Shown in pieces: positions 1 to 64,000 of a stretch of DNA of 64,000 nucleotides. The notes under the pieces were generated by a model. It was not told the DNA's origin and made no database searches. It saw only the letters and a program-made list of their open reading frames with translations. Numbering within the stretch: position 1 is the stretch's first letter; each line of letters opens with the position of its first letter. A program made the position numbers and the translations under genes. The DNA lies in assembly GCF_001610875.1 (NCBI RefSeq), contig NZ_CP011272.1, positions 3,639,988-3,703,987 of the forward strand. The letters run 5' to 3'. The stretch is from Pirellula sp. SH-Sr6A (GTDB lineage Bacteria; Planctomycetota; Planctomycetia; Pirellulales; Pirellulaceae).

Positions 1-2
1 TC

Positions 3-449
3 GCTTGCATCGGTGTGACTACCAACGGGGGTGCCTTGCAGGGAGATACAGGTGGAGTATGTGGCTACAAGGACGAAAGAGGCTTTAGGAACATCACCGA
101 CGGAACCAGTAACACCATCCTCGCGGGAGAACGAGCGGTGAAGATTGCCACTAATGATCAAGTAACCTGGCTGGGCACTCCGAAGTCCATCGGCAACGGG
201 GCTCATGCGAAACGTGTGATGGGATCCGCGCAGTACGTGATCAATCCCGTCCCGACGCAAACCCAAGCGACGGTCTTTTCCTTCAGCAGCTTGCATCCAG
301 GTGGAGCGAACTTTGTTTTGGCAGATGGATCCGTTCATTTCATCAGCGATACGATCGAATTCAAGTGGCACGCGACTGATCGAAGCCAATGGGGTGTCTT
401 CCAGAAGCTGGCTCACCGTGAAGACGGTTATCCCACTGAAGGTTTTTAA
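3..449 (+). CDS. DUF1559 domain protein, C-terminal part (5' end outside window)
   Basis: This is the C-terminal part of a planctomycete DUF1559 protein; the frame is open from base 3 and the N-terminus lies before the window. The family has a type IV pilin-like N-terminal methylation/transmembrane segment (not visible here) and ends in an H-x9-DG motif, seen here as HPGGANFVLADG about 45 residues before the stop. The segments DGTSNTILAGE and FSSLHPGG are also typical of the family. These proteins are abundant in Pirellulaceae and probably form secreted pseudopilin-like surface components, but no function is proven. A small lipoprotein gene follows 68 bp downstream, a common arrangement. Family assignment is secure; the function is inferred. 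Confidence 0.9.
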   Translation, partial: ACIGVTTNGGALQGDTGGVCGYKDERGFRNITDGTSNTILAGERAVKIATNDQVTWLGTPKSIGNGAHAKRVMGSAQYVINPVPTQTQATVFSFSSLHPGGANFVLADGSVHFISDTIEFKWHATDRSQWGVFQKLAHREDGYPTEGF

Positions 450-517
450 CCCGCACTCAATGTTCCACCACCACTTTATTTTTATCCATTCGCGTTCGCA
501 TCCCTTGGAGAATTCTC

Positions 518-946
518 TTGTTTCGTCCAGCCTCATTCGCTCTATCGTGTTGTGCGTTGCTTCTGTTTGGAGCACTCTCCGGGTGTGCTAACCGGATTCC
601 GACCGCTTCGGTTACCGGAACGATTACCATCAACGGAAAGCCGGTCGAAGGGATCGAAGTTCAATTTGTCCCCGAAGCCAAGGTCAGACCTTCCATCGGG
701 ATGACCGATGCGCAGGGGCGTTACCGTGCAGAGTTTCTCACGACGCAATCCGGTGTGGTCTTGGGCTCCTGTGTGGTTCAGTTATCCATCTATCGTGGCG
801 AGTCCATGAAAAACTACTTGCCCAAGAAATTCAACGAGGACGCGGCGAGCAACCCCGAGTTCAATTTGAACGTCGTCGAAGGTGGCATCACGTTCGACTA
901 TGACATTAAGTACGACGGAGAGATTCCGCCCTTCGTTCCGATGTAG
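518..946 (+). CDS. Small lipoprotein with carboxypeptidase-regulatory-like (transthyretin-type) fold
   Basis: A 142-residue secreted lipoprotein. The start is TTG, with GGAG 7 bases upstream (507-510). A hydrophobic signal runs to a lipobox LSGC with the lipidated Cys near residue 23. The mature part begins VTGTITINGKPVEGIEV and continues with GMTDAQGRYRAEF, the pattern of a carboxypeptidase-regulatory/transthyretin-like beta-sandwich. Small lipoproteins of this sort commonly follow DUF1559 genes in planctomycetes, so the two may be co-expressed and may work together at the cell surface. No catalytic residues are apparent and the precise role is unknown. Confidence 0.85.
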   Translation: MFRPASFALSCCALLLFGALSGCANRIPTASVTGTITINGKPVEGIEVQFVPEAKVRPSIGMTDAQGRYRAEFLTTQSGVVLGSCVVQLSIYRGESMKNYLPKKFNEDAASNPEFNLNVVEGGITFDYDIKYDGEIPPFVPM

Positions 947-1130
947 TGAATTGGAGAACCAGACAAGTGTAGCTCTCAGAGTTTATCCTCAAGCTCGATG
1001 CAACCGATCCGAGACGGATGTATCCACGTTGGATATATTCGTCTCGTTTTGTTTTCATTCTCAACGCGCCTTATTTCTTGATCCTTGAACGCCGCAGACA
1101 GTAATCACCACAACGAATCGCTCTATCCCC
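947..1130. other. Intergenic, 184 bp, no gene seen
   Basis: The stretch between the lipoprotein gene and the DUF6288 gene is AT-richer than its flanks. The short frames crossing it have no ribosome-binding site or recognisable protein character. It probably holds the promoter of the downstream gene, but I see no convincing -35/-10 pair. Confidence 0.5.
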
Positions 1131-3542
1131 ATGACTTTATTTCGATTGATAGTTGGATTTTCTCTGGCTTGGTTTTGTCTCACCTCGTGCGCGTCCTATG
1201 CGGCCGACAAAACGCCACTCACGATTCCGGACCTCACCAAAGGGGAGGTCATACCTCCAGAATCCAAGCACGATTGGAATCTTGGCCCAACAGGCTTGCG
1301 TGGGTGGATGTATTGCGACAAGCTGGTCACGACTGATGCGAGGCAGATTGCAATTACCAAGGTGGAAGAGAACTCTCCTGCTGACGGCGCTCTTGCGGTA
1401 GGCGATGTGATTCTGGGGGTCGGGGGCAAACCATTTTCGTACGACCCTCGAACAGAGGTTGGAAAAGCGATTACATGGGCTGAGTCTGAGGCGGGTGGTG
1501 GACGACTTGCTCTGTTACGATGGCGAAATGGCACAGTCGATGACGTCGAATTGAAGCTTCCGATCTTAGGAAGCTTTAGTACGACCGCTCCATATGATTG
1601 CTCGAAATCCGAGCAAATACTTCTACGAGGGTTGAAGTCGCTTGAAGCTCGGATGTCAGCCCCTGGTTACTCGAGCTCCACGGATCCTATCCCGCGTTCC
1701 TTGAATGCACTGGCTCTGTTAGCCAGTGGTGAACCGGCTTATCAACGGCTACTTCAGCGAGAGGCATCGTGGGCTGCGAGCTTTACCCGGGAAGACTTTC
1801 GTACCTGGTATTATGGCTACGTTATGATTTTCTTGGCCGAATACACCCAGGCCACAGGAGATAACTCCTTCCTTCCCGGGTTGCGACGATTGGCCAGAGA
1901 GGCTGCGAGCGGTCAAAGTGCCGTTGGCTCTTGGGGGCACACCTTTGCACTCCCTGATGGTCGGCTGCGAGGCTACGGGATGATGAATTCACCGGGATTA
2001 CCCCTCACGATCGGAATGGTTCTCGCTCGAGAAGCTGGTGTGAACCACAGCGAAGTCACGGAGGCTATTGATCGCAGCGCGAGACTTTTACGATTCTATG
2101 CGGGCAAAGGAGCGGTGCCTTACGGCGACCATGCCGCTTGGATGGAGACGCATGAGGACAACGGTAAATGTGGTATGGCGGCCGTCCTATTTCATTTACT
2201 CGGTGAAACCGGCAGCGCAGACTTTTTTACCCGGATGGCAGTAGCCTCGCATAGTGGGGAACGGGATTGTGGTCACACCGGCAACTACTTCAATATCCTG
2301 TGGTCTCTACCTGCCATTGCGCAGGCAGGCCCCAATGCCACAGGGGCATGGACGAAGGAGTTTGGTGCTTGGTACCACGATCTGGCTCGACGATGGGGTG
2401 GATCATTTGCCCATCAAGGCCCCCCCGAACCCAGTTTCGATAGCTACCAAGGTTGGGATGCGACCGGCGCTTACTTACTCGCATACTCGCTGCCTCGTAA
2501 GAAGATTACGATCACAGGCAAAGGGGCGAGGAATGTGCCGCAGATTTCGCTTCACAGAGCAGAAAGTCTTATCGCCGATGGGCGCGGTTGGGATAATAAG
2601 GACCGTAACACAGCCTATGATCGATTGGACGATCAAGACCTTTTATCACGTCTTGGCTCATGGTCGCCAATCGTGCGTGAGCGGGCCGCCATGGCCCTTG
2701 CCAAACGAAAGTCGCCCCCCGTTTCCGCGATGATCGCGCTTCTGGAATCGGGCTCCATCGAGGCTCGAATGGGAGCCTGCGTCGCGTTCGAGAAACTGCG
2801 AGGCAGGGCTGCAGAAGCAGTCCCCACGCTCCAGCTTGCACTGAAGCATGACAATATGTGGCTCCGCGTTTGCGCTGCCTCTGCACTATCCAAGATTGGA
2901 AAACCCGCGATAGCCGCGCTTCCCGATTTGCTAGGAATGATCGATCGTGTTCCATCACCCGAGGATCCGCGGGGCATGGAGCAGAGATTTGTTTCTCTCG
3001 CGATATTCGATGAAATGCTTCGCGTCCCGAATGCGATGGAAGGCGTGGATCGTGATCAGTTACGGTTGGCGATTGCAAGCGGCCTGCGAAACCAAGATGG
3101 TCGTGCCCGAAGCGAAATCAGCTCCATCTACAATCGCCTTCGCTACGAAGATCTTCAACCACTCCTACCAGCCATCCTCGAAGCGATCGAAAAGCCGGCA
3201 CCCAGCGGAGAGATGTTTGCCGATGGTGTGCGTTTAAATGGTTTGAAAGTGCTCGCTACCCATCACATCGAAGAAGGAATCCAAGCGTGTGCTGATTATT
3301 TGCGAACTCAAAATCCTTGGGCCAGCGAGAAGCGGACGCCCGAGATTCTTGAGATCCTGACGATGTACGGTGAACACGCACAGCGGGTCATCCCGCACTT
3401 AAGCGAAACGGCGGCGATGTTCGAGCAAGGGGAGTTGAACTTTCCCAAGAAGTTCAGCCGACAGAAGGCAGAGGCGGTGAGAGCTACTATCAAAAGCATC
3501 GGATCTTCCAAAGAACGGCCCTCATTGCGTCGGATCAACTAA
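1131..3542 (+). CDS. DUF6288-type secreted protein with PDZ domain and HEAT repeats
   Basis: An 803-residue exported protein. The N-terminus has a hydrophobic signal with either a lipobox (LTSC, Cys20) or a signal peptidase I site after ASYA. Residues about 50-145 form a PDZ-like domain (IAITKVEENSPADGALAVGD and GGKPFSYD). The middle is an all-helical region, perhaps an alpha/alpha toroid, with a conserved-looking Cys/His-rich segment (HEDNGKCGM, GERDCGHTGNYFN). Residues about 500-620 contain HEAT-like repeats such as LGSWSPIVRERAAMALAKR. This architecture matches the DUF6288 family found in planctomycetes and verrucomicrobia. The function is not known; PDZ and HEAT modules suggest peptide or protein binding outside the cytoplasm. 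The 3' end faces the repeat array. Confidence 0.8.
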   Translation: MTLFRLIVGFSLAWFCLTSCASYAADKTPLTIPDLTKGEVIPPESKHDWNLGPTGLRGWMYCDKLVTTDARQIAITKVEENSPADGALAVGDVILGVGGKPFSYDPRTEVGKAITWAESEAGGGRLALLRWRNGTVDDVELKLPILGSFSTTAPYDCSKSEQILLRGLKSLEARMSAPGYSSSTDPIPRSLNALALLASGEPAYQRLLQREASWAASFTREDFRTWYYGYVMIFLAEYTQATGDNSFLPGLRRLAREAASGQSAVGSWGHTFALPDGRLRGYGMMNSPGLPLTIGMVLAREAGVNHSEVTEAIDRSARLLRFYAGKGAVPYGDHAAWMETHEDNGKCGMAAVLFHLLGETGSADFFTRMAVASHSGERDCGHTGNYFNILWSLPAIAQAGPNATGAWTKEFGAWYHDLARRWGGSFAHQGPPEPSFDSYQGWDATGAYLLAYSLPRKKITITGKGARNVPQISLHRAESLIADGRGWDNKDRNTAYDRLDDQDLLSRLGSWSPIVRERAAMALAKRKSPPVSAMIALLESGSIEARMGACVAFEKLRGRAAEAVPTLQLALKHDNMWLRVCAASALSKIGKPAIAALPDLLGMIDRVPSPEDPRGMEQRFVSLAIFDEMLRVPNAMEGVDRDQLRLAIASGLRNQDGRARSEISSIYNRLRYEDLQPLLPAILEAIEKPAPSGEMFADGVRLNGLKVLATHHIEEGIQACADYLRTQNPWASEKRTPEILEILTMYGEHAQRVIPHLSETAAMFEQGELNFPKKFSRQKAEAVRATIKSIGSSKERPSLRRIN

Positions 3543-3638
3543 ACCGATAGTGCAACCGATTCGCGATGAGAATAGCCTGCGGTTGGACGATGTATTTTTG
3601 ATCTGCTGTCTTCCATTGTGGATCTGTCGGCAATTGTC

Positions 3639-3962
3639 GATCTGTTGTCCTCAATAGATCTGGATCGCCTGACGCACCGCGCCAGTTAAGAATCTTTCCC
3701 CTCAGGCGATTGGCTAGAGAGCTTGGGGGGAGAAGTGGTTTGGTCGATAGAGTGGTGATCTATAGCGCTGAAACGGTCGAGGACGACCGTTCAACATGTC
3801 GATCTGTTGTCCTCAACAGATCAGGATCGCCTAACGCGCCGCGCCAGTTAAGAATCTTTCCCCCGGGCGATTGGCTAGAGAGCTTGGAGGTAGAGGTGGT
3901 TTGGTCGATAGAGTGGTGGTCTAAAGCGAGGAAACGGACGAGGACGACCGTTCGACATTGTC
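3639..3962. repeat. Tandem ~162-bp units U1 and U2
   Basis: U1 starts at 3639 and U2 at 3801, exactly 162 bp apart. Each unit opens with a hairpin: stem GATCTGTTG, loop TCCT, then CAACAGATC. U1 has one G:U-compatible change in this stem. Near its end each has a second hairpin: AACGGTCG, loop AGGA, then CGACCGTT (3772-3791 in U1; one mismatch in U2). A longer-range pairing ATCGCC with GGCGAT also exists, extended to 9 bp in U1. Confidence 0.9.
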
Positions 3963-4383
3963 GATCTGTTGTCCTCAACAGATCAGCATCGCCTAACGCA
4001 TCGCGCCAGTTAAGAATCTTTCCCCCCGGTTCTGTCCAGCCGGTTGTTTCTTCAGACGACGTTTAGGAGAAACGATACCGGCGAGAGCGTTGCGAAGCGA
4101 GCGGTCGTTCGTCCGCGCCAAGGATAGCAATGCGAATCGAGCGGTCGTTCGTCCGCGCCAAAGATCCTGAAAGGATCGAAGCTTGTAGCCGGGGGGTTGA
4201 GCGCAGCGACACCCCCGGGTTGCGTCCCATACCCTCTCTTATCCCGAAGGGATTAAAGATCCGTCTTGCATCCCTTCGGGATGCGTTGACCTTGGTACAC
4301 CCACCGGGGGTGTCGCTTACGCTCAACCCCCGGCTAATGGCTCAAGTCCTTTCAGGACAAAAGAAAAGACCGTACGACATGTC
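3963..4383. repeat. Truncated unit U3 followed by a spacer block and palindrome 1
   Basis: U3 keeps the first ~64 bases of the unit (hairpin at 3963-3984), then switches to a different block beginning TTCTGTCCAGCCGG. In that block a ~40-bp segment around GAGCGGTCGTTCGTCCGCGC occurs twice in tandem, then the nested palindrome begins. The same junction recurs at U7 (4868), where the ~40-bp segment is present only once. Confidence 0.85.
4165..4357. repeat. Nested palindrome 1 (REP/BIME-like), 193 bp
   Basis: Three pairs of inverted arms are nested. The outer pair is TCCTGAAAGGA (4165-4175) against TCCTTTCAGGA (4347-4357). The middle pair is a ~34-base arm starting TAGCCGGGGG (about 4186-4219) against its near-complement ending CCCCCGGCTA (about 4302-4336). 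The inner pair is ATCCCGAAGGGAT (4241-4253) against ATCCCTTCGGGAT (4270-4282). Every arm can also fold on its own as a short hairpin. The left middle arm is preceded by GTAG (4185-4188), the foot tetranucleotide of classical REP elements. Confidence 0.85.
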
Positions 4384-4867
4384 GATCTGTTGTCCTCAAC
4401 AGATCAGGATCGCCTATCGCGCCGCGCCAGTTAAGAATCTTTCCCCCGGGCGATTGGCTAGAGAGCATGGGGGGAGAAGTGGTTTGGTCGATAGAGTGGT
4501 GATCTATAGCGCTGAAACGGTCGAGGACGACCGTTCAACATGTCGATCTGTTGTCCTCAACAGATCAGGATCGCCTAACGCGCCGCGCCAGTTAAGAATC
4601 TTTCCCCCGGGCGATTGGCTAGAGAACTTGGGGGGAGAAGTGGTTTGGTCGATAGAGTGGTGGTCTAAAGCGCGGAAACGGTCGAGGACGACCGTTCGAC
4701 ATGTCGATCTGTTGTCCTCAACAGATCTGGATCGCCTGACGCGCCGCGCCAGCTAGGAATCTTTCCCCCGGGCGATTGGCTAGAGAACTTGGGGGGAGAA
4801 GTGGTTTGGTCGATAGAGTGGTGGTCTAAAGCGCGGAAACGGTCGAGGACGACCGTTCGACATTGTC
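4384..4867. repeat. Tandem ~162-bp units U4, U5 and U6
   Basis: Units start at 4384, 4545 and 4706, spaced 161-162 bp. All three carry a perfect first hairpin with loop TCCT and a perfect second hairpin with loop AGGA. They differ from U1 and U2 only by scattered substitutions, for example GATCTATAGCGCTG against GTCTAAAGCGCGG before the second hairpin. Confidence 0.9.
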
Positions 4868-5249
4868 GATCTGTTGTCCTCAACAGATCAGCATCGCCTA
4901 ACGCATCGCGCCAGTTAAGAATCTTTCCCCCCGGTTCTGTCCAGCCGGTTGTTTCTTCAGACGACGTTTAGGAGAAACGATACCGGCGAGAGCGTTGCGA
5001 AGCGAGCGGTCGTTCGTCCGCGCCAAAGATCCTGAAAGGATCGAAGCTTGTAGCCGGGGGGTTGAGCGCAGCGACACCCCCGGGTTGCGTCCCATACATT
5101 GTCTTATCCCGAAGGGATTAAAGATTCGTCTTGCATCCCGACGGGATGCGTTGACCTTGTTACATCCACCGGGGGTGTCGCTAATCGCTCAACCCCCGGC
5201 TAATGTCTCAAGTCCTTTCAGGACAAAAGAGACGACCGTTCGACATGTC
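4868..5249. repeat. Truncated unit U7, spacer block and palindrome 2
   Basis: This is a second copy of the U3 block and palindrome, about 905 bp downstream of the first. The spacer block lacks the ~40-bp internal duplication. The offset of 905-906 bp also relates U1 to U5 and U2 to U6, so a larger segment was probably duplicated as a whole. Confidence 0.85.
5030..5223. repeat. Nested palindrome 2 (REP/BIME-like), 194 bp
   Basis: It has the same architecture as palindrome 1. The outer arms are TCCTGAAAGGA (5030-5040) and TCCTTTCAGGA (5213-5223). GTAG is at 5050-5053. The inner arms are ATCCCGAAGGGAT (5106-5118) and ATCCCGACGGGAT (5135-5147). Compared with palindrome 1, the right inner arm changed only in its loop while its own ATCCC/GGGAT stem was kept. 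Confidence 0.85.
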
Positions 5250-5430
5250 GATCTGTTGTCCTCAACAGATCAGGATCGCCTAACGCGCCGCGCCAATTAA
5301 GAATCTTCCCCCCGGGCGATTGGCTAGAGAGCTTGGAGGGAGAGGTGGTTTGGTGGATAGAGTGGTGGTCTAAAGCGCTGAAACGGTCGAGGACGACCGT
5401 TCGACAACGGACGAACGTTCGACATGATAG
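5250..5430. repeat. Last ~162-bp unit U8 with degenerate tail
   Basis: A full unit starts at 5250 with both hairpins intact. It is followed by a decayed partial repeat (GTTCGACAACGGACGAACG) and a G-rich stretch before the stop codon of the minus-strand DUF1501 gene. Confidence 0.85.
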
Positions 5431-5446
5431 GGTTAGGGGGCGACGG

Positions 5447-6835
5447 TTAGGCTAGGATCTTTTGGAGAACTTGGCCGTGGACATCGGTCAAGCGGAAGTT
5501 GCGTCCGGCGTAGCGGTACGTCAATCGCTCGTGATCGAGGCCCAGGAGATGGAGGATGGTGGCATGCCAATCGTGGATATGGCACTTGTCCTCTACCGCC
5601 TGGTATCCCAACTCGTCGGTGGCGCCATAGCTGAAGCCTCCGCGGACACCTCCACCAGCCATCCAAGTCGTGTAACCTTTGTGGTTATGGTCACGGCCGT
5701 CGCCGTTTTGGGCATCCGGGGTTCGTCCGAATTCTCCACCCCAGATTACGAGGGTTTCATCCAGGAGCCCGCGTTGTTTCAGGTCTTCGAGAAGGCCGGC
5801 GATCGGTTTGTCGATCTCTCGGCAGTTTTGGGGCAGTTGGGTCGAAAGACGTTGATGATGATCCCAATTTCCATGAGTCACTTCCACGAAGCGAACGCCG
5901 GACTCGATGAATCGTCGTGCCATCAAGCATTGGCGACCGAAGCCGTCCGTGTCCCGTTCATCAATACCATAGAGAGCTAGTGTCTTCGCAGATTCATCTT
6001 GGATATCCATCAACTTCGGTACAACGTCTTGCATACGGAACGCAAGCTCGTAGGACTCGATCAGCCCTTCGACCTCCGGCTGCACAACCTCCCGTTCCAG
6101 TTTCTGACGATTGAGCTCTTGTAAGAAATTGAGTTGCAGGCGTTGCTCCTTTTTAGCCAGCCGGGTGTTGGTCATATCCGGAATGGGGGGAGTTGTATTG
6201 TTGTTTCGATCGCGCAGCATGGCGGCTCCTCGGCCTTGGGACCGGCCAATTTTCGTTCCGCTGTAAATGGCGGGGAGAAAGGAGCTGCCGAAATTCTGTG
6301 CTGAAGCTGCAGGGGGATTGAGAGCGATGAATCCCGGCATGCTCTCGTTTTCTGTCCCTAGTCCATAGAGCGTCCAAGCTCCCAGTGAGGGGCGAACAAA
6401 TTGGGCGGTCCCTGTGTGCATTTGAGTCATGGCTCGAGTATGAATCGGTTGATCGCAGTGCATCGAGCGGATCAAGCAAAGAGAATCCGCGTGCTTTCCC
6501 AACTCGGGGAACAACTCGGAAATCCATAACCCGCTTTTTCCTTGCTGCTGAAAGGACCATGGGGATGCGAGCAGTGGGCTGAATCCTGGACGTCCGCTAC
6601 GCTCGTTGGACTTGCCAAGTTCCGGTTTGTAATCGAAGGTGTCGACGTGCGACGGGCCACCTTGCATGCAGAGAAAGATCACTCGCTTTGCTTTCGCAGG
6701 AAAGTGAGACGCTTTGGGGGCCAGGGGATTGCCTTCACCCGATTGCTGAGCCTGTAGCGTCGAGAGTCCGGAGAACGCAAGGAATCCGAAGCCGGCGGAG
6801 GCGGATTGGAGAATTTCACGTCGGGAGTAGATCAT
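5447..6835 (-). CDS. DUF1501 domain protein, Tat-exported
   Basis: A 462-residue protein of the planctomycete DUF1501 family, which is related in fold to the alkaline phosphatase/sulfatase superfamily. The N-terminus carries a twin-arginine motif SRREIL (residues 4-9) before a hydrophobic stretch, so export in folded form is likely. Family motifs are QGGPSHVDTFDYKP (about 58-71) and GEFGRTPDAQNGDGRDH (from residue 367). It is the last gene of a minus-strand operon after the PSD1 cytochrome, 90 bp away. This pairing is characteristic of planctomycetes and the two proteins are assumed to act together outside the cytoplasm. The substrate is unknown. Confidence 0.93.
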   Translation of the reverse strand: MIYSRREILQSASAGFGFLAFSGLSTLQAQQSGEGNPLAPKASHFPAKAKRVIFLCMQGGPSHVDTFDYKPELGKSNERSGRPGFSPLLASPWSFQQQGKSGLWISELFPELGKHADSLCLIRSMHCDQPIHTRAMTQMHTGTAQFVRPSLGAWTLYGLGTENESMPGFIALNPPAASAQNFGSSFLPAIYSGTKIGRSQGRGAAMLRDRNNNTTPPIPDMTNTRLAKKEQRLQLNFLQELNRQKLEREVVQPEVEGLIESYELAFRMQDVVPKLMDIQDESAKTLALYGIDERDTDGFGRQCLMARRFIESGVRFVEVTHGNWDHHQRLSTQLPQNCREIDKPIAGLLEDLKQRGLLDETLVIWGGEFGRTPDAQNGDGRDHNHKGYTTWMAGGGVRGGFSYGATDELGYQAVEDKCHIHDWHATILHLLGLDHERLTYRYAGRNFRLTDVHGQVLQKILA

Positions 6836-6925
6836 GGTTCCATTACCGAAAGCGGGTGAAGGAGAACGGGCTGCGTGGATTCGTGTTTACGCCGGGGATG
6901 TCTCACAAAAAAATCGAAGGATACA

Positions 6926-9610
6926 TCAAGGGATGTAACGGAACTCCGCAGAGCCAAAGAGGGCTTGGCAAAGTTGGCTTAGTGCCTGAAAGGATCGAAC
7001 GTCGGACGGTTGGTCCCCTTCGCCTTGCACAGCACTACGATAGAACGCCAATGCCGCGTTCCTTTCTCCTTCATTTGCTTTTCGACCGTATACTTCCAGG
7101 AAGGCTTGCTCGATCCGAGTAATCGGATTGCTTTGGGACTGCATCAAAACGCGAGCGAGTGCATCGCTTTGTTCGAGTATGAAGGGACTGTTCATCAAAT
7201 AGAGAGCTTGTTCGGGCGTATTGGATGATTCTCGCTCTCCCACGATCAAGCTCGGTTCAGCGAAATCGAATAGATCCAATGCACGAGGGAGGCTGTTTCG
7301 TGCGATCGGTAAGTAAATGCTGCGGTAATACGTCGGTGCATCAAATGGTTGCGAATTATTACGAATGCCAAAGAGGGGGCGGAGCAGACTTCCGATCGCC
7401 TCGGGGGAGTCCGACAGGATTGCGCGAAGTGCCTCCGGTGGAATCATGGCGGGGCCGTTGGGTCCGAGTATGGTTTGCCCCCATGTTGCGATGATCGATC
7501 CTCGCGGCCGGCGCGGATCCAACTGTCGGCTAATTGCAAGAATGGAGTCTCGAAGGGCTTCCGCATCGAGTCTACGTGGATTGGCTCTGGCAACATAAAG
7601 GTTGTTAGGATCGGCTTCCAGATGCGTAGGGTCGTATTGCGATGACAGACGATAGACTCGCGAATTGGCAATGGTGCGAATCACATGTTGGATCGACCAA
7701 TTGTGATCCATGAATTCAACGGCCAAGTAATCGAGTAACTCGGGATGGCTCGGAGGAGGGCCTGACAATCCAAAATTATCGGTTTCTCGCACCAAGGCTT
7801 TTCCGATCAGATGCTGCCAAATGCGATTGACCATGACGCGGGCAGTCAGCGGATTTTCGCGGGAGGTGAGCCACTGCGCGAATTCCAGTCGCCCCGACGT
7901 TTTGTGGGAGAGGGACGCTGGCTGTGGGGAGAGAACCGAGACGAATCCTCGAGGTACCTCCTGAGCGGGTTTGTCGATTTCTCCTCGGGCTAACAGTCTG
8001 GCATTGCTGATGCGTTCGGAGTCTTGGACTCCCATGGCGAGCGTCAGGGGTTTGCCGTTGGAGTCGTACGAAAGGATTTGTTGGTTGAGTTGCGAGACGG
8101 CTTGGTCCAGGATCGCGGCGTTGAGGAATCGATTGCGAGGATTAGTCGGTGCATTAGGTTGTCGTTGTGCTCTTCGAGCCTCGACAAGGTCTATTTCGAG
8201 TTGCGATAGCTGCTCCTTCATCTTGGCCAGTTCGCTGGAGGCGATTGGTTTGGCATCGGGTCCCAGATCGTCGATCGGCAGCTCGATGAGACGGCTAGGT
8301 TGGCGATTCCGAAGACTTCGGGAACCTCCAAAGCATGTCTCCGTGCTTTGAAAGAGTCCGGCGAGGGCGTAATAGTCTTCCTGTGTGATCGGATCGAATT
8401 TGTGATCATGGCATCGCGCGCATGCGACAGAGACACCGAGGATGACACGCGTCGTCGCATCGATTTGCTCGTCGACTAGATCCGCTTTGAATTGGCGTGG
8501 GTTTTGTTCCGACAGGGACTTCGGACCGATAGCCAAGAAGCCGGTTGCGATGAGATTTTCCGCCCAGACTTCGTCGGTCGGTGCGGGGAGGAGATCCCCT
8601 GCCACTTGTTGGCGAACGAAGTGGTCATACGGTTTGTCTTGCTGGAACGAATCGATAACAAAATCTCGATATCTCCATGCGTATGGAAAGGTCGCATCGA
8701 CCTCTTTTCCGGTTGACTCGGCATAGCGAGCCACATCGAGCCAATGGCGTCCCCATCGTTCGCCGAACTCGGGTTTCGCGAGAAGTGCATCCACGGTCTT
8801 CGAAACGGCATCATCGGGAGACTTTTCATACGCCATTTCGAAAGCTTGAACAGCCGATGCGTCGGGAAGGAATCCAATCAAGTCGACGTAGAGGCGGCGA
8901 ACGAGGGTGTTCGCCGAAGTGTCCATGGCCGGTTTGAGATCGTGTTTGTCCCAAGTTGCAGCAATGAATCGATCGACGTCGCTTTTCGGCCATTCTTGAA
9001 GGTTGGGAGTAGGTACCGGCGGTTTGGTTGGTTTTTGGAACGACCAGAACGATCTTCCCTTTTCGATGTCCTCCGCCGTGACTTGCGACTGAATCTTCAC
9101 CCCGGTTTGAATGCGAGGGTCGGGGGCTCCCATTTCGATCCAAGTCTTGAAGTCTTCGATAATGTTTGCGGAGAGTTTCGCATTGGGGGGCATGCGCATA
9201 CCGCGGTGGTTGATTGCATCCCAGAGGACGCTTTCGTCGAGATGATGTGGAACGATGGCGGGGCCGGATTCCCCACCGGCTAGGATCGCGTCTCGGTGAT
9301 CCAACGAGAGCCCTCCGCGAATCGCTTGACCATCGCTCGAATGGCATCGGTAGCAGTGTTCGATCAATACTGGTCGAATCTTGGATTCGAAGAATGAAAT
9401 CGCTTCTGGGGAAAGCGATTCCATCGAAGTTTCGGGAGGTGCCTCCGTGTTTTGGCCCCAAGTCGTATCGCTCAGCGATACCGATCCAATCGACGCAAGA
9501 AAGGCAATCGATAGAGTGGCGAGCGACGGTCTGGCAAAAGTAACCGTCGCTCGTGGGAAAGAGAAGGGCTGTATCATCGAAAGCATTCTCCGGTGCAATG
9601 GGTCGTTCAA
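6926..9610 (-). CDS. PSCyt1-DUF1549-DUF1553 (PSD1) planctomycete cytochrome
   Basis: An 894-residue exported protein. A signal segment lies at about residues 30-52. Next comes the planctomycete cytochrome-c domain with a CX2CH haem motif CYRCH (86-90). The DUF1549 domain follows, including LYVDLIGFLPDASAVQAF and RWGRHWLDVARYAES, and a second CX2CH motif CARCHDH near residue 400. DUF1553 makes up the C-terminal half (RVMVNRIWQHLIGKALV, ANPRRLDAEALRDSI). It sits between an EF-hand gene (12 bp upstream) and DUF1501, which suggests one transcript. The family is probably a periplasmic haem-containing system; electron donor and substrate are not known. Confidence 0.93.
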   Translation of the reverse strand: MNDPLHRRMLSMIQPFSFPRATVTFARPSLATLSIAFLASIGSVSLSDTTWGQNTEAPPETSMESLSPEAISFFESKIRPVLIEHCYRCHSSDGQAIRGGLSLDHRDAILAGGESGPAIVPHHLDESVLWDAINHRGMRMPPNAKLSANIIEDFKTWIEMGAPDPRIQTGVKIQSQVTAEDIEKGRSFWSFQKPTKPPVPTPNLQEWPKSDVDRFIAATWDKHDLKPAMDTSANTLVRRLYVDLIGFLPDASAVQAFEMAYEKSPDDAVSKTVDALLAKPEFGERWGRHWLDVARYAESTGKEVDATFPYAWRYRDFVIDSFQQDKPYDHFVRQQVAGDLLPAPTDEVWAENLIATGFLAIGPKSLSEQNPRQFKADLVDEQIDATTRVILGVSVACARCHDHKFDPITQEDYYALAGLFQSTETCFGGSRSLRNRQPSRLIELPIDDLGPDAKPIASSELAKMKEQLSQLEIDLVEARRAQRQPNAPTNPRNRFLNAAILDQAVSQLNQQILSYDSNGKPLTLAMGVQDSERISNARLLARGEIDKPAQEVPRGFVSVLSPQPASLSHKTSGRLEFAQWLTSRENPLTARVMVNRIWQHLIGKALVRETDNFGLSGPPPSHPELLDYLAVEFMDHNWSIQHVIRTIANSRVYRLSSQYDPTHLEADPNNLYVARANPRRLDAEALRDSILAISRQLDPRRPRGSIIATWGQTILGPNGPAMIPPEALRAILSDSPEAIGSLLRPLFGIRNNSQPFDAPTYYRSIYLPIARNSLPRALDLFDFAEPSLIVGERESSNTPEQALYLMNSPFILEQSDALARVLMQSQSNPITRIEQAFLEVYGRKANEGERNAALAFYRSAVQGEGDQPSDVRSFQALSQLCQALFGSAEFRYIP

Positions 9611-9622
9611 ACGCTTGGGACG

Positions 9623-10516
9623 CTATGATCGGTCGTCGTCGCTAGGGCGTCGCGGGCGAACAGGACCTTCGCTCCCTCCGCGATCAGGACCGCGACCCGC
9701 ACCGGGGCCACCTATCCGATCGCGAAACATTTCCGTGGCACGTTCGACTTCATCGCGTGAAATGGCGCCATCTCCGTTTTGATCGATCCGTTCCATTCGG
9801 TCACGCATGGGTTCGGGAATCTCATCGCCGCTCAGTTTGCCGTCATCGTTTGCATCGCGTGATTTGAACATGCGGAGCATGAGAGCGGGGCCACCTTGCG
9901 GGCCCATAGGACCTTCGCCGTCACCCTGACGTCCCATCGCATTCGCCATCGCCCTGGGATCTGGACGCATTTCATCGAGGGTTAGTTTGCCGTCGCCGTT
10001 TTTATCGAGTCGGTGGAGAGCTTTCGAAGCATTTTCGATTTCGGATGCGGAGAGTTCTCCATCGGAGTCTGCGTCCAAGGCGGCGAGGACGGGCATCATT
10101 CGCATGAACGCGCCTGCTCCCATTCCTCCAGGTCCGGGTCCGCCAGGGAACCCTGGCCCGCCTGGACCGGGTCGACCCTCGGGTGGGCGTCCAGGCCCAC
10201 GACCTTCTGGCCCACGTCCTTCTGGCCCGCGTCCTTCTGGCCCGCGTCCTTCTGGCCCGCGTCCTTCTGGCCCGCGTCCGCGACCTTCACCGGGGCCACG
10301 ACCTTCAGGTCCGCGTTCGCCGCGCCCTCGTTCTGCTTCGCCTGGTGGGGGACCGCGGCGTCGGCCTTCTTCGCGAGGACCTTCGTCTCCGGGGCGGCCT
10401 TCCGGTCGATCGCGGTTTTCACCTCGGCGGTTGGGGCGGTCGTCGTTTTCTTGAGCGAGGAGGGGTTGTGGGAGCGCCAATGCTGACAGCGCCAGGGCCC
10501 AGAGTTTGCGGTTCAT
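9623..10516 (-). CDS. Secreted EF-hand protein with Gly/Pro/Arg/Glu-rich repeat
   Basis: I choose the ATG at 10516, which gives 297 residues starting MNRKLWALALSALALP, a clean signal peptide. The longer frame to 10693 adds an unlikely 59-residue extension. After the signal come a charged low-complexity stretch with GPEGR repeats and then four EF-hand-like loops: DADSDGELSASE, DKNGDGKLTLDE, DANDDGKLSGDE and DQNGDGAISRDE. These have the D-x-D/N-x-D-G spacing for calcium binding. It is the first gene of the EF-hand / PSD1 / DUF1501 operon. A calcium-binding extracellular role for the protein is inferred. Confidence 0.88.
   Translation of the reverse strand: MNRKLWALALSALALPQPLLAQENDDRPNRRGENRDRPEGRPGDEGPREEGRRRGPPPGEAERGRGERGPEGRGPGEGRGRGPEGRGPEGRGPEGRGPEGRGPEGRGPGRPPEGRPGPGGPGFPGGPGPGGMGAGAFMRMMPVLAALDADSDGELSASEIENASKALHRLDKNGDGKLTLDEMRPDPRAMANAMGRQGDGEGPMGPQGGPALMLRMFKSRDANDDGKLSGDEIPEPMRDRMERIDQNGDGAISRDEVERATEMFRDRIGGPGAGRGPDRGGSEGPVRPRRPSDDDRS
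10197..10281. repeat. 15-bp tandem repeat encoding GPEGR
   Basis: About five to six nearly identical 15-bp units (GGCCCGCGTCCTTCT on the plus strand) lie within the EF-hand gene and encode GPEGR repeats on the minus strand. Copy number is likely to vary between strains through slippage. Confidence 0.85.
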
Positions 10517-10728
10517 GTTCCGATTCCTTAGGAGGAGAGTTTTGATTCGGGGGGTGATGGGTTGGAATACCGAATTGGCGGCTGGGCTATCCACATGCTC
10601 GAGAAAGATTTTTGGTGGAAAGTGGTACGATAGGGGAATCAGCCGTAATTTTGGATTCAAGCGGTGCATGGATCTTAGTTTCGGGTTGAACAACCGAACC
10701 GCAAATCAGTGATCAATCGACAGAACCT
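10517..10728. other. Divergent intergenic region, 212 bp
   Basis: It separates the minus-strand EF-hand operon from the plus-strand sigma factor gene and must hold promoters for both. On the minus strand AAGGA precedes the EF-hand ATG by about 9 bases. I see no convincing consensus promoter hexamers. Confidence 0.5.
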
Positions 10729-11406
10729 ATGGATGCTTTCCCTCCCGAACCGATCCCGAGCTCCCAATGCGACGGGAATTCCCAAGATACATCGCCATGC
10801 GATGTGGAACGCGTTCGCCTTCGCAAAGGGGGGGGTGAGGCGTTGGTGCAATTGTGGGGGGAGCAAGTTTCGAAGCTGGAACGGATTGTCCAGTTTCGAA
10901 TGGATCCCAACGTACGAGCTAGGATCGATCCCGCAGACGTTTTACAGGAAGCGTTCTTGCAAGTTTCGAAGCGAATCGACGAATACATCGAGGGAGTTCC
11001 TGTTTCGTGGTTTGTTTGGCTGAGGCAGAAGACTTTGCAAACGATGATCGATATGCAGCGAGCGCATTTCAGTGACAAGCGGGATGTACATCGGGAGGTG
11101 ATGCGGCCATCTCAGCCCCACGGGCAGACCAGCAGTTTATCGATCGCTCGCGTTTTGATGGACGATTGCACATCCCCCAGTGTTGCGGCGTCACGTCATG
11201 AGGAGTTCGAACAGCTGCGTCGAGCGCTCGATTCCATGAACGAAACCGACCGAGAGGTGCTGGCGATGCGGCACTTTGAACAACTCAACAATCAGGAGGT
11301 CGCCGAGATGTTGGGGCTTTCCTCGACCGCCGCGAGCAATCGCTATGTCCGTGCGATGGTGAAGCTGGGTGAGATCATGAAATCTATATCGAAGCAGTCA
11401 CCATGA
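10729..11406 (+). CDS. ECF-type RNA polymerase sigma factor
   Basis: A 225-residue sigma-70 family protein. The region-2 segment DPADVLQEAFLQVSKRIDEY is followed by a linker. A region-4 helix-turn-helix occupies the C-terminus (NETDREVLAMRHFEQLNNQE, then VAEMLGLSSTAASNRYVRAM). It belongs to the planctomycete ECF type found next to Ser/Thr kinases. The stop overlaps the start of the kinase gene (ATGA, 11403-11406), so the two are translationally coupled. This suggests the kinase controls the sigma factor, as anti-sigma factors usually sit directly downstream of their partners. The start is ATG without a clear Shine-Dalgarno sequence. Confidence 0.92.
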   Translation: MDAFPPEPIPSSQCDGNSQDTSPCDVERVRLRKGGGEALVQLWGEQVSKLERIVQFRMDPNVRARIDPADVLQEAFLQVSKRIDEYIEGVPVSWFVWLRQKTLQTMIDMQRAHFSDKRDVHREVMRPSQPHGQTSSLSIARVLMDDCTSPSVAASRHEEFEQLRRALDSMNETDREVLAMRHFEQLNNQEVAEMLGLSSTAASNRYVRAMVKLGEIMKSISKQSP

Positions 11407-14400
11407 ACGATCCATCTGCGTTCGATAGCGATACCACCCGCCACCCCGTCGACGTTTTAGCGGAGGAATTCGCAGACCGACTTCGCAATGGGGAGCACCC
11501 CTCGATCGATGAGTATGTGACGCGATTCCCGCAATATGCAGAGGTCTTGCGCAGTGTGCTGGAGCCGATCGAAGCCGTCGAAAGGGTTTCATCCCTGCAC
11601 GCAGCTCAGCAAGCGATGCAGTCGATGAGACCGCCCAAGCAATTGGGGGACTTTCGAATTGTTCGGGAGCTGGGTCGAGGGGGGATGGGGATTGTCTACG
11701 AGGCTGTGCAGCGTTCGCTCAATCGACGAGTCGCATTGAAGGTGATCAACGCGATGATCTCCGACACCGAGCAGAATCGTAACCGGTTTCAACGCGAAGC
11801 GGAGTCGGTCGCGGGTTTGCACCATACGAATATTGTTCAAGTTTATGGGAGCGGGCAGGACCAAGGTGTCCACTACTATGCAATGCAACTGATCGACGGT
11901 GTTCCGCTCGACCAATTGATCGATTGTCTCGTTCATCGCTCTCCCAATTCGGGCTACCTCGATTCGCATCGATTCACAACGGCACACGCGGTTAGGATGC
12001 TGCTCTCCTCCTCTCGCCATCGCGGGTCGCACCCGATCTCGAGCAGTGCGGAACCGAAAGATCCGACGTTAGGTACCGATGGTACGCTACCAATCGGCGT
12101 AGAGGCTACCGAACCGATTCGTGCACCCGAGAGCACGGCATCTCCCAAGGAAATGGACTCTACTCTCTCTCGAGAATATTTTCGCAATGTTGCACGCTTG
12201 GTCGGTGACGTTGCCAACGCCTTGGACTACGCACACCGTCAAAAAGTGTTGCATCGGGATATCAAGCCCGCCAATTTGATTCTCGATCGCGATGGTATTG
12301 TTTGGATCACCGATTTTGGGTTGGCACGGAGGGTGGATACCGACATCGCGACGCGAACGGGGGAATTGCTTGGGACGCTTCGATACATGGCCCCAGAACA
12401 AATCGCAGGGAAGGGGGATCATCGAATCGACATCTACAGTCTTGGGCTCTGTCTCTTTGAGTTGCTCGCTCTTCGCCCCGCTTTCGAATCTCCCAAGCAG
12501 CGATTGTTAGATCCGAAGGTCTATTCGACGCTTCCCAGCCTAAGAGCCATCAACCCGAGCATCCCTCGAGACCTGGAGACGATCGCATTGAAAGCGTGCG
12601 CGTTGGAACCGAAGGATCGCTATGCTTCCGCCAGCGCGTTGGAAGTCGACTTGAGACGGTTCCTGGAGGATCGTCCTATTCTGGCCCGCAAAGCGACGCG
12701 ATGGGAAAGTTTGGTTCGGTGGAGCCGGCGCAATCCGGCAATCGCCTCGTTGCTCGCACTGTCTGCCAGTATGTTGCTGGCGATCGCGGGAATTCTGGCT
12801 TATACCAACCACGTCCAGCAACAGTCGTTGGAACAAATCCGTGAACTGTACGAGGAGGCAGGCGACACGCTGCGGGAAAAAACGCAAGCCCTCGAGAATG
12901 AGCAGCGAGAAAAAGCTCGGGCCGAAGGCAATTTGCAGCTCGCCATGCAAGCGTTCGATCAGATCATCGCCAACATTTCGGCTCGTGGAAGCACGATTGC
13001 ATCGGATATCGAATCGGAAAACGATGATTCCTTTGAGGTGAGCGAGGCTGCCCTAAGCCAAGCCGATGTGATGCTACTGGAGTCGCTTCTTGGTTACTTT
13101 GAGAAGCTGAGTCAGCAGAACGCCAAAGATCTTCGCTTGGAAACAGCTTCAGCTCGCAAGCGAGTGGGGGATCTACAATTCCGACTGGGAAAACTCCCGG
13201 AGGCAGAGCAGTCCTATCAACAGGCACTGACCGAATTTCAGGCATTGATGAAGCAAGCCGATGCACCGAATGACGGCCCCGAACTGCCATTGTTTGAGGC
13301 GATTCATTCCCAAGCGGAAGTGTTTCACTCTTTGATGCTCACCACCGCGATGCAACGCAGAATGGTTCCCGCATTGCAGTATTTTGACCAAGCGAGAACG
13401 ATGCTAGAGTCCAACGCCGAGTACGCAGCATCGCCGGCCGGACGATTCGATTTGGCTAGGCTCCTAAATAGTGTGGGAACGCTCGCGTCGCGAGCACCGA
13501 TGCAGGGGAGGGGGCGCATGTTTGGGCCGCTGGGAGGAGGACCTCCCGGTTTTCGTCCACCCAATGGTGAAGGACCTCCACCCGGTCCTATGGGGGAATT
13601 GCGTCAGCGCAAAGAAAGTGAATTGAATCGCGAAGCCCTGCGACTTCTGGAAGGGCTGGTTCAGGAGGATGCTGGGAACACCTCCTACCGATTGGCGCTC
13701 GCGCATGCGTTGCGAGACGAAGTCCGAATCGAACGCCAACGCGGGGATCGCGCGGCAGCGGAAAGTGCGCTCGAGCAATCGATCGCTCTTTTAGAAACCC
13801 TGGTCAAGGATTATCCCAACTCCAACAAGTATCTTTATGAGTTGGCGGAGACGCTGGTGCTCGTCGGGCCATTCCGTTCTATGGAATCCTCGCCCTTGCC
13901 TCGCGCGCTGGAAATCAGTGAGAAGTTGATCAGCGAGAATCCAGCCAACCCCGCCTATTTGTCTTTGAAGGCCATGACGCTGGTTCGTCTGAGCGACGCG
14001 GTTCGTCCTCCTCCGCTTGGAATGGGACGCAATAAGCGGGGGCAAGAGTTGTTGGAGCAGGCTCTCGCCATCCAACAGAGCTTGGTCGATCGTTACAGCG
14101 ATGTACCGATCTATGTCGGCAATTTGGTCGATATTCTCATTCGATTGTCCGACTTGGAAGCGAGCGCTGAGAAATCCAAAGAATATCGCGATCGAGCCGT
14201 CGATTTGGTTCGCACGCGAGATCCAAGAATGGGACCTCGCGAAATCCAGCAATGGGTCGATCGAACGCGCGAGCGCCGTCAGAACATGGAGATGCGCCCG
14301 AGACCTGGGTCGGGACCGGGCCCCGGACCTGGGTCGGGACCTAGGCCTTTGGCTGGGACTGAACCGGTGCCTGAACTGGTGCCTGAACTGGTGCCTGAAC

Positions 14401-14486
14401 TGGTGCCTGAACTGGTGCCTGAACTGGGGCCTGAACTGGGGCCTGAACTGGGGCCTGGACCGGAGCCCCCTCCGCCTCGCTATTGA
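11403..14486 (+). CDS. Transmembrane Ser/Thr protein kinase with coiled coil and TPR-like repeats
   Basis: A 1027-residue kinase. Residues 1-70 resemble the N-terminal segment seen before planctomycete kinases (NGEHPSIDEYVTRFPQY). The kinase domain spans about 83-425: glycine loop GRGGMGIVYE (91-100), Lys113, catalytic HRDIKPANL (284-292), DFG (304-306) and GTLRYMAPEQ. An insertion of ~65 polar residues precedes the catalytic loop. One transmembrane helix lies at about 446-466, then a coiled coil and TPR-like helices reaching outside the membrane. The tail is low-complexity Gly/Pro followed by a PELV repeat. It overlaps the sigma gene by 4 bp and xerC, on the opposite strand, by 7 bp. Confidence 0.93.
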   Translation: MNDPSAFDSDTTRHPVDVLAEEFADRLRNGEHPSIDEYVTRFPQYAEVLRSVLEPIEAVERVSSLHAAQQAMQSMRPPKQLGDFRIVRELGRGGMGIVYEAVQRSLNRRVALKVINAMISDTEQNRNRFQREAESVAGLHHTNIVQVYGSGQDQGVHYYAMQLIDGVPLDQLIDCLVHRSPNSGYLDSHRFTTAHAVRMLLSSSRHRGSHPISSSAEPKDPTLGTDGTLPIGVEATEPIRAPESTASPKEMDSTLSREYFRNVARLVGDVANALDYAHRQKVLHRDIKPANLILDRDGIVWITDFGLARRVDTDIATRTGELLGTLRYMAPEQIAGKGDHRIDIYSLGLCLFELLALRPAFESPKQRLLDPKVYSTLPSLRAINPSIPRDLETIALKACALEPKDRYASASALEVDLRRFLEDRPILARKATRWESLVRWSRRNPAIASLLALSASMLLAIAGILAYTNHVQQQSLEQIRELYEEAGDTLREKTQALENEQREKARAEGNLQLAMQAFDQIIANISARGSTIASDIESENDDSFEVSEAALSQADVMLLESLLGYFEKLSQQNAKDLRLETASARKRVGDLQFRLGKLPEAEQSYQQALTEFQALMKQADAPNDGPELPLFEAIHSQAEVFHSLMLTTAMQRRMVPALQYFDQARTMLESNAEYAASPAGRFDLARLLNSVGTLASRAPMQGRGRMFGPLGGGPPGFRPPNGEGPPPGPMGELRQRKESELNREALRLLEGLVQEDAGNTSYRLALAHALRDEVRIERQRGDRAAAESALEQSIALLETLVKDYPNSNKYLYELAETLVLVGPFRSMESSPLPRALEISEKLISENPANPAYLSLKAMTLVRLSDAVRPPPLGMGRNKRGQELLEQALAIQQSLVDRYSDVPIYVGNLVDILIRLSDLEASAEKSKEYRDRAVDLVRTRDPRMGPREIQQWVDRTRERRQNMEMRPRPGSGPGPGPGSGPRPLAGTEPVPELVPELVPELVPELVPELGPELGPELGPGPEPPPPRY
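14366..14461. repeat. 12-bp tandem repeat, eight units, at the 3' end of the kinase gene
   Basis: Five units of GGTGCCTGAACT run from 14366 to 14425, then two of GGGGCCTGAACT and a final variant GGGGCCTGGACC. They encode VPEL and GPEL repeats at the extreme C-terminus. The array is in frame (multiples of 4 residues), so length changes would not disrupt the gene. Confidence 0.95.
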
Positions 14487-15388
14487 GCTTTCTTGGCGCG
14501 TGGGTGAGCCTTCAAGTAGGCTTGCCGGATGCTCGAGGTGCTGACGTGCGTGTAGATTTGAGTGGTGCCTAAGCTCTTGTGGCCAAGCATTTCCTGAACG
14601 CTGCGAATATCGGCCCCTCGATCGAGCAAATGGGTGGCGAAACTGTGGCGAAGGGTGTGAGGGGTGGTGCGAGTATCGAGCCCGCATTCCGTGATGTACT
14701 TTTCAAGCATTCTCGCAACGCTGCGGGTGGTGAGACGATTCCCGAATTTGTTGACGAAGGTCGCTTTCTCTTTTCCCTCTTCCTCCGTTTTGGATCGCTG
14801 GCGGACGGAAAAATACTCTTTCAATGCTCTGGCCGCGAATTTACCGATGGCTCCAAAGCGTTCTTTCCGACCTTTTCCACGCACACGGACAACTCCCTCT
14901 TCGAAATCGATATCGCGATCGTTCATCCCGACCACTTCGCTGACCCGGAGACCGGCGCTGTACATGACTTCGAGAATAGCTCGGTCCCGTCTCCCCATCG
15001 CATCGGTGGCGCTGGGGGCGTTCAGAAGTTGCTCGATCTCTTCGCCGGTGAGGAAATGAGGCAGTTTCCTTTGTCCCCTTGGATTGCGGAGGGGTTGGGC
15101 GGGATTGCTCTCCGCAAAGCCCTGCCGCATCGCAAATTTGTAAAAGCTGCGCAGCGATGCTAGCTTTCGAGCGATGCTCGTTTTGGCGTAACCTGCATCG
15201 TGCAAGGCGGATACATAGCCTCGGAGATCCACCGGTGTTACATCCGAGGGCTTGAGCTTTTTGGAGCCGTCGTCGGAGAGAAAGTCGGCCATGTCGATCA
15301 AATCTTCGCGGTACGATTTGATGGTCAGATCGGAGGCGTTGCGTTCCACGTCGAGGAAGCGAAGGAATTGTGCGATCTCTACGTGCAT
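14480..15388 (-). CDS. xerC: Tyrosine site-specific recombinase XerC/XerD
   Basis: A 302-residue recombinase of normal length for the XerC/D family, which resolves chromosome dimers at dif sites together with FtsK. The N-terminal SAM-like core-binding domain occupies residues 1-85. All catalytic residues are visible: Arg148 (SAGLRVSE), Lys172 (RGKGRKER), His244 and Arg247 (HTLRHSFATHLL), His270 (MLGHKSLGTTQIYTH) and the nucleophile Tyr279. I cannot tell XerC from XerD with certainty. It is convergent with the kinase gene and overlaps it by 7 bp. No integron or phage gene is adjacent, so a housekeeping role is likely. Confidence 0.9.
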   Translation of the reverse strand: MHVEIAQFLRFLDVERNASDLTIKSYREDLIDMADFLSDDGSKKLKPSDVTPVDLRGYVSALHDAGYAKTSIARKLASLRSFYKFAMRQGFAESNPAQPLRNPRGQRKLPHFLTGEEIEQLLNAPSATDAMGRRDRAILEVMYSAGLRVSEVVGMNDRDIDFEEGVVRVRGKGRKERFGAIGKFAARALKEYFSVRQRSKTEEEGKEKATFVNKFGNRLTTRSVARMLEKYITECGLDTRTTPHTLRHSFATHLLDRGADIRSVQEMLGHKSLGTTQIYTHVSTSSIRQAYLKAHPRAKKAQ

Positions 15389-15685
15389 CGACGATTTCTC
15401 TTTCGGGTGCTATCGACTGATTGATCAGCCGTAGTCGCGCGAGCGACCGGTTGCCGAGTTCTTCCATCTACCTCGTAACTGTAGCACATTCAGGAGGACA
15501 TGCTAAACCAGGCTTGGCGATTCCCTAGCGGTGTTCGACCTTTTGCTATCAAAGTGATTGAGTACGGGATGGTTTGGCAAACTGTAGCCATTATTTCCAT
15601 TTTTATGTTTGGATAGTTTCGTCGCTCGGCGCCGATACTCTCTGTGAAGGCATCGGATTCTGGTACTCGTAACGATGGCAAAAAT
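15389..15685. other. Divergent intergenic region, about 297 bp
   Basis: It lies between xerC (minus) and the large secreted orphan (plus). Apart from one possible 38-codon frame (15500-15616) I see no gene. A long antisense frame overlapping its right half is a shadow of the downstream gene. Confidence 0.5.
15500..15616 (+). CDS. Possible 38-residue small membrane protein (uncertain)
   Basis: An ATG frame directly after AGGAGG (15492-15497) encodes 38 residues. It begins MLNQAWRFPSG and ends in a hydrophobic stretch VWQTVAIISIFMFG that could form a short membrane helix. The spacing between AGGAGG and ATG is only two bases, shorter than usual, which weakens the case. It could be a leader peptide for the following gene or simply chance. 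Confidence 0.2.
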   Translation: MLNQAWRFPSGVRPFAIKVIEYGMVWQTVAIISIFMFG

Positions 15686-17698
15686 ATGCTGCGACGGCGC
15701 ATTCGATCAGCCACTGTGGGTGGCTTTGTCCTGGGAACTCTCGTTGCAGGATCGAACCATCTCCAGGGACAGACCGGAGGTGGGGGGAGTTCCGACAGGC
15801 CACGATTGCGAACACCGTCCATTCCATCCGATGAACCAAAGCCAATCCTGCTATTCGGCGAGGATGGTAGTGACGATGTACCCGTTGCCATGCCGGCTGA
15901 ATCGAAGGGGGATCGCACTCCGCTATTGATTGGACGGCCCTCGAATGCGCCAGCTCCGTCCGCTCCGGAGATGGCAAATAAAAAGCAAAACGTTGCACCG
16001 ATCCAGCCTTCCGCTGAGCAAGTTCCGCTCATCTGGCAGCTAGCAAATGTTGCCCATATCCACGCGTCTCCGTTCTTGGTTTGGCTCGCACCGCAGACGG
16101 TCGATCCGGTCCAAACTGTGCCGTCCAAGTCGGTGGCGACGGGAGCAGTGGATTCGGCGATCGATAGCCCTACGATGGCCGTGCTGGGGGAGAAATCCCT
16201 CGCCGCAGAAACGGTCGCGGTCGAGGAGCCAATGGATTTGGAAGTCGATCCGGGATTGCCACCGGTTGATCTTCAAAGGGTGGAAGATGTTCGCGAGTTG
16301 GCGAGCGTACCATCTGGAATCGAACCACCGGCCAACGAAGAGGTTCCGAAGCGTCCCCGGCCAGTCCGGATTCCGCTCGCGCTCTCTGAGATCGACGCAG
16401 GTGCCGGGGCAGCGGACGGCGCCGAAGGTCCAATCCAGGGAACGGAGGAGTCGACAGCCCCTGCCCCGATAGCGACGGGGAAGAGGTCGATCACGGAGCT
16501 CGATGAAGAGCGCCGACAGGAAGAACCTGCTATCGATGTTCCCGCTGCTCAAAACGGCAAAGAGGATCAAGGCGTCGATGCGCTTCTCGCGTCGAAGCCG
16601 GGCAAGCATCAACGGGAAATCGTGATCGATGATCCGAATCGGCTGGGGAAGGAAGTTCCTCCTGTCGTTGCGGCTCCGGTTCTGGATGCCACCGAAGCGG
16701 CTCGACTTTCCAAGTGCAACGAATGCTTGAGCTTTTATTTGAGCCATCCGGAATCGACGTCGGTCCGTTCACCTTGGGCGGTCATGCATGCCCTGCTGGC
16801 ATTCGGACCGGACTACGAATTGCTACATGGTAACAATCGAGTCAACGCGATCGGGTGGATGTGTCACAATGGAACTTGTCGAACGCAGAGGATGTTCACA
16901 CCGCGCGGACGGGGGTTTGTTCCAAACGTCGGCGCCGGGGTTCAGGGACATGAAGGACAGTTTCTCGCGATCTTAGCGCAATCGAATGTCCCACTCGACT
17001 ACCCCATTCAGATCGGTGCGAATAAGTTCAAGGTGGAGGATCTCGTTCGTTACGAAATGGCAACTTGCAAGGAGCGATCGGAGCTAACGTTCAAGCTCAT
17101 CGGGTTTTCGTATTACTTGGATTCCAATAAGCAGTGGCGAGCAAACGATGGCCGAATTTGGAGTATTTCGAAATTGATACAAGAGGAGTTGGCTCAACCG
17201 GTCGTCGGCGCGGCGTGCGGGGGAACGCACCGGCTTATGGGATTCTCTTTTTCGGTCCGGCAGCGAAGCATGCAGGGGCAGCCCATCAATGGTCAATTTG
17301 CCCGCGCTGATCAGTTCGTCCGCAACTACGTCGACTATACGTGGACGCTTCAAAATCCGGATGGAAGCTTTAGCACTTCTTGGTACGAAGGTCGTGGGAA
17401 TGAACCCAACGATGAACGCAAAGTGCAAACGACAGGTCACATGTTGGAATGGCTGATGTACACGTTGCCTGATAGCGAGATCAATCAGCCACGTGTGCAG
17501 AAGAGCATCGATTTCCTTCTATCGCATATTTACGACAAGAAGGAGCATAAATGGCCGATCGGCCCGCGTGGGCACGCAACGAGGGCGATCGGGCTGTACC
17601 AAGCACGCTACCAAGAGATCCTCCAGTCGACGCCTGAGTTGCTCAAGTCGAAGGGGGCGATGGCTAGCAAGCCCAGGTCACCGGCAAGCCGAAGATAG
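15686..17698 (+). CDS. Large secreted protein of unknown function with alpha/alpha-toroid-like C-terminus
   Basis: I prefer the ATG at 15686 (670 residues) over a GTG at 15644, because it gives a signal peptide MLRRRIRSATVGGFVLGTLV. Residues about 30-340 are a Pro/Ala/Glu-rich region without obvious domains. The C-terminal ~330 residues start with a Cys-containing segment (LSKCNECLSFYLSHPESTSV) and contain GAACGGTHRLMGF, LQNPDGSFSTSWYEGRG and TTGHMLEWLMYTLPD. This helical pattern recalls prenyltransferase/terpene-cyclase-like alpha/alpha toroids, with no catalytic signature I can name. I do not recognise a described family. Neighbours give no functional hint. Confidence 0.75.
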   Translation: MLRRRIRSATVGGFVLGTLVAGSNHLQGQTGGGGSSDRPRLRTPSIPSDEPKPILLFGEDGSDDVPVAMPAESKGDRTPLLIGRPSNAPAPSAPEMANKKQNVAPIQPSAEQVPLIWQLANVAHIHASPFLVWLAPQTVDPVQTVPSKSVATGAVDSAIDSPTMAVLGEKSLAAETVAVEEPMDLEVDPGLPPVDLQRVEDVRELASVPSGIEPPANEEVPKRPRPVRIPLALSEIDAGAGAADGAEGPIQGTEESTAPAPIATGKRSITELDEERRQEEPAIDVPAAQNGKEDQGVDALLASKPGKHQREIVIDDPNRLGKEVPPVVAAPVLDATEAARLSKCNECLSFYLSHPESTSVRSPWAVMHALLAFGPDYELLHGNNRVNAIGWMCHNGTCRTQRMFTPRGRGFVPNVGAGVQGHEGQFLAILAQSNVPLDYPIQIGANKFKVEDLVRYEMATCKERSELTFKLIGFSYYLDSNKQWRANDGRIWSISKLIQEELAQPVVGAACGGTHRLMGFSFSVRQRSMQGQPINGQFARADQFVRNYVDYTWTLQNPDGSFSTSWYEGRGNEPNDERKVQTTGHMLEWLMYTLPDSEINQPRVQKSIDFLLSHIYDKKEHKWPIGPRGHATRAIGLYQARYQEILQSTPELLKSKGAMASKPRSPASRR

Positions 17699-17720
17699 GG
17701 CAGTGCCCATATCCTCCGGG

Positions 17721-17750
17721 TGGCCGTATCGAATCTGGCCGTATCGAATC
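17721..17750. repeat. 15-bp perfect direct duplication
   Basis: TGGCCGTATCGAATC occurs twice back to back in the short convergent gap between the orphan gene and the DUF4432 gene. Probably a slippage duplication. Confidence 0.9.
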
Positions 17751-17760
17751 TGGCTGTGTG

Positions 17761-18933
17761 TTACTCGCGACACCAATCCTTTAGTGGAGTCGCGTGGATC
17801 GTAGCGTTGTCGGGTTGCAACGACTGAATGCGATGAATCGATTGCTGGACATCCGCTTCGTTGAGCAATGGTTGAAGCTTGAGTCGAAACGTTTTCGATT
17901 CCCCTCCGGAGAGAGTAACGAGTCTGTTTTGTTGCTCTTCAAAGGTTCGTGGGTTCGGGAATCCCGTGGCGGGCTCCAGTCCGACGACGTATCCATCTTC
18001 GACTGCTGCCGTGTTTTTCCAGACGTTGAGGTAAGGCAGCGCGCGAGTGTCGAAGTGGACAGCAAAGCCGCGACGGCGATCTTCCGTAGCCAAGAGGGCT
18101 TCGGACCAACTAGCCGAATCGCAAGCTGCGTTCAAGAAATACACTTGTTCCGCAAAGCCTTCGGTCGGGCCTTCGCAACGGGCCCAGGTTTCTAGTCCTT
18201 CGGCAGCTCTCGCGTCGCGTGGGCAGAGTGTTTTGTAGGCCGCATCGATGGTCGTCCCGGCTTGAACAACTGGCTGCCCCAGATTGATGTGGTAGAGCAT
18301 TTGCATTGTTGTCGGAGTGCTTCGGAGATTGGTGACGGTATCCGTAACTTCGATTACCGGACTATTAACCCGGAGACGATATCGGCACTGCAATTCAAGG
18401 GAGTAGATGAGGAATCTCGCTTCGCGCACCGTCGCGACAATATCCATAGTTCCATTTTCCACATCGACAGCGACTTCGATCTTCTTCGCCGGCACATTCG
18501 CGATTCGACCATGCAGGGGATATTTCAAATTCCCTTGGGGATCGAAATCGGGTGCCCCATTACTGTGCAATCCGCATCGGACCAACAACTCATCAAACCC
18601 TTCGAGCCAGCCGATACCAGATGGGTCGAGGACAGGGACGAGGCTAGGGTGGACAGGGCCATCAATAGGGCTGTTCCAACCGAAGTCGGTATTGGAGGCT
18701 TCGCATTTCCAAATCCCCATCCCACGATCGGGCAGGAAAATGACCCGCAATGCACCGGTATCGACCGATAACAGTTCCATCCCCATCGATTTTCCGCCAC
18801 CGATCGAGCTGAATTGCACTGCAAACCGACCCGTTCCAGCTGTGATCTTTTCTGGAACAAACCCGACATCTTCGGCTTGGTCCAAAAACGGTTCGCGTAG
18901 AATCCAATGCGTTGCAGGGTTGCTCGTGTTCAT
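17761..18933 (-). CDS. DUF4432 family protein (aldose 1-epimerase-like fold)
   Basis: I take the ATG at 18933 (390 residues, MNTSNPATHWILREPF). Alternatives are ATGs at 18969 and 18990. The full open frame to 19068 would overlap the divergent cutC start and is unlikely. The sequence matches DUF4432, related to galactose mutarotase: VIFLPDRGMGIWKCE, LEGFDELLVRCGLHSNGAP, PLHGRIANVPAK, MLYHINLGQP and GLEPATGFPNPRTFEEQ. The conserved His residues and the late Glu are in the positions expected for sugar binding. It probably acts on a sugar or sugar acid, but the substrate is unknown. It is divergent from cutC. Confidence 0.85.
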   Translation of the reverse strand: MNTSNPATHWILREPFLDQAEDVGFVPEKITAGTGRFAVQFSSIGGGKSMGMELLSVDTGALRVIFLPDRGMGIWKCEASNTDFGWNSPIDGPVHPSLVPVLDPSGIGWLEGFDELLVRCGLHSNGAPDFDPQGNLKYPLHGRIANVPAKKIEVAVDVENGTMDIVATVREARFLIYSLELQCRYRLRVNSPVIEVTDTVTNLRSTPTTMQMLYHINLGQPVVQAGTTIDAAYKTLCPRDARAAEGLETWARCEGPTEGFAEQVYFLNAACDSASWSEALLATEDRRRGFAVHFDTRALPYLNVWKNTAAVEDGYVVGLEPATGFPNPRTFEEQQNRLVTLSGGESKTFRLKLQPLLNEADVQQSIHRIQSLQPDNATIHATPLKDWCRE

Positions 18934-19046
18934 GGTTGTTGGAAAGGGAGCGGAAGCAGACGTTTGCATCACCGCGCGAATCTCGTCCATGCGATGAATG
19001 CTGTATTGTAGTGCTTGTTGCCATCGATCGGTATCGGAACACTTGG

Positions 19047-19766
19047 ATGCAGGAAGAAAACGAAGCAAGGATTCAATTAGAAGTCTGCGTCGAGGATGCG
19101 CAAGGGGCGGAAATTGCTATGAAGGCCGGTGCAACCCGCATCGAACTCAGCGAGCAGCTTGGCGTGGGAGGGATCACTCCGTCGCTCGAGAGGTTGTCCG
19201 ATATTTTGAACATGGCTGAGGTGCCTGTGATTGCGTTGATACGCTGTCGGCCTGGTCATTTTGTTTACACAATGGCGGAGCGGAAAGAGATGCTTCGTCA
19301 ATGCGAAGCCTTTTTGGAACGGGGCGTTCATGGAATCGCCGTGGGAGCCATCGGGCCGCGTTCAAGCGACGCATGGGAAGATCTCGATTGGGATTTTTTA
19401 GAATCGATTGCAGGTCGGTTTTCGGGACGAGAGTTGGTGGTACATCGCGCGTTCGACGTCGTCACAGACCCGATCGCGGCGGCGATAAGACTGAGCTCGA
19501 CCGGTTACACTCGAATTCTTACCAGCGGTGGGCCCGACAAAGCCTCGGAAGGACTTGCAACTCTCCACGCATTGCAATCGCTCTGCTTGATCGAGATTCT
19601 ACCTGCGGGAGGGATTGGATCGCACAATGCGGAGATGATTTTAAAAGCAACGGGTTGCACCCAACTCCACGGTTCCTTTCGAAGTCCCAGCAGCCTATCC
19701 AATCCTATCTCTCCACCGGATCCAAGTGAAATTGCCAACGTACTCCAATGCCTCCATCGAATATGA
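19047..19766 (+). CDS. cutC: CutC family protein
   Basis: A 239-residue TIM-barrel protein, the usual length for CutC, starting MQEENEARIQLEVCVEDAQG. Signatures are LEVCVEDAQGA, ATRIELSEQLGVGGITPS, ALIRCRPGHFVYT, VVHRAFD and RILTSGGPDKASEGL. CutC was named for copper homeostasis in E. coli, although a direct role in copper handling has been questioned, so the biochemical function is open. The start at 19047 is chosen because upstream frame sequence covers the divergent promoter region. Its 3' end overlaps the LarA-like gene by 19 bp, indicating co-transcription. Confidence 0.92.
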   Translation: MQEENEARIQLEVCVEDAQGAEIAMKAGATRIELSEQLGVGGITPSLERLSDILNMAEVPVIALIRCRPGHFVYTMAERKEMLRQCEAFLERGVHGIAVGAIGPRSSDAWEDLDWDFLESIAGRFSGRELVVHRAFDVVTDPIAAAIRLSSTGYTRILTSGGPDKASEGLATLHALQSLCLIEILPAGGIGSHNAEMILKATGCTQLHGSFRSPSSLSNPISPPDPSEIANVLQCLHRI

Positions 19767-21004
19767 TGCAACTACCCGACTTGATTCCGGTTCAGCAAAC
19801 GTTTCCAAAACGGCCCGACGCAGACTTTGTCTCGATCATCCCCGCGTCGCTCGCGTCGTTTCGATCGCAGATTCAGGAAGGCAGCCGCATTGCCATCGGT
19901 GTCGGAAGTCGAGGGATCACTGGATATCGGGAACACATCTGGACAGTGATCAAGACACTTCGATCTTGGCGGGCTGAGCCGTTTCTCTTTCCGGCAATGG
20001 GGAGCCATGGTGGGGGGACCGATGCAGGACAGCGCGAAGTGTTGGCCAGCTATGGCATCACCGAAGAGACGATGGGGTGCGAGATCCGGTGCTCCATGGA
20101 GGTCGAAGAAATCGGAGGCACTTCGCAAGGCATCGCGGTGGTTTGCTCCTCGGAAGCCCTGCGAGCCGATGGCATCTTGCTCGTGAATCGTATCAAACCG
20201 CATACGGACTTCTTCGGTAGTCTAGGAAGTGGATTGGTGAAGATGAGTGTGGTGGGATTGGGGAAGCAGGTGGGTGCCACTCGCTTTCACTTGGCCGCGA
20301 TGCGTCTCGGATACGAACCAGCTCTGCTAAGCATTGCAGACCATATGCGTCGTCATACTCGGCTTCTGGGTGGGATTGGTTTGCTTGAAGGGGAGTGGCA
20401 TCAAACGGTGGAGATCCATTCCGTCCAAGCGGACGAGATGGTAGATCGTGAACGGGAACTGTTGGCAAAAGCCAAGGTCATGATGCCCACGTTGCCCTTC
20501 GACACAATCGATTTGCTGATCATTGATCGCATTGGCAAGGACATCAGCGGAGCGGGCCTTGATCCGAACGTCACCCAGCGAAGTATCCACGGGTATAGTA
20601 GCCTCCCCCTTCCACCGGATGAGCGGAGACCGTTTGTAAAGAGGATCTACGTCCGAGATCTAACCGATGCGACGCACGGAAATGCGATCGGAATCGGAAT
20701 GGCCGACGTCGTCAACAGCCGGTTGCTCAGCAAGCTCGACCGAGAGAAGACGGTACGGAACGCATTGACTGCCCTCACTCCCCAAAGCGCCAAGATTCCT
20801 ATTGCGATGGACACCGATCGGGAAGCGATCGAGGCCATGCTCGCATCCCTTCCCATCGAGGACGTTCGCACAGCGAAGGTGGTTCGAATTGCCAACACCT
20901 TAGAACTAGGCGAGATGGCAATATCAGAAAATCTGTTCGCGGAGGCTCTGCATGCTGGGAAGGTCGAACCGAGTTCGACGACATGGCCCGCCCTCGATGT
21001 GTGA
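19748..21004 (+). CDS. LarA-like (DUF2088, lactate racemase N-terminal domain) protein
   Basis: A 418-residue protein of the lactate-racemase-like superfamily. Visible motifs are IGVGSRGITGYREH, LFPAMGSHGGGTDAGQREVL, GILLVNRIKPHTDFFG and LLIIDRIGKDISGAGLDPN. LarA enzymes use a nickel-pincer nucleotide cofactor made by LarB, LarC and LarE, but none of these genes is in the window. Many DUF2088 members have other or unknown activities, so racemisation of lactate should not be assumed. It overlaps cutC by 19 bp and converges on cobL with a 7-bp gap. Confidence 0.82.
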   Translation: MPPSNMMQLPDLIPVQQTFPKRPDADFVSIIPASLASFRSQIQEGSRIAIGVGSRGITGYREHIWTVIKTLRSWRAEPFLFPAMGSHGGGTDAGQREVLASYGITEETMGCEIRCSMEVEEIGGTSQGIAVVCSSEALRADGILLVNRIKPHTDFFGSLGSGLVKMSVVGLGKQVGATRFHLAAMRLGYEPALLSIADHMRRHTRLLGGIGLLEGEWHQTVEIHSVQADEMVDRERELLAKAKVMMPTLPFDTIDLLIIDRIGKDISGAGLDPNVTQRSIHGYSSLPLPPDERRPFVKRIYVRDLTDATHGNAIGIGMADVVNSRLLSKLDREKTVRNALTALTPQSAKIPIAMDTDREAIEAMLASLPIEDVRTAKVVRIANTLELGEMAISENLFAEALHAGKVEPSSTTWPALDV

Positions 21005-21011
21005 GCCGCCC

Positions 21012-22250
21012 TTACCCTTTTGTCGCTTTGACCAGGAATGTCGGATTGGCGGCTTCCAATCGCAGGCGTTCCATTTGGCAATTGCCTCGCGAGATTTGGA
21101 TCATCCAAAGCTGGGGTTCGACCGCCAATTTGTGTGTGAGCAACTGTTGGAGCGCCACCACGTTGTCCAAGCTCATCATGTTCGCAACGAGGCAGCCTCC
21201 TGATTGCAATCGCGGCCAAGCCTGCTCGACCAAATCGGTTACGGCCCGACCCGTGCCGCCTACGAAAATGGCTTCTGGGTCAGGCAGATTTTGCCAAGCT
21301 GTCGGTGCTTCACCGAGGACAGGGACGACGTTTTCCACGCCGAACCGGGCTGCGTTCTCCAAGATCAGTTCGTAGTCTTCGGGGTCCATCTCGATCGCGT
21401 ACGCTTTGCCATGCCGAGCAATTTGGGCAGCCTCGATCGAGACTGAACCACTCCCTGCACCGATGTCCCAGATGATCGAAGTCTCGCGCAGTTTCATTTC
21501 GCTTAGCGCGATGGATCGGACTTCGCATGGAGTGACCAATTCCCGTTTTGGTTTCGCCTGTCGAAAGACTTCATCGGGATTGCCGAACAACCGAATGCGT
21601 GAGGATTCGGCTGGTTGGTCTGGTACACCTTTTTGGCGAACCAGAACCATCACATTGAGAGGAGAGAACTTTTGGTTCACGATATCCGACAGTTTGCAGC
21701 GGGTGACCCGTTCGTCGGGTGAACCCAAGTTTTCGCAAACGTAGGCGGTGAAGTAACCGATACCTTTGGCCATCAGAATTTCGGCCAGCCGAGCTGGTGG
21801 AATTTCTTCGGAGGTGAAGACTCCGACTTTCTCTGCGGAACGGATTCGTTCGACGACTCGTTCGATCGGTTGGGATGCAACGTTGGTCAAGTAAGCTTCG
21901 TCCCAGCTTTCTTTGACTCGCGCGAACGCCAACTGCATGCTGCTCACGTGCGGAAGGACTTCAAAGCGATCTTTTCCTAGGCGATCGCAAAGGAATCTTG
22001 CGGTGCCGTAAAACAAAGGGTCACCGCTGGCAAGCACTACCGTAAGGCCGGACGCGCGATCCACGATGTTTGCTAGGCGGTCCAAATCACCGCCTACGGT
22101 TTCACGGGATCCTTGGTATTCGGGAAACTTCTCGAGAAGAAGTGCCGAGCCGATGAGGAGCGAAGCGGAGTGAATGAGGTCGGAGGCTTGTTTGGTTAAC
22201 CCTGCAGCGCCATCGTCGCCAATACCGATGATCCAAATTTTGCTATTCAT
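21012..22250 (-). CDS. cobL: Precorrin-6Y C5,15-methyltransferase, decarboxylating (CbiE-CbiT fusion)
   Basis: A 412-residue fusion starting MNSKIWIIGIGDDG; the longer open frame to 22559 overlaps the SpoU gene and is rejected. The N-terminal half is a CbiE-type tetrapyrrole methylase (GIGDDGAAGLT, VVLASGDPLFYGTARFL, CENLGSPDERVTRC). The C-terminal half is a CbiT-type SAM methyltransferase (IIWDIGAGSGSVSIEAAQI, AIFVGGTGRAVTDL). The enzyme methylates precorrin-6Y/cobalt-precorrin at C5 and C15 and decarboxylates it in cobalamin synthesis. No other cobalamin gene is in the window, which is odd for this pathway. It lies 58 bp downstream of the SpoU gene on the same strand. Confidence 0.9.
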   Translation of the reverse strand: MNSKIWIIGIGDDGAAGLTKQASDLIHSASLLIGSALLLEKFPEYQGSRETVGGDLDRLANIVDRASGLTVVLASGDPLFYGTARFLCDRLGKDRFEVLPHVSSMQLAFARVKESWDEAYLTNVASQPIERVVERIRSAEKVGVFTSEEIPPARLAEILMAKGIGYFTAYVCENLGSPDERVTRCKLSDIVNQKFSPLNVMVLVRQKGVPDQPAESSRIRLFGNPDEVFRQAKPKRELVTPCEVRSIALSEMKLRETSIIWDIGAGSGSVSIEAAQIARHGKAYAIEMDPEDYELILENAARFGVENVVPVLGEAPTAWQNLPDPEAIFVGGTGRAVTDLVEQAWPRLQSGGCLVANMMSLDNVVALQQLLTHKLAVEPQLWMIQISRGNCQMERLRLEAANPTFLVKATKG

Positions 22251-22308
22251 TGAGAGCTCGCGATTATGTAGGGGTTGGCGATGGATAGTGGGATGATCCG
22301 GAGTGAAT

Positions 22309-22809
22309 TCACGATCCGGGGTACTGTCGACAAAATTCATAGACCGCCATCGTGGTAGCGGTCGCAACATTGTAGGAATAGGGACGGCCATAAACGGGGA
22401 TCTCCACGACTCGGTCGAGACGATCCAGTTCTTCTTGGGAGAGTCCTTCCCGTTCGCTGCCAATGACCAGCGCGGTTTTGGGAACAAAGGGGAATGTATA
22501 GAGACACTCCGAGTGGGTCGTCTGCTCCAATCCAACCCGTTGATAGCCTTCTGTGGCAAGATGCTCTAGGGTCGGTGCGAGCGAGCGGCGTTGCACAATC
22601 TCGACCACTTCGACGGCATCGCGCGCAATTTCTCGATCCACGCGTCCGGGGCCACATTGAATGATTTTTGTGATTCCAGCGCAGCCCGCGAGACGTACGA
22701 TGCGGCTCAAGTTCACATTGCTCCGCATCGGGGCTAGGACGAGAACTAACTCGCGCGGCTGCGCAAGTTCTGTCGGTGGCTTGTGGCGCACATGCTCAAA
22801 TCGCCTCAT
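22309..22809 (-). CDS. SpoU/TrmH-family RNA 2'-O-methyltransferase
   Basis: A 166-residue SPOUT-class methyltransferase. The start at 22809 overlaps the stop of the upstream gene as ATGA; an ATG at 22818 is the alternative. Motifs are LVLAPMRSNVNLSRIVRLAG (motif 1), ALVIGSEREGLSQEEL (motif 2) and VEIPVYGRPYSYNVATATTM (motif 3, which forms the trefoil knot SAM site). The protein is short and lacks an extra N-terminal RNA-binding domain, as in TrmL-like enzymes. It should methylate a tRNA or rRNA ribose, but the position cannot be predicted from sequence alone. Confidence 0.88.
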   Translation of the reverse strand: MRRFEHVRHKPPTELAQPRELVLVLAPMRSNVNLSRIVRLAGCAGITKIIQCGPGRVDREIARDAVEVVEIVQRRSLAPTLEHLATEGYQRVGLEQTTHSECLYTFPFVPKTALVIGSEREGLSQEELDRLDRVVEIPVYGRPYSYNVATATTMAVYEFCRQYPGS

Positions 22810-23744
22810 GACACCCATTCATCCAATCGTTGAAGAATCCCTCGCAAGAGTTCGCGGTCCGATTCGGGTCGGAGCGAGGCACCTTTGGGTTGCGTGTCGC
22901 TGGCGATGACTCCTCGCATTTGCAAAAACATCGCGCAGTTGTGTTTGTAGGCTGGGACGGGATTTCGAAATGCGAGGAATCCTAAGTACTGCAACCAGTC
23001 ATTGATTTCATAAAAACGCCGGTCCCCTTCGAGCCAATAGCGATCCCGTTTGGCGAAGGCCTCGGGGTAGAACGCGGAAAGCCCGAGCAAATAATCGCTG
23101 CCCCACTGCACCATATCGATGGCTAGATCATTGCCGGTATAGATTTTGAAGTCGGGTCGGACGCGATTGCGTATCTCCAGGCGTTGCCATTCCAGATCGC
23201 GAGATAGAGACGAGTGCTTTATGCCGGTCAAGGTCGGCAACTGAATCCATTCGGTGAAGAAACCGAGGTCATAGATTTCGCCAAACGGGACAAACATTTT
23301 CCCTAGCTCGAATCCGATGACTTCCTTTCGCTCCGCGCAGACTTTTTCGTAAAGGGCCATGCGCTTCGGTGCATCGAGTTGTGCAAGCCCCGTGGATTGG
23401 AACAAAATCGGGATGCCTCCGGCGGTCTCGATGCGATCGCTTTCGTTGAGATAGTTCGAGAGAAGATCGCCCTCGAGATCTTGAACGAATGTTCCCGCCA
23501 CAAAAGATCTACCTGTGGCATGCTGCTGAACAAATGCCAAGACCTCGTGGCGCGAGGAGCGGGACAGGAGATTGGCAAAGCCGGTGTCCATGTTGACGGC
23601 GGGTGTAAGTCCCGATCGCCAAGTTCGTTCCAGGCCGTTTGCGTAGGAGTCGAAGTCGATTTCACCGGTCGGTTTAAACGGCAGCAGCACGGCGGAGATG
23701 CCAGTGATGGGGCGTTGCGGGATGACGCTGGGGATGGTGGCCAT
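22806..23744 (-). CDS. Dihydrodipicolinate synthase (DapA)-family aldolase/lyase
   Basis: A 312-residue class I aldolase of the DapA/NAL superfamily. Start MATIPSVIPQRPITGIS at 23744; the frame is open to 23771. The Schiff-base lysine is in LTGIKHSSLSRD. The segment matching the canonical ...LYN.PG of DapA reads ILFQSTG, so the usual active-site tyrosine is replaced by phenylalanine. True lysine-pathway DapA activity is therefore doubtful and a different 2-keto-acid aldol substrate is more likely. It shares an ATGA overlap with the SpoU gene. The operon partners give no pathway hint. Confidence 0.85.
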   Translation of the reverse strand: MATIPSVIPQRPITGISAVLLPFKPTGEIDFDSYANGLERTWRSGLTPAVNMDTGFANLLSRSSRHEVLAFVQQHATGRSFVAGTFVQDLEGDLLSNYLNESDRIETAGGIPILFQSTGLAQLDAPKRMALYEKVCAERKEVIGFELGKMFVPFGEIYDLGFFTEWIQLPTLTGIKHSSLSRDLEWQRLEIRNRVRPDFKIYTGNDLAIDMVQWGSDYLLGLSAFYPEAFAKRDRYWLEGDRRFYEINDWLQYLGFLAFRNPVPAYKHNCAMFLQMRGVIASDTQPKGASLRPESDRELLRGILQRLDEWVS

Positions 23745-23820
23745 GAGAAGTTCCGGCACTGAAGGCTTCAAACGAAAGCCCCATTATGCAGGAACTCAAT
23801 GAGAAACAAAGGCCGGCAGA

Positions 23821-24237
23821 TCAACCGTAAATCGGTTTGCGATCGGCCGTCGATTCGGCGGCCCAATGGAAATCGACGACGTCTGGTTGATCCATCTGCC
23901 ATGTGTAGAAAGCAGGCGTATCGTCGATGACGGCGGGGAAGTCGACGATTCCGTCGTGTGCGGAGCGGAGAATCACTCCCAGACCTTCCAGTTCGCTGAC
24001 ATAGTCATCAAGGTGCGACGACTCATTTTTCAAGTCCTCTTGGATCTCGGTGATTTCAGCGTCGTATATCTGGAAGCGTGCTTTGCCGTCGTGCCGGCGG
24101 AGCATTCGGCGGAGATTGGATTTCCTCTCCGTCAATTCTCGGTGCGACAGAGCGATATCCGTGACGATCAGCCGCAGCAGAGGAAGCATCGCTCTGGCTT
24201 GTTCGATCGAGAAGACTTTTTTGTCGTTGGTGCCCAT
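23821..24237 (-). CDS. DUF2203 family protein
   Basis: A 138-residue cytoplasmic protein. The ATG at 24237 (MGTNDKKVFSIEQARAMLPL) matches the family start; the frame runs on to 24330 without better evidence. The sequence FSIEQARAMLPLLRLIV, the central charged helical segment and the ending GIVDFPAVIDDTPAFYTWQ then VVDFHW are characteristic of DUF2203. The function is unknown. The long central helices suggest a coiled-coil structure. It lies between the ExeA-like ATPase and the DapA-like gene on the same strand, with gaps of about 217 and 76 bp. Confidence 0.85.
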   Translation of the reverse strand: MGTNDKKVFSIEQARAMLPLLRLIVTDIALSHRELTERKSNLRRMLRRHDGKARFQIYDAEITEIQEDLKNESSHLDDYVSELEGLGVILRSAHDGIVDFPAVIDDTPAFYTWQMDQPDVVDFHWAAESTADRKPIYG

Positions 24238-24454
24238 GGCTCTCGCCCCCCTCGCGGATGGTTTCCTGATGTACAGACGATACCGACATCTTAGGAAAAG
24301 GAAAAGTTCACTTGGACAGGCTGCTCTCACAGCGAGCTTTCATGCGGACGTGAATCGCACCGTACGGAAGCCTTTAAGGTGGAATGGTTTTGCATTGCAA
24401 ATCCGCCTCCGGGAGACTTCGACTCGTTTCCTACTTCAATTCTTGCTTGAGAAT
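24238..24454. other. Intergenic, 217 bp, no gene seen
   Basis: It lies between the ExeA-like ATPase gene and DUF2203. A 6-bp-stem hairpin GCTTGA-GAAT-TCAAGC (24445-24460) overlaps the ATPase stop codon. It has no T tract, so its role as a terminator is weakly supported. Confidence 0.4.
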
Positions 24455-25297
24455 TCAAGCATTCAATTGCTGACCGTCCCAGAAAACCGGAAAATTCGAA
24501 CCGATCGTTAGGGTGAATTCGTTACAAACATCCTCGACAATTTCAACGTTGACCTGCTTTTTTCGCCTTACAGCCCCCGAAACGAGCGCTAGGTCGGCGA
24601 TTTGAGCGATCCGACGTGGTATTCCTTCTGCTAATTCTTGGATTCGAGTGATCGACTGTGCATCGAAAATCTCGGGATCCCCTCCCACAGCGGAGATGGT
24701 TAACTCAAAGTACTCAGCGACCAGTCCCAGATCCCACGGGGGCAAGTCCATCCGGAGATCGCTTTGCTCGATTACCCATCGAGGCAGATCGACCAGGGAT
24801 TCTTCGTCCAAGCTCAAAAGGCTGGTCACACCAGGAATACGGGAAAGCCTCGCAAAGAGTTCGAGTTGGGCCTCGGTGATGGCGCTTGTTTCGTCGAAAA
24901 CGAGGATGGTGTGATGACCAACGGTTCTCAAGCTCATCACCATGTCGCTAATGCGCAACACGTTTTGCTCGATGGAACCGACACCGATTGGGCTATCCGG
25001 GTCAAGTTGCTCAAGGGCTTGGCAGGTGAGATCGAAGGGAGTTTGCCCGAGCAATCGGAGCAGGCATGGGTGCTCGTTGGTCGTTTGAAACACACGAGAG
25101 TGCACCAAATGCTGAAGCAGTGTGCTTTTACCCACACCGCTCGGGCCCACGACTAGGCCCAGCTTTTTCCGTTGAGCGACTAAAAAGTCTCCTCGGGCCA
25201 ATGCTTCCTCGACGGAACCAGCCAAGAAAATATCGCGGAAGGACTGTGGAGCGCCGAAGGGATTCGTCTTCAGTTTCCAGTAGCGGAGATAACTCAT
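24455..25297 (-). CDS. ExeA-like AAA ATPase
   Basis: A 280-residue P-loop ATPase. Start MSYLRYWKLKTNPFG at 25297 is preceded by AGAGGCG; the frame continues to 25480 but would then overlap the divergent permease gene. The N-terminal W-x-L/K-NPF pattern is typical of ExeA/GspA-type ATPases. Walker A is GPSGVGKST, Walker B is ILVFDETSA, and the C-terminal part includes LAEGIPRRIAQIADLALV. Relatives assist type II secretion or act in transposition. With no secretin or transposase here, the partner is unknown. Some planctomycete genomes carry several such stand-alone genes. Confidence 0.87.
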   Translation of the reverse strand: MSYLRYWKLKTNPFGAPQSFRDIFLAGSVEEALARGDFLVAQRKKLGLVVGPSGVGKSTLLQHLVHSRVFQTTNEHPCLLRLLGQTPFDLTCQALEQLDPDSPIGVGSIEQNVLRISDMVMSLRTVGHHTILVFDETSAITEAQLELFARLSRIPGVTSLLSLDEESLVDLPRWVIEQSDLRMDLPPWDLGLVAEYFELTISAVGGDPEIFDAQSITRIQELAEGIPRRIAQIADLALVSGAVRRKKQVNVEIVEDVCNEFTLTIGSNFPVFWDGQQLNA

Positions 25298-25466
25298 GAA
25301 CGCCTCTGCGGTTTGAACGTATTTTTTGGTAAAGTTCGGCACGAACGCTTGCAGTGCATGACGGAAATCTGACAACTGGGAAGTTTTCGCGGGAAGATCT
25401 GTATTTTCTTTGAAGATTTCTTCGACCGATGGCCTGCCGCACCCCTTCGCATTACACTCGGTAAGC

Positions 25467-27272
25467 ATGATCGGTCCCATATTTCAAAGAGAAACAGCGA
25501 CGCTTCCTAGGCGGAGCCGTCACTATGTCAGCCGAGTGGTCTTCGCGCTGATGACCTTCGGCATCATTTGCACGACTTGGTTGCTGCTGGCTGGGATTCA
25601 GCCGGTTCAAAACCCGGGCGATCTCGCGCGCTTTGGCGTCCTCATCTTTCAGCTCATCGCACCCTTCCAGCTCCTAGTGCTTATGTTCACGGCGGCGCTG
25701 GCTGGGACGACGGCGGTCAGTCACGAAAAGGACAAACAGACGATCATCTTGTTGTTGATGACGTCTCTCACGAATGCGGAGGTGGTGCTGGGGAAAGTCG
25801 GCGCGGGACTCTTGGCGTCCTTCAACGCATTCTTCGCTTCTCTCCCAGTACTGTTTATGGTGCTGCTTCTCGGGGGTGTTTCGGTCGAGCAAGTCGTCGC
25901 GTGCAGTTGGGTAACCGCTGCAGCCTTGTTCGCCAGTGCGACGCTTGGAGCTACGATCGCTTTTTGGCGCGAGAAGACATTCCAAGCCCTTGCAGTGACC
26001 GCGCTTCTCCTCGCATTTTGGCTCGGCCTCGGGGAGCTTGTGGCATCAGGCTGGATTTCAGTCCTTCCCGCCCGGTTTGCCATGCTCTTCAGCCCGCTCC
26101 GCGCGGTGCTCGATATATGCCAGCCGGTTGCCACGCAAGCCATTCTGGAAGGGGCGAATTGGAACAATGCTTGGTGGTCCGGTGGGGTGATTCTCGGGCT
26201 AGGAGTTCTCTGGCTCTTTATCTCCATCGTCATGCTTCGCGTTTGGAACCCATCGCGTGAACGACGCCCTGTCAGTCATGCGTCTGAATTTTCGGAACCA
26301 GATGTTGCGCCAGAGTTTTTGCAAGGTGCAACGACGGAGCGTGTCGTGAAGGCTTGGAAGAGTCGAGCCCCTCGAACGGTCTGGAACAATCCGATCTTGT
26401 GGCGCGAAATGAAGACTTGGGCGTATGGCCGCAAGATCGTTTTTGTCAAAGCGGCGTACTTGCTGTTTGCCGTGGTGATCGGAATGGGCCTGTATCGCAT
26501 GGTCGATAGCGGTGCCGCGTTGGTATCCACGACCTACCAAGAAGAATTGGTTCCCGCGTCGGTTTCGCTACTGGCTCCCTTCTTTGTATTGTCGCTCATC
26601 CTGGTCAACGCATTGGCAGTCAACTCGATTACGAACGAGCGGGACGGGGGAGCGCTAGACTTGCTCCTCGTCACCGAGATCACACCTGCCAACTTTCTTT
26701 TGGGGAAGATGGTGGGGGTGTTGTACGTGACGCGCGAGATGGTGCTCGCGCCGCTGGCTCTCTGCCTGTTCCTTTGGTCGCAGGGGGGGCTCACGACGGA
26801 GAATTTGTTGTTCACAGTCGTGACCTTGCTGGTCATGAATATATTTGTCGCAATGTTAGGGATTCATTGCGGGATGATTTATTCGCAGAGCCGCGTCGCC
26901 ATTGGCACGAGCTTGGGGACCGTCTTTTTCCTTTTTCTCGGTATCGCGGTTTGCATGCTGATCATGCTGATGTTTCGCGGGTCGTTCGGGCGTCAGCTGG
27001 CGCCGTTCTTGTTCATTATTCTCGGAGGGGGGACAGGTCTGTATCTGGCTTTGGGATCGCGGAATCCATCACCAGCGATCACGCTCAGTTCGTTCCTGTT
27101 GCCGTTTTTGACGTTCTTCGCCATCACTAGTTTCTTGCTGCGCGATCAGGAGATGACGGTGTTTTTAACCGTCGCGATTTCTTATGCGTTCGCCACCGCA
27201 GCCATGATGGTCCCGGCGCTGAGTGAGTTTGATTTTGCGTTGGGACGTGCTAGGACGTTGGATGAAGAATAG
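25467..27272 (+). CDS. ABC-2 type transporter permease, two fused halves
   Basis: A 601-residue integral membrane protein starting MIGPIFQRETATLPRR. The start at 25467 is preferred over 25410 because the family begins with a short cytoplasmic segment carrying a conserved ...RE. The first ~280 residues contain around six membrane helices (LVLMFTAALAGTTAVSHEKD is typical of the family). A soluble loop of about 60 residues follows, then a second permease-like half starting NPILWREMKTWAYGR. So it is a tandem duplication of an ABC-2 permease, as is usual for planctomycete members. No ATPase gene is adjacent. The substrate is unknown. It is divergent from the ExeA-like gene. Confidence 0.88.
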   Translation: MIGPIFQRETATLPRRSRHYVSRVVFALMTFGIICTTWLLLAGIQPVQNPGDLARFGVLIFQLIAPFQLLVLMFTAALAGTTAVSHEKDKQTIILLLMTSLTNAEVVLGKVGAGLLASFNAFFASLPVLFMVLLLGGVSVEQVVACSWVTAAALFASATLGATIAFWREKTFQALAVTALLLAFWLGLGELVASGWISVLPARFAMLFSPLRAVLDICQPVATQAILEGANWNNAWWSGGVILGLGVLWLFISIVMLRVWNPSRERRPVSHASEFSEPDVAPEFLQGATTERVVKAWKSRAPRTVWNNPILWREMKTWAYGRKIVFVKAAYLLFAVVIGMGLYRMVDSGAALVSTTYQEELVPASVSLLAPFFVLSLILVNALAVNSITNERDGGALDLLLVTEITPANFLLGKMVGVLYVTREMVLAPLALCLFLWSQGGLTTENLLFTVVTLLVMNIFVAMLGIHCGMIYSQSRVAIGTSLGTVFFLFLGIAVCMLIMLMFRGSFGRQLAPFLFIILGGGTGLYLALGSRNPSPAITLSSFLLPFLTFFAITSFLLRDQEMTVFLTVAISYAFATAAMMVPALSEFDFALGRARTLDEE

Positions 27273-27349
27273 CGGGAACCCCGGTACGCTAGCTCCGAGG
27301 GTAGAAGGATTTTGAGCGGGCCGCTGCCGTCGCGTGTGCGAATCAGTCC

Positions 27350-28369
27350 TTAGCCCCCTACGTCGTCAGCTCGATAGTCTTCTAGGGCTTCTTGCCAAAG
27401 GGTGGGTGCATCGGTTGCGAGTCGCGCACCGACTTGGCCGATGACGTTCATGCACATGTAGTTGGCTCCACGAGCGGCGATGGCTGGGGAGTAACCGTGG
27501 GTTACGCCATACAAAAACGCACCGGCGAACATGTCCCCTGCTCCTGTTAGATCTTTGGGTTGGCAAGCGAAGGCGGGGACGTGCGTTTCCTCTCCTTCGT
27601 AGTGGACGAAGGCTCCGTGTGGGCCATCGGTTACCACGCAGTGGGGGACCAATTGTTTCAGCCGTTCGAACGCGGCCGCGCTGCTGGTGGATTGCGTGAC
27701 TGCCATCGCTTCGGGGGCATTGCAGAAGAACAAGTCGCAGCTCTTCAGAGCTTCATGCAACGCCTCGCCGAAGACTTGTGGAACGAAGGCATCCGAGCAA
27801 GTGATCGCGATCTTGGTTCCCGATGCTTTGGCGCATTGGATAGCTTCGCGGATGGCATGTTGGCCGGTTGCTGGGTTGGCAAACACGTAGCCTTCGATGA
27901 AGAGCCATTCTGAATCGGCGATACGTCCAGCGTCGACATGTTTTGCGGCCAAGTGGCTAGAGACGGCCAAGCACGTACGCATGGTCCGTTCGGCATCAGG
28001 GGTGATGAGGGCAAGGCAGGTGCCGGTTGGTTCGCCGACGACGATCGGGTTGCCAATATTGATTTTTAGATCGTTAAACTCTTCGGCGTAGTGAAGACCG
28101 TATCGATCATCGCCGACGCAGCCGATGAAGGCGCCTCGTCCTCCCAATTGCGATAGTCCGATGATCGAATTGGCTACCGAGCCTCCGCTGACCAATCGAA
28201 GCTCATGTTCCTTGGTGGAAAGTTTGTCGAGCAATTGCTTTTGCTCGTCCGCTTCGACGAGCCGCATGGTACCTCGCTCGAACTGGAGAGACGCGAACTC
28301 TGCATCGGTGACTTCAATAAAAATATCGACAATCGCGTTTCCCAAACCGCAGACATGATAAGGACGCAT
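27350..28369 (-). CDS. PfkB-family sugar/adenosine kinase
   Basis: A 339-residue ribokinase-fold kinase, starting MRPYHVCGLGNAIVDIF at 28369. The first signature is LVSGGSVANSIIGLSQLGG. The second is LTGAGDMFAGAFLYG near the C-terminus, where the Asp of GAGD is the catalytic base. It most closely resembles bacterial proteins annotated as adenosine kinase, which phosphorylate a nucleoside or sugar using ATP, but sequence alone does not separate adenosine from other substrates. The cytidylyltransferase-like gene lies 150 bp upstream on the same strand. Confidence 0.88.
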   Translation of the reverse strand: MRPYHVCGLGNAIVDIFIEVTDAEFASLQFERGTMRLVEADEQKQLLDKLSTKEHELRLVSGGSVANSIIGLSQLGGRGAFIGCVGDDRYGLHYAEEFNDLKINIGNPIVVGEPTGTCLALITPDAERTMRTCLAVSSHLAAKHVDAGRIADSEWLFIEGYVFANPATGQHAIREAIQCAKASGTKIAITCSDAFVPQVFGEALHEALKSCDLFFCNAPEAMAVTQSTSSAAAFERLKQLVPHCVVTDGPHGAFVHYEGEETHVPAFACQPKDLTGAGDMFAGAFLYGVTHGYSPAIAARGANYMCMNVIGQVGARLATDAPTLWQEALEDYRADDVGG

Positions 28370-28519
28370 GCACTCAGACCTATCTAGCAACCGCAATAAC
28401 GAAATGTAACGAAGGCGTCAGTTTTACAACTTGGCCCGCGGATGTCGATGGAGCGGCACCCCGCTCTCACCGTTTTCGTTGGAATTCACTGCGGCTTTTT
28501 GCATCGAGCAAGGCTCGAG

Positions 28520-29275
28520 CTAAGAGATTCGTTCGGCTACCTGCGCGAGCCGTTGCCAGCAGAGATCTTCGCCGGCGGCTTCGAGGAAGAAGGCCGCGCG
28601 GTCGCGATCTGCGGCCGAATCGAGTCGGAATCGAAGCCCGCCTTTGGACAAGGCTTCTGGGAGGGGGATCCACTTCGATTGGAACAATTCCGGGTTGCGT
28701 CGAATGACCGCAGGGACATCGCATGGTTCGCGATGCAAATTGGCGTCTCGCAGTTTGCTCAAGGCCCGTGCAGCGCACATTTCGCCGACGAGCCCTAGTG
28801 TTTGGAGGGAGAAGCTCGGCTGAGAAGGAGTCATGAAACCGACGAAGTCCGCTTCAGGATTTGCCCAGCCTCGGGACACCAATCGATCCAGCAGTGTCGG
28901 GTCGGTGAAGGGGCACAAGGGGCTCGCAAAAACGATCCACTCGGCGGTGAAACGTTCGGCGACCTCTAACGCCCTTTCGGTGGGGCTGGCATGGACGCTA
29001 GGGATCCAGCGAGCATGGCAAAGGCCTGCTTGGGAAATACGATTGCGATATTGAATCGGACCGGTGACAGCGATGGTGTCGATAAGAGTCGATTCGGCCA
29101 ATCGCCGCACGCACCATTCCAGCAGAGTCAGCCCATCCAATCGCCGCAATGCACCATCGATGCGCGTGACATCGGGTGTGTTCGTGTCATCACAGATCGC
29201 CAAGTCGATCAATGCGATCGTCTGACGTCCATAAGGGGCGCGGGACGTGTAGGAGTCCGTTGTGTTCGCAGCCAT
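28520..29275 (-). CDS. Degenerate acylneuraminate cytidylyltransferase-like protein
   Basis: A 251-residue protein with the overall pattern of NeuA/SpsF-like nucleotidyltransferases: LDGLTLLEWCVRRLAEST, SPTERALEVAERFTAEWIVF, ASPLCPFTDPTLLDRLVS and PCDVPAVIRRNPEL. The N-terminal nucleotide-binding loop of the family (AR..S.RLPGK) is missing; instead the segment reads IALIDLAICDDTN. Loss of this loop would be expected to abolish canonical CTP-dependent activity. It may have another role or bind a different ligand. The assignment rests on pattern rather than on a strong motif. Confidence 0.65.
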   Translation of the reverse strand: MAANTTDSYTSRAPYGRQTIALIDLAICDDTNTPDVTRIDGALRRLDGLTLLEWCVRRLAESTLIDTIAVTGPIQYRNRISQAGLCHARWIPSVHASPTERALEVAERFTAEWIVFASPLCPFTDPTLLDRLVSRGWANPEADFVGFMTPSQPSFSLQTLGLVGEMCAARALSKLRDANLHREPCDVPAVIRRNPELFQSKWIPLPEALSKGGLRFRLDSAADRDRAAFFLEAAGEDLCWQRLAQVAERIS

Positions 29276-29632
29276 ACATAAGCTCCATGCAATTGGAAAT
29301 GGCGGAGAGGAATCGCTCTAAATCAAGATGCAAGTGTCACGGTGTAACTGCTCATCCTAGTCAAGCAATCTGGCTCGCTAGCCAAAGCGTGCAAGCTTTC
29401 TGCAATGTATCCCTCACCGACACCCCACGCAACTATGCGAAACGAAAATTGACACAATGGCAGTGGTCGATGCTAGCTATTGCTGATTGATAATCGACCA
29501 TGTGGGAACCCCCTGTCGCGAGAACTCCGGAACTTCGTTGTCCCTGCTTTACTTTCGCTCAAAGCTGTGCATACTTGCTCCCCCTCCTTCGAAAGGTTCG
29601 GTACTCTTCTTCCCTTTTCGATTCACGACCGC
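29276..29632. other. Intergenic divergent region, 357 bp, no gene supported
   Basis: The region lies between the cytidylyltransferase-like gene (minus) and the TIM-barrel gene (plus). The plus-strand frame is open upstream to 29480, but those ~50 extra codons show no family similarity. A TTGACA is present at 29449-29454 with no good -10 element at the right distance. No RNA gene is apparent. Confidence 0.5.
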
Positions 29633-30457
29633 ATGGCACACGACTGGACAACTCGCCTCTCTGTTGCGGAGGTCTCCACCTTCCGCTGGAGTTTCGAGGA
29701 AGATGTTCTTCGCTATCGCGACCACGGTTACCAGGCGATGGGTGTCTGGCGAATGAAGCTGGCGGACTATGGGGAATCCAAGGGGGCCGAGTTTCTCGCA
29801 GAGCAAAACATGCGTGTCTCGTCGTTGAACTGGGCAGGTGGCTTTACAGGGCATGATGGCCGTTCGTTCCGTGACTCCATGCACGATGCGCTCGATGCGA
29901 TCGAGACGGCTGCCTTGCTCAAAGCGGACTCGCTGGTGATCCTTGCTGGGAGTCGATCGGGTCACACTCGCAATCATGCCAAGAGGTTGCTCACCCAGGC
30001 ATTGAAGGAGTTGTCCGAGGCAGCATCAGCGGTCTGTATTCAGCTGGCTGTGGAACCGATGCACATCGGCTGCGCGCAGGACTTTACTTTCCTCACGTCC
30101 ATTCCAGATACGCTCGATGTGATTGCCAAGATCGCGGCTCCGAACTTGGGGATCGTCTTTGATAGTTATCATCTCGGTCAAGACGAAAACGTCATCGATT
30201 GGCTCCCCGCCATCGTGCCTCTGGTTCGATTGGTGCAATTGGGTGATGCTCGAAGTGCACCGATGGGTGAACAAAACCGTTGCATGCTCGGCGATGGTCG
30301 GCTGCCCATCGGTTCGATGATCCATTCGCTGGAATCGTGCGGCTACAAAGGCTACTACGAAGTCGAACTCGTCGGTGAAGATGTCGAGCATTACGGCTAC
30401 GACAAACTCCTCACCGATTCTCGCCATCGGCTCGAGCAGTTGACCCGAGCTATTTAG
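29633..30457 (+). CDS. Sugar phosphate isomerase/epimerase (xylose-isomerase-like TIM barrel)
   Basis: A 274-residue AP_endonuc_2-type TIM barrel starting MAHDWTTRLSVAEVSTF at 29633. Metal-ligand and catalytic patterns are visible at the ends of successive strands: VSSLNWAGGFTGH, LAVEPMH, LGIVFDSYHLGQDE, VRLVQLGDAR and YYEVELVGEDVEH. Family members isomerise or epimerise sugars and inositols using a divalent metal. The substrate cannot be read from the sequence. It is the only gene of its orientation between two minus-strand groups, so it is probably transcribed alone. Confidence 0.85.
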   Translation: MAHDWTTRLSVAEVSTFRWSFEEDVLRYRDHGYQAMGVWRMKLADYGESKGAEFLAEQNMRVSSLNWAGGFTGHDGRSFRDSMHDALDAIETAALLKADSLVILAGSRSGHTRNHAKRLLTQALKELSEAASAVCIQLAVEPMHIGCAQDFTFLTSIPDTLDVIAKIAAPNLGIVFDSYHLGQDENVIDWLPAIVPLVRLVQLGDARSAPMGEQNRCMLGDGRLPIGSMIHSLESCGYKGYYEVELVGEDVEHYGYDKLLTDSRHRLEQLTRAI

Positions 30458-30502
30458 GGACTATCCGAGAACCATCGGAAGGTGCGGCTAACGCCAGAGC
30501 GG

Positions 30503-32134
30503 TTAGTTTTGGAGCCAAGCAGGAAGGGCGCCGAGTCCCGGTAGTTCGATCAGTTGCACCTTCTCGATGGATTGAATCGCGAGAAGCTGTTCCAGTGCAA
30601 TCTTAGGTGGTACACCATCGAGGTTGAGTACGCCGATCGCGTGCCCGCCCGGCTGGTGGCTCGCCCGTCCGACCGACATCTGCCCGATGTTGACTTGATG
30701 TTGGCCAAACACGGTACCGACCCGGCCGATGATTCCGGGAACATCGGTGTGGGTGAAGAAGAGCATATGCCCATCGAGATACGCTTCGAGTCGATAGTCA
30801 TCGACCGATATCAATCGGGGCATATTGTTTCCGAAGACGGTAACTCCTGCTTTGAGTCGCTGGCCACTGCCATAGACTTCTGCGGAAATCGACGAGGTAA
30901 AGGCTCCGAGGTCGCGATTGCGGTTCTCGGTGAGCTCGATTCCTCGTTCGCGAAGGAGCATTTCCGCATTGATGATATTGACGTCCTCGGACATAGCTCG
31001 CTCGAGGAGTCCGGCACAGAAGGCGGCGGTGAGGAGTTTGGTGTCTTTGTCCGCAACTTCGCCGCGATAATTGAGCTGGCACGAACTGATGCTTCCTTCG
31101 TGCCACTGCGCCATGAGAAGTCCCAATCGATAGGCGGCGTCTAGATTTCCACGGAGGGATTCCAACGTTTTGGGGTCGAGCGCGGCGACATTGACTGCGT
31201 GTCGAATCTCCCCGGTTTTAAAGAAGTTGATCAAGAGTTGAATCCCCTCGATCGCGACTTGGGTCTGTGCTTCTTCCGTGCTTGCTCCCAAGTGCGGGGT
31301 GCAAACGACCCCGGGCATACCGAATAGCGGGCTCTTCGAGCAAGGTTCTTCTTCGAATACGTCGAGCGCTACCCCAGCGATGATCCCTTGTTGAAGTCCT
31401 TCGACGAGGGCTGCCTCCTCGTAGATTCCTCCGCGAGCGCAGTTCACCAACCGAATTCCTTTTTTGAGAAGGTGCAGCTGCTTTCGATTGACGATGTACT
31501 TGGTTTCGTCGGTGAGGGGAGTGTGGACTGTCAAGTAATCCACTTTGGGCAAAATGTCTTGGACGGTATTTACCTTTTCGATACCCAGTTTGACGGCCTG
31601 TTCATCGGAGAGGAACGGGTCGAATGCGATGACTCGCATACCGAATGCCAGGGCTCGCAATGCGACTTCGCGACCGATGCGTCCCATCCCGATCACTCCC
31701 AGCGACTTGTCGGCAAGCTGGGTTCCCATGAAGGACTTGCGATCCCAGCGACCTTCGATGAGGCTTTGGTAGGCAGGAGCCACCGAGCGTGAAAGCGCCA
31801 ACATCAGTGCAAAGGTGTGTTCGGCGGTACTGAGTGTATTGCCTGCGGGGGTGTTCATCACGACGATACCGAGACGCGTTGCGGCATTCTTGTCGATGTT
31901 ATCGGTACCAACTCCCGCTCGGACGATCGCGCGCAGACGCTTGTTTCCCTCGAGCGATTCTGCGGTGATTTTCACACCGGACCGAACGATGGCCCCATCG
32001 AACTCGTTGAGAGACTTTCGCAGTTCCTCACCCTTGAGCCCGGTTCGGACTTCGTACTCAAAACCAGGTTCGGCATTGAGCAAATCAAATCCTTCTTGTG
32101 CAATCGGATCGAGAACAAGAATGCGATAGGTCAT
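30503..32134 (-). CDS. serA: D-3-phosphoglycerate dehydrogenase
   Basis: A 543-residue long-form SerA catalysing the first step of serine synthesis, oxidation of 3-phosphoglycerate with NAD. The nucleotide-binding loop is LGVIGMGRIGREVALRALAF. Catalytic motifs are NCARGGIYEEAAL (Arg), DVFEEEP (Glu) and TPHLGASTEEAQTQ (His). An allosteric-substrate-binding intervening domain (about 320-450) is followed by a C-terminal ACT domain (DVPGIIGRVGTVFGQHQVNI), which could give serine feedback control. Length matches the type I enzymes of Bacillus and Mycobacterium. It lies 90 bp downstream of serC in the same direction, with a strong hairpin in the gap. Confidence 0.97.
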   Translation of the reverse strand: MTYRILVLDPIAQEGFDLLNAEPGFEYEVRTGLKGEELRKSLNEFDGAIVRSGVKITAESLEGNKRLRAIVRAGVGTDNIDKNAATRLGIVVMNTPAGNTLSTAEHTFALMLALSRSVAPAYQSLIEGRWDRKSFMGTQLADKSLGVIGMGRIGREVALRALAFGMRVIAFDPFLSDEQAVKLGIEKVNTVQDILPKVDYLTVHTPLTDETKYIVNRKQLHLLKKGIRLVNCARGGIYEEAALVEGLQQGIIAGVALDVFEEEPCSKSPLFGMPGVVCTPHLGASTEEAQTQVAIEGIQLLINFFKTGEIRHAVNVAALDPKTLESLRGNLDAAYRLGLLMAQWHEGSISSCQLNYRGEVADKDTKLLTAAFCAGLLERAMSEDVNIINAEMLLRERGIELTENRNRDLGAFTSSISAEVYGSGQRLKAGVTVFGNNMPRLISVDDYRLEAYLDGHMLFFTHTDVPGIIGRVGTVFGQHQVNIGQMSVGRASHQPGGHAIGVLNLDGVPPKIALEQLLAIQSIEKVQLIELPGLGALPAWLQN

Positions 32135-32183
32135 GGGAGGTTTTCTGGTTAGCAGTCGGATTCAATTCAAGTCGTGAAGGAGA

Positions 32184-32209
32184 AGAGCGACCGCGAGATT
32201 GGTCGCTCT
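32184..32209 (-). terminator. Perfect 9-bp hairpin between serC and serA
   Basis: AGAGCGACC and GGTCGCTCT form a perfect stem with an 8-base loop, beginning 15 bases after the serC stop codon. No T tract follows. It could be an intercistronic attenuator, a partial terminator or an RNA processing/stability element that sets the serC:serA ratio. Confidence 0.5.
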
Positions 32210-32224
32210 GGATGATTGCAGTCT

Positions 32225-33316
32225 CTACGCGTGCTTCGATGCGAAGTCTCGCATGTAATCAGCGAGCGTTTGAGCGCCCTCCATAGGCATCGCGTTGTAG
32301 ATGCTGGCTCGGATGCCGCCCACGCTGCGGTGACCTTTGAGCGAATCGAGTCGATGGGCTTTGGCGCCATCGAGGAACGCTTTTTCGAGTTCTTCGGTGG
32401 GGAACCGGAAAGTAACGTTCATCAGGGATCGATCCTCTTTGCGAGCGTGTCCCAAGTAGATGGAGGGAGATGCATCGAGCGCATCGTAGACCAGTTTGGC
32501 CTTCTTTTGGTTATGTGCGTACATGGCATCGAGTCCACCGATGGTCGATTCCACCCATTCTGCGACCAATCCCAGGACATAGACCGCGAAGGTAGGAGGC
32601 GTATTCCACATGGAGCCTTCCTTCGAGTGGTTGTTGTAGTTGAGGTAGCCGGGCAATTGGTCCGACGAACGGGCGAGTAAATCGCGGCGGATAACGACGA
32701 CGGTGACCCCCGCGGGGCCGGCGTTCTTTTGAGCGCAGGCGTACATCAAACCATACTTTTGAATATCGACCGGGCGGTACAAGAAATCGGACGAGGAATC
32801 GCAGACCAAGGGGGCAGGGGAGGTGAGATCATTTGGGAATTGAACTCCCTGGATAGTCTCGTTGCTGGTGATGTGGACGTAGGCTGCATCCGGCGAAATC
32901 TTCAGTTCTCCGTCGTTCGGCAACCGGTCGTAGTTGGTAGCGGCGGCGTCGTAGAGGACTTCCGTGGCGCCTTCCTTTTTCGCTTCGGCCAGTGCGTACT
33001 TGCCCCAAGACCCGGTCAATACGTACTGGGCGGGACCTATTTGTCCACGCAGAAGGTTCATGGGGATCATCGAGAACTGGAGTCGCGATCCCCCTTGCAG
33101 GAACAGAACGTCGTACTCGGCGGGGATGTTGAGCAAACGGGTCAACCGTTCTTTCGCCGCGTCCTGGATGGCGATGAATTGCTTGCTCCGGTGCGAAATC
33201 TCCATGACCGAAGCGCCGCAACCGGGGAGGCAGAGCATTTCGTCCCGAATGCGTTCCAACACAGGAACTGGCAGTACAGCCGGGCCGGCAGAGAAGTTAT
33301 AAAGTCGTTTTTCCAT
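32225..33316 (-). CDS. serC: Phosphoserine aminotransferase
   Basis: A 363-residue PLP-dependent enzyme that converts 3-phosphohydroxypyruvate and glutamate to phosphoserine and 2-oxoglutarate. It begins MEKRLYNFSAGPAVLPVPVL, the classical SerC N-terminus; the frame extends to 33391 but the start at 33316 is clearly right. The PLP lysine lies in GLMYACAQKNAGPAG, and the SerC C-terminal signature SLKGHRSVGGIRASIYNAM is intact. Together with serA downstream it supplies two of the three serine-pathway steps; serB is not in the window. Length matches the E. coli enzyme. Confidence 0.97.
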   Translation of the reverse strand: MEKRLYNFSAGPAVLPVPVLERIRDEMLCLPGCGASVMEISHRSKQFIAIQDAAKERLTRLLNIPAEYDVLFLQGGSRLQFSMIPMNLLRGQIGPAQYVLTGSWGKYALAEAKKEGATEVLYDAAATNYDRLPNDGELKISPDAAYVHITSNETIQGVQFPNDLTSPAPLVCDSSSDFLYRPVDIQKYGLMYACAQKNAGPAGVTVVVIRRDLLARSSDQLPGYLNYNNHSKEGSMWNTPPTFAVYVLGLVAEWVESTIGGLDAMYAHNQKKAKLVYDALDASPSIYLGHARKEDRSLMNVTFRFPTEELEKAFLDGAKAHRLDSLKGHRSVGGIRASIYNAMPMEGAQTLADYMRDFASKHA

Positions 33317-33520
33317 GGTTTCTGTTATCGAGCGTTCGTCGGCGTCGGATGTTCGGAGTAGTTCTCGGTTTTCCCGGTGCTGGTATTGCATCGCGGTTGC
33401 GGCTTTCGGGGCCCAGCAGGAAAGCCCGGAATTTTACGGCCATTTTCACTATTGCGGAAGGACTGATCCTTTCCGCTTCATGAATCGAACTTATGTGTCA
33501 TCCTTCGCGAGTCACTCGTT
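33317..33520. other. Divergent serC/ubiD promoter region, 204 bp
   Basis: It holds the promoters of the serC-serA operon (minus) and the UbiD gene (plus). No consensus hexamers or operator palindrome stand out to the eye. Confidence 0.4.
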
Positions 33521-35344
33521 ATGAATCACCGTAGTACCCGCGATGTGGTCGTGGATCTTCAAAAGCATGGACGGCTGATCGAGATCACCGACCCGGTCTC
33601 CCCTCATTTAGAGATGGCGGAGATCCAGCGACGGGTCTATGAACGGGGAGGTCCCGCTCTCTTGTTTAGCAACGTCGTCGGTTCTCGCTTCCCCATGGCG
33701 AGCAATCTTTTTGGTTCGCTCGAACAAGCCAGATTTCTGTTTCGCAAGACGATCGATCGGGTCCGGCGCGCGATCGAGCTCAAGATCGATCCGACAGCTT
33801 TGTTTAAGAATCCGTTTCGCTACGCGTCGGCTCCCTGGACGGCTTGGTCGATGCTCCCCAAGCCGGTCCGATCCGGGCCCGTGCTCGCGCATTCCCTCCC
33901 CTTGAGTGAACTGCCTCAGCTGGTCTCGTGGCCGCGAGACGGAGGGGCCTTTGTCACGTTGCCCCAGGTTCTCAGCATGGGGATCGAGACGAGTCTCATG
34001 AAGGCCAATCTAGGAATGTATCGCATCCAGCTGTCGGGGAACGTATACGAAAAGGACCGCGAGATAGGGCTTCATTACCAGTTGCACCGAGGGATTGGTG
34101 TCCATCATCAAGCTGCGATGGCAGCGGGCAAGCCGTTTCGAGTCACGATCACGGTAGGAGGGACGCCAGCGATGACTCTCGCAGCCGTCATGCCTCTTCC
34201 CGAGGGCCTTAGCGAGTTGACATTCGCGGGCGCCCTGGCGGGCCATCGCATCCCGATGGTCACGCATCCCTCGCATGCCCCTATCTATGCGGACGCCGAT
34301 TTCATGATCACGGGCACGATCGATCCGGAGAGAACGAAGCCGGAAGGTCCATTCGGGGACCACTTGGGTTACTACGCAAATGTGCATGAATTCCCGTTGA
34401 TGCGAGTCGAACGCGTGTCGCACCGACCCGGGGCCATCTGGCCATTTACGGTGGTCGGGCGTCCACCGCAGGAGGACACGACGTTCGGGGAACTCATTCA
34501 CGAGTTGACGGGCGATGTCATTCCGACTGTGTTGCCCGGCGTAAAGGGGGTTCACGCTGTCGATGCTGCGGGAGTGCATCCTCTGTTGTTGGCGATCGGC
34601 AGTGAACGCTACACCCCTTATCGACGACCCGATCGTCCGCAAGAGTTGCTGACGCAGGCCAACGCTATTCTCGGGCAAGGGCAGTTATCCCTTGCGAAGT
34701 ATTTGTGGATAGCAAATCAAATAGATGCACCGGAGTTAGATATTCACGATATTGCCTCCTTCTTTCAGCATATGCTCGAACGCGTCGACTGGTCGCGGGA
34801 TCTGCATTTTCAGACTCGCACCACGATGGATACGCTCGACTATAGCGGGGAGGGATTCAATCAGGGCTCGAAGGTCGTCATCGCGGCGACGGGGGCAAAG
34901 AAACGTAGCTTGCTCCAAGACGCGACGCAGATTCCCAAGCTCCCCGACACGGTTCTATCTGCGAAACTTGCCTTGCCAGGTGTGGTTGCATTGCAGGTTC
35001 GTCAGGGGCTATCGCTGCGATCCCTGGCGGAGAGCCTCGATGAGTCCTGGGAATCGCAGAGCGGGGAAGGCGTACCGTTGTTGGTGTTGACCGAAGACTG
35101 CGAGTTCGCCTCCAAATCGTTGAAGAACTGGCTTTGGGTAACCTTTACTCGAAGTAATCCCGCGATCGATATCGACGGGGTGCACGCCTTTACGGACTTC
35201 AAGCACTGGGGGTGCCGCGGCCCGCTCGTGATCGATGCGAGGATCAAGCCTCATCATGCCCCTCCCTTGGTGGAGGACCCCGACGTGAGTGCGAAAGTGG
35301 ATGCAATGGCCGCCCGAGGAGGTCCTCTCTCCCAATTTCTTTAG
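33521..35344 (+). CDS. UbiD-family decarboxylase
   Basis: A 607-residue member of the UbiD family, which uses prenylated FMN to (de)carboxylate aromatic or unsaturated acids. Family segments visible include NVVGSRFPMASNLFGSLEQA, GVHHQAAMAAGKPFRVTITV, EGPFGDHLGYYANVHEFPLM and PPQEDTTFGELIHELTGD; the family's conserved Arg and Glu residues fall in this stretch. The length is above the ~490 residues of E. coli UbiD and is similar to MqnL-like and other large members. No ubiX prenyltransferase gene is present nearby. It could serve quinone synthesis, but substrate specificity cannot be deduced. Confidence 0.92.
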   Translation: MNHRSTRDVVVDLQKHGRLIEITDPVSPHLEMAEIQRRVYERGGPALLFSNVVGSRFPMASNLFGSLEQARFLFRKTIDRVRRAIELKIDPTALFKNPFRYASAPWTAWSMLPKPVRSGPVLAHSLPLSELPQLVSWPRDGGAFVTLPQVLSMGIETSLMKANLGMYRIQLSGNVYEKDREIGLHYQLHRGIGVHHQAAMAAGKPFRVTITVGGTPAMTLAAVMPLPEGLSELTFAGALAGHRIPMVTHPSHAPIYADADFMITGTIDPERTKPEGPFGDHLGYYANVHEFPLMRVERVSHRPGAIWPFTVVGRPPQEDTTFGELIHELTGDVIPTVLPGVKGVHAVDAAGVHPLLLAIGSERYTPYRRPDRPQELLTQANAILGQGQLSLAKYLWIANQIDAPELDIHDIASFFQHMLERVDWSRDLHFQTRTTMDTLDYSGEGFNQGSKVVIAATGAKKRSLLQDATQIPKLPDTVLSAKLALPGVVALQVRQGLSLRSLAESLDESWESQSGEGVPLLVLTEDCEFASKSLKNWLWVTFTRSNPAIDIDGVHAFTDFKHWGCRGPLVIDARIKPHHAPPLVEDPDVSAKVDAMAARGGPLSQFL

Positions 35345-36147
35345 GAGAGTGATTGTGGATTGGTGGCGGTAGCGATCTCGAGCAAAGGATCCCAATCCTG
35401 CGGGCCATAGCCTAGGTGCAAGTGTTTGTTCCACCCTTCGGCGTAATGCGATGGCGAATGGGTGATCTGGGCGACTTCGGCGTTCAAATCCAGCATGGTT
35501 TGAAGGTAGGAATTCATTTTCTGTGTGCTGGCTAGCCAATTTTGTTGCGATTGGTGGCATTGCAGCATGGCCAGCTTCGTTTCCATCACTTCGTCGATTG
35601 AAACGACATAGGTGGGGATGGCAAGGCGGTTATCGGGAGTTCGATTGCCGTGCGGTTGGGCATGGTAGAGAGCGATGTCGCCATCGACGGGTGGATGTTG
35701 AGGATCGGTTTGGTAGTTGGGAACCGAGCGGGTGAAGGCGGCGGTTACGGCCAGACGGCAGGCCTCCATATGATCTTCCATGTAATCGTGTCGGGCATGC
35801 GTGAGGACGATCGAGGGTTGCGCGCGGCGAACGACGGCGGCGACTTTGGCAAGATTTTCTCGGTTGTAAAAGACATCGAGGTCGTCGCAGATTGGTGGAT
35901 AAAAGGTCGCTCCAAGAATCGCAGCCGACTGCTCTGCCTCTCTCAGGCGGATTTGGGCCGTGGTCGTGCGGTCGGTTTCGTTCGAGCCGCAGCATCCGTT
36001 GGCGATGTTCATGTAGTGAATTTCCCAACCGATCGTTCGCAAGCGCAGGAGTGTTCCGGCCGCGACGAACTCGATGTCGTCGGGGTGGGAAAAGAGGGCG
36101 AGGACCGATCGACGAGGTGCTTCGTTCGTTGACGTTGACGCTGTCAT
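35341..36147 (-). CDS. PIG-L (LmbE) family deacetylase
   Basis: A 268-residue zinc-dependent N-acetylglucosaminyl deacetylase-like protein. Start ATG at 36147 (MTASTSTNEAPRRSVL) is preferred to an upstream TTG at 36165. The zinc-binding motif HPDD occurs in ALFSHPDDIEFVAAGTL, and the later ligand His is in LTHARHDYMEDHMEAC. Relatives deacetylate GlcNAc-phosphatidylinositol or, as BshB, GlcNAc-malate in bacillithiol synthesis. No other thiol-synthesis gene is nearby. Its end overlaps the end of ubiD by 4 bp (convergent). Confidence 0.88.
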   Translation of the reverse strand: MTASTSTNEAPRRSVLALFSHPDDIEFVAAGTLLRLRTIGWEIHYMNIANGCCGSNETDRTTTAQIRLREAEQSAAILGATFYPPICDDLDVFYNRENLAKVAAVVRRAQPSIVLTHARHDYMEDHMEACRLAVTAAFTRSVPNYQTDPQHPPVDGDIALYHAQPHGNRTPDNRLAIPTYVVSIDEVMETKLAMLQCHQSQQNWLASTQKMNSYLQTMLDLNAEVAQITHSPSHYAEGWNKHLHLGYGPQDWDPLLEIATATNPQSLS

Positions 36148-36347
36148 GGGAGAGACTGGGGGCAAGTGGGAGCTGCGGTGGGCGCGTTGCGAAGATGATA
36201 TCCGAAATGCTTGGCAGAGTCGCCTTGCGTGCTGCCCTCAGCGCGCCAACGTCCGAGGGCTGCCCGTGTTCCAACCCGTGTTCCAACCCGTTTTGATTCG
36301 ATCCCGTTTTGGTTCCTGTTCACTCGGATCTCGAAGCAGAGAAGTCT

Positions 36348-36950
36348 ATGAGTTTGTTTGCCCCACCGATTGGTTTCGTCGCCGATACGCGACCTTTGAT
36401 TTTGGCGAGCAGCTCACCCCGACGACGCGAACTGCTGGATCGATATGGCTATGCATTCACCGTCGTTGAGCCCGATCCCACGGCGGAGTGCGGAATCTGT
36501 TCTCGCGAGACGCCTCCTGAACTGGTCGCGAGGTTGGCATACCAGAAAGCGGCCAACGTGATTGACAAGCTAGATCGAGGATTGGTTCTCGGTTGCGATA
36601 CGGTGGCGGAATGCGTGGGGATCGTTCTGGGGAAGCCTGAAAATCGAGAGCATGCGCGCGAAATGCTGCGCCGGCTCCGAGGCCGCGAGCATTCGGTTTA
36701 CAGCGGCCTATGCTTGTGGGATAAGGAGTCGGCGAATCGCATCGTGCGCGTCGATGTCTCCAAGCTATGGATGGATGCAATCGGCGACTCCGATTTGGAA
36801 GCCTACCTCGATACCGATCAGTGGGTGGGGAAGGCGGGTGCGTTTGGATTCCAAGACGGCCCCGACTGGATCCACTTGCGGGCCGGCAGCCCGACCAACG
36901 TTGTGGGCCTGCCGATGGAGTTGTTGGCCGACTCGCTCACGCGGATGTGA
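36348..36950 (+). CDS. maf: Maf-family nucleotide pyrophosphatase
   Basis: A 200-residue Maf/YhdE-type nucleoside triphosphate pyrophosphatase. Start ATG at 36348 (MSLFAPPIGFVADTRPL) is preceded by GCAGAGAAG. Signatures are LILASSSPRRRELLDRYG near the N-terminus, LGCDTVAECVGIVLGKP in the middle, then YSGLCLWD and DQWVGKAGAFGFQD. These enzymes hydrolyse dTTP, UTP or modified NTPs and are linked to septum inhibition and house-cleaning. The usual acidic pattern around ADTVV reads CDTVAECVG, a small variation. It converges on the PEP-CTERM gene with a 64-bp gap. Confidence 0.9.
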   Translation: MSLFAPPIGFVADTRPLILASSSPRRRELLDRYGYAFTVVEPDPTAECGICSRETPPELVARLAYQKAANVIDKLDRGLVLGCDTVAECVGIVLGKPENREHAREMLRRLRGREHSVYSGLCLWDKESANRIVRVDVSKLWMDAIGDSDLEAYLDTDQWVGKAGAFGFQDGPDWIHLRAGSPTNVVGLPMELLADSLTRM

Positions 36951-36952
36951 AC

Positions 36953-37014
36953 GTCCGATGGAGCTGTCCCGGGGGCAGCTTCACGAGTATGCGACCATCC
37001 ACGCGGTATCGGAC
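36953..37014. terminator. Possible bidirectional terminator between maf and the PEP-CTERM gene
   Basis: The convergent gap contains an inner hairpin (AGCTG at 36962-36966 with CAGCT at 36976-36980, GC-rich loop) enclosed by a longer inverted pair GTCCGAT (36953-36959) and ATCGGAC (37008-37014). There is no T tract on either side. Confidence 0.3.
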
Positions 37015-37860
37015 TTAGGATGCATCGGCTTTTCGGACGCATCTCTTTCGCCATCCCCATGCGCCGCCCGCCATTCCAAAACATCCCAGCAAAAGCATCG
37101 AGCTGGGTTCGGGAACCGCGGAGACGCTGAACGAAAGATCATCGACTCCCAATCCGTGATCGTTGCCAGCATCGTTTCGTTCGATCCAGCGAAGCCACAG
37201 CGAATCGCCCGTCGACCAATTCAGTCCGGCGATGGTCCCGCCCAAGCCTTCGACGCGGCCGCCGATATTTCCGTCCACTGCGGCTGCCGAGGCTGTGGCT
37301 ACTGGAGAGGTGAAGTCGAAGTTCGAACCGGGAGCATTCCACGCTGCGACGGTGTCGAAGGCAGCCCCGAATCCATATTCGAAGACCATCGTCTGAGCGG
37401 TCGCGTTTCCGCCATTTCTCCACTGTTCCCCTGCGAAGCCGAGGGTGAAGGAGTCGATCGTCGAGCCTGTTTGATTTTCGAATTGAACGGCTATGTAACC
37501 CGCGACACTTCCCGTCGCTGGGCTGCCGAAATAAGTGCCACCGGAACCGGTGCTGCCAAGGGCTCGTTCGGACGAACCGGTCGCTCCAAAGCTGTAAAAA
37601 CTACCGGTAGTGGTGCTGCCCGTACCCGGGAGATACGTGGGGACTGCAGCGTTTGTGGAATTGAAGAGAGACCAACCTGGCAAGGTGAGATTGTTGGACC
37701 AAGCAACCGCGGTTGTGCCGGTTGAGACCAGCGTGTTGAAGTCTTGCGTGTAGGTCGAGTTCAGGTCGCTAACGGTGATGCCCGCGCGAAGCTGGGGAGT
37801 CAGAAGGAAGTGTACCAATGCCCAAGCTGCCATCCAACGGAACGCAAATGCCGCTTTCAT
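37015..37860 (-). CDS. PEP-CTERM sorting-domain protein
   Basis: A 281-residue secreted protein. A signal peptide covers residues 1-26 (ending PQLRAG). The body is Ser/Thr/Gly-rich and beta-like. The C-terminus ends in the exosortase sorting signal: VPEPSSMLLLG, a hydrophobic stretch and the basic tail GWRKRCVRK. Such proteins are processed by exosortase (EpsH/XrtA) and exported with exopolysaccharide; no exosortase gene is in this window. Start at 37860 has a good Shine-Dalgarno (AGGAG) 6-7 bases upstream. Ligand or structural role unknown. Confidence 0.9.
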   Translation of the reverse strand: MKAAFAFRWMAAWALVHFLLTPQLRAGITVSDLNSTYTQDFNTLVSTGTTAVAWSNNLTLPGWSLFNSTNAAVPTYLPGTGSTTTGSFYSFGATGSSERALGSTGSGGTYFGSPATGSVAGYIAVQFENQTGSTIDSFTLGFAGEQWRNGGNATAQTMVFEYGFGAAFDTVAAWNAPGSNFDFTSPVATASAAAVDGNIGGRVEGLGGTIAGLNWSTGDSLWLRWIERNDAGNDHGLGVDDLSFSVSAVPEPSSMLLLGCFGMAGGAWGWRKRCVRKADAS

Positions 37861-37913
37861 AGAAGTCTCCTCGTGATGATCGATCCAAGATGTAATGCGA
37901 GAGGAGTGACAAT

Positions 37914-37919
37914 AGTATA
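37914..37919 (-). promoter_or_regulatory. Possible -10 element TATACT for the PEP-CTERM gene
   Basis: On the minus strand TATACT lies about 54 bases before the ATG, with a weak TTACTT 17 bases further upstream as a possible -35. The surrounding sequence is AT-rich. It fits a sigma-70-type promoter but is supported by inspection only. Confidence 0.35.
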
Positions 37920-37972
37920 GATGCTAGGCAAATAAAAAGTAACGGGGAGATGAAGATTGCATGAAGTTCGAT

Positions 37973-37991
37973 GCCCGCCCCCTTAGCGGGC
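37973..37991 (-). terminator. GC hairpin overlapping the metalloprotease stop codon
   Basis: GCCCGC (37973-37978) pairs with GCGGGC (37986-37991), enclosing the stop codon region of the minus-strand gene. It lacks a T tract, so it may act as a weak terminator or a 3' stabilising structure. Confidence 0.35.
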
Positions 37992-40556
37992 GCGATTGAG
38001 AAAGTTTGTCATCGCGAGCGCATCGAGCGGATCGAGGGAGCCGTCCATGTTGACGTCGACGAAATCGAGGGCCAAGTCGCGGTCGGGGCGAAGGATACGG
38101 GAGCCTCCGTTGTTGATCGCGTTGATGACGGCCAATGCATCCAGGGGATCAATCGATCCGTCGTCGTTTACATCGAACTCGTCCCCAACATTGGTCCAGA
38201 AAGGTTGGTCTTCCTCCGCGATCAAAATGTCCAAGACGGAAGCAATCACTCCGGGGCCCGACGCCGAAATCCGGACCGTCCGCGTCCCTTCCACAACGAA
38301 GTCATCGATGGTTTGAATCGGCACAGCGATCTGCGTCGCCCCCGCAGGAATTTGCACAGAGGAGGGGACCGTAAGCTCCGAGGGGCGATCTACGGATAAT
38401 GCGATGGTGACACCCCCTGCAGGTGCAGGAGACCGCACGCGGAGAATCACGTTTCCCGATCGTTCGGAGGGGATGTCTTCGTTCAGCTGCTGTTTGCCTT
38501 GCAGGACCAGTTGCAGGGGTTGGTAATCCTCCACCGCCATTGCCAGGGACGCGCCAACATAGCGTGGTTCCGAGACGCTTAGTTGTACGTTTTGCAAACC
38601 GTCAAAGAGATTATCGTCCACGGCCGTGATACCGACATTCACAGAGGACTGGCCGGCAGGAATGGTCACACCGGTCGGCAGCGTTAACTCGGACGTATCG
38701 GAGCTGGTCAGCGCCACGGTGATCGCTTGCTGAGTATCGGTGTTCGACCGCGATACGGTCAGGATGGAAACACCTGCTCCTTCGTTTTCGCGAAAGCGGG
38801 TGCGCGTTGCTGACAATTGCAGGGTCTCGTGGTCGGTGACGACGACGGGCAGTGAATTGCTCACAAAGGTTCCCGCCTCCCCTCTTACTTGCACGGTGAT
38901 ATTTCCGTCTAGCAAGCTATCGTTGATGGCCTGAACGGGTGCTTGCACCGAAGTCGCTCCGGCGGGAATGGTCACCGACTCAGGCAGAGTGATTTCGGTG
39001 GTGTCGCTGCTCAGAAGTCGAACGGACAGAGGGGTGTTGAGCGGGAATCCAACTCGCTCAATGGTGAGGGTCGCCGCATTGGCTCCTGCATTTTCGGGTA
39101 TCGACGATTTGTCAACTCGAAGGGTAAGCGATGGCGGCGCGGTGACTTGAACGGTGAACGTGCGCGTGGCTCGCCCGCCGTCGTCATCTTCGACTGCGAT
39201 GGTTCCGGTAAAGGTTCCTATGCGATTGTAGGTGTGTTGACCGCCGAATCTTCCTCGGGTGAGCGTTCCAGGAGAACCGAGCGCCGTGATGGTGGCAGCT
39301 CCTCCTTCGACGGGCGATCCATCCCCCCAGTCGATGGTGTAGGAGAATCGTTCTGTGCTGGGTATCGGGGCATTGGGCATCCCAAATCCTGGGTCGGAAA
39401 AGACTCCAAGGTTTGGTAGGGAGATCGGTACACCAACTGGAGTGTTCGGGGCAGCGGGTTGTTCGAGCGTGGGGGGGACGTTCGTGTTGGTGACGGAAAA
39501 GGGATAGACTTTTTCTCCGTACCAAGATCCTCGAAGAAGAACGCTACCAGATAGGGAACCGTTGTCTCCATAGACATGATTGGCCGTGAGGTCGACGCGA
39601 GGGACGTTCAATTGCCAGCCGACGTCCTGCAACGCCGCGAGATCCAGACGCGTGGGAAGTTTGCGCTGACCTCCGGTGACCGACGCCGACAGGAGTGTCT
39701 GTTGTCCGCCGCTGACGAGGGAGTTGGCGAAATGATCCCCATCCTGCATCGGGATTGGGTTGACACCCGCGATCGCAACCGCGTTGGATCCTACAAATCC
39801 GGCCGGAGTCAATTTTGCATCGAAACTGGCGCTGAGGCCGAAGCCAAGCATGTGGAGCAGTTCGTGGGAGGCGACGGACGCGAAGTCGAATTCGTTGCTA
39901 TCAAGGCCCTCTGTGGTCAAACCGAAATGCCAAGTATCGGTAGGGTCGAATACCAGTGAACCTCCCCAGGGGCCGAAGTCGGTGGGAGGGGTCGCAACGG
40001 CGCCTACTTGTCCACGATGGCGCACGGAATCGACGAACGCTTGCGAAGTGGCGGAGACGGAGAACCCGCCGCGATTGGCAATGGCGAGGGGAGCTCCCAG
40101 CGGTCGAGCTCCGACAAAGACCAAGATTTCGTTGGCCGCGATGGACAGGTTGGTGCGTGAATCGCTTGCGCCCGTCGTGGGATTCTGAAACTTCGCTGTC
40201 CACTGATTCCCGCTGCTGGGTTGTATGGCCTGCAGCGAATCGCTCCACTTCGAAGTGATCGAATCCGCCACCCGTTGCAGCGTCTGTCGCCGTGCGCTAT
40301 CCGCAAAAAAGCCGGTGGTGTCGGTCGAGTAATCAAAGCGAAAGCGAAGAGGGCTCAGCGCTGGTTGCGAGGCGATGGTGCCTGCCGAGCTGCTCCCGTC
40401 CCCCCACTGAACGACCGCGGAAACTTGTCCTCCGAGCCCCGATGTGTCGTAGGGTTGGGAGAGTGGATAGACCGAGCCTTCCGCTGCCAATGGTAAACGG
40501 GATTCGAGCCACTCGATCTGGCCGATTCGCCTCTCGTTTCGCGATCTCATCTTCAC
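37983..40556 (-). CDS. LEPR-type secreted metalloprotease-like protein with PKD, Calx-beta and dockerin domains
   Basis: An 857-residue modular protein. The N-terminus has a LEPR-XLL-like export motif, LESRLPLAA (17-25), instead of a classical signal peptide. Residues about 65-320 form a metzincin-like domain with HELLHMLGFGL: His231, Glu232 and His235 are present, but the expected third zinc-binding His is Leu241. Next come a PKD domain (about 350-460), three Calx-beta domains (about 470-790; LTIERV..., ITVALTSSD..., VTIALSVD...) and a dockerin-like pair of calcium loops, DVNDDGSIDPLDALAV and DVNMDGSLDPLDALAM. The protein is likely extracellular and calcium-dependent. Catalytic competence is uncertain. 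Confidence 0.9.
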   Translation of the reverse strand: MKMRSRNERRIGQIEWLESRLPLAAEGSVYPLSQPYDTSGLGGQVSAVVQWGDGSSSAGTIASQPALSPLRFRFDYSTDTTGFFADSARRQTLQRVADSITSKWSDSLQAIQPSSGNQWTAKFQNPTTGASDSRTNLSIAANEILVFVGARPLGAPLAIANRGGFSVSATSQAFVDSVRHRGQVGAVATPPTDFGPWGGSLVFDPTDTWHFGLTTEGLDSNEFDFASVASHELLHMLGFGLSASFDAKLTPAGFVGSNAVAIAGVNPIPMQDGDHFANSLVSGGQQTLLSASVTGGQRKLPTRLDLAALQDVGWQLNVPRVDLTANHVYGDNGSLSGSVLLRGSWYGEKVYPFSVTNTNVPPTLEQPAAPNTPVGVPISLPNLGVFSDPGFGMPNAPIPSTERFSYTIDWGDGSPVEGGAATITALGSPGTLTRGRFGGQHTYNRIGTFTGTIAVEDDDGGRATRTFTVQVTAPPSLTLRVDKSSIPENAGANAATLTIERVGFPLNTPLSVRLLSSDTTEITLPESVTIPAGATSVQAPVQAINDSLLDGNITVQVRGEAGTFVSNSLPVVVTDHETLQLSATRTRFRENEGAGVSILTVSRSNTDTQQAITVALTSSDTSELTLPTGVTIPAGQSSVNVGITAVDDNLFDGLQNVQLSVSEPRYVGASLAMAVEDYQPLQLVLQGKQQLNEDIPSERSGNVILRVRSPAPAGGVTIALSVDRPSELTVPSSVQIPAGATQIAVPIQTIDDFVVEGTRTVRISASGPGVIASVLDILIAEEDQPFWTNVGDEFDVNDDGSIDPLDALAVINAINNGGSRILRPDRDLALDFVDVNMDGSLDPLDALAMTNFLNRAR

Positions 40557-40631
40557 TCCCTCGGTGTCGCGGTCGGTATTAGCCTCCGTATGTCAAAAGC
40601 CTATATTCGTTCGAAGGCTATCGACCTTTCC

Positions 40632-41372
40632 CTACATGGACGTGAAGGGGGCGTCTTCTCCTCTCAGTTGCGCGAGCGCGTTTCCGGCAGCTCTTTGTTC
40701 CGCTTCTTTTTTGTTGCGTCCCCAAGCCGGCGCGAATCGCTTGCCTGTGATTTCCGCAACAACCTGAAACTGCTTGCTATGATCGGGACCATGTTCGTCA
40801 ACAAGCCGATACACCGGAGTCCCTTTAAGGTCCTTCTGAGCGATTTGCTGCAAGGAGGATTTGAAGTTTCCTCCATGATGGCCGTCCGCAGCGAGCCGAA
40901 TTTCAGGCTCGATGTGGGTCAATATAAATTTGCGAGCAGACTCCAAGCCCCCGTCGATGAAAATGGCCGCCACGATCGCTTCAAAGACATCGCTGAGAAG
41001 CGAACGAGGCATTGCGGACTTCATCATTCCGCGTCCGACGACCAAGCATTCGTCGAGCCTGAGTTGCCTCGAAATCTTAGCGCAGACGCGACGCGAGACA
41101 ACCACCGATTTGATCTTGGTCAATTCTCCTTCCAAGTAATCGGGATAGCTGCGAAAGAGACAATCGCAGACAACCATGCCGAGAATGGAATCCCCCAAGA
41201 ACTCCATCCGTTCGTTGGATTGGGTTCGAGTCGATGCGACGCTAGAGTGGGTCAAAGCGGACATCAACACGGAAGGATCGCGAAATCGATAATCGATAAT
41301 CGCCTGACATCGCTCCAGCTTCACTTCGGGGCTGGTCGTTTCGTCGAACGCTGGTATCTCCGGATTTTCCAC
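40632..41372 (-). CDS. rnc: Ribonuclease III
   Basis: I choose the GTG at 41372, giving 246 residues (starting VENPEIPAFDETTSPEV as coded), which fits the usual 225-250. The frame is open to 41468 through TTG codons that lack support. The RNase III signature NERMEFLGDSILG is followed by VSRRVCAKISRQL, and the acidic catalytic residues in SDVFEAIVAAIFIDGG are intact. A double-stranded-RNA-binding domain makes up the C-terminus (DLKGTPVYRLVDEHGPDHSK and KEAEQRAAGNALAQL). The enzyme cleaves rRNA precursors and structured RNAs; the hairpin arrays in this window would be possible substrates. Confidence 0.93.
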   Translation of the reverse strand: MENPEIPAFDETTSPEVKLERCQAIIDYRFRDPSVLMSALTHSSVASTRTQSNERMEFLGDSILGMVVCDCLFRSYPDYLEGELTKIKSVVVSRRVCAKISRQLRLDECLVVGRGMMKSAMPRSLLSDVFEAIVAAIFIDGGLESARKFILTHIEPEIRLAADGHHGGNFKSSLQQIAQKDLKGTPVYRLVDEHGPDHSKQFQVVAEITGKRFAPAWGRNKKEAEQRAAGNALAQLRGEDAPFTSM

Positions 41373-41381
41373 TCCTCGCAA

Positions 41382-41387
41382 CTCCTC
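41382..41387 (-). promoter_or_regulatory. Shine-Dalgarno GAGGAG that decides the rnc start
   Basis: On the minus strand GAGGAG lies 9 bases before the GTG at 41372. The upstream TTG candidates have no such site, and the TTG at 41381 would overlap it. This supports the shorter 246-residue protein. Confidence 0.6.
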
Positions 41388-41468
41388 TGACTTAGGGACA
41401 ACTAGCCACGAAGCGCTCGATACGACAGGCAAGCCGCGGCGGCGCCAGAAGCGATTCGATCCGTGCAA

Positions 41469-41690
41469 CGTGGGCGGGCTTCAAGTTGCCATGACGAGGA
41501 GTGCGAGGAAGAGGCCGTTGTGGAACAACGGCAGCTTCCTAGCCCAACTCGAGCAAACGCTAGCAAGCGGATCCTTTTTATTTTGGTGAAATGGGATGGG
41601 ACGGTAAAGAGTTTATGGCTTGAGAAACTTTGACTTTCCTCGCAATTTTTCTGTCGGAACTGCGACAGTTCAACCGAGGGGTGAGTGGAT
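41469..41690. other. Divergent rnc / reductase intergenic region
   Basis: About 220 bases separate the rnc frame from the reductase start. No RNA gene or clear promoter hexamers were seen. The antisense frame across it has no protein character. Confidence 0.4.
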
Positions 41691-42965
41691 ATGAGCCCCT
41701 TTACATTCACACTGGAGAAGCTAGCAATCGCTGCGGTTGCTGCGGTCGTGGCGATCTTCTTCTATCAGGTAACCCGTAGCGTTCGAAGATTGGTCAAGGA
41801 GCGATGGCGTCGCGAGGCGGACGAGGCGAGTCAGCTTCAGCTACGACAGACCGAGCTGGCCATGACCTTGCACCAGAGTTTCCACGATCTCTCGCTGCGC
41901 CAGCAGGAAGCGCGATGGTTCGATGTGCAAGTCGTTCGAATCGATCAGGAGTCGACCGACACGCGGTCGTTTTATTTGATCGAACAAGGAGGGGAGCCAC
42001 TCCCAGCCTTCCTGCCAGGGCAACACGTCTTGCTGGAACGCCCGTGCGGTCGCGGGGAAGTACCGGAGTGCCGTTGTTATTCGCTTTCGGAAGAAGCGAG
42101 GGCTGGATACTGGCGCATCACGGTGAAGCGTGCGAGTGACCGCGAGACGAGCGTGAGTCGCTGGCTCCATGACTCCGTTGTTGTGGGAGATCGACTCCGG
42201 GTCCGTGGGCCATCGGGAGCCTTTACACTCCAGAGTTGCACGGCGCGTCATGTCGTGTTTGCCAGCGCTGGGGTGGGAGTCACTCCCATGATCCCGATGT
42301 TGCAGCAAGCCATGCAGAGGCCGCATGGATCGATTCGCTTGTTTGCCCAGTTCCGGGACGTCGATCATGCCCCCTTTGCTGAGTACCTGCTGTCGTTTGC
42401 GCATCGATTTGCCGATTTTCCTGACGACCTGCGAATTCGGCTTTTCCTCACTCGCTTTCCGCGGGGAGTGAAAGGCGAGGAGGACAACGCGATCCAAGAA
42501 GGAAAGTTCAGGGCGGCAGATCTTTGCGAAGGGATCGACGCACTCGACGCGACAGATGTTTATTTGTGTGGTCCGGAAACCTGGCTACACGGCATGCGGA
42601 CTGGTTTGCTTGACGCGGGGATCGCGAACGAGAATATCTACTTTGAGTTGTTTCATGCGCCGGCCAATGAATCGTCTCCCTCTACCAATCGGGATAAGAA
42701 GGAATTCGTTCCTTGCTCGGTCCACTTTCGGCAATCCAATCGCCTCGAAGAGTTCGCGACCGCGTTCCCGAGCTTGCTTGGGTTTGCCATCAAGACGGAC
42801 ATTCCCATGAACAGTGGCTGTAGGACGGGTGCCTGCGGCAGCTGCGCCGTCCGATTGCTCGAAGGAAAAGTCCGTTACACACGAAAGCCTCAGTATCCGC
42901 TCAAACCCAATGAGATCCTGCCATGCGTTTGCGTCCCGGATGGGAACATCGTCGTCGACGCTTGA
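41691..42965 (+). CDS. Membrane-anchored flavin reductase with C-terminal 2Fe-2S ferredoxin domain
   Basis: A 424-residue electron-transfer protein. ATG at 41691 (GTG at 41685 is possible) follows AGGGG. One N-terminal membrane helix (about 6-26) precedes a coiled coil. The ferredoxin-reductase core has the FAD motif RCYSLSEEA, the NAD-binding VGVTPMIPML and YLCGPETWLHGMR. A plant-type 2Fe-2S domain at the C-terminus has CRTGACGSC and a distal Cys in LPCVCVPDG, with Cys spacing C-x5-C-x2-C. It resembles hybrid-cluster-protein reductases and toluene/vanillate-type reductases. The physiological electron acceptor is not adjacent and is unknown. Confidence 0.9.
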   Translation: MSPFTFTLEKLAIAAVAAVVAIFFYQVTRSVRRLVKERWRREADEASQLQLRQTELAMTLHQSFHDLSLRQQEARWFDVQVVRIDQESTDTRSFYLIEQGGEPLPAFLPGQHVLLERPCGRGEVPECRCYSLSEEARAGYWRITVKRASDRETSVSRWLHDSVVVGDRLRVRGPSGAFTLQSCTARHVVFASAGVGVTPMIPMLQQAMQRPHGSIRLFAQFRDVDHAPFAEYLLSFAHRFADFPDDLRIRLFLTRFPRGVKGEEDNAIQEGKFRAADLCEGIDALDATDVYLCGPETWLHGMRTGLLDAGIANENIYFELFHAPANESSPSTNRDKKEFVPCSVHFRQSNRLEEFATAFPSLLGFAIKTDIPMNSGCRTGACGSCAVRLLEGKVRYTRKPQYPLKPNEILPCVCVPDGNIVVDA

Positions 42966-42988
42966 TCCCTGTCCAGCTTCAAGCGAAC

Positions 42989-44086
42989 TCATTCGAGAAT
43001 AGCGGCCCCATTCGAGGCGAGCATGATCAAGAAACGGTTGGAATGCTGGGGCGAGTTCGGAGCGAATCGAAGCAGCTTATAGACCCGTCCTAAGTTCGGT
43101 GCATCGATTTGCACAGATTTCATCCATGGGAGATCGATGCGATGCAGGGATCCGTCATCGCAACCCACGATCAGGTGCGTGGATTCGATCGATCGCGATC
43201 CGGAGGGGGAGGGCAAGCCCCTCTCCAGGGCGCTGACACTGCTCGGCAGCTTGGTAAATCGGACGAGCCGTCCAAGCTGAGGCTGCCAGAGTCGAACCGT
43301 TCGGTCTTCGCTCGCAGAAAGAATCGTTCCTCTCATGGGATCGGTCGATGGGGGGCCAAGCAGTAGCTGCCGAACAGGTGCGGTGTGATTGTCCAAAACT
43401 CGCATCCCATCACCGGTCATGGAGTTCCATAAATGGATCGTTTGATCAATCGCACCCGAGGCGACCGTTTGACCATCTTGCAAAAATGTAACAGTGGTAG
43501 CCGCAGAGGAATGTCCCGTATAACGCGCAGACGTCGCACCGCATTCCAGGTCATCGGCGATGCAAATCCCATCGGCACATGCCGCAGCCAATCGTTTGCT
43601 GTCCGGCGCCCAAGCGACTTCATAGATCACATCATGGGGTATTTCCCATCGCCGGAGAAGGGTGCGATCGGGAAGTCTCCAAACCTCCATGGAGCCTGAC
43701 TCTCCTGGGATCCCGCCGGCGATGGCTAGCAGTTCTCCCGTCGCGTTCCGTTTCAGGTCGAATACTCGCTCGACACGTGTTTGGATTTGGGAAGGTTTCA
43801 GCGCATGGATTGGTGTAGAAGCGACCTGAGGGATAGCACTCGGGGCTTGCCACTCGAACAGTCCTGCCTCGGACGCCAAGAGTAACAGACCGCTCTCGCT
43901 CATCTGTTCGACGGCAACGAAGGGTAGGTTTCCGGCGCGCGGAATTGCGATCCCTCTCCAGGTTGGAGCGTCGCCGTCCGTTCCCCAACTGAGCGGTGCG
44001 AACCAGGCGATGCACCAAAGTGCTATGAGCACGAGCAGGCTCTTTCGGTAGCGTTGGATGCTACTCGATAGGTTAGCGACGGACAT
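42989..44086 (-). CDS. Exported WD40-repeat protein
   Basis: A 365-residue protein. ATG at 44086 overlaps the DUF1501 stop codon as TAATG, so I use that start over one at 44107. An N-terminal hydrophobic segment (about 15-36) serves as signal or anchor. WD40-type blades are visible: IYEVAWAPDSKRLAAACADG, GHSSAATTVTFLQDGQTVAS, GAIDQTIHLWNSMTG and LSASEDRTVRLWQPQ. About five to six blades are recognisable, so the propeller may be degenerate. It is the last gene of a four-gene operon with redoxin-like, PSD1 and DUF1501 proteins and probably provides a scaffold. Confidence 0.88.
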   Translation of the reverse strand: MSVANLSSSIQRYRKSLLVLIALWCIAWFAPLSWGTDGDAPTWRGIAIPRAGNLPFVAVEQMSESGLLLLASEAGLFEWQAPSAIPQVASTPIHALKPSQIQTRVERVFDLKRNATGELLAIAGGIPGESGSMEVWRLPDRTLLRRWEIPHDVIYEVAWAPDSKRLAAACADGICIADDLECGATSARYTGHSSAATTVTFLQDGQTVASGAIDQTIHLWNSMTGDGMRVLDNHTAPVRQLLLGPPSTDPMRGTILSASEDRTVRLWQPQLGRLVRFTKLPSSVSALERGLPSPSGSRSIESTHLIVGCDDGSLHRIDLPWMKSVQIDAPNLGRVYKLLRFAPNSPQHSNRFLIMLASNGAAILE

Positions 44087-45468
44087 TAAGTGAGTTGGGG
44101 AATCCATTTTCCACCTTGTACCAACGGAATGGGACGTCCTTCAGGTGTGTTCAGTTCCTGATCGGGGTCGACTCCGAGCAATCTGTAGATCGAATAAGCC
44201 AGATCGGCGGGAGTGATGGGATGGGATCGCGGGCTCTCGCCGATTCGATCGCTCTCCCCAACGGTTTGTCCCCCTCGGATACCCCCACCCGCCATGACGA
44301 CGCTGAAGACGCGAGGCCAATGGTCTCTTCCGCCCCGTGTGTTCAGTTTGGGTGTGCGACCGAATTCTCCCATGACCACGACCAGTGTTTCATCGAGCAA
44401 ACCGGATTGATCGAGGTCTTCGATCAGCGCCGAGTATGCTTGATCAAACGTGGGTATCAATCCGACTCCCTCCTTGGCACCGCTATATCCATCTCGCAGA
44501 GAGAGCCGTAGGTTCTCATGGGTGTCCCAGCCTGGATATTGCACCGTCACAAAGGAAACACCTTGTTGCACCAGTCGTCTCGCGAGCAGGCAGCTCTGGC
44601 CGAACGTTCGAAGCCCGTATCGCTCGCGTGTTTTTTGGGGTTCTTGGGAAAGATTGAAGGCCTGTTGGGTGGAGGGGGATTGCATGAGTGCAAATGCCTC
44701 CCGCATGGCAGGGGGGATCGCTTCTCCGTTCTCGCTATGGTTCGTGAAATCGCTTTCTAGTCGCTGCAAGAATCGGTGCCGGCGATCGAGACGCTCGAGG
44801 GTGATCGGTTTCGGGAGAGCCAAATCGCGCACTTGAAAGCCGGCTTGGGCTGGATCTCCACCCGTTGCAAACGGTTCCGCATGGCTCCCGAGAAAGCCCG
44901 AGCCGACCGATCGAATCTCTGGAATAGCGATGTGAGAGGGGAGTTGGCCGGGCTGGCCACGCAAATGCTGAAGCACCGAGCCGTAGCAGGGATATTCTAC
45001 TGCTGCAGGTTTGTAGCCGGTCAAAAGGTAGCGGTTGGCGAGACCGTGTTCTCCTAACGGCGAAGTGACTGAGCGGAGGATGGCGAGCTTGTCGCAAACC
45101 GCGCTTGTTCTAGGTAACCACTCCCCAATTCGGATACCCGGGACATTGGTGGCGATCGCCTGATAATCGCCTCGGACTTCGACCGGTGCTTCCGGTTTTG
45201 GATCGAACATCTCCAAATGGCTTGGACCTCCGTCGAGCCAAAGGAGAATGCAGGATTTGGCTGGCTTCGACTTCGCAGCGGGCATCGAGCTTGTCGTACC
45301 CGCATCGACTCGGCTCGAAGACGCATCGACTCGGCTCGAAGACAGGGAGTTGAAGGTTCCCAGCCCCAAAGCTCCGAAGTGAACCCAGGCCGCAGCGGAT
45401 TGGATCAGCCCACGGCGTGAGAGCGGTTGTGGGCGGGAACGGATGGAGTAGGGATCTCGCGATTGCAT
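44086..45468 (-). CDS. DUF1501 domain protein, second copy
   Basis: A 460-residue protein. The ATG at 45468 has GAGGAAG upstream; the frame is open to 45684 but runs into the PSD1 gene. A twin-arginine-like SRRGLI (17-22) precedes a hydrophobic segment. Family motifs are LDGGPSHLEMFDPKP and GEFGRTPKLNTRGGRDHWP (from residue 367). Residues 43-56 are a duplicated SSSRVDA, produced by a 21-bp tandem repeat. It starts 11 bp after the PSD1 stop and ends in a TAATG overlap with the WD40 gene, so all are translationally coupled. The function is unknown; its partner is presumably the adjacent PSD1 cytochrome. Confidence 0.93.
   Translation of the reverse strand: MQSRDPYSIRSRPQPLSRRGLIQSAAAWVHFGALGLGTFNSLSSSRVDASSSRVDAGTTSSMPAAKSKPAKSCILLWLDGGPSHLEMFDPKPEAPVEVRGDYQAIATNVPGIRIGEWLPRTSAVCDKLAILRSVTSPLGEHGLANRYLLTGYKPAAVEYPCYGSVLQHLRGQPGQLPSHIAIPEIRSVGSGFLGSHAEPFATGGDPAQAGFQVRDLALPKPITLERLDRRHRFLQRLESDFTNHSENGEAIPPAMREAFALMQSPSTQQAFNLSQEPQKTRERYGLRTFGQSCLLARRLVQQGVSFVTVQYPGWDTHENLRLSLRDGYSGAKEGVGLIPTFDQAYSALIEDLDQSGLLDETLVVVMGEFGRTPKLNTRGGRDHWPRVFSVVMAGGGIRGGQTVGESDRIGESPRSHPITPADLAYSIYRLLGVDPDQELNTPEGRPIPLVQGGKWIPQLT
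45302..45343. repeat. 21-bp tandem duplication inside DUF1501 gene
   Basis: The 21-bp unit containing GCATCGACTCGGCTCGAAGA is present twice in succession and encodes two SSSRVDA copies in the linker after the signal sequence. Confidence 0.9.
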
Positions 45469-45479
45469 GCGATGCTTCC

Positions 45480-47747
45480 TCAACGGGTTCGAAAGGCTTG
45501 GCTGACCAACATGGACCATAGAAAATCTTCCCATCGCCGACGTTCTTCTTGGGTGTCGGAATGAAACAATTCGTTGGACCATTCGGACCAATCGGAATCG
45601 GTCATAGGGCGTTGTACGGCGAGTCGATGGAATTCGTCGACAATCTCCCGCAACGGGACTTGTTCGTCCCGTCGAAGCTGCCATCTGTCTGCGATGGTTT
45701 GGATGGCGTTATCCAGGAGCGGACTGTTCAGCAGGTGCAGCTCGCGACGCAGGGTCGACTCGGTACGAGATGAATTTCCGCAAGCTTCAGGGCGAATGCA
45801 TCGTCCGAGGATTTCAAGGGAGCTCGATCGAAGATTTCCGTCGATCCAGTCTGCGTAAGGGTTTTGGGCCGGCGTCGCAACCAGGGCAGGCGGAAGATCG
45901 TGCGCTGGAGTAGCATAGTGCTGTTGCAATCTGGCGATCGCAAGCATGTAGGATTCAGCGCCCAACGGGCGTGGGGCGGCCCGGGCGAGGAAGCGTTCCG
46001 TGAGGATCGTCTCCTCCGCGGATCGAGCGCGTCGCGCGTAGGTCCGGCTGTTGAGAATATACCGAATCAGGGGTCTTGCCCGGCATTCCTGTTGGAGGAA
46101 ATAATCCGTCAGATGTTCGAGGAGTTCAGGGTGATTGCCAGGTGCGAGCGGGGATATCGCGTCGACGGGTTCGACGAGTCCGCGACCCATCAACTCGCTC
46201 CAAATCCAATTGACTTGCGCCTTGGCCATCAATCGATTCTCCGATTTCAGCCAATCCGCGAGCGGCAGTCGCGGGTCATCGTTGGCGAGGAGATCTGGTT
46301 GACCGGGAATCTTCGGTGCAGCGGGTTGTTTGGTGTCTTGATGGATGATCTGACCCGCTGGGTCCCATTTCACGATCGGCGCGGGTAGTGTCTTCGCAAA
46401 GATGGCAGCGAGTCCATGAAAATCGTCTTGGGTCCATCGATCGAGTGGATGGTCGTGGCACTGGGCGCAGGAGAGTTGGATACCTAGGAAGAAACGACCG
46501 AAGGCGTCTGCTCTGGCTTTGGGATCGGGGTAGGAACGTGTGAAGTGGGTGGCTCCCACCTCGCGAGCGTCTCCTAGCGCGAGCACCAGTTCCGTGGCCA
46601 TCTCTGGAATGGGTGCGTCGTCACGGATTTTCTGATCGAGCCATCGAATGTGCGATTGGAATGCGTCTGGTTCGTTCGGAAGCGAGCGGACGCCGAGTCG
46701 TCGTGCCCAGCGAAAGACTTGGTACTGCGCGAACTCGTCGCTTGCCAGAAGCGTGTCGACAAGTTGGCTTCGAGGGGTCGGGTTCGACGACCTCAAGTAA
46801 GCGTCGCATTCCGAGAGGGTGGGAGCTCGGCCGAGTAGATCTAGATAGACGCGGCGGAGGAAGGAAGGCTCGTCGGTCGGTTCGATGGGTGGGAGATGCA
46901 GCTGTTGGAGGCGTTCGTTGATCAAACGATCGACCGCGTGTCCCTCGTCGGTTGGTTGCTGGCTCGAAGGGATGATGCTCGAATGGGGTGCATCGATTTG
47001 TTCCGAGAATGGGATCGCTCGTTGTCGAACCGCGACTTGATCGCGATAGCGTGCGAAGAGGGAATGGATTCCGTGTTGTCGGAAATGAACTGTATGGTGA
47101 CGGCGATCGATCTCGACAGCATCGGGTTGGTCCGCTTGGAGAGCCGCGAAGGGGGTGACGTCCCGTTTCTTCCCAAGTTCATCCGTTGCGACCACGCGAT
47201 AGGTAAGGGGTTCGGAGTCATCTTGGAATTCGAGTTCCAGCGATTGTAGAGACGCAGCTTCGTCGTCTGGACATCCTGCCTTCATCCAGGCTTCGATTGC
47301 ACGCCAAGCTTCGTCTCCTTGGTCAATCAGAACGCCACCTTCGTGATCGAGCAATCCCGATGGCTTAGCCAGCAGAAGGCTCTTTTCTGGAACAACACGA
47401 TGCACCCTCCGTCCCTGCAGATCGATCACGATGGTCGCATAGTCGGAATCGGGGCGCGAGCCGAAAAGAGAGAGCGCCATTCCGCCCCGACCTGCGGCGG
47501 CACCGTGGCAGGACCCCGCGTTGCACCCGAGTTTGGTGAGGAGTGGGACGATCTGGTCTCGAAATCCTGGCGTTTGGCCTGATTCCTCTGCGGAGGATTC
47601 GAGTGCCTCACCAGGATCGGATCGATCGTCGGCTTGCGTTAGGGGTGGAAAGAGAGCTGAGACGACGAACAGGCCAAGGCAGACAGTTACCGAAGCGATT
47701 GCAGTCCCATGCCTTGCATCCCGTTGAGTTTCATCGATTTGGTGCAT
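45480..47747 (-). CDS. DUF1549-DUF1553 (PSD1) protein, second copy
   Basis: A 755-residue exported protein if the ATG at 47747 is used; 47780 gives 11 more residues and a larger overlap with the upstream gene. A signal segment lies at about 14-39. The N-terminal cytochrome-like motif is unusual, CNAGSCH (75-81), with four residues between the cysteines instead of two. Next come DUF1549 (RRVYLDLLGRAPTLSECDAY, RWARRLGVRS), the canonical CAQCHDHPLD, and DUF1553 (MAKAQVNWIWSELMGRGLV). It is followed directly by DUF1501. The CX4CH site might bind haem differently or not at all. Confidence 0.9.
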   Translation of the reverse strand: MHQIDETQRDARHGTAIASVTVCLGLFVVSALFPPLTQADDRSDPGEALESSAEESGQTPGFRDQIVPLLTKLGCNAGSCHGAAAGRGGMALSLFGSRPDSDYATIVIDLQGRRVHRVVPEKSLLLAKPSGLLDHEGGVLIDQGDEAWRAIEAWMKAGCPDDEAASLQSLELEFQDDSEPLTYRVVATDELGKKRDVTPFAALQADQPDAVEIDRRHHTVHFRQHGIHSLFARYRDQVAVRQRAIPFSEQIDAPHSSIIPSSQQPTDEGHAVDRLINERLQQLHLPPIEPTDEPSFLRRVYLDLLGRAPTLSECDAYLRSSNPTPRSQLVDTLLASDEFAQYQVFRWARRLGVRSLPNEPDAFQSHIRWLDQKIRDDAPIPEMATELVLALGDAREVGATHFTRSYPDPKARADAFGRFFLGIQLSCAQCHDHPLDRWTQDDFHGLAAIFAKTLPAPIVKWDPAGQIIHQDTKQPAAPKIPGQPDLLANDDPRLPLADWLKSENRLMAKAQVNWIWSELMGRGLVEPVDAISPLAPGNHPELLEHLTDYFLQQECRARPLIRYILNSRTYARRARSAEETILTERFLARAAPRPLGAESYMLAIARLQQHYATPAHDLPPALVATPAQNPYADWIDGNLRSSSLEILGRCIRPEACGNSSRTESTLRRELHLLNSPLLDNAIQTIADRWQLRRDEQVPLREIVDEFHRLAVQRPMTDSDWSEWSNELFHSDTQEERRRWEDFLWSMLVSQAFRTR

Positions 47748-48690
47748 CGATTGGTTTTTTGTCGTTCTGTTTTGGGCCATACTGCGTTGCCCACTTGCGG
47801 AAGTAGGATTGGGTTTTCGGGGTGCCGTAGTTTTCTATTTGTCCTGCATTGAGGATGGTGGTGGTGATGCGTCCTATTTCCTTTTGGGCTGCGGGGTTGT
47901 CCTGGAGAAAGGTCTCGAGTTTGGTTGCCGCTTCGACGATGCTTTCATCGCTCGCGTCGCGGCGAATCACAGGTTCAAGCCATGGGCGGAGGGAAGGGGG
48001 TTCCTTGGTTGCGTCGGAAGAAGTCCGTTCCATACGGGGCATGCCTTCGAGCGATTCTAGCGCCGGTACCTTGCCTCCGATTTTGGCGACGATGGATTGA
48101 AGGACTTTGGGAAGGTCGGCTTGCAAGCTGGGTTGGATCAACGCGTGGTTGGCAATGGTTTGGTTTTTTTCGAGAAGGAGGATCGTCAAGGTCGCTTTGC
48201 GATTCAGACCGTACGAGCCCGGGCCTTCGCGGCCATCGAGGGAGATACCAACGGGGAAATTCTTTGGGAAAGCATGCTGGCTACGACGAATGGTTGCCGT
48301 GGCATTCGTGGTATCGTCGTCGAGCCAGACGATGCCCGTTTGAAGTCCATCGGCGGCGCGCGACGCAGCGTAGTTTGCCAGAATGCGAGTGAAACCGATC
48401 GATTGGCGATTGAAGTCGTGGATGAAGATCAGCAACAGCGGCTTATCTTTAGCTCGAGCCAGGAAGTCGAATTTTTGATTTTCCAGGGGAGGCAAGGCGC
48501 CCAGGACCTCGAAGCCTTCGGCAGGTTCTCCTGGCTGGGGACCCGAGAAAATGGCTTCGACGGGAGGTTGGGGAAGAGTCTGCCGACGGGACTCCTGTCC
48601 ATTCAGGCAGGCCGCTAGGAGGAAGGTCCATGACGCGCAGAGCAGGGAGAGAATGCTAGCAAGTGATCGCAGGATGGGTGGGAGGTTCAT
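47731..48690 (-). CDS. Exported redoxin-like protein without CXXC
   Basis: A 319-residue protein. ATG at 48690 gives a signal peptide (MNLPPILRSLASILSLLCAS); the frame is open to 48942, where it would overlap the WYL gene. The central part (KPLLLIFIHDFNRQSIGFTR, GLQTGIVWLDDDTT, FPVGISLDGREGPGSYGLNR) resembles a thioredoxin/AhpC-like fold, but no CXXC or peroxidatic cysteine is seen in it. So it is probably a non-catalytic binding or sensor domain. The C-terminal third is helical. It is the first gene of the operon with PSD1, DUF1501 and WD40 and overlaps PSD1 by at least 17 bp. Confidence 0.7.
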   Translation of the reverse strand: MNLPPILRSLASILSLLCASWTFLLAACLNGQESRRQTLPQPPVEAIFSGPQPGEPAEGFEVLGALPPLENQKFDFLARAKDKPLLLIFIHDFNRQSIGFTRILANYAASRAADGLQTGIVWLDDDTTNATATIRRSQHAFPKNFPVGISLDGREGPGSYGLNRKATLTILLLEKNQTIANHALIQPSLQADLPKVLQSIVAKIGGKVPALESLEGMPRMERTSSDATKEPPSLRPWLEPVIRRDASDESIVEAATKLETFLQDNPAAQKEIGRITTTILNAGQIENYGTPKTQSYFRKWATQYGPKQNDKKPIDAPNR

Positions 48691-48944
48691 AAGAATTGTC
48701 GAGTCATTCAGTCTCGTGCGGAAAAAGAGGGGTAGTCCCGAGGAGGGAATGCGCGATTCGCAACGCGTCCAGTATAGCGGCAGCGTGCGAATTGCGATGG
48801 AAATGGGATGGGAAGCGGGGGCGAAGAAGCGAAGCGGGTGTTTTGTTGGATTCGTGTTCGTAGTCAATGCGGCTTGTTCCGCCCCGTGTGCTTCGTAAGA
48901 ATGGGCCCGATCAATCCTTACCAACCAAGAACGGACTCGCAACG

Positions 48945-49964
48945 GTGGCTCGCAACGAACAACTGATTCGCCAGCACAAGATCATTCAGATCTTGGAGCG
49001 GAGACGATACGGCAGCAGCTTGGAAGAGCTGAGAGACGCGGTGGTGGAGGAGTTGGGTTTGACCTCCTTGCATGTCCGCAGCATTCGGCGGGATTTGGAG
49101 GCCTTGCAAGTGGCGGGTATGAATATCGTCACGGAGGATTTGGACACGGGTAAGGTTTGGAAGCTCAGTCGTGTTGACAAGGGGTTGCACCGTATCACGA
49201 TCAATGCGAGCGAGCTCATCGCGTTATCGATGGGACGGGACTTGATGTTGCCTTTGGTTGGGACGCCGTTTTGGCAAGGGATCGAGGCGTTTTGGAACAA
49301 GATCCGGGAGCAGTTGCCGGCCGGGGTATGGGAGCATTATCAGAAGTACCGGCGAACGCTCCGGGTGCTGGGGGTTCCCGCGAAAACCTACGAGAAGCAG
49401 CAGGGGATCCTCAAAACCGTCAATCGAGCGATTTCGGAGCATCGGATTGTCGAGGCCGAATACGAGTCGATTGGCAAGCCGATTTCCACGAGGTTCCTGG
49501 AGCCGTATGGATTGGCGTTGTACCAAGGGAGCATTTATGTGATTGCGATGGAGGAGGGGCGAGACGTCGACAAGGACCCCGAGGATCGATTGAGGCACTG
49601 GAAGCTGGATCGATTTTCGAAAGCGACGGCTTTGGACCGGTGGTATCGCTACAACGAAGAGGTCGATTTGGAGGCCCACCTCGGCCAGAGCGTTGGGATT
49701 TTCCGCGGTGAAGACCCCGTGACGTACAAAATCAAGCTATCGACGCGGGCTGCCCGATGGATACAGGAGGAGCCTTGGCATTCTGGGCAACGGGTCGAGA
49801 CGCTTCCTGATGGGACTTGCATATTGAGTGTTCCGGCCTATCAGGATCTAGAGATCATTCCCAGGGTCATGGCATTGGGGAAGGATGCTGAGTTGATCGA
49901 GCCCGAGTCGGCCCGGAAAGAGATCAAAGACTGGATCGCCTCTTTATCGGATATTTATCGGTAA
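48945..49964 (+). CDS. WYL-domain transcriptional regulator
   Basis: A regulator of 339 residues with GTG at 48945, or 365 with ATG at 48867; neither has a strong Shine-Dalgarno. The N-terminal winged helix-turn-helix is NEQLIRQHKIIQILERRRYG followed by VRSIRRDLEALQVAGM, of the DeoR/HTH_11 type. The WYL domain starts near ISEHRIVEAEYESIGKPIS; the W-Y-L positions read ALYQGSIYVIAMEE, and a WCX domain follows. WYL proteins bind nucleic acids or nucleotides and often regulate stress or defence genes. It is divergent from the redoxin-PSD1 operon and may control it. No defence genes are in the window. Confidence 0.88.
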   Translation: MARNEQLIRQHKIIQILERRRYGSSLEELRDAVVEELGLTSLHVRSIRRDLEALQVAGMNIVTEDLDTGKVWKLSRVDKGLHRITINASELIALSMGRDLMLPLVGTPFWQGIEAFWNKIREQLPAGVWEHYQKYRRTLRVLGVPAKTYEKQQGILKTVNRAISEHRIVEAEYESIGKPISTRFLEPYGLALYQGSIYVIAMEEGRDVDKDPEDRLRHWKLDRFSKATALDRWYRYNEEVDLEAHLGQSVGIFRGEDPVTYKIKLSTRAARWIQEEPWHSGQRVETLPDGTCILSVPAYQDLEIIPRVMALGKDAELIEPESARKEIKDWIASLSDIYR

Positions 49965-50255
49965 TCGGATTTTCGGGCATTGCCATCACAATGGGGTGGC
50001 AGCGGGAGGAATTGCCGAGGGATCCCGAGCAACTATTTGAGTATTCGGACCGTATTTTTTCGTTATGATGACGTACAGTTGAACTGAGAAGAGGCCGGAT
50101 GCGTCTTCCACAGAGCAGTTCGCTAGGGGGAGTTGGTCAGGGATTGGGACCGCCCAGTTCAGCGGGAGTGGAATTGCGATTTGCCCCGTGGAATGCCCGA
50201 CACCTTTCCGTTTCCCCATCCTCTCCAAACGGTAACGCCCTTTCGTTAGCGATTC
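49965..50255. other. Intergenic, 291 bp; one possible upstream frame
   Basis: It lies between the WYL and PIN-TRAM genes. A 56-codon frame (50099-50269) with AAGAGG upstream overlaps the PIN-TRAM start in another frame but has no protein-like composition. A T-arm-like sequence near 50266 is part of the coding start. No RNA gene seen. Confidence 0.4.
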
Positions 50256-51332
50256 ATGGACACCACTAGGTTCGAACCAGCCGCAGACCGAAACAAAAAA
50301 GCACCGATCGCCGACGCGGTCGCCGTGTTGGCATTGCGAATTATTTTCATTATCGTCGCGGGTGGGGTGGGGACCATTTGGGCTCAATCCCAGGACTTCG
50401 ACGGCTTTGGATCGCTGACCCCGTTTTTGGTTTTCAGCGGGGTATTGATTGTCGCTTTCGGGGTTGTCGCCATCGACATGCTGTTTCCCCGCAAGCGGAT
50501 CGAGGTCATCTCGGCCATCTATTTTGGCTTGTTGATCGGATTGATGCTGTCTTACTTGCTCACGGTCGCCCTCACGCCGTTTCTGTTAGAAAACCGGTTC
50601 AAAGACTATATCAACTTGGGCATTTTGACGGTTCTGTGTTACATCTGTATCAGTCTGTTGTTGCAAACCAAGGATGACTTCCGTTTCGTGGTTCCCTATG
50701 TCGAGTTTTCGCGGGACCTCAAGGGTATGAAGCCTTTGATTTTGGATACCAGCAGTATCATCGATGGCCGACTGGCCGAGTTGGCCGATACGGGGATTCT
50801 CGATAGTCAGTTGGTGATGCCCCGTTTCGTTTTGCTGGAGCTTCAGAATATCGCCGATAGTTCGGACAAACTGCGGCGGGTTCGTGGGCGTCGCGGATTG
50901 GATATTCTCAATCGGCTTCGAGCCAGCGAGAAGTTGGACTTCATGATGTACGACCGGGAATTGCCGGAGTTCGCAGGCCAACCCGTCGACATGAAGCTTG
51001 TTTTGTTGGCAAAGCATCTGGACGGCAAGCTTGTCACGGGCGATTTCAACTTGAACAAAGTGGCCAAGCTGCACAATGTCCCCGTGATTGACTTGAACCA
51101 AATCGCCAGTTCCCTTCGGCCCCAATTCTTGCCCGGCGAGGGTTTTCAGATTCGGGTTGTAAAGCCCGGGGAGGGGCAGGATCAAGGAATCGGGTATTTG
51201 GACGACGGGACCATGGTGGTGGTAGAAGGTGGTCGCGACCGATTGAACCAGACCATTGGCGTGGTGGTCACCAGCACGTTGCAAACGCAAGCGGGGCGTA
51301 TGATTTTCACCAAGTACGACGGTCCCAACTAA
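50256..51332 (+). CDS. PIN-TRAM membrane protein (YacL-like)
   Basis: A 358-residue protein. Residues 1-140 contain four membrane helices. Residues about 155-275 form a PIN ribonuclease-like domain: ILDTSSIIDGRLAELAD, FVLLELQNIADSSD, GLDILNRL and LVTGDFNLNKVA carry the expected acidic residues. The C-terminal ~70 residues are a TRAM domain (GEGFQIRVVKPGEGQDQGIG, MVVVEGG). Architecture and length match the YacL family of Bacillus and cyanobacteria. The PIN domain probably cleaves RNA at the membrane, but substrates are unknown. The start ATG has no clear Shine-Dalgarno. kdsB follows 79 bp downstream. Confidence 0.92.
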   Translation: MDTTRFEPAADRNKKAPIADAVAVLALRIIFIIVAGGVGTIWAQSQDFDGFGSLTPFLVFSGVLIVAFGVVAIDMLFPRKRIEVISAIYFGLLIGLMLSYLLTVALTPFLLENRFKDYINLGILTVLCYICISLLLQTKDDFRFVVPYVEFSRDLKGMKPLILDTSSIIDGRLAELADTGILDSQLVMPRFVLLELQNIADSSDKLRRVRGRRGLDILNRLRASEKLDFMMYDRELPEFAGQPVDMKLVLLAKHLDGKLVTGDFNLNKVAKLHNVPVIDLNQIASSLRPQFLPGEGFQIRVVKPGEGQDQGIGYLDDGTMVVVEGGRDRLNQTIGVVVTSTLQTQAGRMIFTKYDGPN

Positions 51333-51411
51333 ACCTTCGCGGCATCGATTCCTTAGCGGCAACGCACCCGTCGCGGCAATTTGGCAGGATTGGTAGATCG
51401 GAGAATCAAGG

Positions 51412-52167
51412 ATGATAGGTCGGATTGTCATTCCCGCGAGGCTGGCGTCGTCGCGGTTGCCGGAGAAGCTTCTGTTGGCGGAAACAGGTATGTCGGTTTT
51501 GGAGCATACCTACCGAGCGTGCGGCGCGGCAAAACTGCCCAGTGGCATCACCATCGCCGTGGATCACCCTCGAACCCAGGCGGTCGTGGAGGCCTTTGGC
51601 GGCCATGCGATCATGACCGATGTCGATGCCCAGAGCGGCACCGATCGGATTGCGGAGGTGGCGGCCCAGATGCCCGACGTGGATGTTTTCGTCAATGTGC
51701 AGGGGGATGAGCCGGAGATTTCTGGGGGGGCCATCGATCAGTTGATGCAATTGTTGATTGCCAATCCGCACGCCTCGGTCGCGACCTTGTCCACGCCGAT
51801 CCGTACTCGCGAGAATTTGCTCGATCCGGCTTGTGTGAAAGTGGTGTGTCAGCACGATGGAACGGCGATGTATTTCAGTCGATCTCCGATTCCGCATCCG
51901 AGGGATTGGGAGGATGCCATGTTGGATCGTGTCTCTCCTTTGTTCTTCCAGCATATTGGCATCTACGCGTACCGCCGAGATTTTCTGATGGGGTTGGGTC
52001 AATTGCCTCCGAGTCCGATCGAGCAGACCGAGAAGCTCGAGCAGCTGCGGTTTCTGCAGGCGGGGCACAAAATGGTGGTCGGCGTCATTCCGGCGTCCCA
52101 TCGCGGGATCGACACGCGGGCGGATTACGAAGCATTTAAGGCCCGCTGGATCGAAAAAACCGCCTGA
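51412..52167 (+). CDS. kdsB: 3-deoxy-manno-octulosonate cytidylyltransferase
   Basis: A 251-residue enzyme that activates Kdo to CMP-Kdo for lipopolysaccharide core synthesis. The Shine-Dalgarno GGAG lies 8 bases before the ATG. The nucleotide-binding motif is IPARLASSRLPEKLL, then DHPRTQAVVEAFGGHAIM, SGTDRIAEVA, VFVNVQGDEPEI and the C-terminal QTEKLEQLRFLQAGHKM. Length is that of E. coli KdsB. Its presence supports a Gram-negative envelope with Kdo, in line with planctomycetes having LPS genes. It probably is co-transcribed with the PIN-TRAM gene and is followed by a hairpin. Confidence 0.97.
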   Translation: MIGRIVIPARLASSRLPEKLLLAETGMSVLEHTYRACGAAKLPSGITIAVDHPRTQAVVEAFGGHAIMTDVDAQSGTDRIAEVAAQMPDVDVFVNVQGDEPEISGGAIDQLMQLLIANPHASVATLSTPIRTRENLLDPACVKVVCQHDGTAMYFSRSPIPHPRDWEDAMLDRVSPLFFQHIGIYAYRRDFLMGLGQLPPSPIEQTEKLEQLRFLQAGHKMVVGVIPASHRGIDTRADYEAFKARWIEKTA

Positions 52168-52204
52168 AAACCTGCAACAGCGCGGAGTGGCGAGTTGCTG
52201 GTTT
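52168..52204 (+). terminator. Hairpin directly after kdsB
   Basis: AAACC-T-GCAAC (52168-52178) pairs with GTTGC-T-GGTTT (52194-52204), a stem of ten pairs with one mismatch and a 15-base loop, starting right after the stop codon. The following bases are G-rich rather than T-rich. Confidence 0.4.
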
Positions 52205-52353
52205 GGGGGATCCTGAATAGGATTTCTCCTTCTTCTGCTACGATGCGTGTCGCTTTGGCGATGCGCATCCTGCATCCGTCCGGTCGCGCGCGATAGCACG
52301 GGACCTTCGACGGACCTTCCCTCCCACCCCAACCCTTGTACTGCTCAATAGAT

Positions 52354-53802
52354 ATGGCAACACCAATTACAGTCGCGCACGGTGATGGAATCGGTCCCGA
52401 GATCATGGCGGCGACCCTGCAAATAATCCAAGAGGCGGGAGCACAGCTCGATATCCAAACGATCGAGATCGGTGAAAAGCAATACCTCAAAGGTAACTTG
52501 GCGGGGATCGAGCCCAACGCGTTTCAAAGTTTGCGAGAGACCAAGGTTTTCTTGAAGGCTCCGATCACGACGCCGCAGGGTGGCGGGTTCAAGTCGTTGA
52601 ACGTGACGACGCGCAAGGCATTCGGGCTTTATGCCAACGTCCGTCCTTGCTTGAGCTACGCACCGTTTGTCGAGACCAAGCATCCGAAGATGGATGTTGT
52701 CATCGTCCGGGAAAACGAAGAGGACTTGTACGCGGGGATCGAGCACCGTCATACGATCGACGTTATGCAGTGTCTGAAGCTCATAAGCCGACCTGGCTCC
52801 GAGAAGATCGTTCGCTATGCGTTCGAGTACGCGCGGGCTTACGGTCGCAAAAAGGTGACTTGCTTCACCAAAGACAACATCATGAAGCTGACCGACGGTC
52901 TCTTTCATAAGATCTTTGACGAGATCGCGGCGGAGTATCCCGACATCGAGAACGAGCATTGGATCGTCGACATCGGTGCCGCCAAGCTGGCCGATACACC
53001 GGAAGTTTTCGACGTGGTCGTCATGCCGAACTTGTACGGCGATATTCTCTCGGACGTCGCGGCCCAGATTGCAGGTTCGGTTGGATTGGCAGGTAGTGCG
53101 AACATTGGCGACGGTTGTGCGATGTTCGAAGCGATCCACGGTTCGGCACCTCGCCGCGCCGGTCAGAATTTGGCCAACCCCTCCGGACTTTTCTTAGGCG
53201 CGGTTCAGATGCTCGTCCACATCGGGCAAGCGTCGGTAGCCGAGTTGGCTCACAACGCGTGGCTCAAGACGATCGAAGACGGCATCCATACGTATGACAT
53301 CTTCGACGACAAGGTTTCCAAGCAAAAGGTTGGAACCAAGGAGTTTGCCCAAGCGGTCGTGGACCGAATTGGCAAGAAACCAGAAGTCCTCAAGGCGGTC
53401 GACTATTCGAAGGCACCTTCGAAGCCACTGACCAGCCGACCACCCTATGTGCGATCGCAAGAGAAGCGAGAACTGGTCGGTGCGGACGTGTTCTGCGCGT
53501 TCACGGGCAAGCCCGATGAGCTTGCGGCCAAGCTGAAGCCTTGCGAGGCGGACGGGTTGGTTCTCGAGATGCTCAGCAACCGCGGAATGAAGGTATGGCC
53601 AGGCGGAATGGAAGAGACATTCCTCGTCGACGTCTACCGATGCCGATTCCAAATTCCAGAAGGGACTCCGGGAGCGGTCGAGCACAAAGCCATCACTGCT
53701 TTGATGGATCGCATTCTCAAAGCGGGCGTCGAGTTCGTGAAGATGGAAGGTCTTTTCAATTTCGACGGCAAGCCTGGATTCTCCAGAGGCCAAGGACAAT
53801 AA
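52354..53802 (+). CDS. icd: Isocitrate dehydrogenase, NADP-dependent, Thermus type
   Basis: A 482-residue isocitrate/isopropylmalate-family dehydrogenase starting MATPITVAHGDGIGPEIM at 52354. Substrate and metal residues are visible in LYANVRPCLSYAPF, VIVRENEEDLYAGIEHRHT and NLYGDILSDVAAQI, and the coenzyme segment is AIHGSAPRRAGQNLANPSG. An extra C-terminal domain of ~140 residues (from ADVFCAFTGKPDELA) is typical of the large Thermus/Rickettsia-type enzymes, twice the organisation of the short family members. The reaction is oxidative decarboxylation of isocitrate to 2-oxoglutarate in the TCA cycle. The NADP preference is inferred from the family. Confidence 0.93.
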   Translation: MATPITVAHGDGIGPEIMAATLQIIQEAGAQLDIQTIEIGEKQYLKGNLAGIEPNAFQSLRETKVFLKAPITTPQGGGFKSLNVTTRKAFGLYANVRPCLSYAPFVETKHPKMDVVIVRENEEDLYAGIEHRHTIDVMQCLKLISRPGSEKIVRYAFEYARAYGRKKVTCFTKDNIMKLTDGLFHKIFDEIAAEYPDIENEHWIVDIGAAKLADTPEVFDVVVMPNLYGDILSDVAAQIAGSVGLAGSANIGDGCAMFEAIHGSAPRRAGQNLANPSGLFLGAVQMLVHIGQASVAELAHNAWLKTIEDGIHTYDIFDDKVSKQKVGTKEFAQAVVDRIGKKPEVLKAVDYSKAPSKPLTSRPPYVRSQEKRELVGADVFCAFTGKPDELAAKLKPCEADGLVLEMLSNRGMKVWPGGMEETFLVDVYRCRFQIPEGTPGAVEHKAITALMDRILKAGVEFVKMEGLFNFDGKPGFSRGQGQ

Positions 53803-53825
53803 TCCGGATCTCGGCCTTGCCATCA

Positions 53826-53848
53826 GCTACCCGCCGCTGGGCGGTAGC
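53826..53848 (+). terminator. Hairpin downstream of icd
   Basis: GCTA(C)CCGCC pairs with GGCGGTAGC through a 9-bp stem with a single bulge, loop GCTG, beginning 24 bases after the icd stop. The sequence after it has no T tract, so rho-independent activity is uncertain. Confidence 0.4.
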
Positions 53849-53898
53849 CCCGGTGAAGGGGGTACGATTCGGTTGGCAGGCACAGGCGACACGGAGGG

Positions 53899-55095
53899 AT
53901 GGTCGATAGGATGGTACGAGAGCGAAAACTGACGGAGGGTGATGTCGAACCGGCATCCGGACGTGGCAAGGCCAGCGCCGCGAAACGTTCGGACATAGGT
54001 GGCATTCCCCCCGTCGCCCGCGGTACACCCATCGCTCCTCCATCTGCAAAGGGATCATCGATGTCGCCAGACGAAGACTACGATTCGGAGTCGGAGGGGC
54101 TCGACGATAACGGCATCGGGTTGGGCGTTTCGGGGCAGGGTAATGTTCCGGCGTCCGACAACGATACGATTCTGCGTCCCAAACGCATTGCGGACATGGT
54201 CGGGCAGACCGAAGTCATGGATGTCCTGCATATTGCGATCGATGCCGCGAAGAAACGCGGTGAGCAGTTGGGACATATTCTTTTTGATGGCCCTCCGGGG
54301 CTGGGCAAGACCACGTTTGCGACATGCATCCCTCGCGAGATGGGGGTTCATGTGGAAATGACGACCGGGCCGAGTCTCAAGGCGCCGAAGGAACTGATTC
54401 CCTACCTCACGAATTTGGAGCGAGGTTCCGTCCTCTTCATCGACGAGATCCATCGTTTGCCCAAGCCCGTGGAGGAGTTCCTCTACACAGCCATGGAGGA
54501 CTTTCGCATCGACATCGTCGTGGGAGAAGGGGTCAATGCGAGAACGTTGAATTTGGCGTTGCAGCCGTTTACTTTGATCGGTGCGACGACGCGGGCCGGG
54601 ATGCTTAGCGGACCGCTTCGGGATCGCTTTCATATTCGGCAGCATCTCGGTTACTACGACGTCGAAGATTTAGTCGAGATCTTGATGCGCAACGCCAAGA
54701 AGCTTCGAGTCGAGCTGCGGCCGGACGCGGCGGAAGAGATCGCGCGCCGAGCGCGGGGTACTCCCCGCATTGCGAACAATCGCTTCCTGTGGGTACGGGA
54801 TTACGCCATGAGCAAATCCGATGGAGTCGTCACCAAGGGTGTGACAGGCAAAGCGTTGGAGATGATGGGGATCGACGGGATCGGGTTGGATCGGCAGGAT
54901 CGCCGGTATCTAGAGACCTTGATTCGCGTGTTCCATGGCGGTCCGGCGGGTGTTGAGGCGTTGGGGCATACGATGAGCGTGTCGTCCGATACGCTCGAGG
55001 ATGAAGTCGAGCCGTTTCTTTTGCGGAGCGAGCTCATTATTCGAACGCAGCGTGGTCGATGCGCGACACCTCGCGCCTTTGCGATGTTCAAGTAA
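53899..55095 (+). CDS. ruvB: Holliday junction helicase RuvB with N-terminal extension
   Basis: A 398-residue RuvB, the branch-migration motor working with RuvA. The first ~88 residues are a disordered, acidic and Ser/Pro-rich extension not found in typical 330-350-residue RuvB. The core begins LRPKRIADMVGQTEVMD. Walker A is GPPGLGKTTFA, Walker B is FIDEIHRLP, sensor/arginine finger GATTRAGMLSGPLRDRFH, and the C-terminal winged helix ends LEDEVEPFLLRSELIIRTQR. The start at 53899 has GGAGGG immediately before it, too close; 53911, four codons later, has better spacing and could be the true start. No ruvA or ruvC is adjacent. Confidence 0.95.
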   Translation: MVDRMVRERKLTEGDVEPASGRGKASAAKRSDIGGIPPVARGTPIAPPSAKGSSMSPDEDYDSESEGLDDNGIGLGVSGQGNVPASDNDTILRPKRIADMVGQTEVMDVLHIAIDAAKKRGEQLGHILFDGPPGLGKTTFATCIPREMGVHVEMTTGPSLKAPKELIPYLTNLERGSVLFIDEIHRLPKPVEEFLYTAMEDFRIDIVVGEGVNARTLNLALQPFTLIGATTRAGMLSGPLRDRFHIRQHLGYYDVEDLVEILMRNAKKLRVELRPDAAEEIARRARGTPRIANNRFLWVRDYAMSKSDGVVTKGVTGKALEMMGIDGIGLDRQDRRYLETLIRVFHGGPAGVEALGHTMSVSSDTLEDEVEPFLLRSELIIRTQRGRCATPRAFAMFK

Positions 55096-55189
55096 TCTTT
55101 GGTTCGAATCGTCCCTTCTCTTGAATTTCGAATAAGATAAGACCGTCCGCGACGATCGTATTTTACCTCACCCTGTCTTTGCTTCGAAT

Positions 55190-56881
55190 ATGCCTTATTT
55201 GGATGCAGTCACCGGTCCGGCGATGGGCCGCCGATACAATCTCGATGCAAATCAATACGTACTCGGTCGGCATCCTGACTGCGATATCGTCTTGGAGAGC
55301 GGCTCGGTTTCCCGGCAGCACGCGAAACTGATTCGCTCCGGAGTCGGTTATGCCCTCGAGGACTTGAAGAGTCGGAACGGCACCTTCGTAAACGGTCGAT
55401 TGATCGGCGACACCACCCAGTTGGTCGAAGGGGATTCGATCCGCATTTGCGACATCGAGCTCACCTTTCATGAGGACGGCCAAGCCTCCGAGCTGTCCGT
55501 TGGGGGTACGGAAAGTTCGGCGTTGGGAATCATGATGGTGGACGATGGCGAGGAGGCTCCTTCGAGCCGTTCGGTCACGGCCAAACTCGACGTTCGCGGC
55601 AGTCATTTCGGTGTTCAGATCAACGCATCACCCGAGGCCAAATTATCGGCTGTTTTGGAGATCATGAAGAATTTGGGCAAGGCGGTCTCGCTCGACGAGG
55701 TGTTGCCCAAGGTGCTTGATTCCCTCTTCAATATCTTCATCCAAGCGGACCGCGGATTCATCATCTTGAAGGATGACCAGGGCCAACTGACCCCTCGATG
55801 GGTGAAAACACGGCGCCCTGATCAAGAAGAGATGGTCCGCGTCTCCCGCACGGTCCTTCGCGAAGTAATGCAAAAGCGCGAGGCGGTGATCTCGCTCGAT
55901 GCGGGCTCCGATTCTCGATTCGAAATGAGCCAGAGCATTGCCGATTTTCGGATCCGTTCGATGATCGTCGCCCCCCTTTTGAATAGCGAGGGGGAACCTC
56001 TCGGGGCCATCCAGATCGACACCATCCAACAAAAGGGTGGGTTCGAAAACAAGGACCTTGAGATTTTGGTCGGGGTCGCCAATCAAGCGGGAATCGCAAT
56101 CGAGAATGCGCAACTGCACGAACAAGTCGTTGCACAGAAGTTGGTTGAGCAGGATTTGGAGTTGGCGAGGCAGGTTCAGTTGGCTTTCTTGCCGAGGCAT
56201 TCGCCGGAGATACCAGGATATTCCTTTTATCAGTTCTACAATCCTGCCAATCAGATAGGTGGGGACTACTTCGATTACATCGAGCTCTCCAATCAGCGAT
56301 TGGCAGTGGTCATGGCAGACGTGGTAGGGCATGGAGTGGCTGCGGCGATGTTCATGGCCAAGTTATCGGCGGAGACCCGGTTTGCTTTCGCCACCATCGA
56401 CGATCCTCGGCGGGCGGTCGCGACGCTGAACGATCGCATCACGGCGTTGGAAGCCGAGCGATTCATCACCATGACTGCGGTCGTGTTGGATTATGCGGCC
56501 CACAAAGCGACCATTGTGATCGCGGGTCATATGCCTCCAATTTTGCTGACCAGCAAGAAGGAAATTCAGGAACCGGGCGAGAGCGTGGGTGGTCCACCCT
56601 TGGGAATTATTCCAGGCTTGGAATTTGAATCGGCAGAGATCGAGCTTCAGCCGGGCGAGTCGCTCACATTGTACACCGACGGGATATTCGAGGCCCCCAA
56701 TGCAGCGGGTGTTCAATATTCGATCGATCGGGTACGGCAACAAGTTCGGCAGAACGGGGGCAGCATTGCCGCGACGGGGAACGAGATCGTTTCGCACGTT
56801 AAGAAGCACATCATAGGGTGCGACCAAGAAGACGACATGTGCCTCGTCATCCTCGGCCGCGACCGTCCCGCAACAGCCTAG
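55190..56881 (+). CDS. FHA-GAF-SpoIIE protein phosphatase (RsbU-like)
   Basis: A 563-residue cytoplasmic signalling protein. Residues 1-95 are an FHA domain (YVLGRHPDCDIVLESGSVSR, LEDLKSRNGTFVNGR), which binds phosphothreonine. Residues about 145-310 form a GAF domain (AVSLDEVLPKVLDSLFNIFI). A helical linker of ~35 residues leads to a SpoIIE/PP2C phosphatase (345-560) with GGDYFDYIEL, VVMADVVGHGVAAAMFMAKL and LTLYTDGIFEAPN carrying the metal-binding Asp residues. Such proteins dephosphorylate STAS-domain anti-anti-sigma factors. Coupled with the kinases nearby, it probably reads phosphorylation state. No partner STAS gene is in the window. Confidence 0.93.
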   Translation: MPYLDAVTGPAMGRRYNLDANQYVLGRHPDCDIVLESGSVSRQHAKLIRSGVGYALEDLKSRNGTFVNGRLIGDTTQLVEGDSIRICDIELTFHEDGQASELSVGGTESSALGIMMVDDGEEAPSSRSVTAKLDVRGSHFGVQINASPEAKLSAVLEIMKNLGKAVSLDEVLPKVLDSLFNIFIQADRGFIILKDDQGQLTPRWVKTRRPDQEEMVRVSRTVLREVMQKREAVISLDAGSDSRFEMSQSIADFRIRSMIVAPLLNSEGEPLGAIQIDTIQQKGGFENKDLEILVGVANQAGIAIENAQLHEQVVAQKLVEQDLELARQVQLAFLPRHSPEIPGYSFYQFYNPANQIGGDYFDYIELSNQRLAVVMADVVGHGVAAAMFMAKLSAETRFAFATIDDPRRAVATLNDRITALEAERFITMTAVVLDYAAHKATIVIAGHMPPILLTSKKEIQEPGESVGGPPLGIIPGLEFESAEIELQPGESLTLYTDGIFEAPNAAGVQYSIDRVRQQVRQNGGSIAATGNEIVSHVKKHIIGCDQEDDMCLVILGRDRPATA

Positions 56882-56965
56882 CCGGTTTTGGTCCCGCCGT
56901 TCTCGATCCTCTCTTTAGAAGAGTGTTGTCCGCTTTCGCTCCGAGAACGACATCCACGACTTATT

Positions 56966-57610
56966 TCACTCGTCTCCTCCGTCCATATTCTCTAAGCCTT
57001 CCAGTTCGGTACGCAGTCGATGGAGGACGCGCGAGCGGGCCTTGTAAACAGCCCAACGGGATAGGGAAAGTTCCTCAGCGACCGACTCGGGTGATTGACC
57101 ATCGACGGTCGTCCGCCAGAATGCTTGCCAAGTGTTCGGTTCGAAATGGTTCCGAATCAGCGCGATCGCGCGACCCAGTACCGCTTTCCGATCCGCAGCG
57201 ATCTCTCCGGAGGCATGGGACCCTTCGTACGATTTAGAGTAATCGTCTTCGTCCATAATTTGATTCAATCGCGCTACGTTCGTGCTACCTCCGCATGCAC
57301 CCAATCGATCTGGGGCGCCACGGATCCAGTCGGCTGTTTTGTTGCGAGCGATAGTCCATAGCCAACCTCGAAAGGTTGCATCGGGTCGAGACGAGTCAAA
57401 ACTGCCGATTCGCAATGCGACTGCGGATAAAGTTTCTTGTGTAACGTCTGCGGCGTCCTGGGGCATCAAACCGTTACGTCGGCTCCACGTGTAAATAAGC
57501 GGTCCGTAGATCTGAATGAGACGCTGCCAAGCTTCGTTATCGCCGGCGACAGCACGTCCGATCAAGCTCGGTGAGGCAGTCTCCCAACTCGGGGTATCGG
57601 TAGTGGGCAT
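56966..57610 (-). CDS. ECF-type sigma factor, divergent from a kinase gene
   Basis: A 214-residue sigma-70 family protein. ATG at 57610 gives MPTTDTPSWETASPSLIGRA; the longer frame to 57697 would invade the kinase promoter. Region 2 is AVAGDNEAWQRLIQIYGPLI to MPQDAADVTQETLSAV, and region 2/3 includes RGWLWTIARNKTADWIRGAP. Region 4 is TTVDGQSPESVAEELSLSRW, then AVYKARSRVLHRLRTEL. It is transcribed away from a Ser/Thr kinase with a zinc-finger N-terminus (111-bp gap). The divergent arrangement suggests the pair forms a regulatory module, perhaps autoregulated by this sigma factor. Confidence 0.92.
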   Translation of the reverse strand: MPTTDTPSWETASPSLIGRAVAGDNEAWQRLIQIYGPLIYTWSRRNGLMPQDAADVTQETLSAVALRIGSFDSSRPDATFRGWLWTIARNKTADWIRGAPDRLGACGGSTNVARLNQIMDEDDYSKSYEGSHASGEIAADRKAVLGRAIALIRNHFEPNTWQAFWRTTVDGQSPESVAEELSLSRWAVYKARSRVLHRLRTELEGLENMDGGDE

Positions 57611-57721
57611 GCGATTGGCTTTCTTGGAGTGTCCAACGTTTCCGATGAGCTTGTATCCGGTCTTTTGGGGCTCGTCCCAAGCAGCACACCGGAGCATTGC
57701 AAAATTCTATACTACGAGAAC
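57611..57721. promoter_or_regulatory. Divergent sigma/kinase promoter region with TATACT
   Basis: TATACT at 57708-57713 sits only 8 bases before the kinase ATG. If it is a -10 element, transcription would start almost at the ATG, giving a leaderless mRNA, or would favour the second ATG at 57728. No good -35 lies upstream. No palindromic operator was seen. Confidence 0.3.
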
Positions 57722-60514
57722 ATGAACATGATCGCAAACCAAGTCCCGTGCTTAAAAACCGAGGCGCTCGCCGATTTGCTTGCAGGGCGTCTTCCAGCAG
57801 ATCGCTTTACCGAGGCGCTGGAGCATGTCGAAACCTGTGACCACTGCACGCGGGCTGCGGAGACCCTTAGCCAGGAAGAGCCCAGCCATTGGGTGAAGCG
57901 TGCCTTGCATGGGGCTGAAGCACCCCTTTACGATCACGAACCCGAATGCCAGGCGGTGATGGGGAGTTTGCTTCTACAAGCATCGACGCTTGGGAAATCC
58001 CACTCCAAATCCATGCTTCCCATCGCGACGTTAGGTCCCTATCGACTGTTGAACTGGATTGGGGCAGGTGGCATGGGATCGGTCTATATGGCCGAACATC
58101 GGAGATTGAAGCGGATGGCCGCGATCAAACTCTTGCCTCGTGAAAAGTCGCTTCAGCCGGGATGGCTAGACCGATTCAATCGCGAGATGACTTCCGTTGC
58201 AGCTCTGGAGCATCCGCATGTCGTTCGGGCCATCGATGCTGGGGAAGATGGTCCATGGCATTATTTAGTCATGGAATACCTCGATGGCGCGGACCTGAGT
58301 CAAGTGTGCCGCCGGATGGGGGAACTTCCTCTCCGTACCTCCTGCGAATTGATTCGACAGGCGGCTTTAGGGCTCGATGCTATTCATTCTCTGGGTATGA
58401 CACATCGCGACATCAAGCCTTCGAATCTCTTCTTGACTCGCGCAGGTGTTGTTAAATTGCTTGATCTAGGTCTCGTCTTGTCGGGCGATTCCCCGCTGGC
58501 AGCCGATGAACGATTGACAACTGTGGGGCACTTGATGGGAACGCTTCCCTATATGGCGCCGGAGCAGTTGAAGGATGCTAGCAGCGTGGATTGGCGAGCC
58601 GATCTCTACAGTCTCGGTGCCACGCTCTTTCGATTGCTGACAGGACGTCCCCCCCATGGGAAGACTAAGAATTTCGCGATGGCTGTTCAGATCATCAGCA
58701 ACGGTCCGTGTCCTTCGATCGCAACGGTTAGAAACGACTTGCCTGACGAATTGGTTCAACTTCTCGATCGGATGTTGAGTCACGATCCTGCGATCCGCCC
58801 GAAGTCTGCGTTGGAGGTGGCTAAATCGCTCACACCGTTCTGCGATGATTCCGCACCAAAGGGCTTGATTCGAATGGCTATGCAAACAAAAGAGAGAGGC
58901 GAGGGGGAACCGAGTGGTCTCCTTTACTCTGGTTCGCGTCCACCCAATTCGAGTGCTAAAGATGTCACGGTGGAGAGCCGAGCGAATGGCCGGAAACCTC
59001 GTTGGCCTAAATGGATCGTAGCGGGAATGGCGCCCCTAGCCTTTTTGGCAGGGATCTACCTCACGATCGCGACCGATCAAGGTACTTTGATCATTGAATC
59101 GGATGAGCCAGGGGTCAGCGTGAGAGTTTCTCAGGAAGACAAAGTGATCGAATCGATGCGTGTCGAACAAAGTGCCAAGTCGCTGAGGCTGCAAAGCGGC
59201 GTGTACCGCATCGAGCTATCCGGCGTTGAAAACGATGGCTTGGTGCTTAGTGATTCGAAAGTCTTCTTGATGCGAGGGGATAGAAAGATTGTCACTATCC
59301 ACCGCAACACGAACGAGCTCCTGTCTACGCCCGATGGGGAAGTCCTTTCCTCGGAAAGATTCTATCAAGGTAAAACGTTTGATGAATGGAAGGTGATTCT
59401 GCAGAAGGAAAGAGATGTTGCATCGATTGCGCAAGCAATGCAGGCCCTCCAACGGCTCGCCGAAACCGATGCAGAGAAAGCGACAGCCGCTCGGTTATGT
59501 TTGTTGCCCGCTAGGCAACTGGGCGGGCTAGTCATTTCTGGCCGTCCACAATCGGGAGTTCCTGCGCATCATTCTGGATGGTTCATGACGGAACTAGCAG
59601 ACGTCTACGGTGGTTTTCTCCCAGAACCGGGGCTGACGGCCATGATCGAAGAGTTCGAAACTGGCAACAAGCAAAGCGTTTCGGCCTGCTTTCTTCTCCT
59701 AGGTCGATTCGAAAGTGAAGCTGTGGGACAACCTGGAACGCGCGTTCAATGGACATTTCCGGAATTCGTTCAGGAACTCGTTAAGACCCAAGACGGGCGG
59801 GAAAAAGCGAAACGACTGGAATCATCTATGTCTAAGTGGTTTAGCAGGGAGACGCTTCTCGATGATCCGCTTTCTCATAGTATTACCTTGCAACGAGTAA
59901 TGGTATTGGATGTTCTCGGTAGGAGTCTTGCCGAGGATACCCAGGTCGTTGAGCTTGCAGAACGATTGACGAAGTTAGCGGATGACGTGATTGTCAATGG
60001 TGAACACATTTCACAGCAGTTAAAAGGTGGGATGGGAGGAGTTAGCAACCCCAACTATCGCGGCGTGAGTCTTGGCCGCAGTCCCATTTCTGCTTGGGAG
60101 GCATTTGTATTTAGTAGGGCTCTCGATAGATTGCCCAAGATTTCTATTCTCCTCGGTTTGCTGGAACCAACTCACATTCTCGGTGCTGAGCGAGAAAAAC
60201 AATTGTTCGAGGCGTTTGAGCGATACGCGGAAGAAAACCCCCGGGAAACAGCCAAAGCCGTCGTCATCCATTTGGAACGATTGGAGACGTTCGGGCATTC
60301 GCGTGTTATGGGAGGTGGACTAGATACGCGGCGTTCGGAGCAAGACACTCGTCCGCAGGTTGCCAAAGCTCTCCTGATGACGCAGAGTATCGATTTGCCG
60401 AATGTCATCGAATCCATAGAAAAAGGGATCACGACACCCGATCCCGGGTGCCTCTTTTCTCTCGAGGAGTTGAAAGATCTACAGCGTCGATTGAAACAGA
60501 AGCTTACGCCATGA
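57722..60514 (+). CDS. Transmembrane Ser/Thr protein kinase with anti-sigma-like zinc finger
   Basis: A 930-residue kinase starting MNMIANQVPCLKTEAL. Residues 14-42 form a small helical domain ending HVETCDHC, an exact H-x3-C-x2-C (His35, Cys39, Cys42) as in zinc-binding anti-sigma factors. The kinase domain spans about 100-380: GAGGMGSVYMAEH, Lys136, HRDIKPSNL (228-236), DLG in place of DFG (248-250) and GTLPYMAPEQ. One membrane helix lies at about 431-455 (WIVAGMAPLAFLAGIYL), then a PEGA-like segment (ESDEPGVSVRVSQEDKVI) and a long extracytoplasmic region of unknown fold. It is divergent from an ECF sigma gene, its likely partner. Confidence 0.92.
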   Translation: MNMIANQVPCLKTEALADLLAGRLPADRFTEALEHVETCDHCTRAAETLSQEEPSHWVKRALHGAEAPLYDHEPECQAVMGSLLLQASTLGKSHSKSMLPIATLGPYRLLNWIGAGGMGSVYMAEHRRLKRMAAIKLLPREKSLQPGWLDRFNREMTSVAALEHPHVVRAIDAGEDGPWHYLVMEYLDGADLSQVCRRMGELPLRTSCELIRQAALGLDAIHSLGMTHRDIKPSNLFLTRAGVVKLLDLGLVLSGDSPLAADERLTTVGHLMGTLPYMAPEQLKDASSVDWRADLYSLGATLFRLLTGRPPHGKTKNFAMAVQIISNGPCPSIATVRNDLPDELVQLLDRMLSHDPAIRPKSALEVAKSLTPFCDDSAPKGLIRMAMQTKERGEGEPSGLLYSGSRPPNSSAKDVTVESRANGRKPRWPKWIVAGMAPLAFLAGIYLTIATDQGTLIIESDEPGVSVRVSQEDKVIESMRVEQSAKSLRLQSGVYRIELSGVENDGLVLSDSKVFLMRGDRKIVTIHRNTNELLSTPDGEVLSSERFYQGKTFDEWKVILQKERDVASIAQAMQALQRLAETDAEKATAARLCLLPARQLGGLVISGRPQSGVPAHHSGWFMTELADVYGGFLPEPGLTAMIEEFETGNKQSVSACFLLLGRFESEAVGQPGTRVQWTFPEFVQELVKTQDGREKAKRLESSMSKWFSRETLLDDPLSHSITLQRVMVLDVLGRSLAEDTQVVELAERLTKLADDVIVNGEHISQQLKGGMGGVSNPNYRGVSLGRSPISAWEAFVFSRALDRLPKISILLGLLEPTHILGAEREKQLFEAFERYAEENPRETAKAVVIHLERLETFGHSRVMGGGLDTRRSEQDTRPQVAKALLMTQSIDLPNVIESIEKGITTPDPGCLFSLEELKDLQRRLKQKLTP

Positions 60515-60534
60515 CCCCTGTTACGAAGTGACGA

Positions 60535-62418
60535 TCAAGGTTTGTAGAGGAGCATGCCGGGGACGAAGGCGGGGTGGCGAATGGAGCCGATGTTGTCCGG
60601 TGAGGTTGGCTCGATCGTTCGCACTTCTCGCACCAAATCCGGTACGGCCTTCTTCACGAGTTGGACGAGCACGGCATCGTCTCCTTTCCCTTCCAAGATG
60701 ACTTGGGACGCGATGGCCCCTTTGGCCTGCAACGCTTTCAACGCTGCGACCGCCGTTCCCACGCGTCGTTGCATGAGGGTTGGGTTGTAGCCAAAGGTAT
60801 AAGCCGCGGCGGGGCGTGGATTCTTGACGACCGATTGCTGGTTCTCGACCAGTTCCAATCCGTTGGGATCTGCGACCTGCAGCGTTCCCGCTTGGGCAGT
60901 TCCTTCGGTGAGTCCTGTCATTCGAATCGGCTTGTTCCAGCCTTGGGGGATGCGGCCTCGAGCCACTTCTGTTTTCTCGCGATTGCGAACGGTAAGGGTT
61001 TCACCTTCCACGTTCGATTGCAGATCCTTTGCCAAGCTTAGTGATGGTTTCAGCAGGACCTTCCAACCTTTCGATGCGATCGTGGGATCCTTTTCGATTT
61101 TGGCAGCTACATCGGTGGCCCAGCTTGCCAGCAGTTTGGCTTCGAATCCGAGACCGGCTTCGGGTTTGGGGTGTTCGCTGTCCCACACTGTCAATTGTTC
61201 GGCTCGTTGCAAGTCAAAGTCTCGTTCCAGAATGGGTTCTTCTAGGCCGAGTTGGAAGGCGCGGTTGATAAAGCCATACATCTTCACCCTCGCGGTGTGG
61301 TTGTAGTTGTGTGGGAAATGGATGAAGGGGTGCAGCTCGACTTGTTTCTTGGCGTTGAACAGCCCATAGACTTTTTGAAGCTCCGGAAAGCCATCTTGTT
61401 CCATGTTCTTTGTCCAGTCGTTGGCAGCGGTCAAGCCGAGTGGGCGTGGGGCGATGGTGGCTGCGATTTCTACATTGCCGGTTCCGACGCGAAGCAGGCA
61501 AGCGTTCTCGCAGGTGCATCCACCCTGCATGGAGGTACTCACCATGACGGCGGGGAAGGCGGCTGCGATCCTCGGTTCGAGGGCGGCAGCGATGAAGGAT
61601 TGGGTTCCACCGCCGCTGGCTCCGGTGATGGCAATCTTCTTGGCGTCGATATCGTCGCGGTTTGCGAGGAACTCGAATGCTTGGAGCGAATTGATTGTCT
61701 GCAGCGCCATGGTACTTTGCATCAACCCTTCGGCGCGGGGGCTGTAGAGGAGCCACTGGCCCGCCGCGACTTCCGGGTTCGCGTCTTTGACCCCGTAGCG
61801 GTGGGCTCGGTCGAACGATATCTGTTGGCTATCTGCGTAGCCGACCATGTCGTACTGATAGACCACACACCCCATTCGCGCCAGTTGCACGCAGCGCGCC
61901 TGCATCGGGTTCCGCGCGGCGGATTCGAATCGTTCCGCGCCGGTTGCCAAGGAGGTCTTTAGTTCCGCGTCGGAAGCGTGATAGAACCGGCCATTGTCCC
62001 AGTGTCCGTGAGGACAGAGAATGCCTGGCCTTTTCGTGTCCGCTGGTTTTCCATCGCGTGGGAGATAAAGGGTACCCGTGACATAGAACCCAGGAAGGCT
62101 TTCGAAATAGACCTTGGCAGTCGCGTAGCCATCGAGTTCTTGCAAGCCGTGAACAACAGGTTTCACCGGAGCAAGAGTCGGCTTTGGCAATAGGCCTTGC
62201 GAGACAGCCAGTTGTTCCAAGACCTCGGTGCGTCGCGTGTTCCAAGCTTCCAAGGATTCGGGTGGTTGGAAAGGGAAATGACCATCCAGATCTTGGAGCG
62301 GAATCGAATCAGCCAGCGGAATGGGATCTGCGGCTTGGACGGCAAATGGTGATGCGAATGAGCAAGAGGCGGCGAGGGCGGCCAGGATTACGAATCGGGA
62401 ACGGCGAAGGCTCTTCAC
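60535..62418 (-). CDS. Exported alpha/beta hydrolase, acetyl xylan esterase-like
   Basis: A 627-residue secreted hydrolase. I use the GTG at 62418, giving a good signal peptide (KSLRRSRFVILAALAASCSF, ending FAVQA). The open frame to 62985 overlaps queG on the same strand and is spurious. The N-terminal part (VYFESLPGFYVTGTLYLP, GILCPHGHWDNG) and the nucleophile motif GASGGGTQS match acetyl-xylan-esterase-like (AXE1/DLH) hydrolases common in planctomycetes. A conserved Cys-rich segment GGCTCENACLLRVG follows, and PRPLG and HFPHNYNH supply probable Asp/His surroundings. It likely deacetylates a polysaccharide. It follows queG by 62 bp in the same direction. Confidence 0.85.
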   Translation of the reverse strand: MKSLRRSRFVILAALAASCSFASPFAVQAADPIPLADSIPLQDLDGHFPFQPPESLEAWNTRRTEVLEQLAVSQGLLPKPTLAPVKPVVHGLQELDGYATAKVYFESLPGFYVTGTLYLPRDGKPADTKRPGILCPHGHWDNGRFYHASDAELKTSLATGAERFESAARNPMQARCVQLARMGCVVYQYDMVGYADSQQISFDRAHRYGVKDANPEVAAGQWLLYSPRAEGLMQSTMALQTINSLQAFEFLANRDDIDAKKIAITGASGGGTQSFIAAALEPRIAAAFPAVMVSTSMQGGCTCENACLLRVGTGNVEIAATIAPRPLGLTAANDWTKNMEQDGFPELQKVYGLFNAKKQVELHPFIHFPHNYNHTARVKMYGFINRAFQLGLEEPILERDFDLQRAEQLTVWDSEHPKPEAGLGFEAKLLASWATDVAAKIEKDPTIASKGWKVLLKPSLSLAKDLQSNVEGETLTVRNREKTEVARGRIPQGWNKPIRMTGLTEGTAQAGTLQVADPNGLELVENQQSVVKNPRPAAAYTFGYNPTLMQRRVGTAVAALKALQAKGAIASQVILEGKGDDAVLVQLVKKAVPDLVREVRTIEPTSPDNIGSIRHPAFVPGMLLYKP

Positions 62419-62480
62419 GATGGTGTCTCGACGAAATGGTAGGGTGGGTGGGAGGGAGTCCGACAGCTGGTATTGTAATC

Positions 62481-63614
62481 CTAGCCGTTGCGTGCAGGGG
62501 GAGGCATTGGATCGGTGATTCGGTTGCGAGCCCATTGCGCGGCGTCGCTCACCACGGGATCCTCGCTTTGAGCATGTCGTTCGATGAGGTCGATCAAATC
62601 GGACCGATTGCCGTTTCCAGCGGCGATCAACGCATTGCGTTGCATTCCTCTCAGTTTGGTTCGCCAGAAGGGGGTCGTTCGGTAGAGTTGGCGAAAGGAT
62701 TCTTCGTCCAAACTCAACCAATGGCGAAGGGAGTTGCGGCTCTCTTGGTGGATCGGATGGAATTCCGGGAGGTGATCGTCGATCCTTTTGCGATTCCATG
62801 GGCAGACGATTTGGCAGAGATCGCAACCAAAGATCCAGTTCCCCATCGATTCGCGGAGCGTCGGTTCGATGGGGCCTCGATGTTCGATCGTCAAATAGCT
62901 GATGCATCGCGAGGCGTCGAGGACATGGGGTTCGACGAACGCGTGGGTAGGGCAGACATCCAAGCAAGCTCGACAAGAGCCGCAATGGTTTGTCTGCATC
63001 GGCTCATCTGTTGGTAATTCCAGATCGGTGAGCAGGGCCGCGAGAAAGAAGTAGCTTCCCCATTCGCGATGCAGGAGCAATGTGTTCTTCCCAATCCAAC
63101 CCAACCCAGCCAATCGTGCGTAATCGCGTTCTAACAGGGGGGCGGTATCCACAACGCCTCGCCATTTGCTCCCGGGTGCCGAAGCTTCCATTTTTTTCAC
63201 AATGGTATTGAGTCGACTTCGAATGAAATCGTGGTAGTCGACTTCCCCCATGGCATAATTCCCGATTCGAGCATCCAACCCAGTCGGAAGTTCGCGAAGT
63301 TCAGAACAATTCGTTGCACCTAGCAGATCCGTTGGCGGAGTAGTAGGGGCGGGATGTTTGCGACGGCGAGTATCGGGATGGGAGGCGTAGGGCATCCCTA
63401 GCATCACGATGGAGCGGCAGTTTTCGAGGACGGATCTCGGGTGGCGATACGCGTCGAGTCGGTCGTCGAGGTAATGCATCGTGCCGTGGTATCCCTGCTC
63501 GATCCAGCTTCGGAGGTTGGAGAAGGATTCCGATTCACGTGCGTTGGCGATTCCAAAGAGAGGGAATCCGGCCGAAGCAGCCAGGGCCTCGAGTTCATCA
63601 CGCATCGGCTTCAT
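62481..63614 (-). CDS. queG: Epoxyqueuosine reductase
   Basis: A 377-residue cobalamin- and iron-sulfur-dependent enzyme that reduces epoxyqueuosine to queuosine in tRNA. ATG at 63614 overlaps the DCC gene stop as ATGA. The N-terminal cobalamin-binding part includes WIEQGYHGTMHYLDDRLDAY, and the catalytic Asp is in GVVDTAPLLERDYA. Two 4Fe-4S sites are present: CGSCRACLDVCPTHAF and CDLCQIVCPWN. A HEAT-like C-terminus completes the protein. Because QueG requires B12, its presence with cobL in this genome is consistent with cobalamin use or synthesis. Other queuosine genes are not in the window. Confidence 0.96.
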   Translation of the reverse strand: MKPMRDELEALAASAGFPLFGIANARESESFSNLRSWIEQGYHGTMHYLDDRLDAYRHPRSVLENCRSIVMLGMPYASHPDTRRRKHPAPTTPPTDLLGATNCSELRELPTGLDARIGNYAMGEVDYHDFIRSRLNTIVKKMEASAPGSKWRGVVDTAPLLERDYARLAGLGWIGKNTLLLHREWGSYFFLAALLTDLELPTDEPMQTNHCGSCRACLDVCPTHAFVEPHVLDASRCISYLTIEHRGPIEPTLRESMGNWIFGCDLCQIVCPWNRKRIDDHLPEFHPIHQESRNSLRHWLSLDEESFRQLYRTTPFWRTKLRGMQRNALIAAGNGNRSDLIDLIERHAQSEDPVVSDAAQWARNRITDPMPPPARNG

Positions 63615-64000
63615 CGATGAAGCGAGCACGTACCACCCTCATCACAATTTTTGCCCGCGATGCGATAACGTCGTTTGGCGATCTGGCGGTAGAGCCATCG
63701 CCAGACGGGCATGGAGAAAGGGAGGTGGAGGATGGGAGCGATTGGCCAGAGGAGTGGCAGACGCCGGGAAAGGTATCGCAGTGCGTCGGCGCCACCGAAA
63801 CGTCGTCCATCGGGAGCGACAACCCACATCTGCTCCATGAGCATTTCGTGGGTGAGGTCTGGATAATCGACCGCCACGCAAGGGTCGTGCAAGGAGACGA
63901 AGCGGAGGCGATTCTTTCCGTCGAACCGTCGGAGGTGGTCGGTCTGTCGGCGGCAGAAGTTGCATTGGCCATCGAACAAGACAACATCCGACGCGGGTAG
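63611..64000 (-). CDS. DCC-family (DUF393) thiol-disulfide oxidoreductase-like protein, N-terminus cut by window edge
   Basis: The minus-strand frame is open to the window end. The visible part reads DVVLFDGQCNFCRRQTDHLR, where DGQCNFC is the D-x-x-C-x-x-C motif of the DCC family. It continues through FVSLHDP and FGGADALRYLSRRL to IAKRRYRIAGKNCDEGGTC. The complete protein would be about 135 residues. The family has a thioredoxin-like fold and presumed redox function, without a well-established substrate. The true start lies just outside the window. It ends with an ATGA overlap with queG, so the two are co-translated. Confidence 0.88.
   Translation of the reverse strand, partial: LPASDVVLFDGQCNFCRRQTDHLRRFDGKNRLRFVSLHDPCVAVDYPDLTHEMLMEQMWVVAPDGRRFGGADALRYLSRRLPLLWPIAPILHLPFSMPVWRWLYRQIAKRRYRIAGKNCDEGGTCSLHR

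Follow-up and report, generated by a model that had tools for sequence, protein, structure and literature searches.

The array of hairpin-bearing repeats that lies between two convergent genes in the window (the whole 64,000-nucleotide stretch of the Pirellula sp. SH-Sr6A genome analysed here) is very probably made up of REPINs in tandem, an element of a known kind, in a genome that has its own divergent RAYT. A REPIN is a pair of REP sequences in inverted orientation, and in E. coli such mosaics go by the name of BIMEs. We favor this reading because copies of the unit occur genome-wide, the layout is inverted, a RAYT gene is flanked by units of the family and has conserved catalytic motifs, the RAYT genes of relatives are flanked by hairpins, and the stems show compensatory changes between species.

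The array is composed of eight units and occupies the gap between a DUF6288 and a DUF1501 gene, which converge on it as the initial annotation had stated. Tandem Repeats Finder, run on the window, gave a period of 161/162 bp across the array. Each unit consists of a REP, a linker of ~110 bp and an inverted REP. A REP here is a hairpin whose stem has 9 bp and whose loop is TCCT, with the tag GTC(G) at the 5' foot. The features are as follows:

1131..3542, + strand: gene with DUF6288 and HEAT repeats, upstream, convergent; context, outside the element
3635..3796, + strand: unit 1; left REP hairpin 3636-3660 (one G:U pair), right inverted REP hairpin 3771-3795
3797..3957, + strand: unit 2; left hairpin 3798-3822, right hairpin 3932-3956 (one mismatch)
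3959..4379, + strand: unit 3, composite; left hairpin 3960-3984, right end present as its outermost bases only
4165..4357, no strand assigned: nested second repeat family, in unit 3; imperfect inverted repeat with arms 4165-4195 and 4327-4357
4380..4540, + strand: unit 4; left hairpin 4381-4405, right hairpin 4515-4539
4541..4701, + strand: unit 5 (reference unit); left hairpin 4542-4566, linker 4567-4675, right hairpin 4676-4700
4702..4862, + strand: unit 6; left hairpin 4703-4727, right hairpin 4837-4861
4864..5245, + strand: unit 7, composite, a near-copy that shows a 40-bp gap when set against unit 3; left hairpin 4865-4889 (from the block alignment)
5015..5244, no strand assigned: second copy of the nested repeat family, in unit 7; 94% identical to 4150-4378
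5246..5406, + strand: unit 8; left hairpin 5247-5271, right hairpin 5381-5405
5447..6835, - strand: DUF1501 gene, downstream, convergent; context, outside the element

The left hairpin is present in all eight units as GTC + GATCTGTTG-TCCT-CAACAGATC, and the tag at its foot reads GTC+G in 8/8. Its stem is perfect in seven units and departs by a single G:U-compatible change in the remaining one (3636-3660), while the right hairpin, with the loop AGGA, closes 6/6 full-length units on an 8-bp stem that is intact in five and has an internal mismatch at 3932-3956; on these points the initial annotation was borne out. The hairpin that closes unit 5 reads GTC + GAACGGTCG-TCCT-CGACCGTTT on the opposite strand, with tag and loop identical to those of the opening hairpin and a similar stem, and an inverted REP pair with spacer is thus found in 6/8 window units. 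A longer pairing that had been pointed out in unit 1 (ATCGCCTGA/TCAGGCGAT) is readable in the sequence, but it is no feature of the family, since exact GGCGAT occurs in only 20/121 units (in the part of the unit searched). Repeated hairpins in an inverted layout would also suit integron attC sites, CRISPR or IS605-type ends, readings to which we assign a negligible probability. A chance origin of the window hairpins is excluded: a filter demanding a GT tag, a 9-bp stem with at least 8 pairs and a TCCT or TCCC loop, applied to both strands, gave 13 matches within 3501-5500 and none in the remaining window.

Units 3 and 7 are near-identical composite blocks. They are without a right hairpin, since another segment, in unit 3 a longer one, has taken the place of most of their second half. 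This inserted segment carries another inverted-repeat element, in which a GTAG motif stands ahead of a CCGGGGG hairpin. The nested family is matched 60 times in the genome, at over 20 sites, and most matches lie within or beside arrays of the 162-bp unit; they are strongly tied to these arrays and mostly share their orientation, the few that lie away from them including those near 5,743,977, 2,607,796, 2,126,210, and 4,264,822. Elsewhere in the window, 10194-10279 and 14359-14457 hold in-frame tandem repeats of 15 bp and 12 bp, respectively, in long ORFs, where they encode low-complexity stretches.

When the 6,534,136-base genome was searched with the unit, 177 matches were obtained. Counting as full-length those that start at query position 3 or earlier and end at position 154 or later, 19 genome stretches contained 121 units in 22 arrays (lengths 147-170), with up to 12 full units at one locus. 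Inverted REP pairing with a spacer recurs across these 121 units; right-loop variants occur, and in the subfamily near the RAYT gene the right stem is bulged. The region 1,545,316-1,681,501 alone accounts for 12/22 arrays and 80/121 units, its subfamilies being ~68-76% identical to the window unit. A search of plasmid records in near mode gave no match, and although 20 stretches of viral contigs matched a pattern, tblastn found no RAYT relative among them. At 4,104,809-4,106,151, a place that does not appear among the listed 162-bp-unit matches, there are eight copies of GTCGTCCTCGAC, the last seven spaced ~150 bp apart; they may be REPINs that share the hairpin but have a different linker.

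The initial annotation had taken the complementary TCCT and AGGA loops as a sign of a selected, structured RNA in which the two loops of a transcribed unit could kiss. Exact TCCT/AGGA pairs are indeed found in 100/121 units, six more (TCCT/GGGA) could pair via G:U, and both hairpins are stable as RNA. However, since the unit is a hairpin pair in inverted orientation with the tags outside, this complementarity is automatic, and changes in one loop are not tracked by the other: the left loop is TCCC in four units, only one of which has GGGA opposite; the right loop is GGGA in seven, with TCCT opposite in six; and five units place a 3-nt right loop, AGA, opposite TCCT. The 21 units without TCCT/AGGA comprise one TCCC/GGGA, six TCCT/GGGA, one with an unparsed right loop, and a remainder that is mismatched or shorter. 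A TCCT loop with a 3-nt partner loop is also seen in the relatives L064, L068, and L078. Folding gave a similar picture, as the 109-nt linker folds like its shuffles (z -0.34 and +0.05), whereas for the full unit folding is somewhat more favorable than in shuffles (z -2.3 on the + strand and -3.2 on the - strand); the folding signal is therefore that of the hairpins. The window had no Rfam match at gathering thresholds. On the loop pairs and the linker folding we rejected selection for kissing loops, and we consider the kissing RNA very improbable. Conservation of the hairpins is best explained by protein recognition of DNA and not by an RNA kissing complex.

Under the REPIN reading, the RAYT would recognize the tag and hairpin in single-stranded DNA and would have spread units through the genome in trans, a mechanism that has been proposed for other REP/RAYT systems. 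The arrays would then have grown locally via end-to-end duplication, from which a greater likeness of units within an array would follow. Identity averaged 0.90 within one array (375 pairs) and 0.75 between arrays (6,885 pairs). Tandem growth may also have been independent of the RAYT, by slippage or unequal exchange between copies, which is compatible with REPIN identity and to which we give slightly better than even chances; the higher identity within arrays favors it, as do the duplicated composite blocks of units 3 and 7 and the tandem REPIN clusters that the available text of PMC3116915 describes in Pseudomonas. Two observations weigh weakly against it, namely that adjacent units abut with great regularity (GTC tags 2-3 nt apart in 104/112 junctions scanned, 6 nt in seven and 1 nt in one) and that units cluster around the RAYT, but both fit duplication as well.

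Some BIMEs act at transcript ends, and REPINs could since have been kept for a similar role here, i.e., 3'-end protection or attenuation between genes. The intergenic position of the window array between convergent genes and the stability of its hairpins on both strands would suit such a role, and termination and mRNA stabilization are among the REP functions hypothesized in the portion of PMC3733652 available to us. Nevertheless, when the 24 dispersed array segments were placed between ORFs by a crude ORF call, only seven lay between convergent ORFs and four between divergent ones, the other 13 having codirectional neighbors or missing the neighbor on one side. Terminator-like sites, at four against a shuffle mean of 2.2 (sd 1.5), were not clearly above expectation, and the array is absent at the orthologous gene end in a relative, G010. 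A transcript-end role is therefore unlikely in our estimation.

The DUF6288 ortholog of G010 (81% identical) faces a different convergent gene, an oxidoreductase by reading of the ORF, at a distance of 133 bp, and the array is absent from this gap. Within the gap lies a 12-nt string identical to the first half of the left REP of G010 itself, a string that we counted against the REPIN reading and that may be a decayed older REP at this place. In a second genome, G020, a 70% relative converges on a DUF1501 homologue (38% identical) ~620 bp away, and no match to the array was found. Hence, the array was not seen at this locus in the two relatives examined. Elsewhere in G010 the family has 33 matches, and at least one tagged hairpin was present in 12/12 loci examined, none of which had a unit-length tandem repeat.

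The RAYT gene of the genome (1,680,501-1,681,208) has units of the 162-bp family on both sides. Judged from its sequence, the product carries an HUH motif and a single putative catalytic tyrosine, as expected of a RAYT (TnpA-REP), and the motifs N151-H152-V153-H154, Y212, and N216 were invariant in ten sequences, its own included. Since a search of solved structures with the RAYT sequence gave no match, we compared folds, and this comparison returned the fold of TnpA-REP. Against the REPIN reading we counted the score for NCBIfam NF047646 (REP-associated tyrosine transposase), 53.6 bits where the cut-off is 80; considering that fold and flanks support a RAYT and that the cut-off is a classifier threshold, we call the protein a divergent RAYT and not a member of the equivalog. 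Also counted against it were the lack of a RAYT beside the window's 161-bp subfamily in the stretches examined and the failure to find one in G010, which bears the unit and is a draft of 82% completeness. Among 27 genomes of the genus, including its own, the unit was found in its own and in G010, and RAYT relatives were found in 20. The genome scan recovered such relatives from Pirellula, Planctomyces, Rhodopirellula, Rubripirellula, other Planctomycetota, Verrucomicrobia, and one Candidatus Zipacnadia. In one locus, L044, the relative is split over two frames, by a broken gene or a sequencing error.

To assess the flanks, we took 33 RAYT loci (that of SH-Sr6A plus 32 that the genome scan gave, gene fragments included) and counted hairpins with stems of at least 8 bp and loops of any sequence, most of which proved TCC-like, within 1.2 kb of the gene. 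Such hairpins occurred in both orientations at 24 loci and in one orientation at four, the SH-Sr6A locus being scored as one-orientation because its right hairpins are bulged; the five loci with none count against the REPIN reading. The background rate per kb was ~0.05 for shuffles and 0.03 for window positions 6001-64000. With the strict filter, 115 tagged hairpins passed in 20 loci picked for fitting TCCT/TCCC-like loops, compared to a shuffle mean of 0.02. A second RAYT-like gene of the genome (1,925,377-1,925,925, L033) has flanks with GTAG-tagged GCGGCG-TCC-CGCCGC hairpins, apparently of a different REP family.

The initial annotation had read the hairpins as selected for structure, a view supported across species only; within the genome itself the commonest form of each left-stem pair is kept in 117-120 of 121 units, so that this stem varies too little to be informative. 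Alignment A3 comprises 24 REP hairpins, of which RAYT loci supplied 23 and the window one; L167 was left out as misaligned, and L039 and the second left hairpin of L040 as near-repeats. The 98.1% pairing of this alignment is partly by construction, because its rows were chosen by a pairing filter. Two-sided changes were found in 7/9 pairs (54 two-sided cells), with a covariation score of 0.727; neither this score nor the cell count was reached by any of 500 shuffles (0/500 each), the 7-pair count was reached by 74/500, and slid structures scored 0.216 at most. For the right hairpin in copies from this genome and G010, 3/9 pairs change on both sides over eight distinct rows, a pair count reached by 31/500 shuffles and a score (0.274) reached by 0/500. 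The G010 loci of alignment A4 had been found via the unit match and its hairpin positions set by a pairing filter. Homologous units with covariation therefore exist elsewhere, as far as the hairpins are concerned, and the absence of such covariation had been named beforehand as grounds for abandoning a structural reading.

The tag departs from the canonical GTAG/GTGG, as it is GTCG in the window REPs, which we again counted against the REPIN reading. Since PMC3733652, in the text available, allows GTMG degeneracy in some REP families, we class the window repeat as a REP of the GTNG type, outside the canonical GT[AG]G type. In a survey of 82 distinct RAYT loci (15 without a recognizable W motif having been left out, and loci with an identical protein stretch counted once), one tag occurred at least twice in 68, a single tagged hairpin was present in three, and 11 had none. 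The repeated tags were GTCG in 27, GTAG in 24, GTGG in eight, GTAA and GTTG in three each, and three others once each; GTCG is thus the commonest RAYT-flanking tag in this sample of mostly Pirellulaceae loci. Coupling of the third tag base to the RAYT residue next to W191 (K here), presumably the position of E. coli Q95, was suggested by the first loci and rejected by the larger set, in which 25 loci with Q carry GTCG.

According to a proposal in the accessible part of PMC8266576, tag bases 3,4 select a CT cleavage site and tag bases 2,4 a CA site. We found no clear sign that the cleavage dinucleotide is retargeted by the third tag base. Among the three larger tag groups, no predicted dinucleotide went above 0.31 at any fixed offset upstream; on the downstream side, the predicted CG stood at 0.41 at +4 in GTCG loci and an unpredicted CG at 0.38 at +3 in GTGG loci. 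Position -3 before GTNG was A in 76% (62 loci), also over the 58 loci that remained after REPs with a tag neighbor within 30 nt were removed, and CA at -4 was found at 0.34-0.36 as against 0.06; the three GTTG loci have T in place of A at -3. If a CA-type site is read by tag bases 2 and 4, base 3 would be free. It is conceivable, though improbable, that the sampled RAYT branch uses a CA-like site read in this way, with base 3 free, and that it inserts its REPINs end to end onto the ends of units already present, making arrays grow by transposition.

With the REPINs and RAYT of P. fluorescens SBW25, as the available text of PMC3116915 presents them, the Pirellula system shares inverted REP doublets, dispersed extragenic copies, tandem REPIN clusters, and clusters adjoining RAYT genes. 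It differs in having up to 12 full units at one locus, a GTCG tag and a linker of ~110 bp, and whereas the tandem units of SBW25 include flanking sequence (PMC3116915, same text), those of Pirellula abut, with GTC tags mostly 2-3 nt apart. Compared to the E. coli REP/BIME system with TnpA-REP (PDB 4ER8; PMC6006769 and PMC8266576, both in the parts available), the Pirellula system has a perfect stem that lacks the E. coli bulge, a GTCG tag, and a RAYT of 236 aa, in contrast to 165 in the 4ER8 chain. The GTAG- and CGTC-tagged REPs treated in the available sections of PMC3733652 have in common with the window repeats a 5' tag, a stem of 8-9 bp, a short loop, and dimers with outward tags. These sections also report REPs in Planctomycetes, naming R. 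baltica, and describe CGTC repeats, some reading TGTC, as having no association to transposase genes; in Pirellula, GTCG is the regular form and adjoins a RAYT. No description of the Pirellula REPIN family was found in the literature on RAYT/REPIN and planctomycete REPs, as covered largely by papers outside subscription.

Taken together, the window finding is explained as the anatomy of a mobile element and not as a new RNA, and complementary loops in hairpins that are inverted copies of each other should not count as evidence of kissing. The results point to a REP/RAYT set in Pirellulaceae, and this set, with all four third tag bases represented, could be used to test whether the tag guides the cleavage site.
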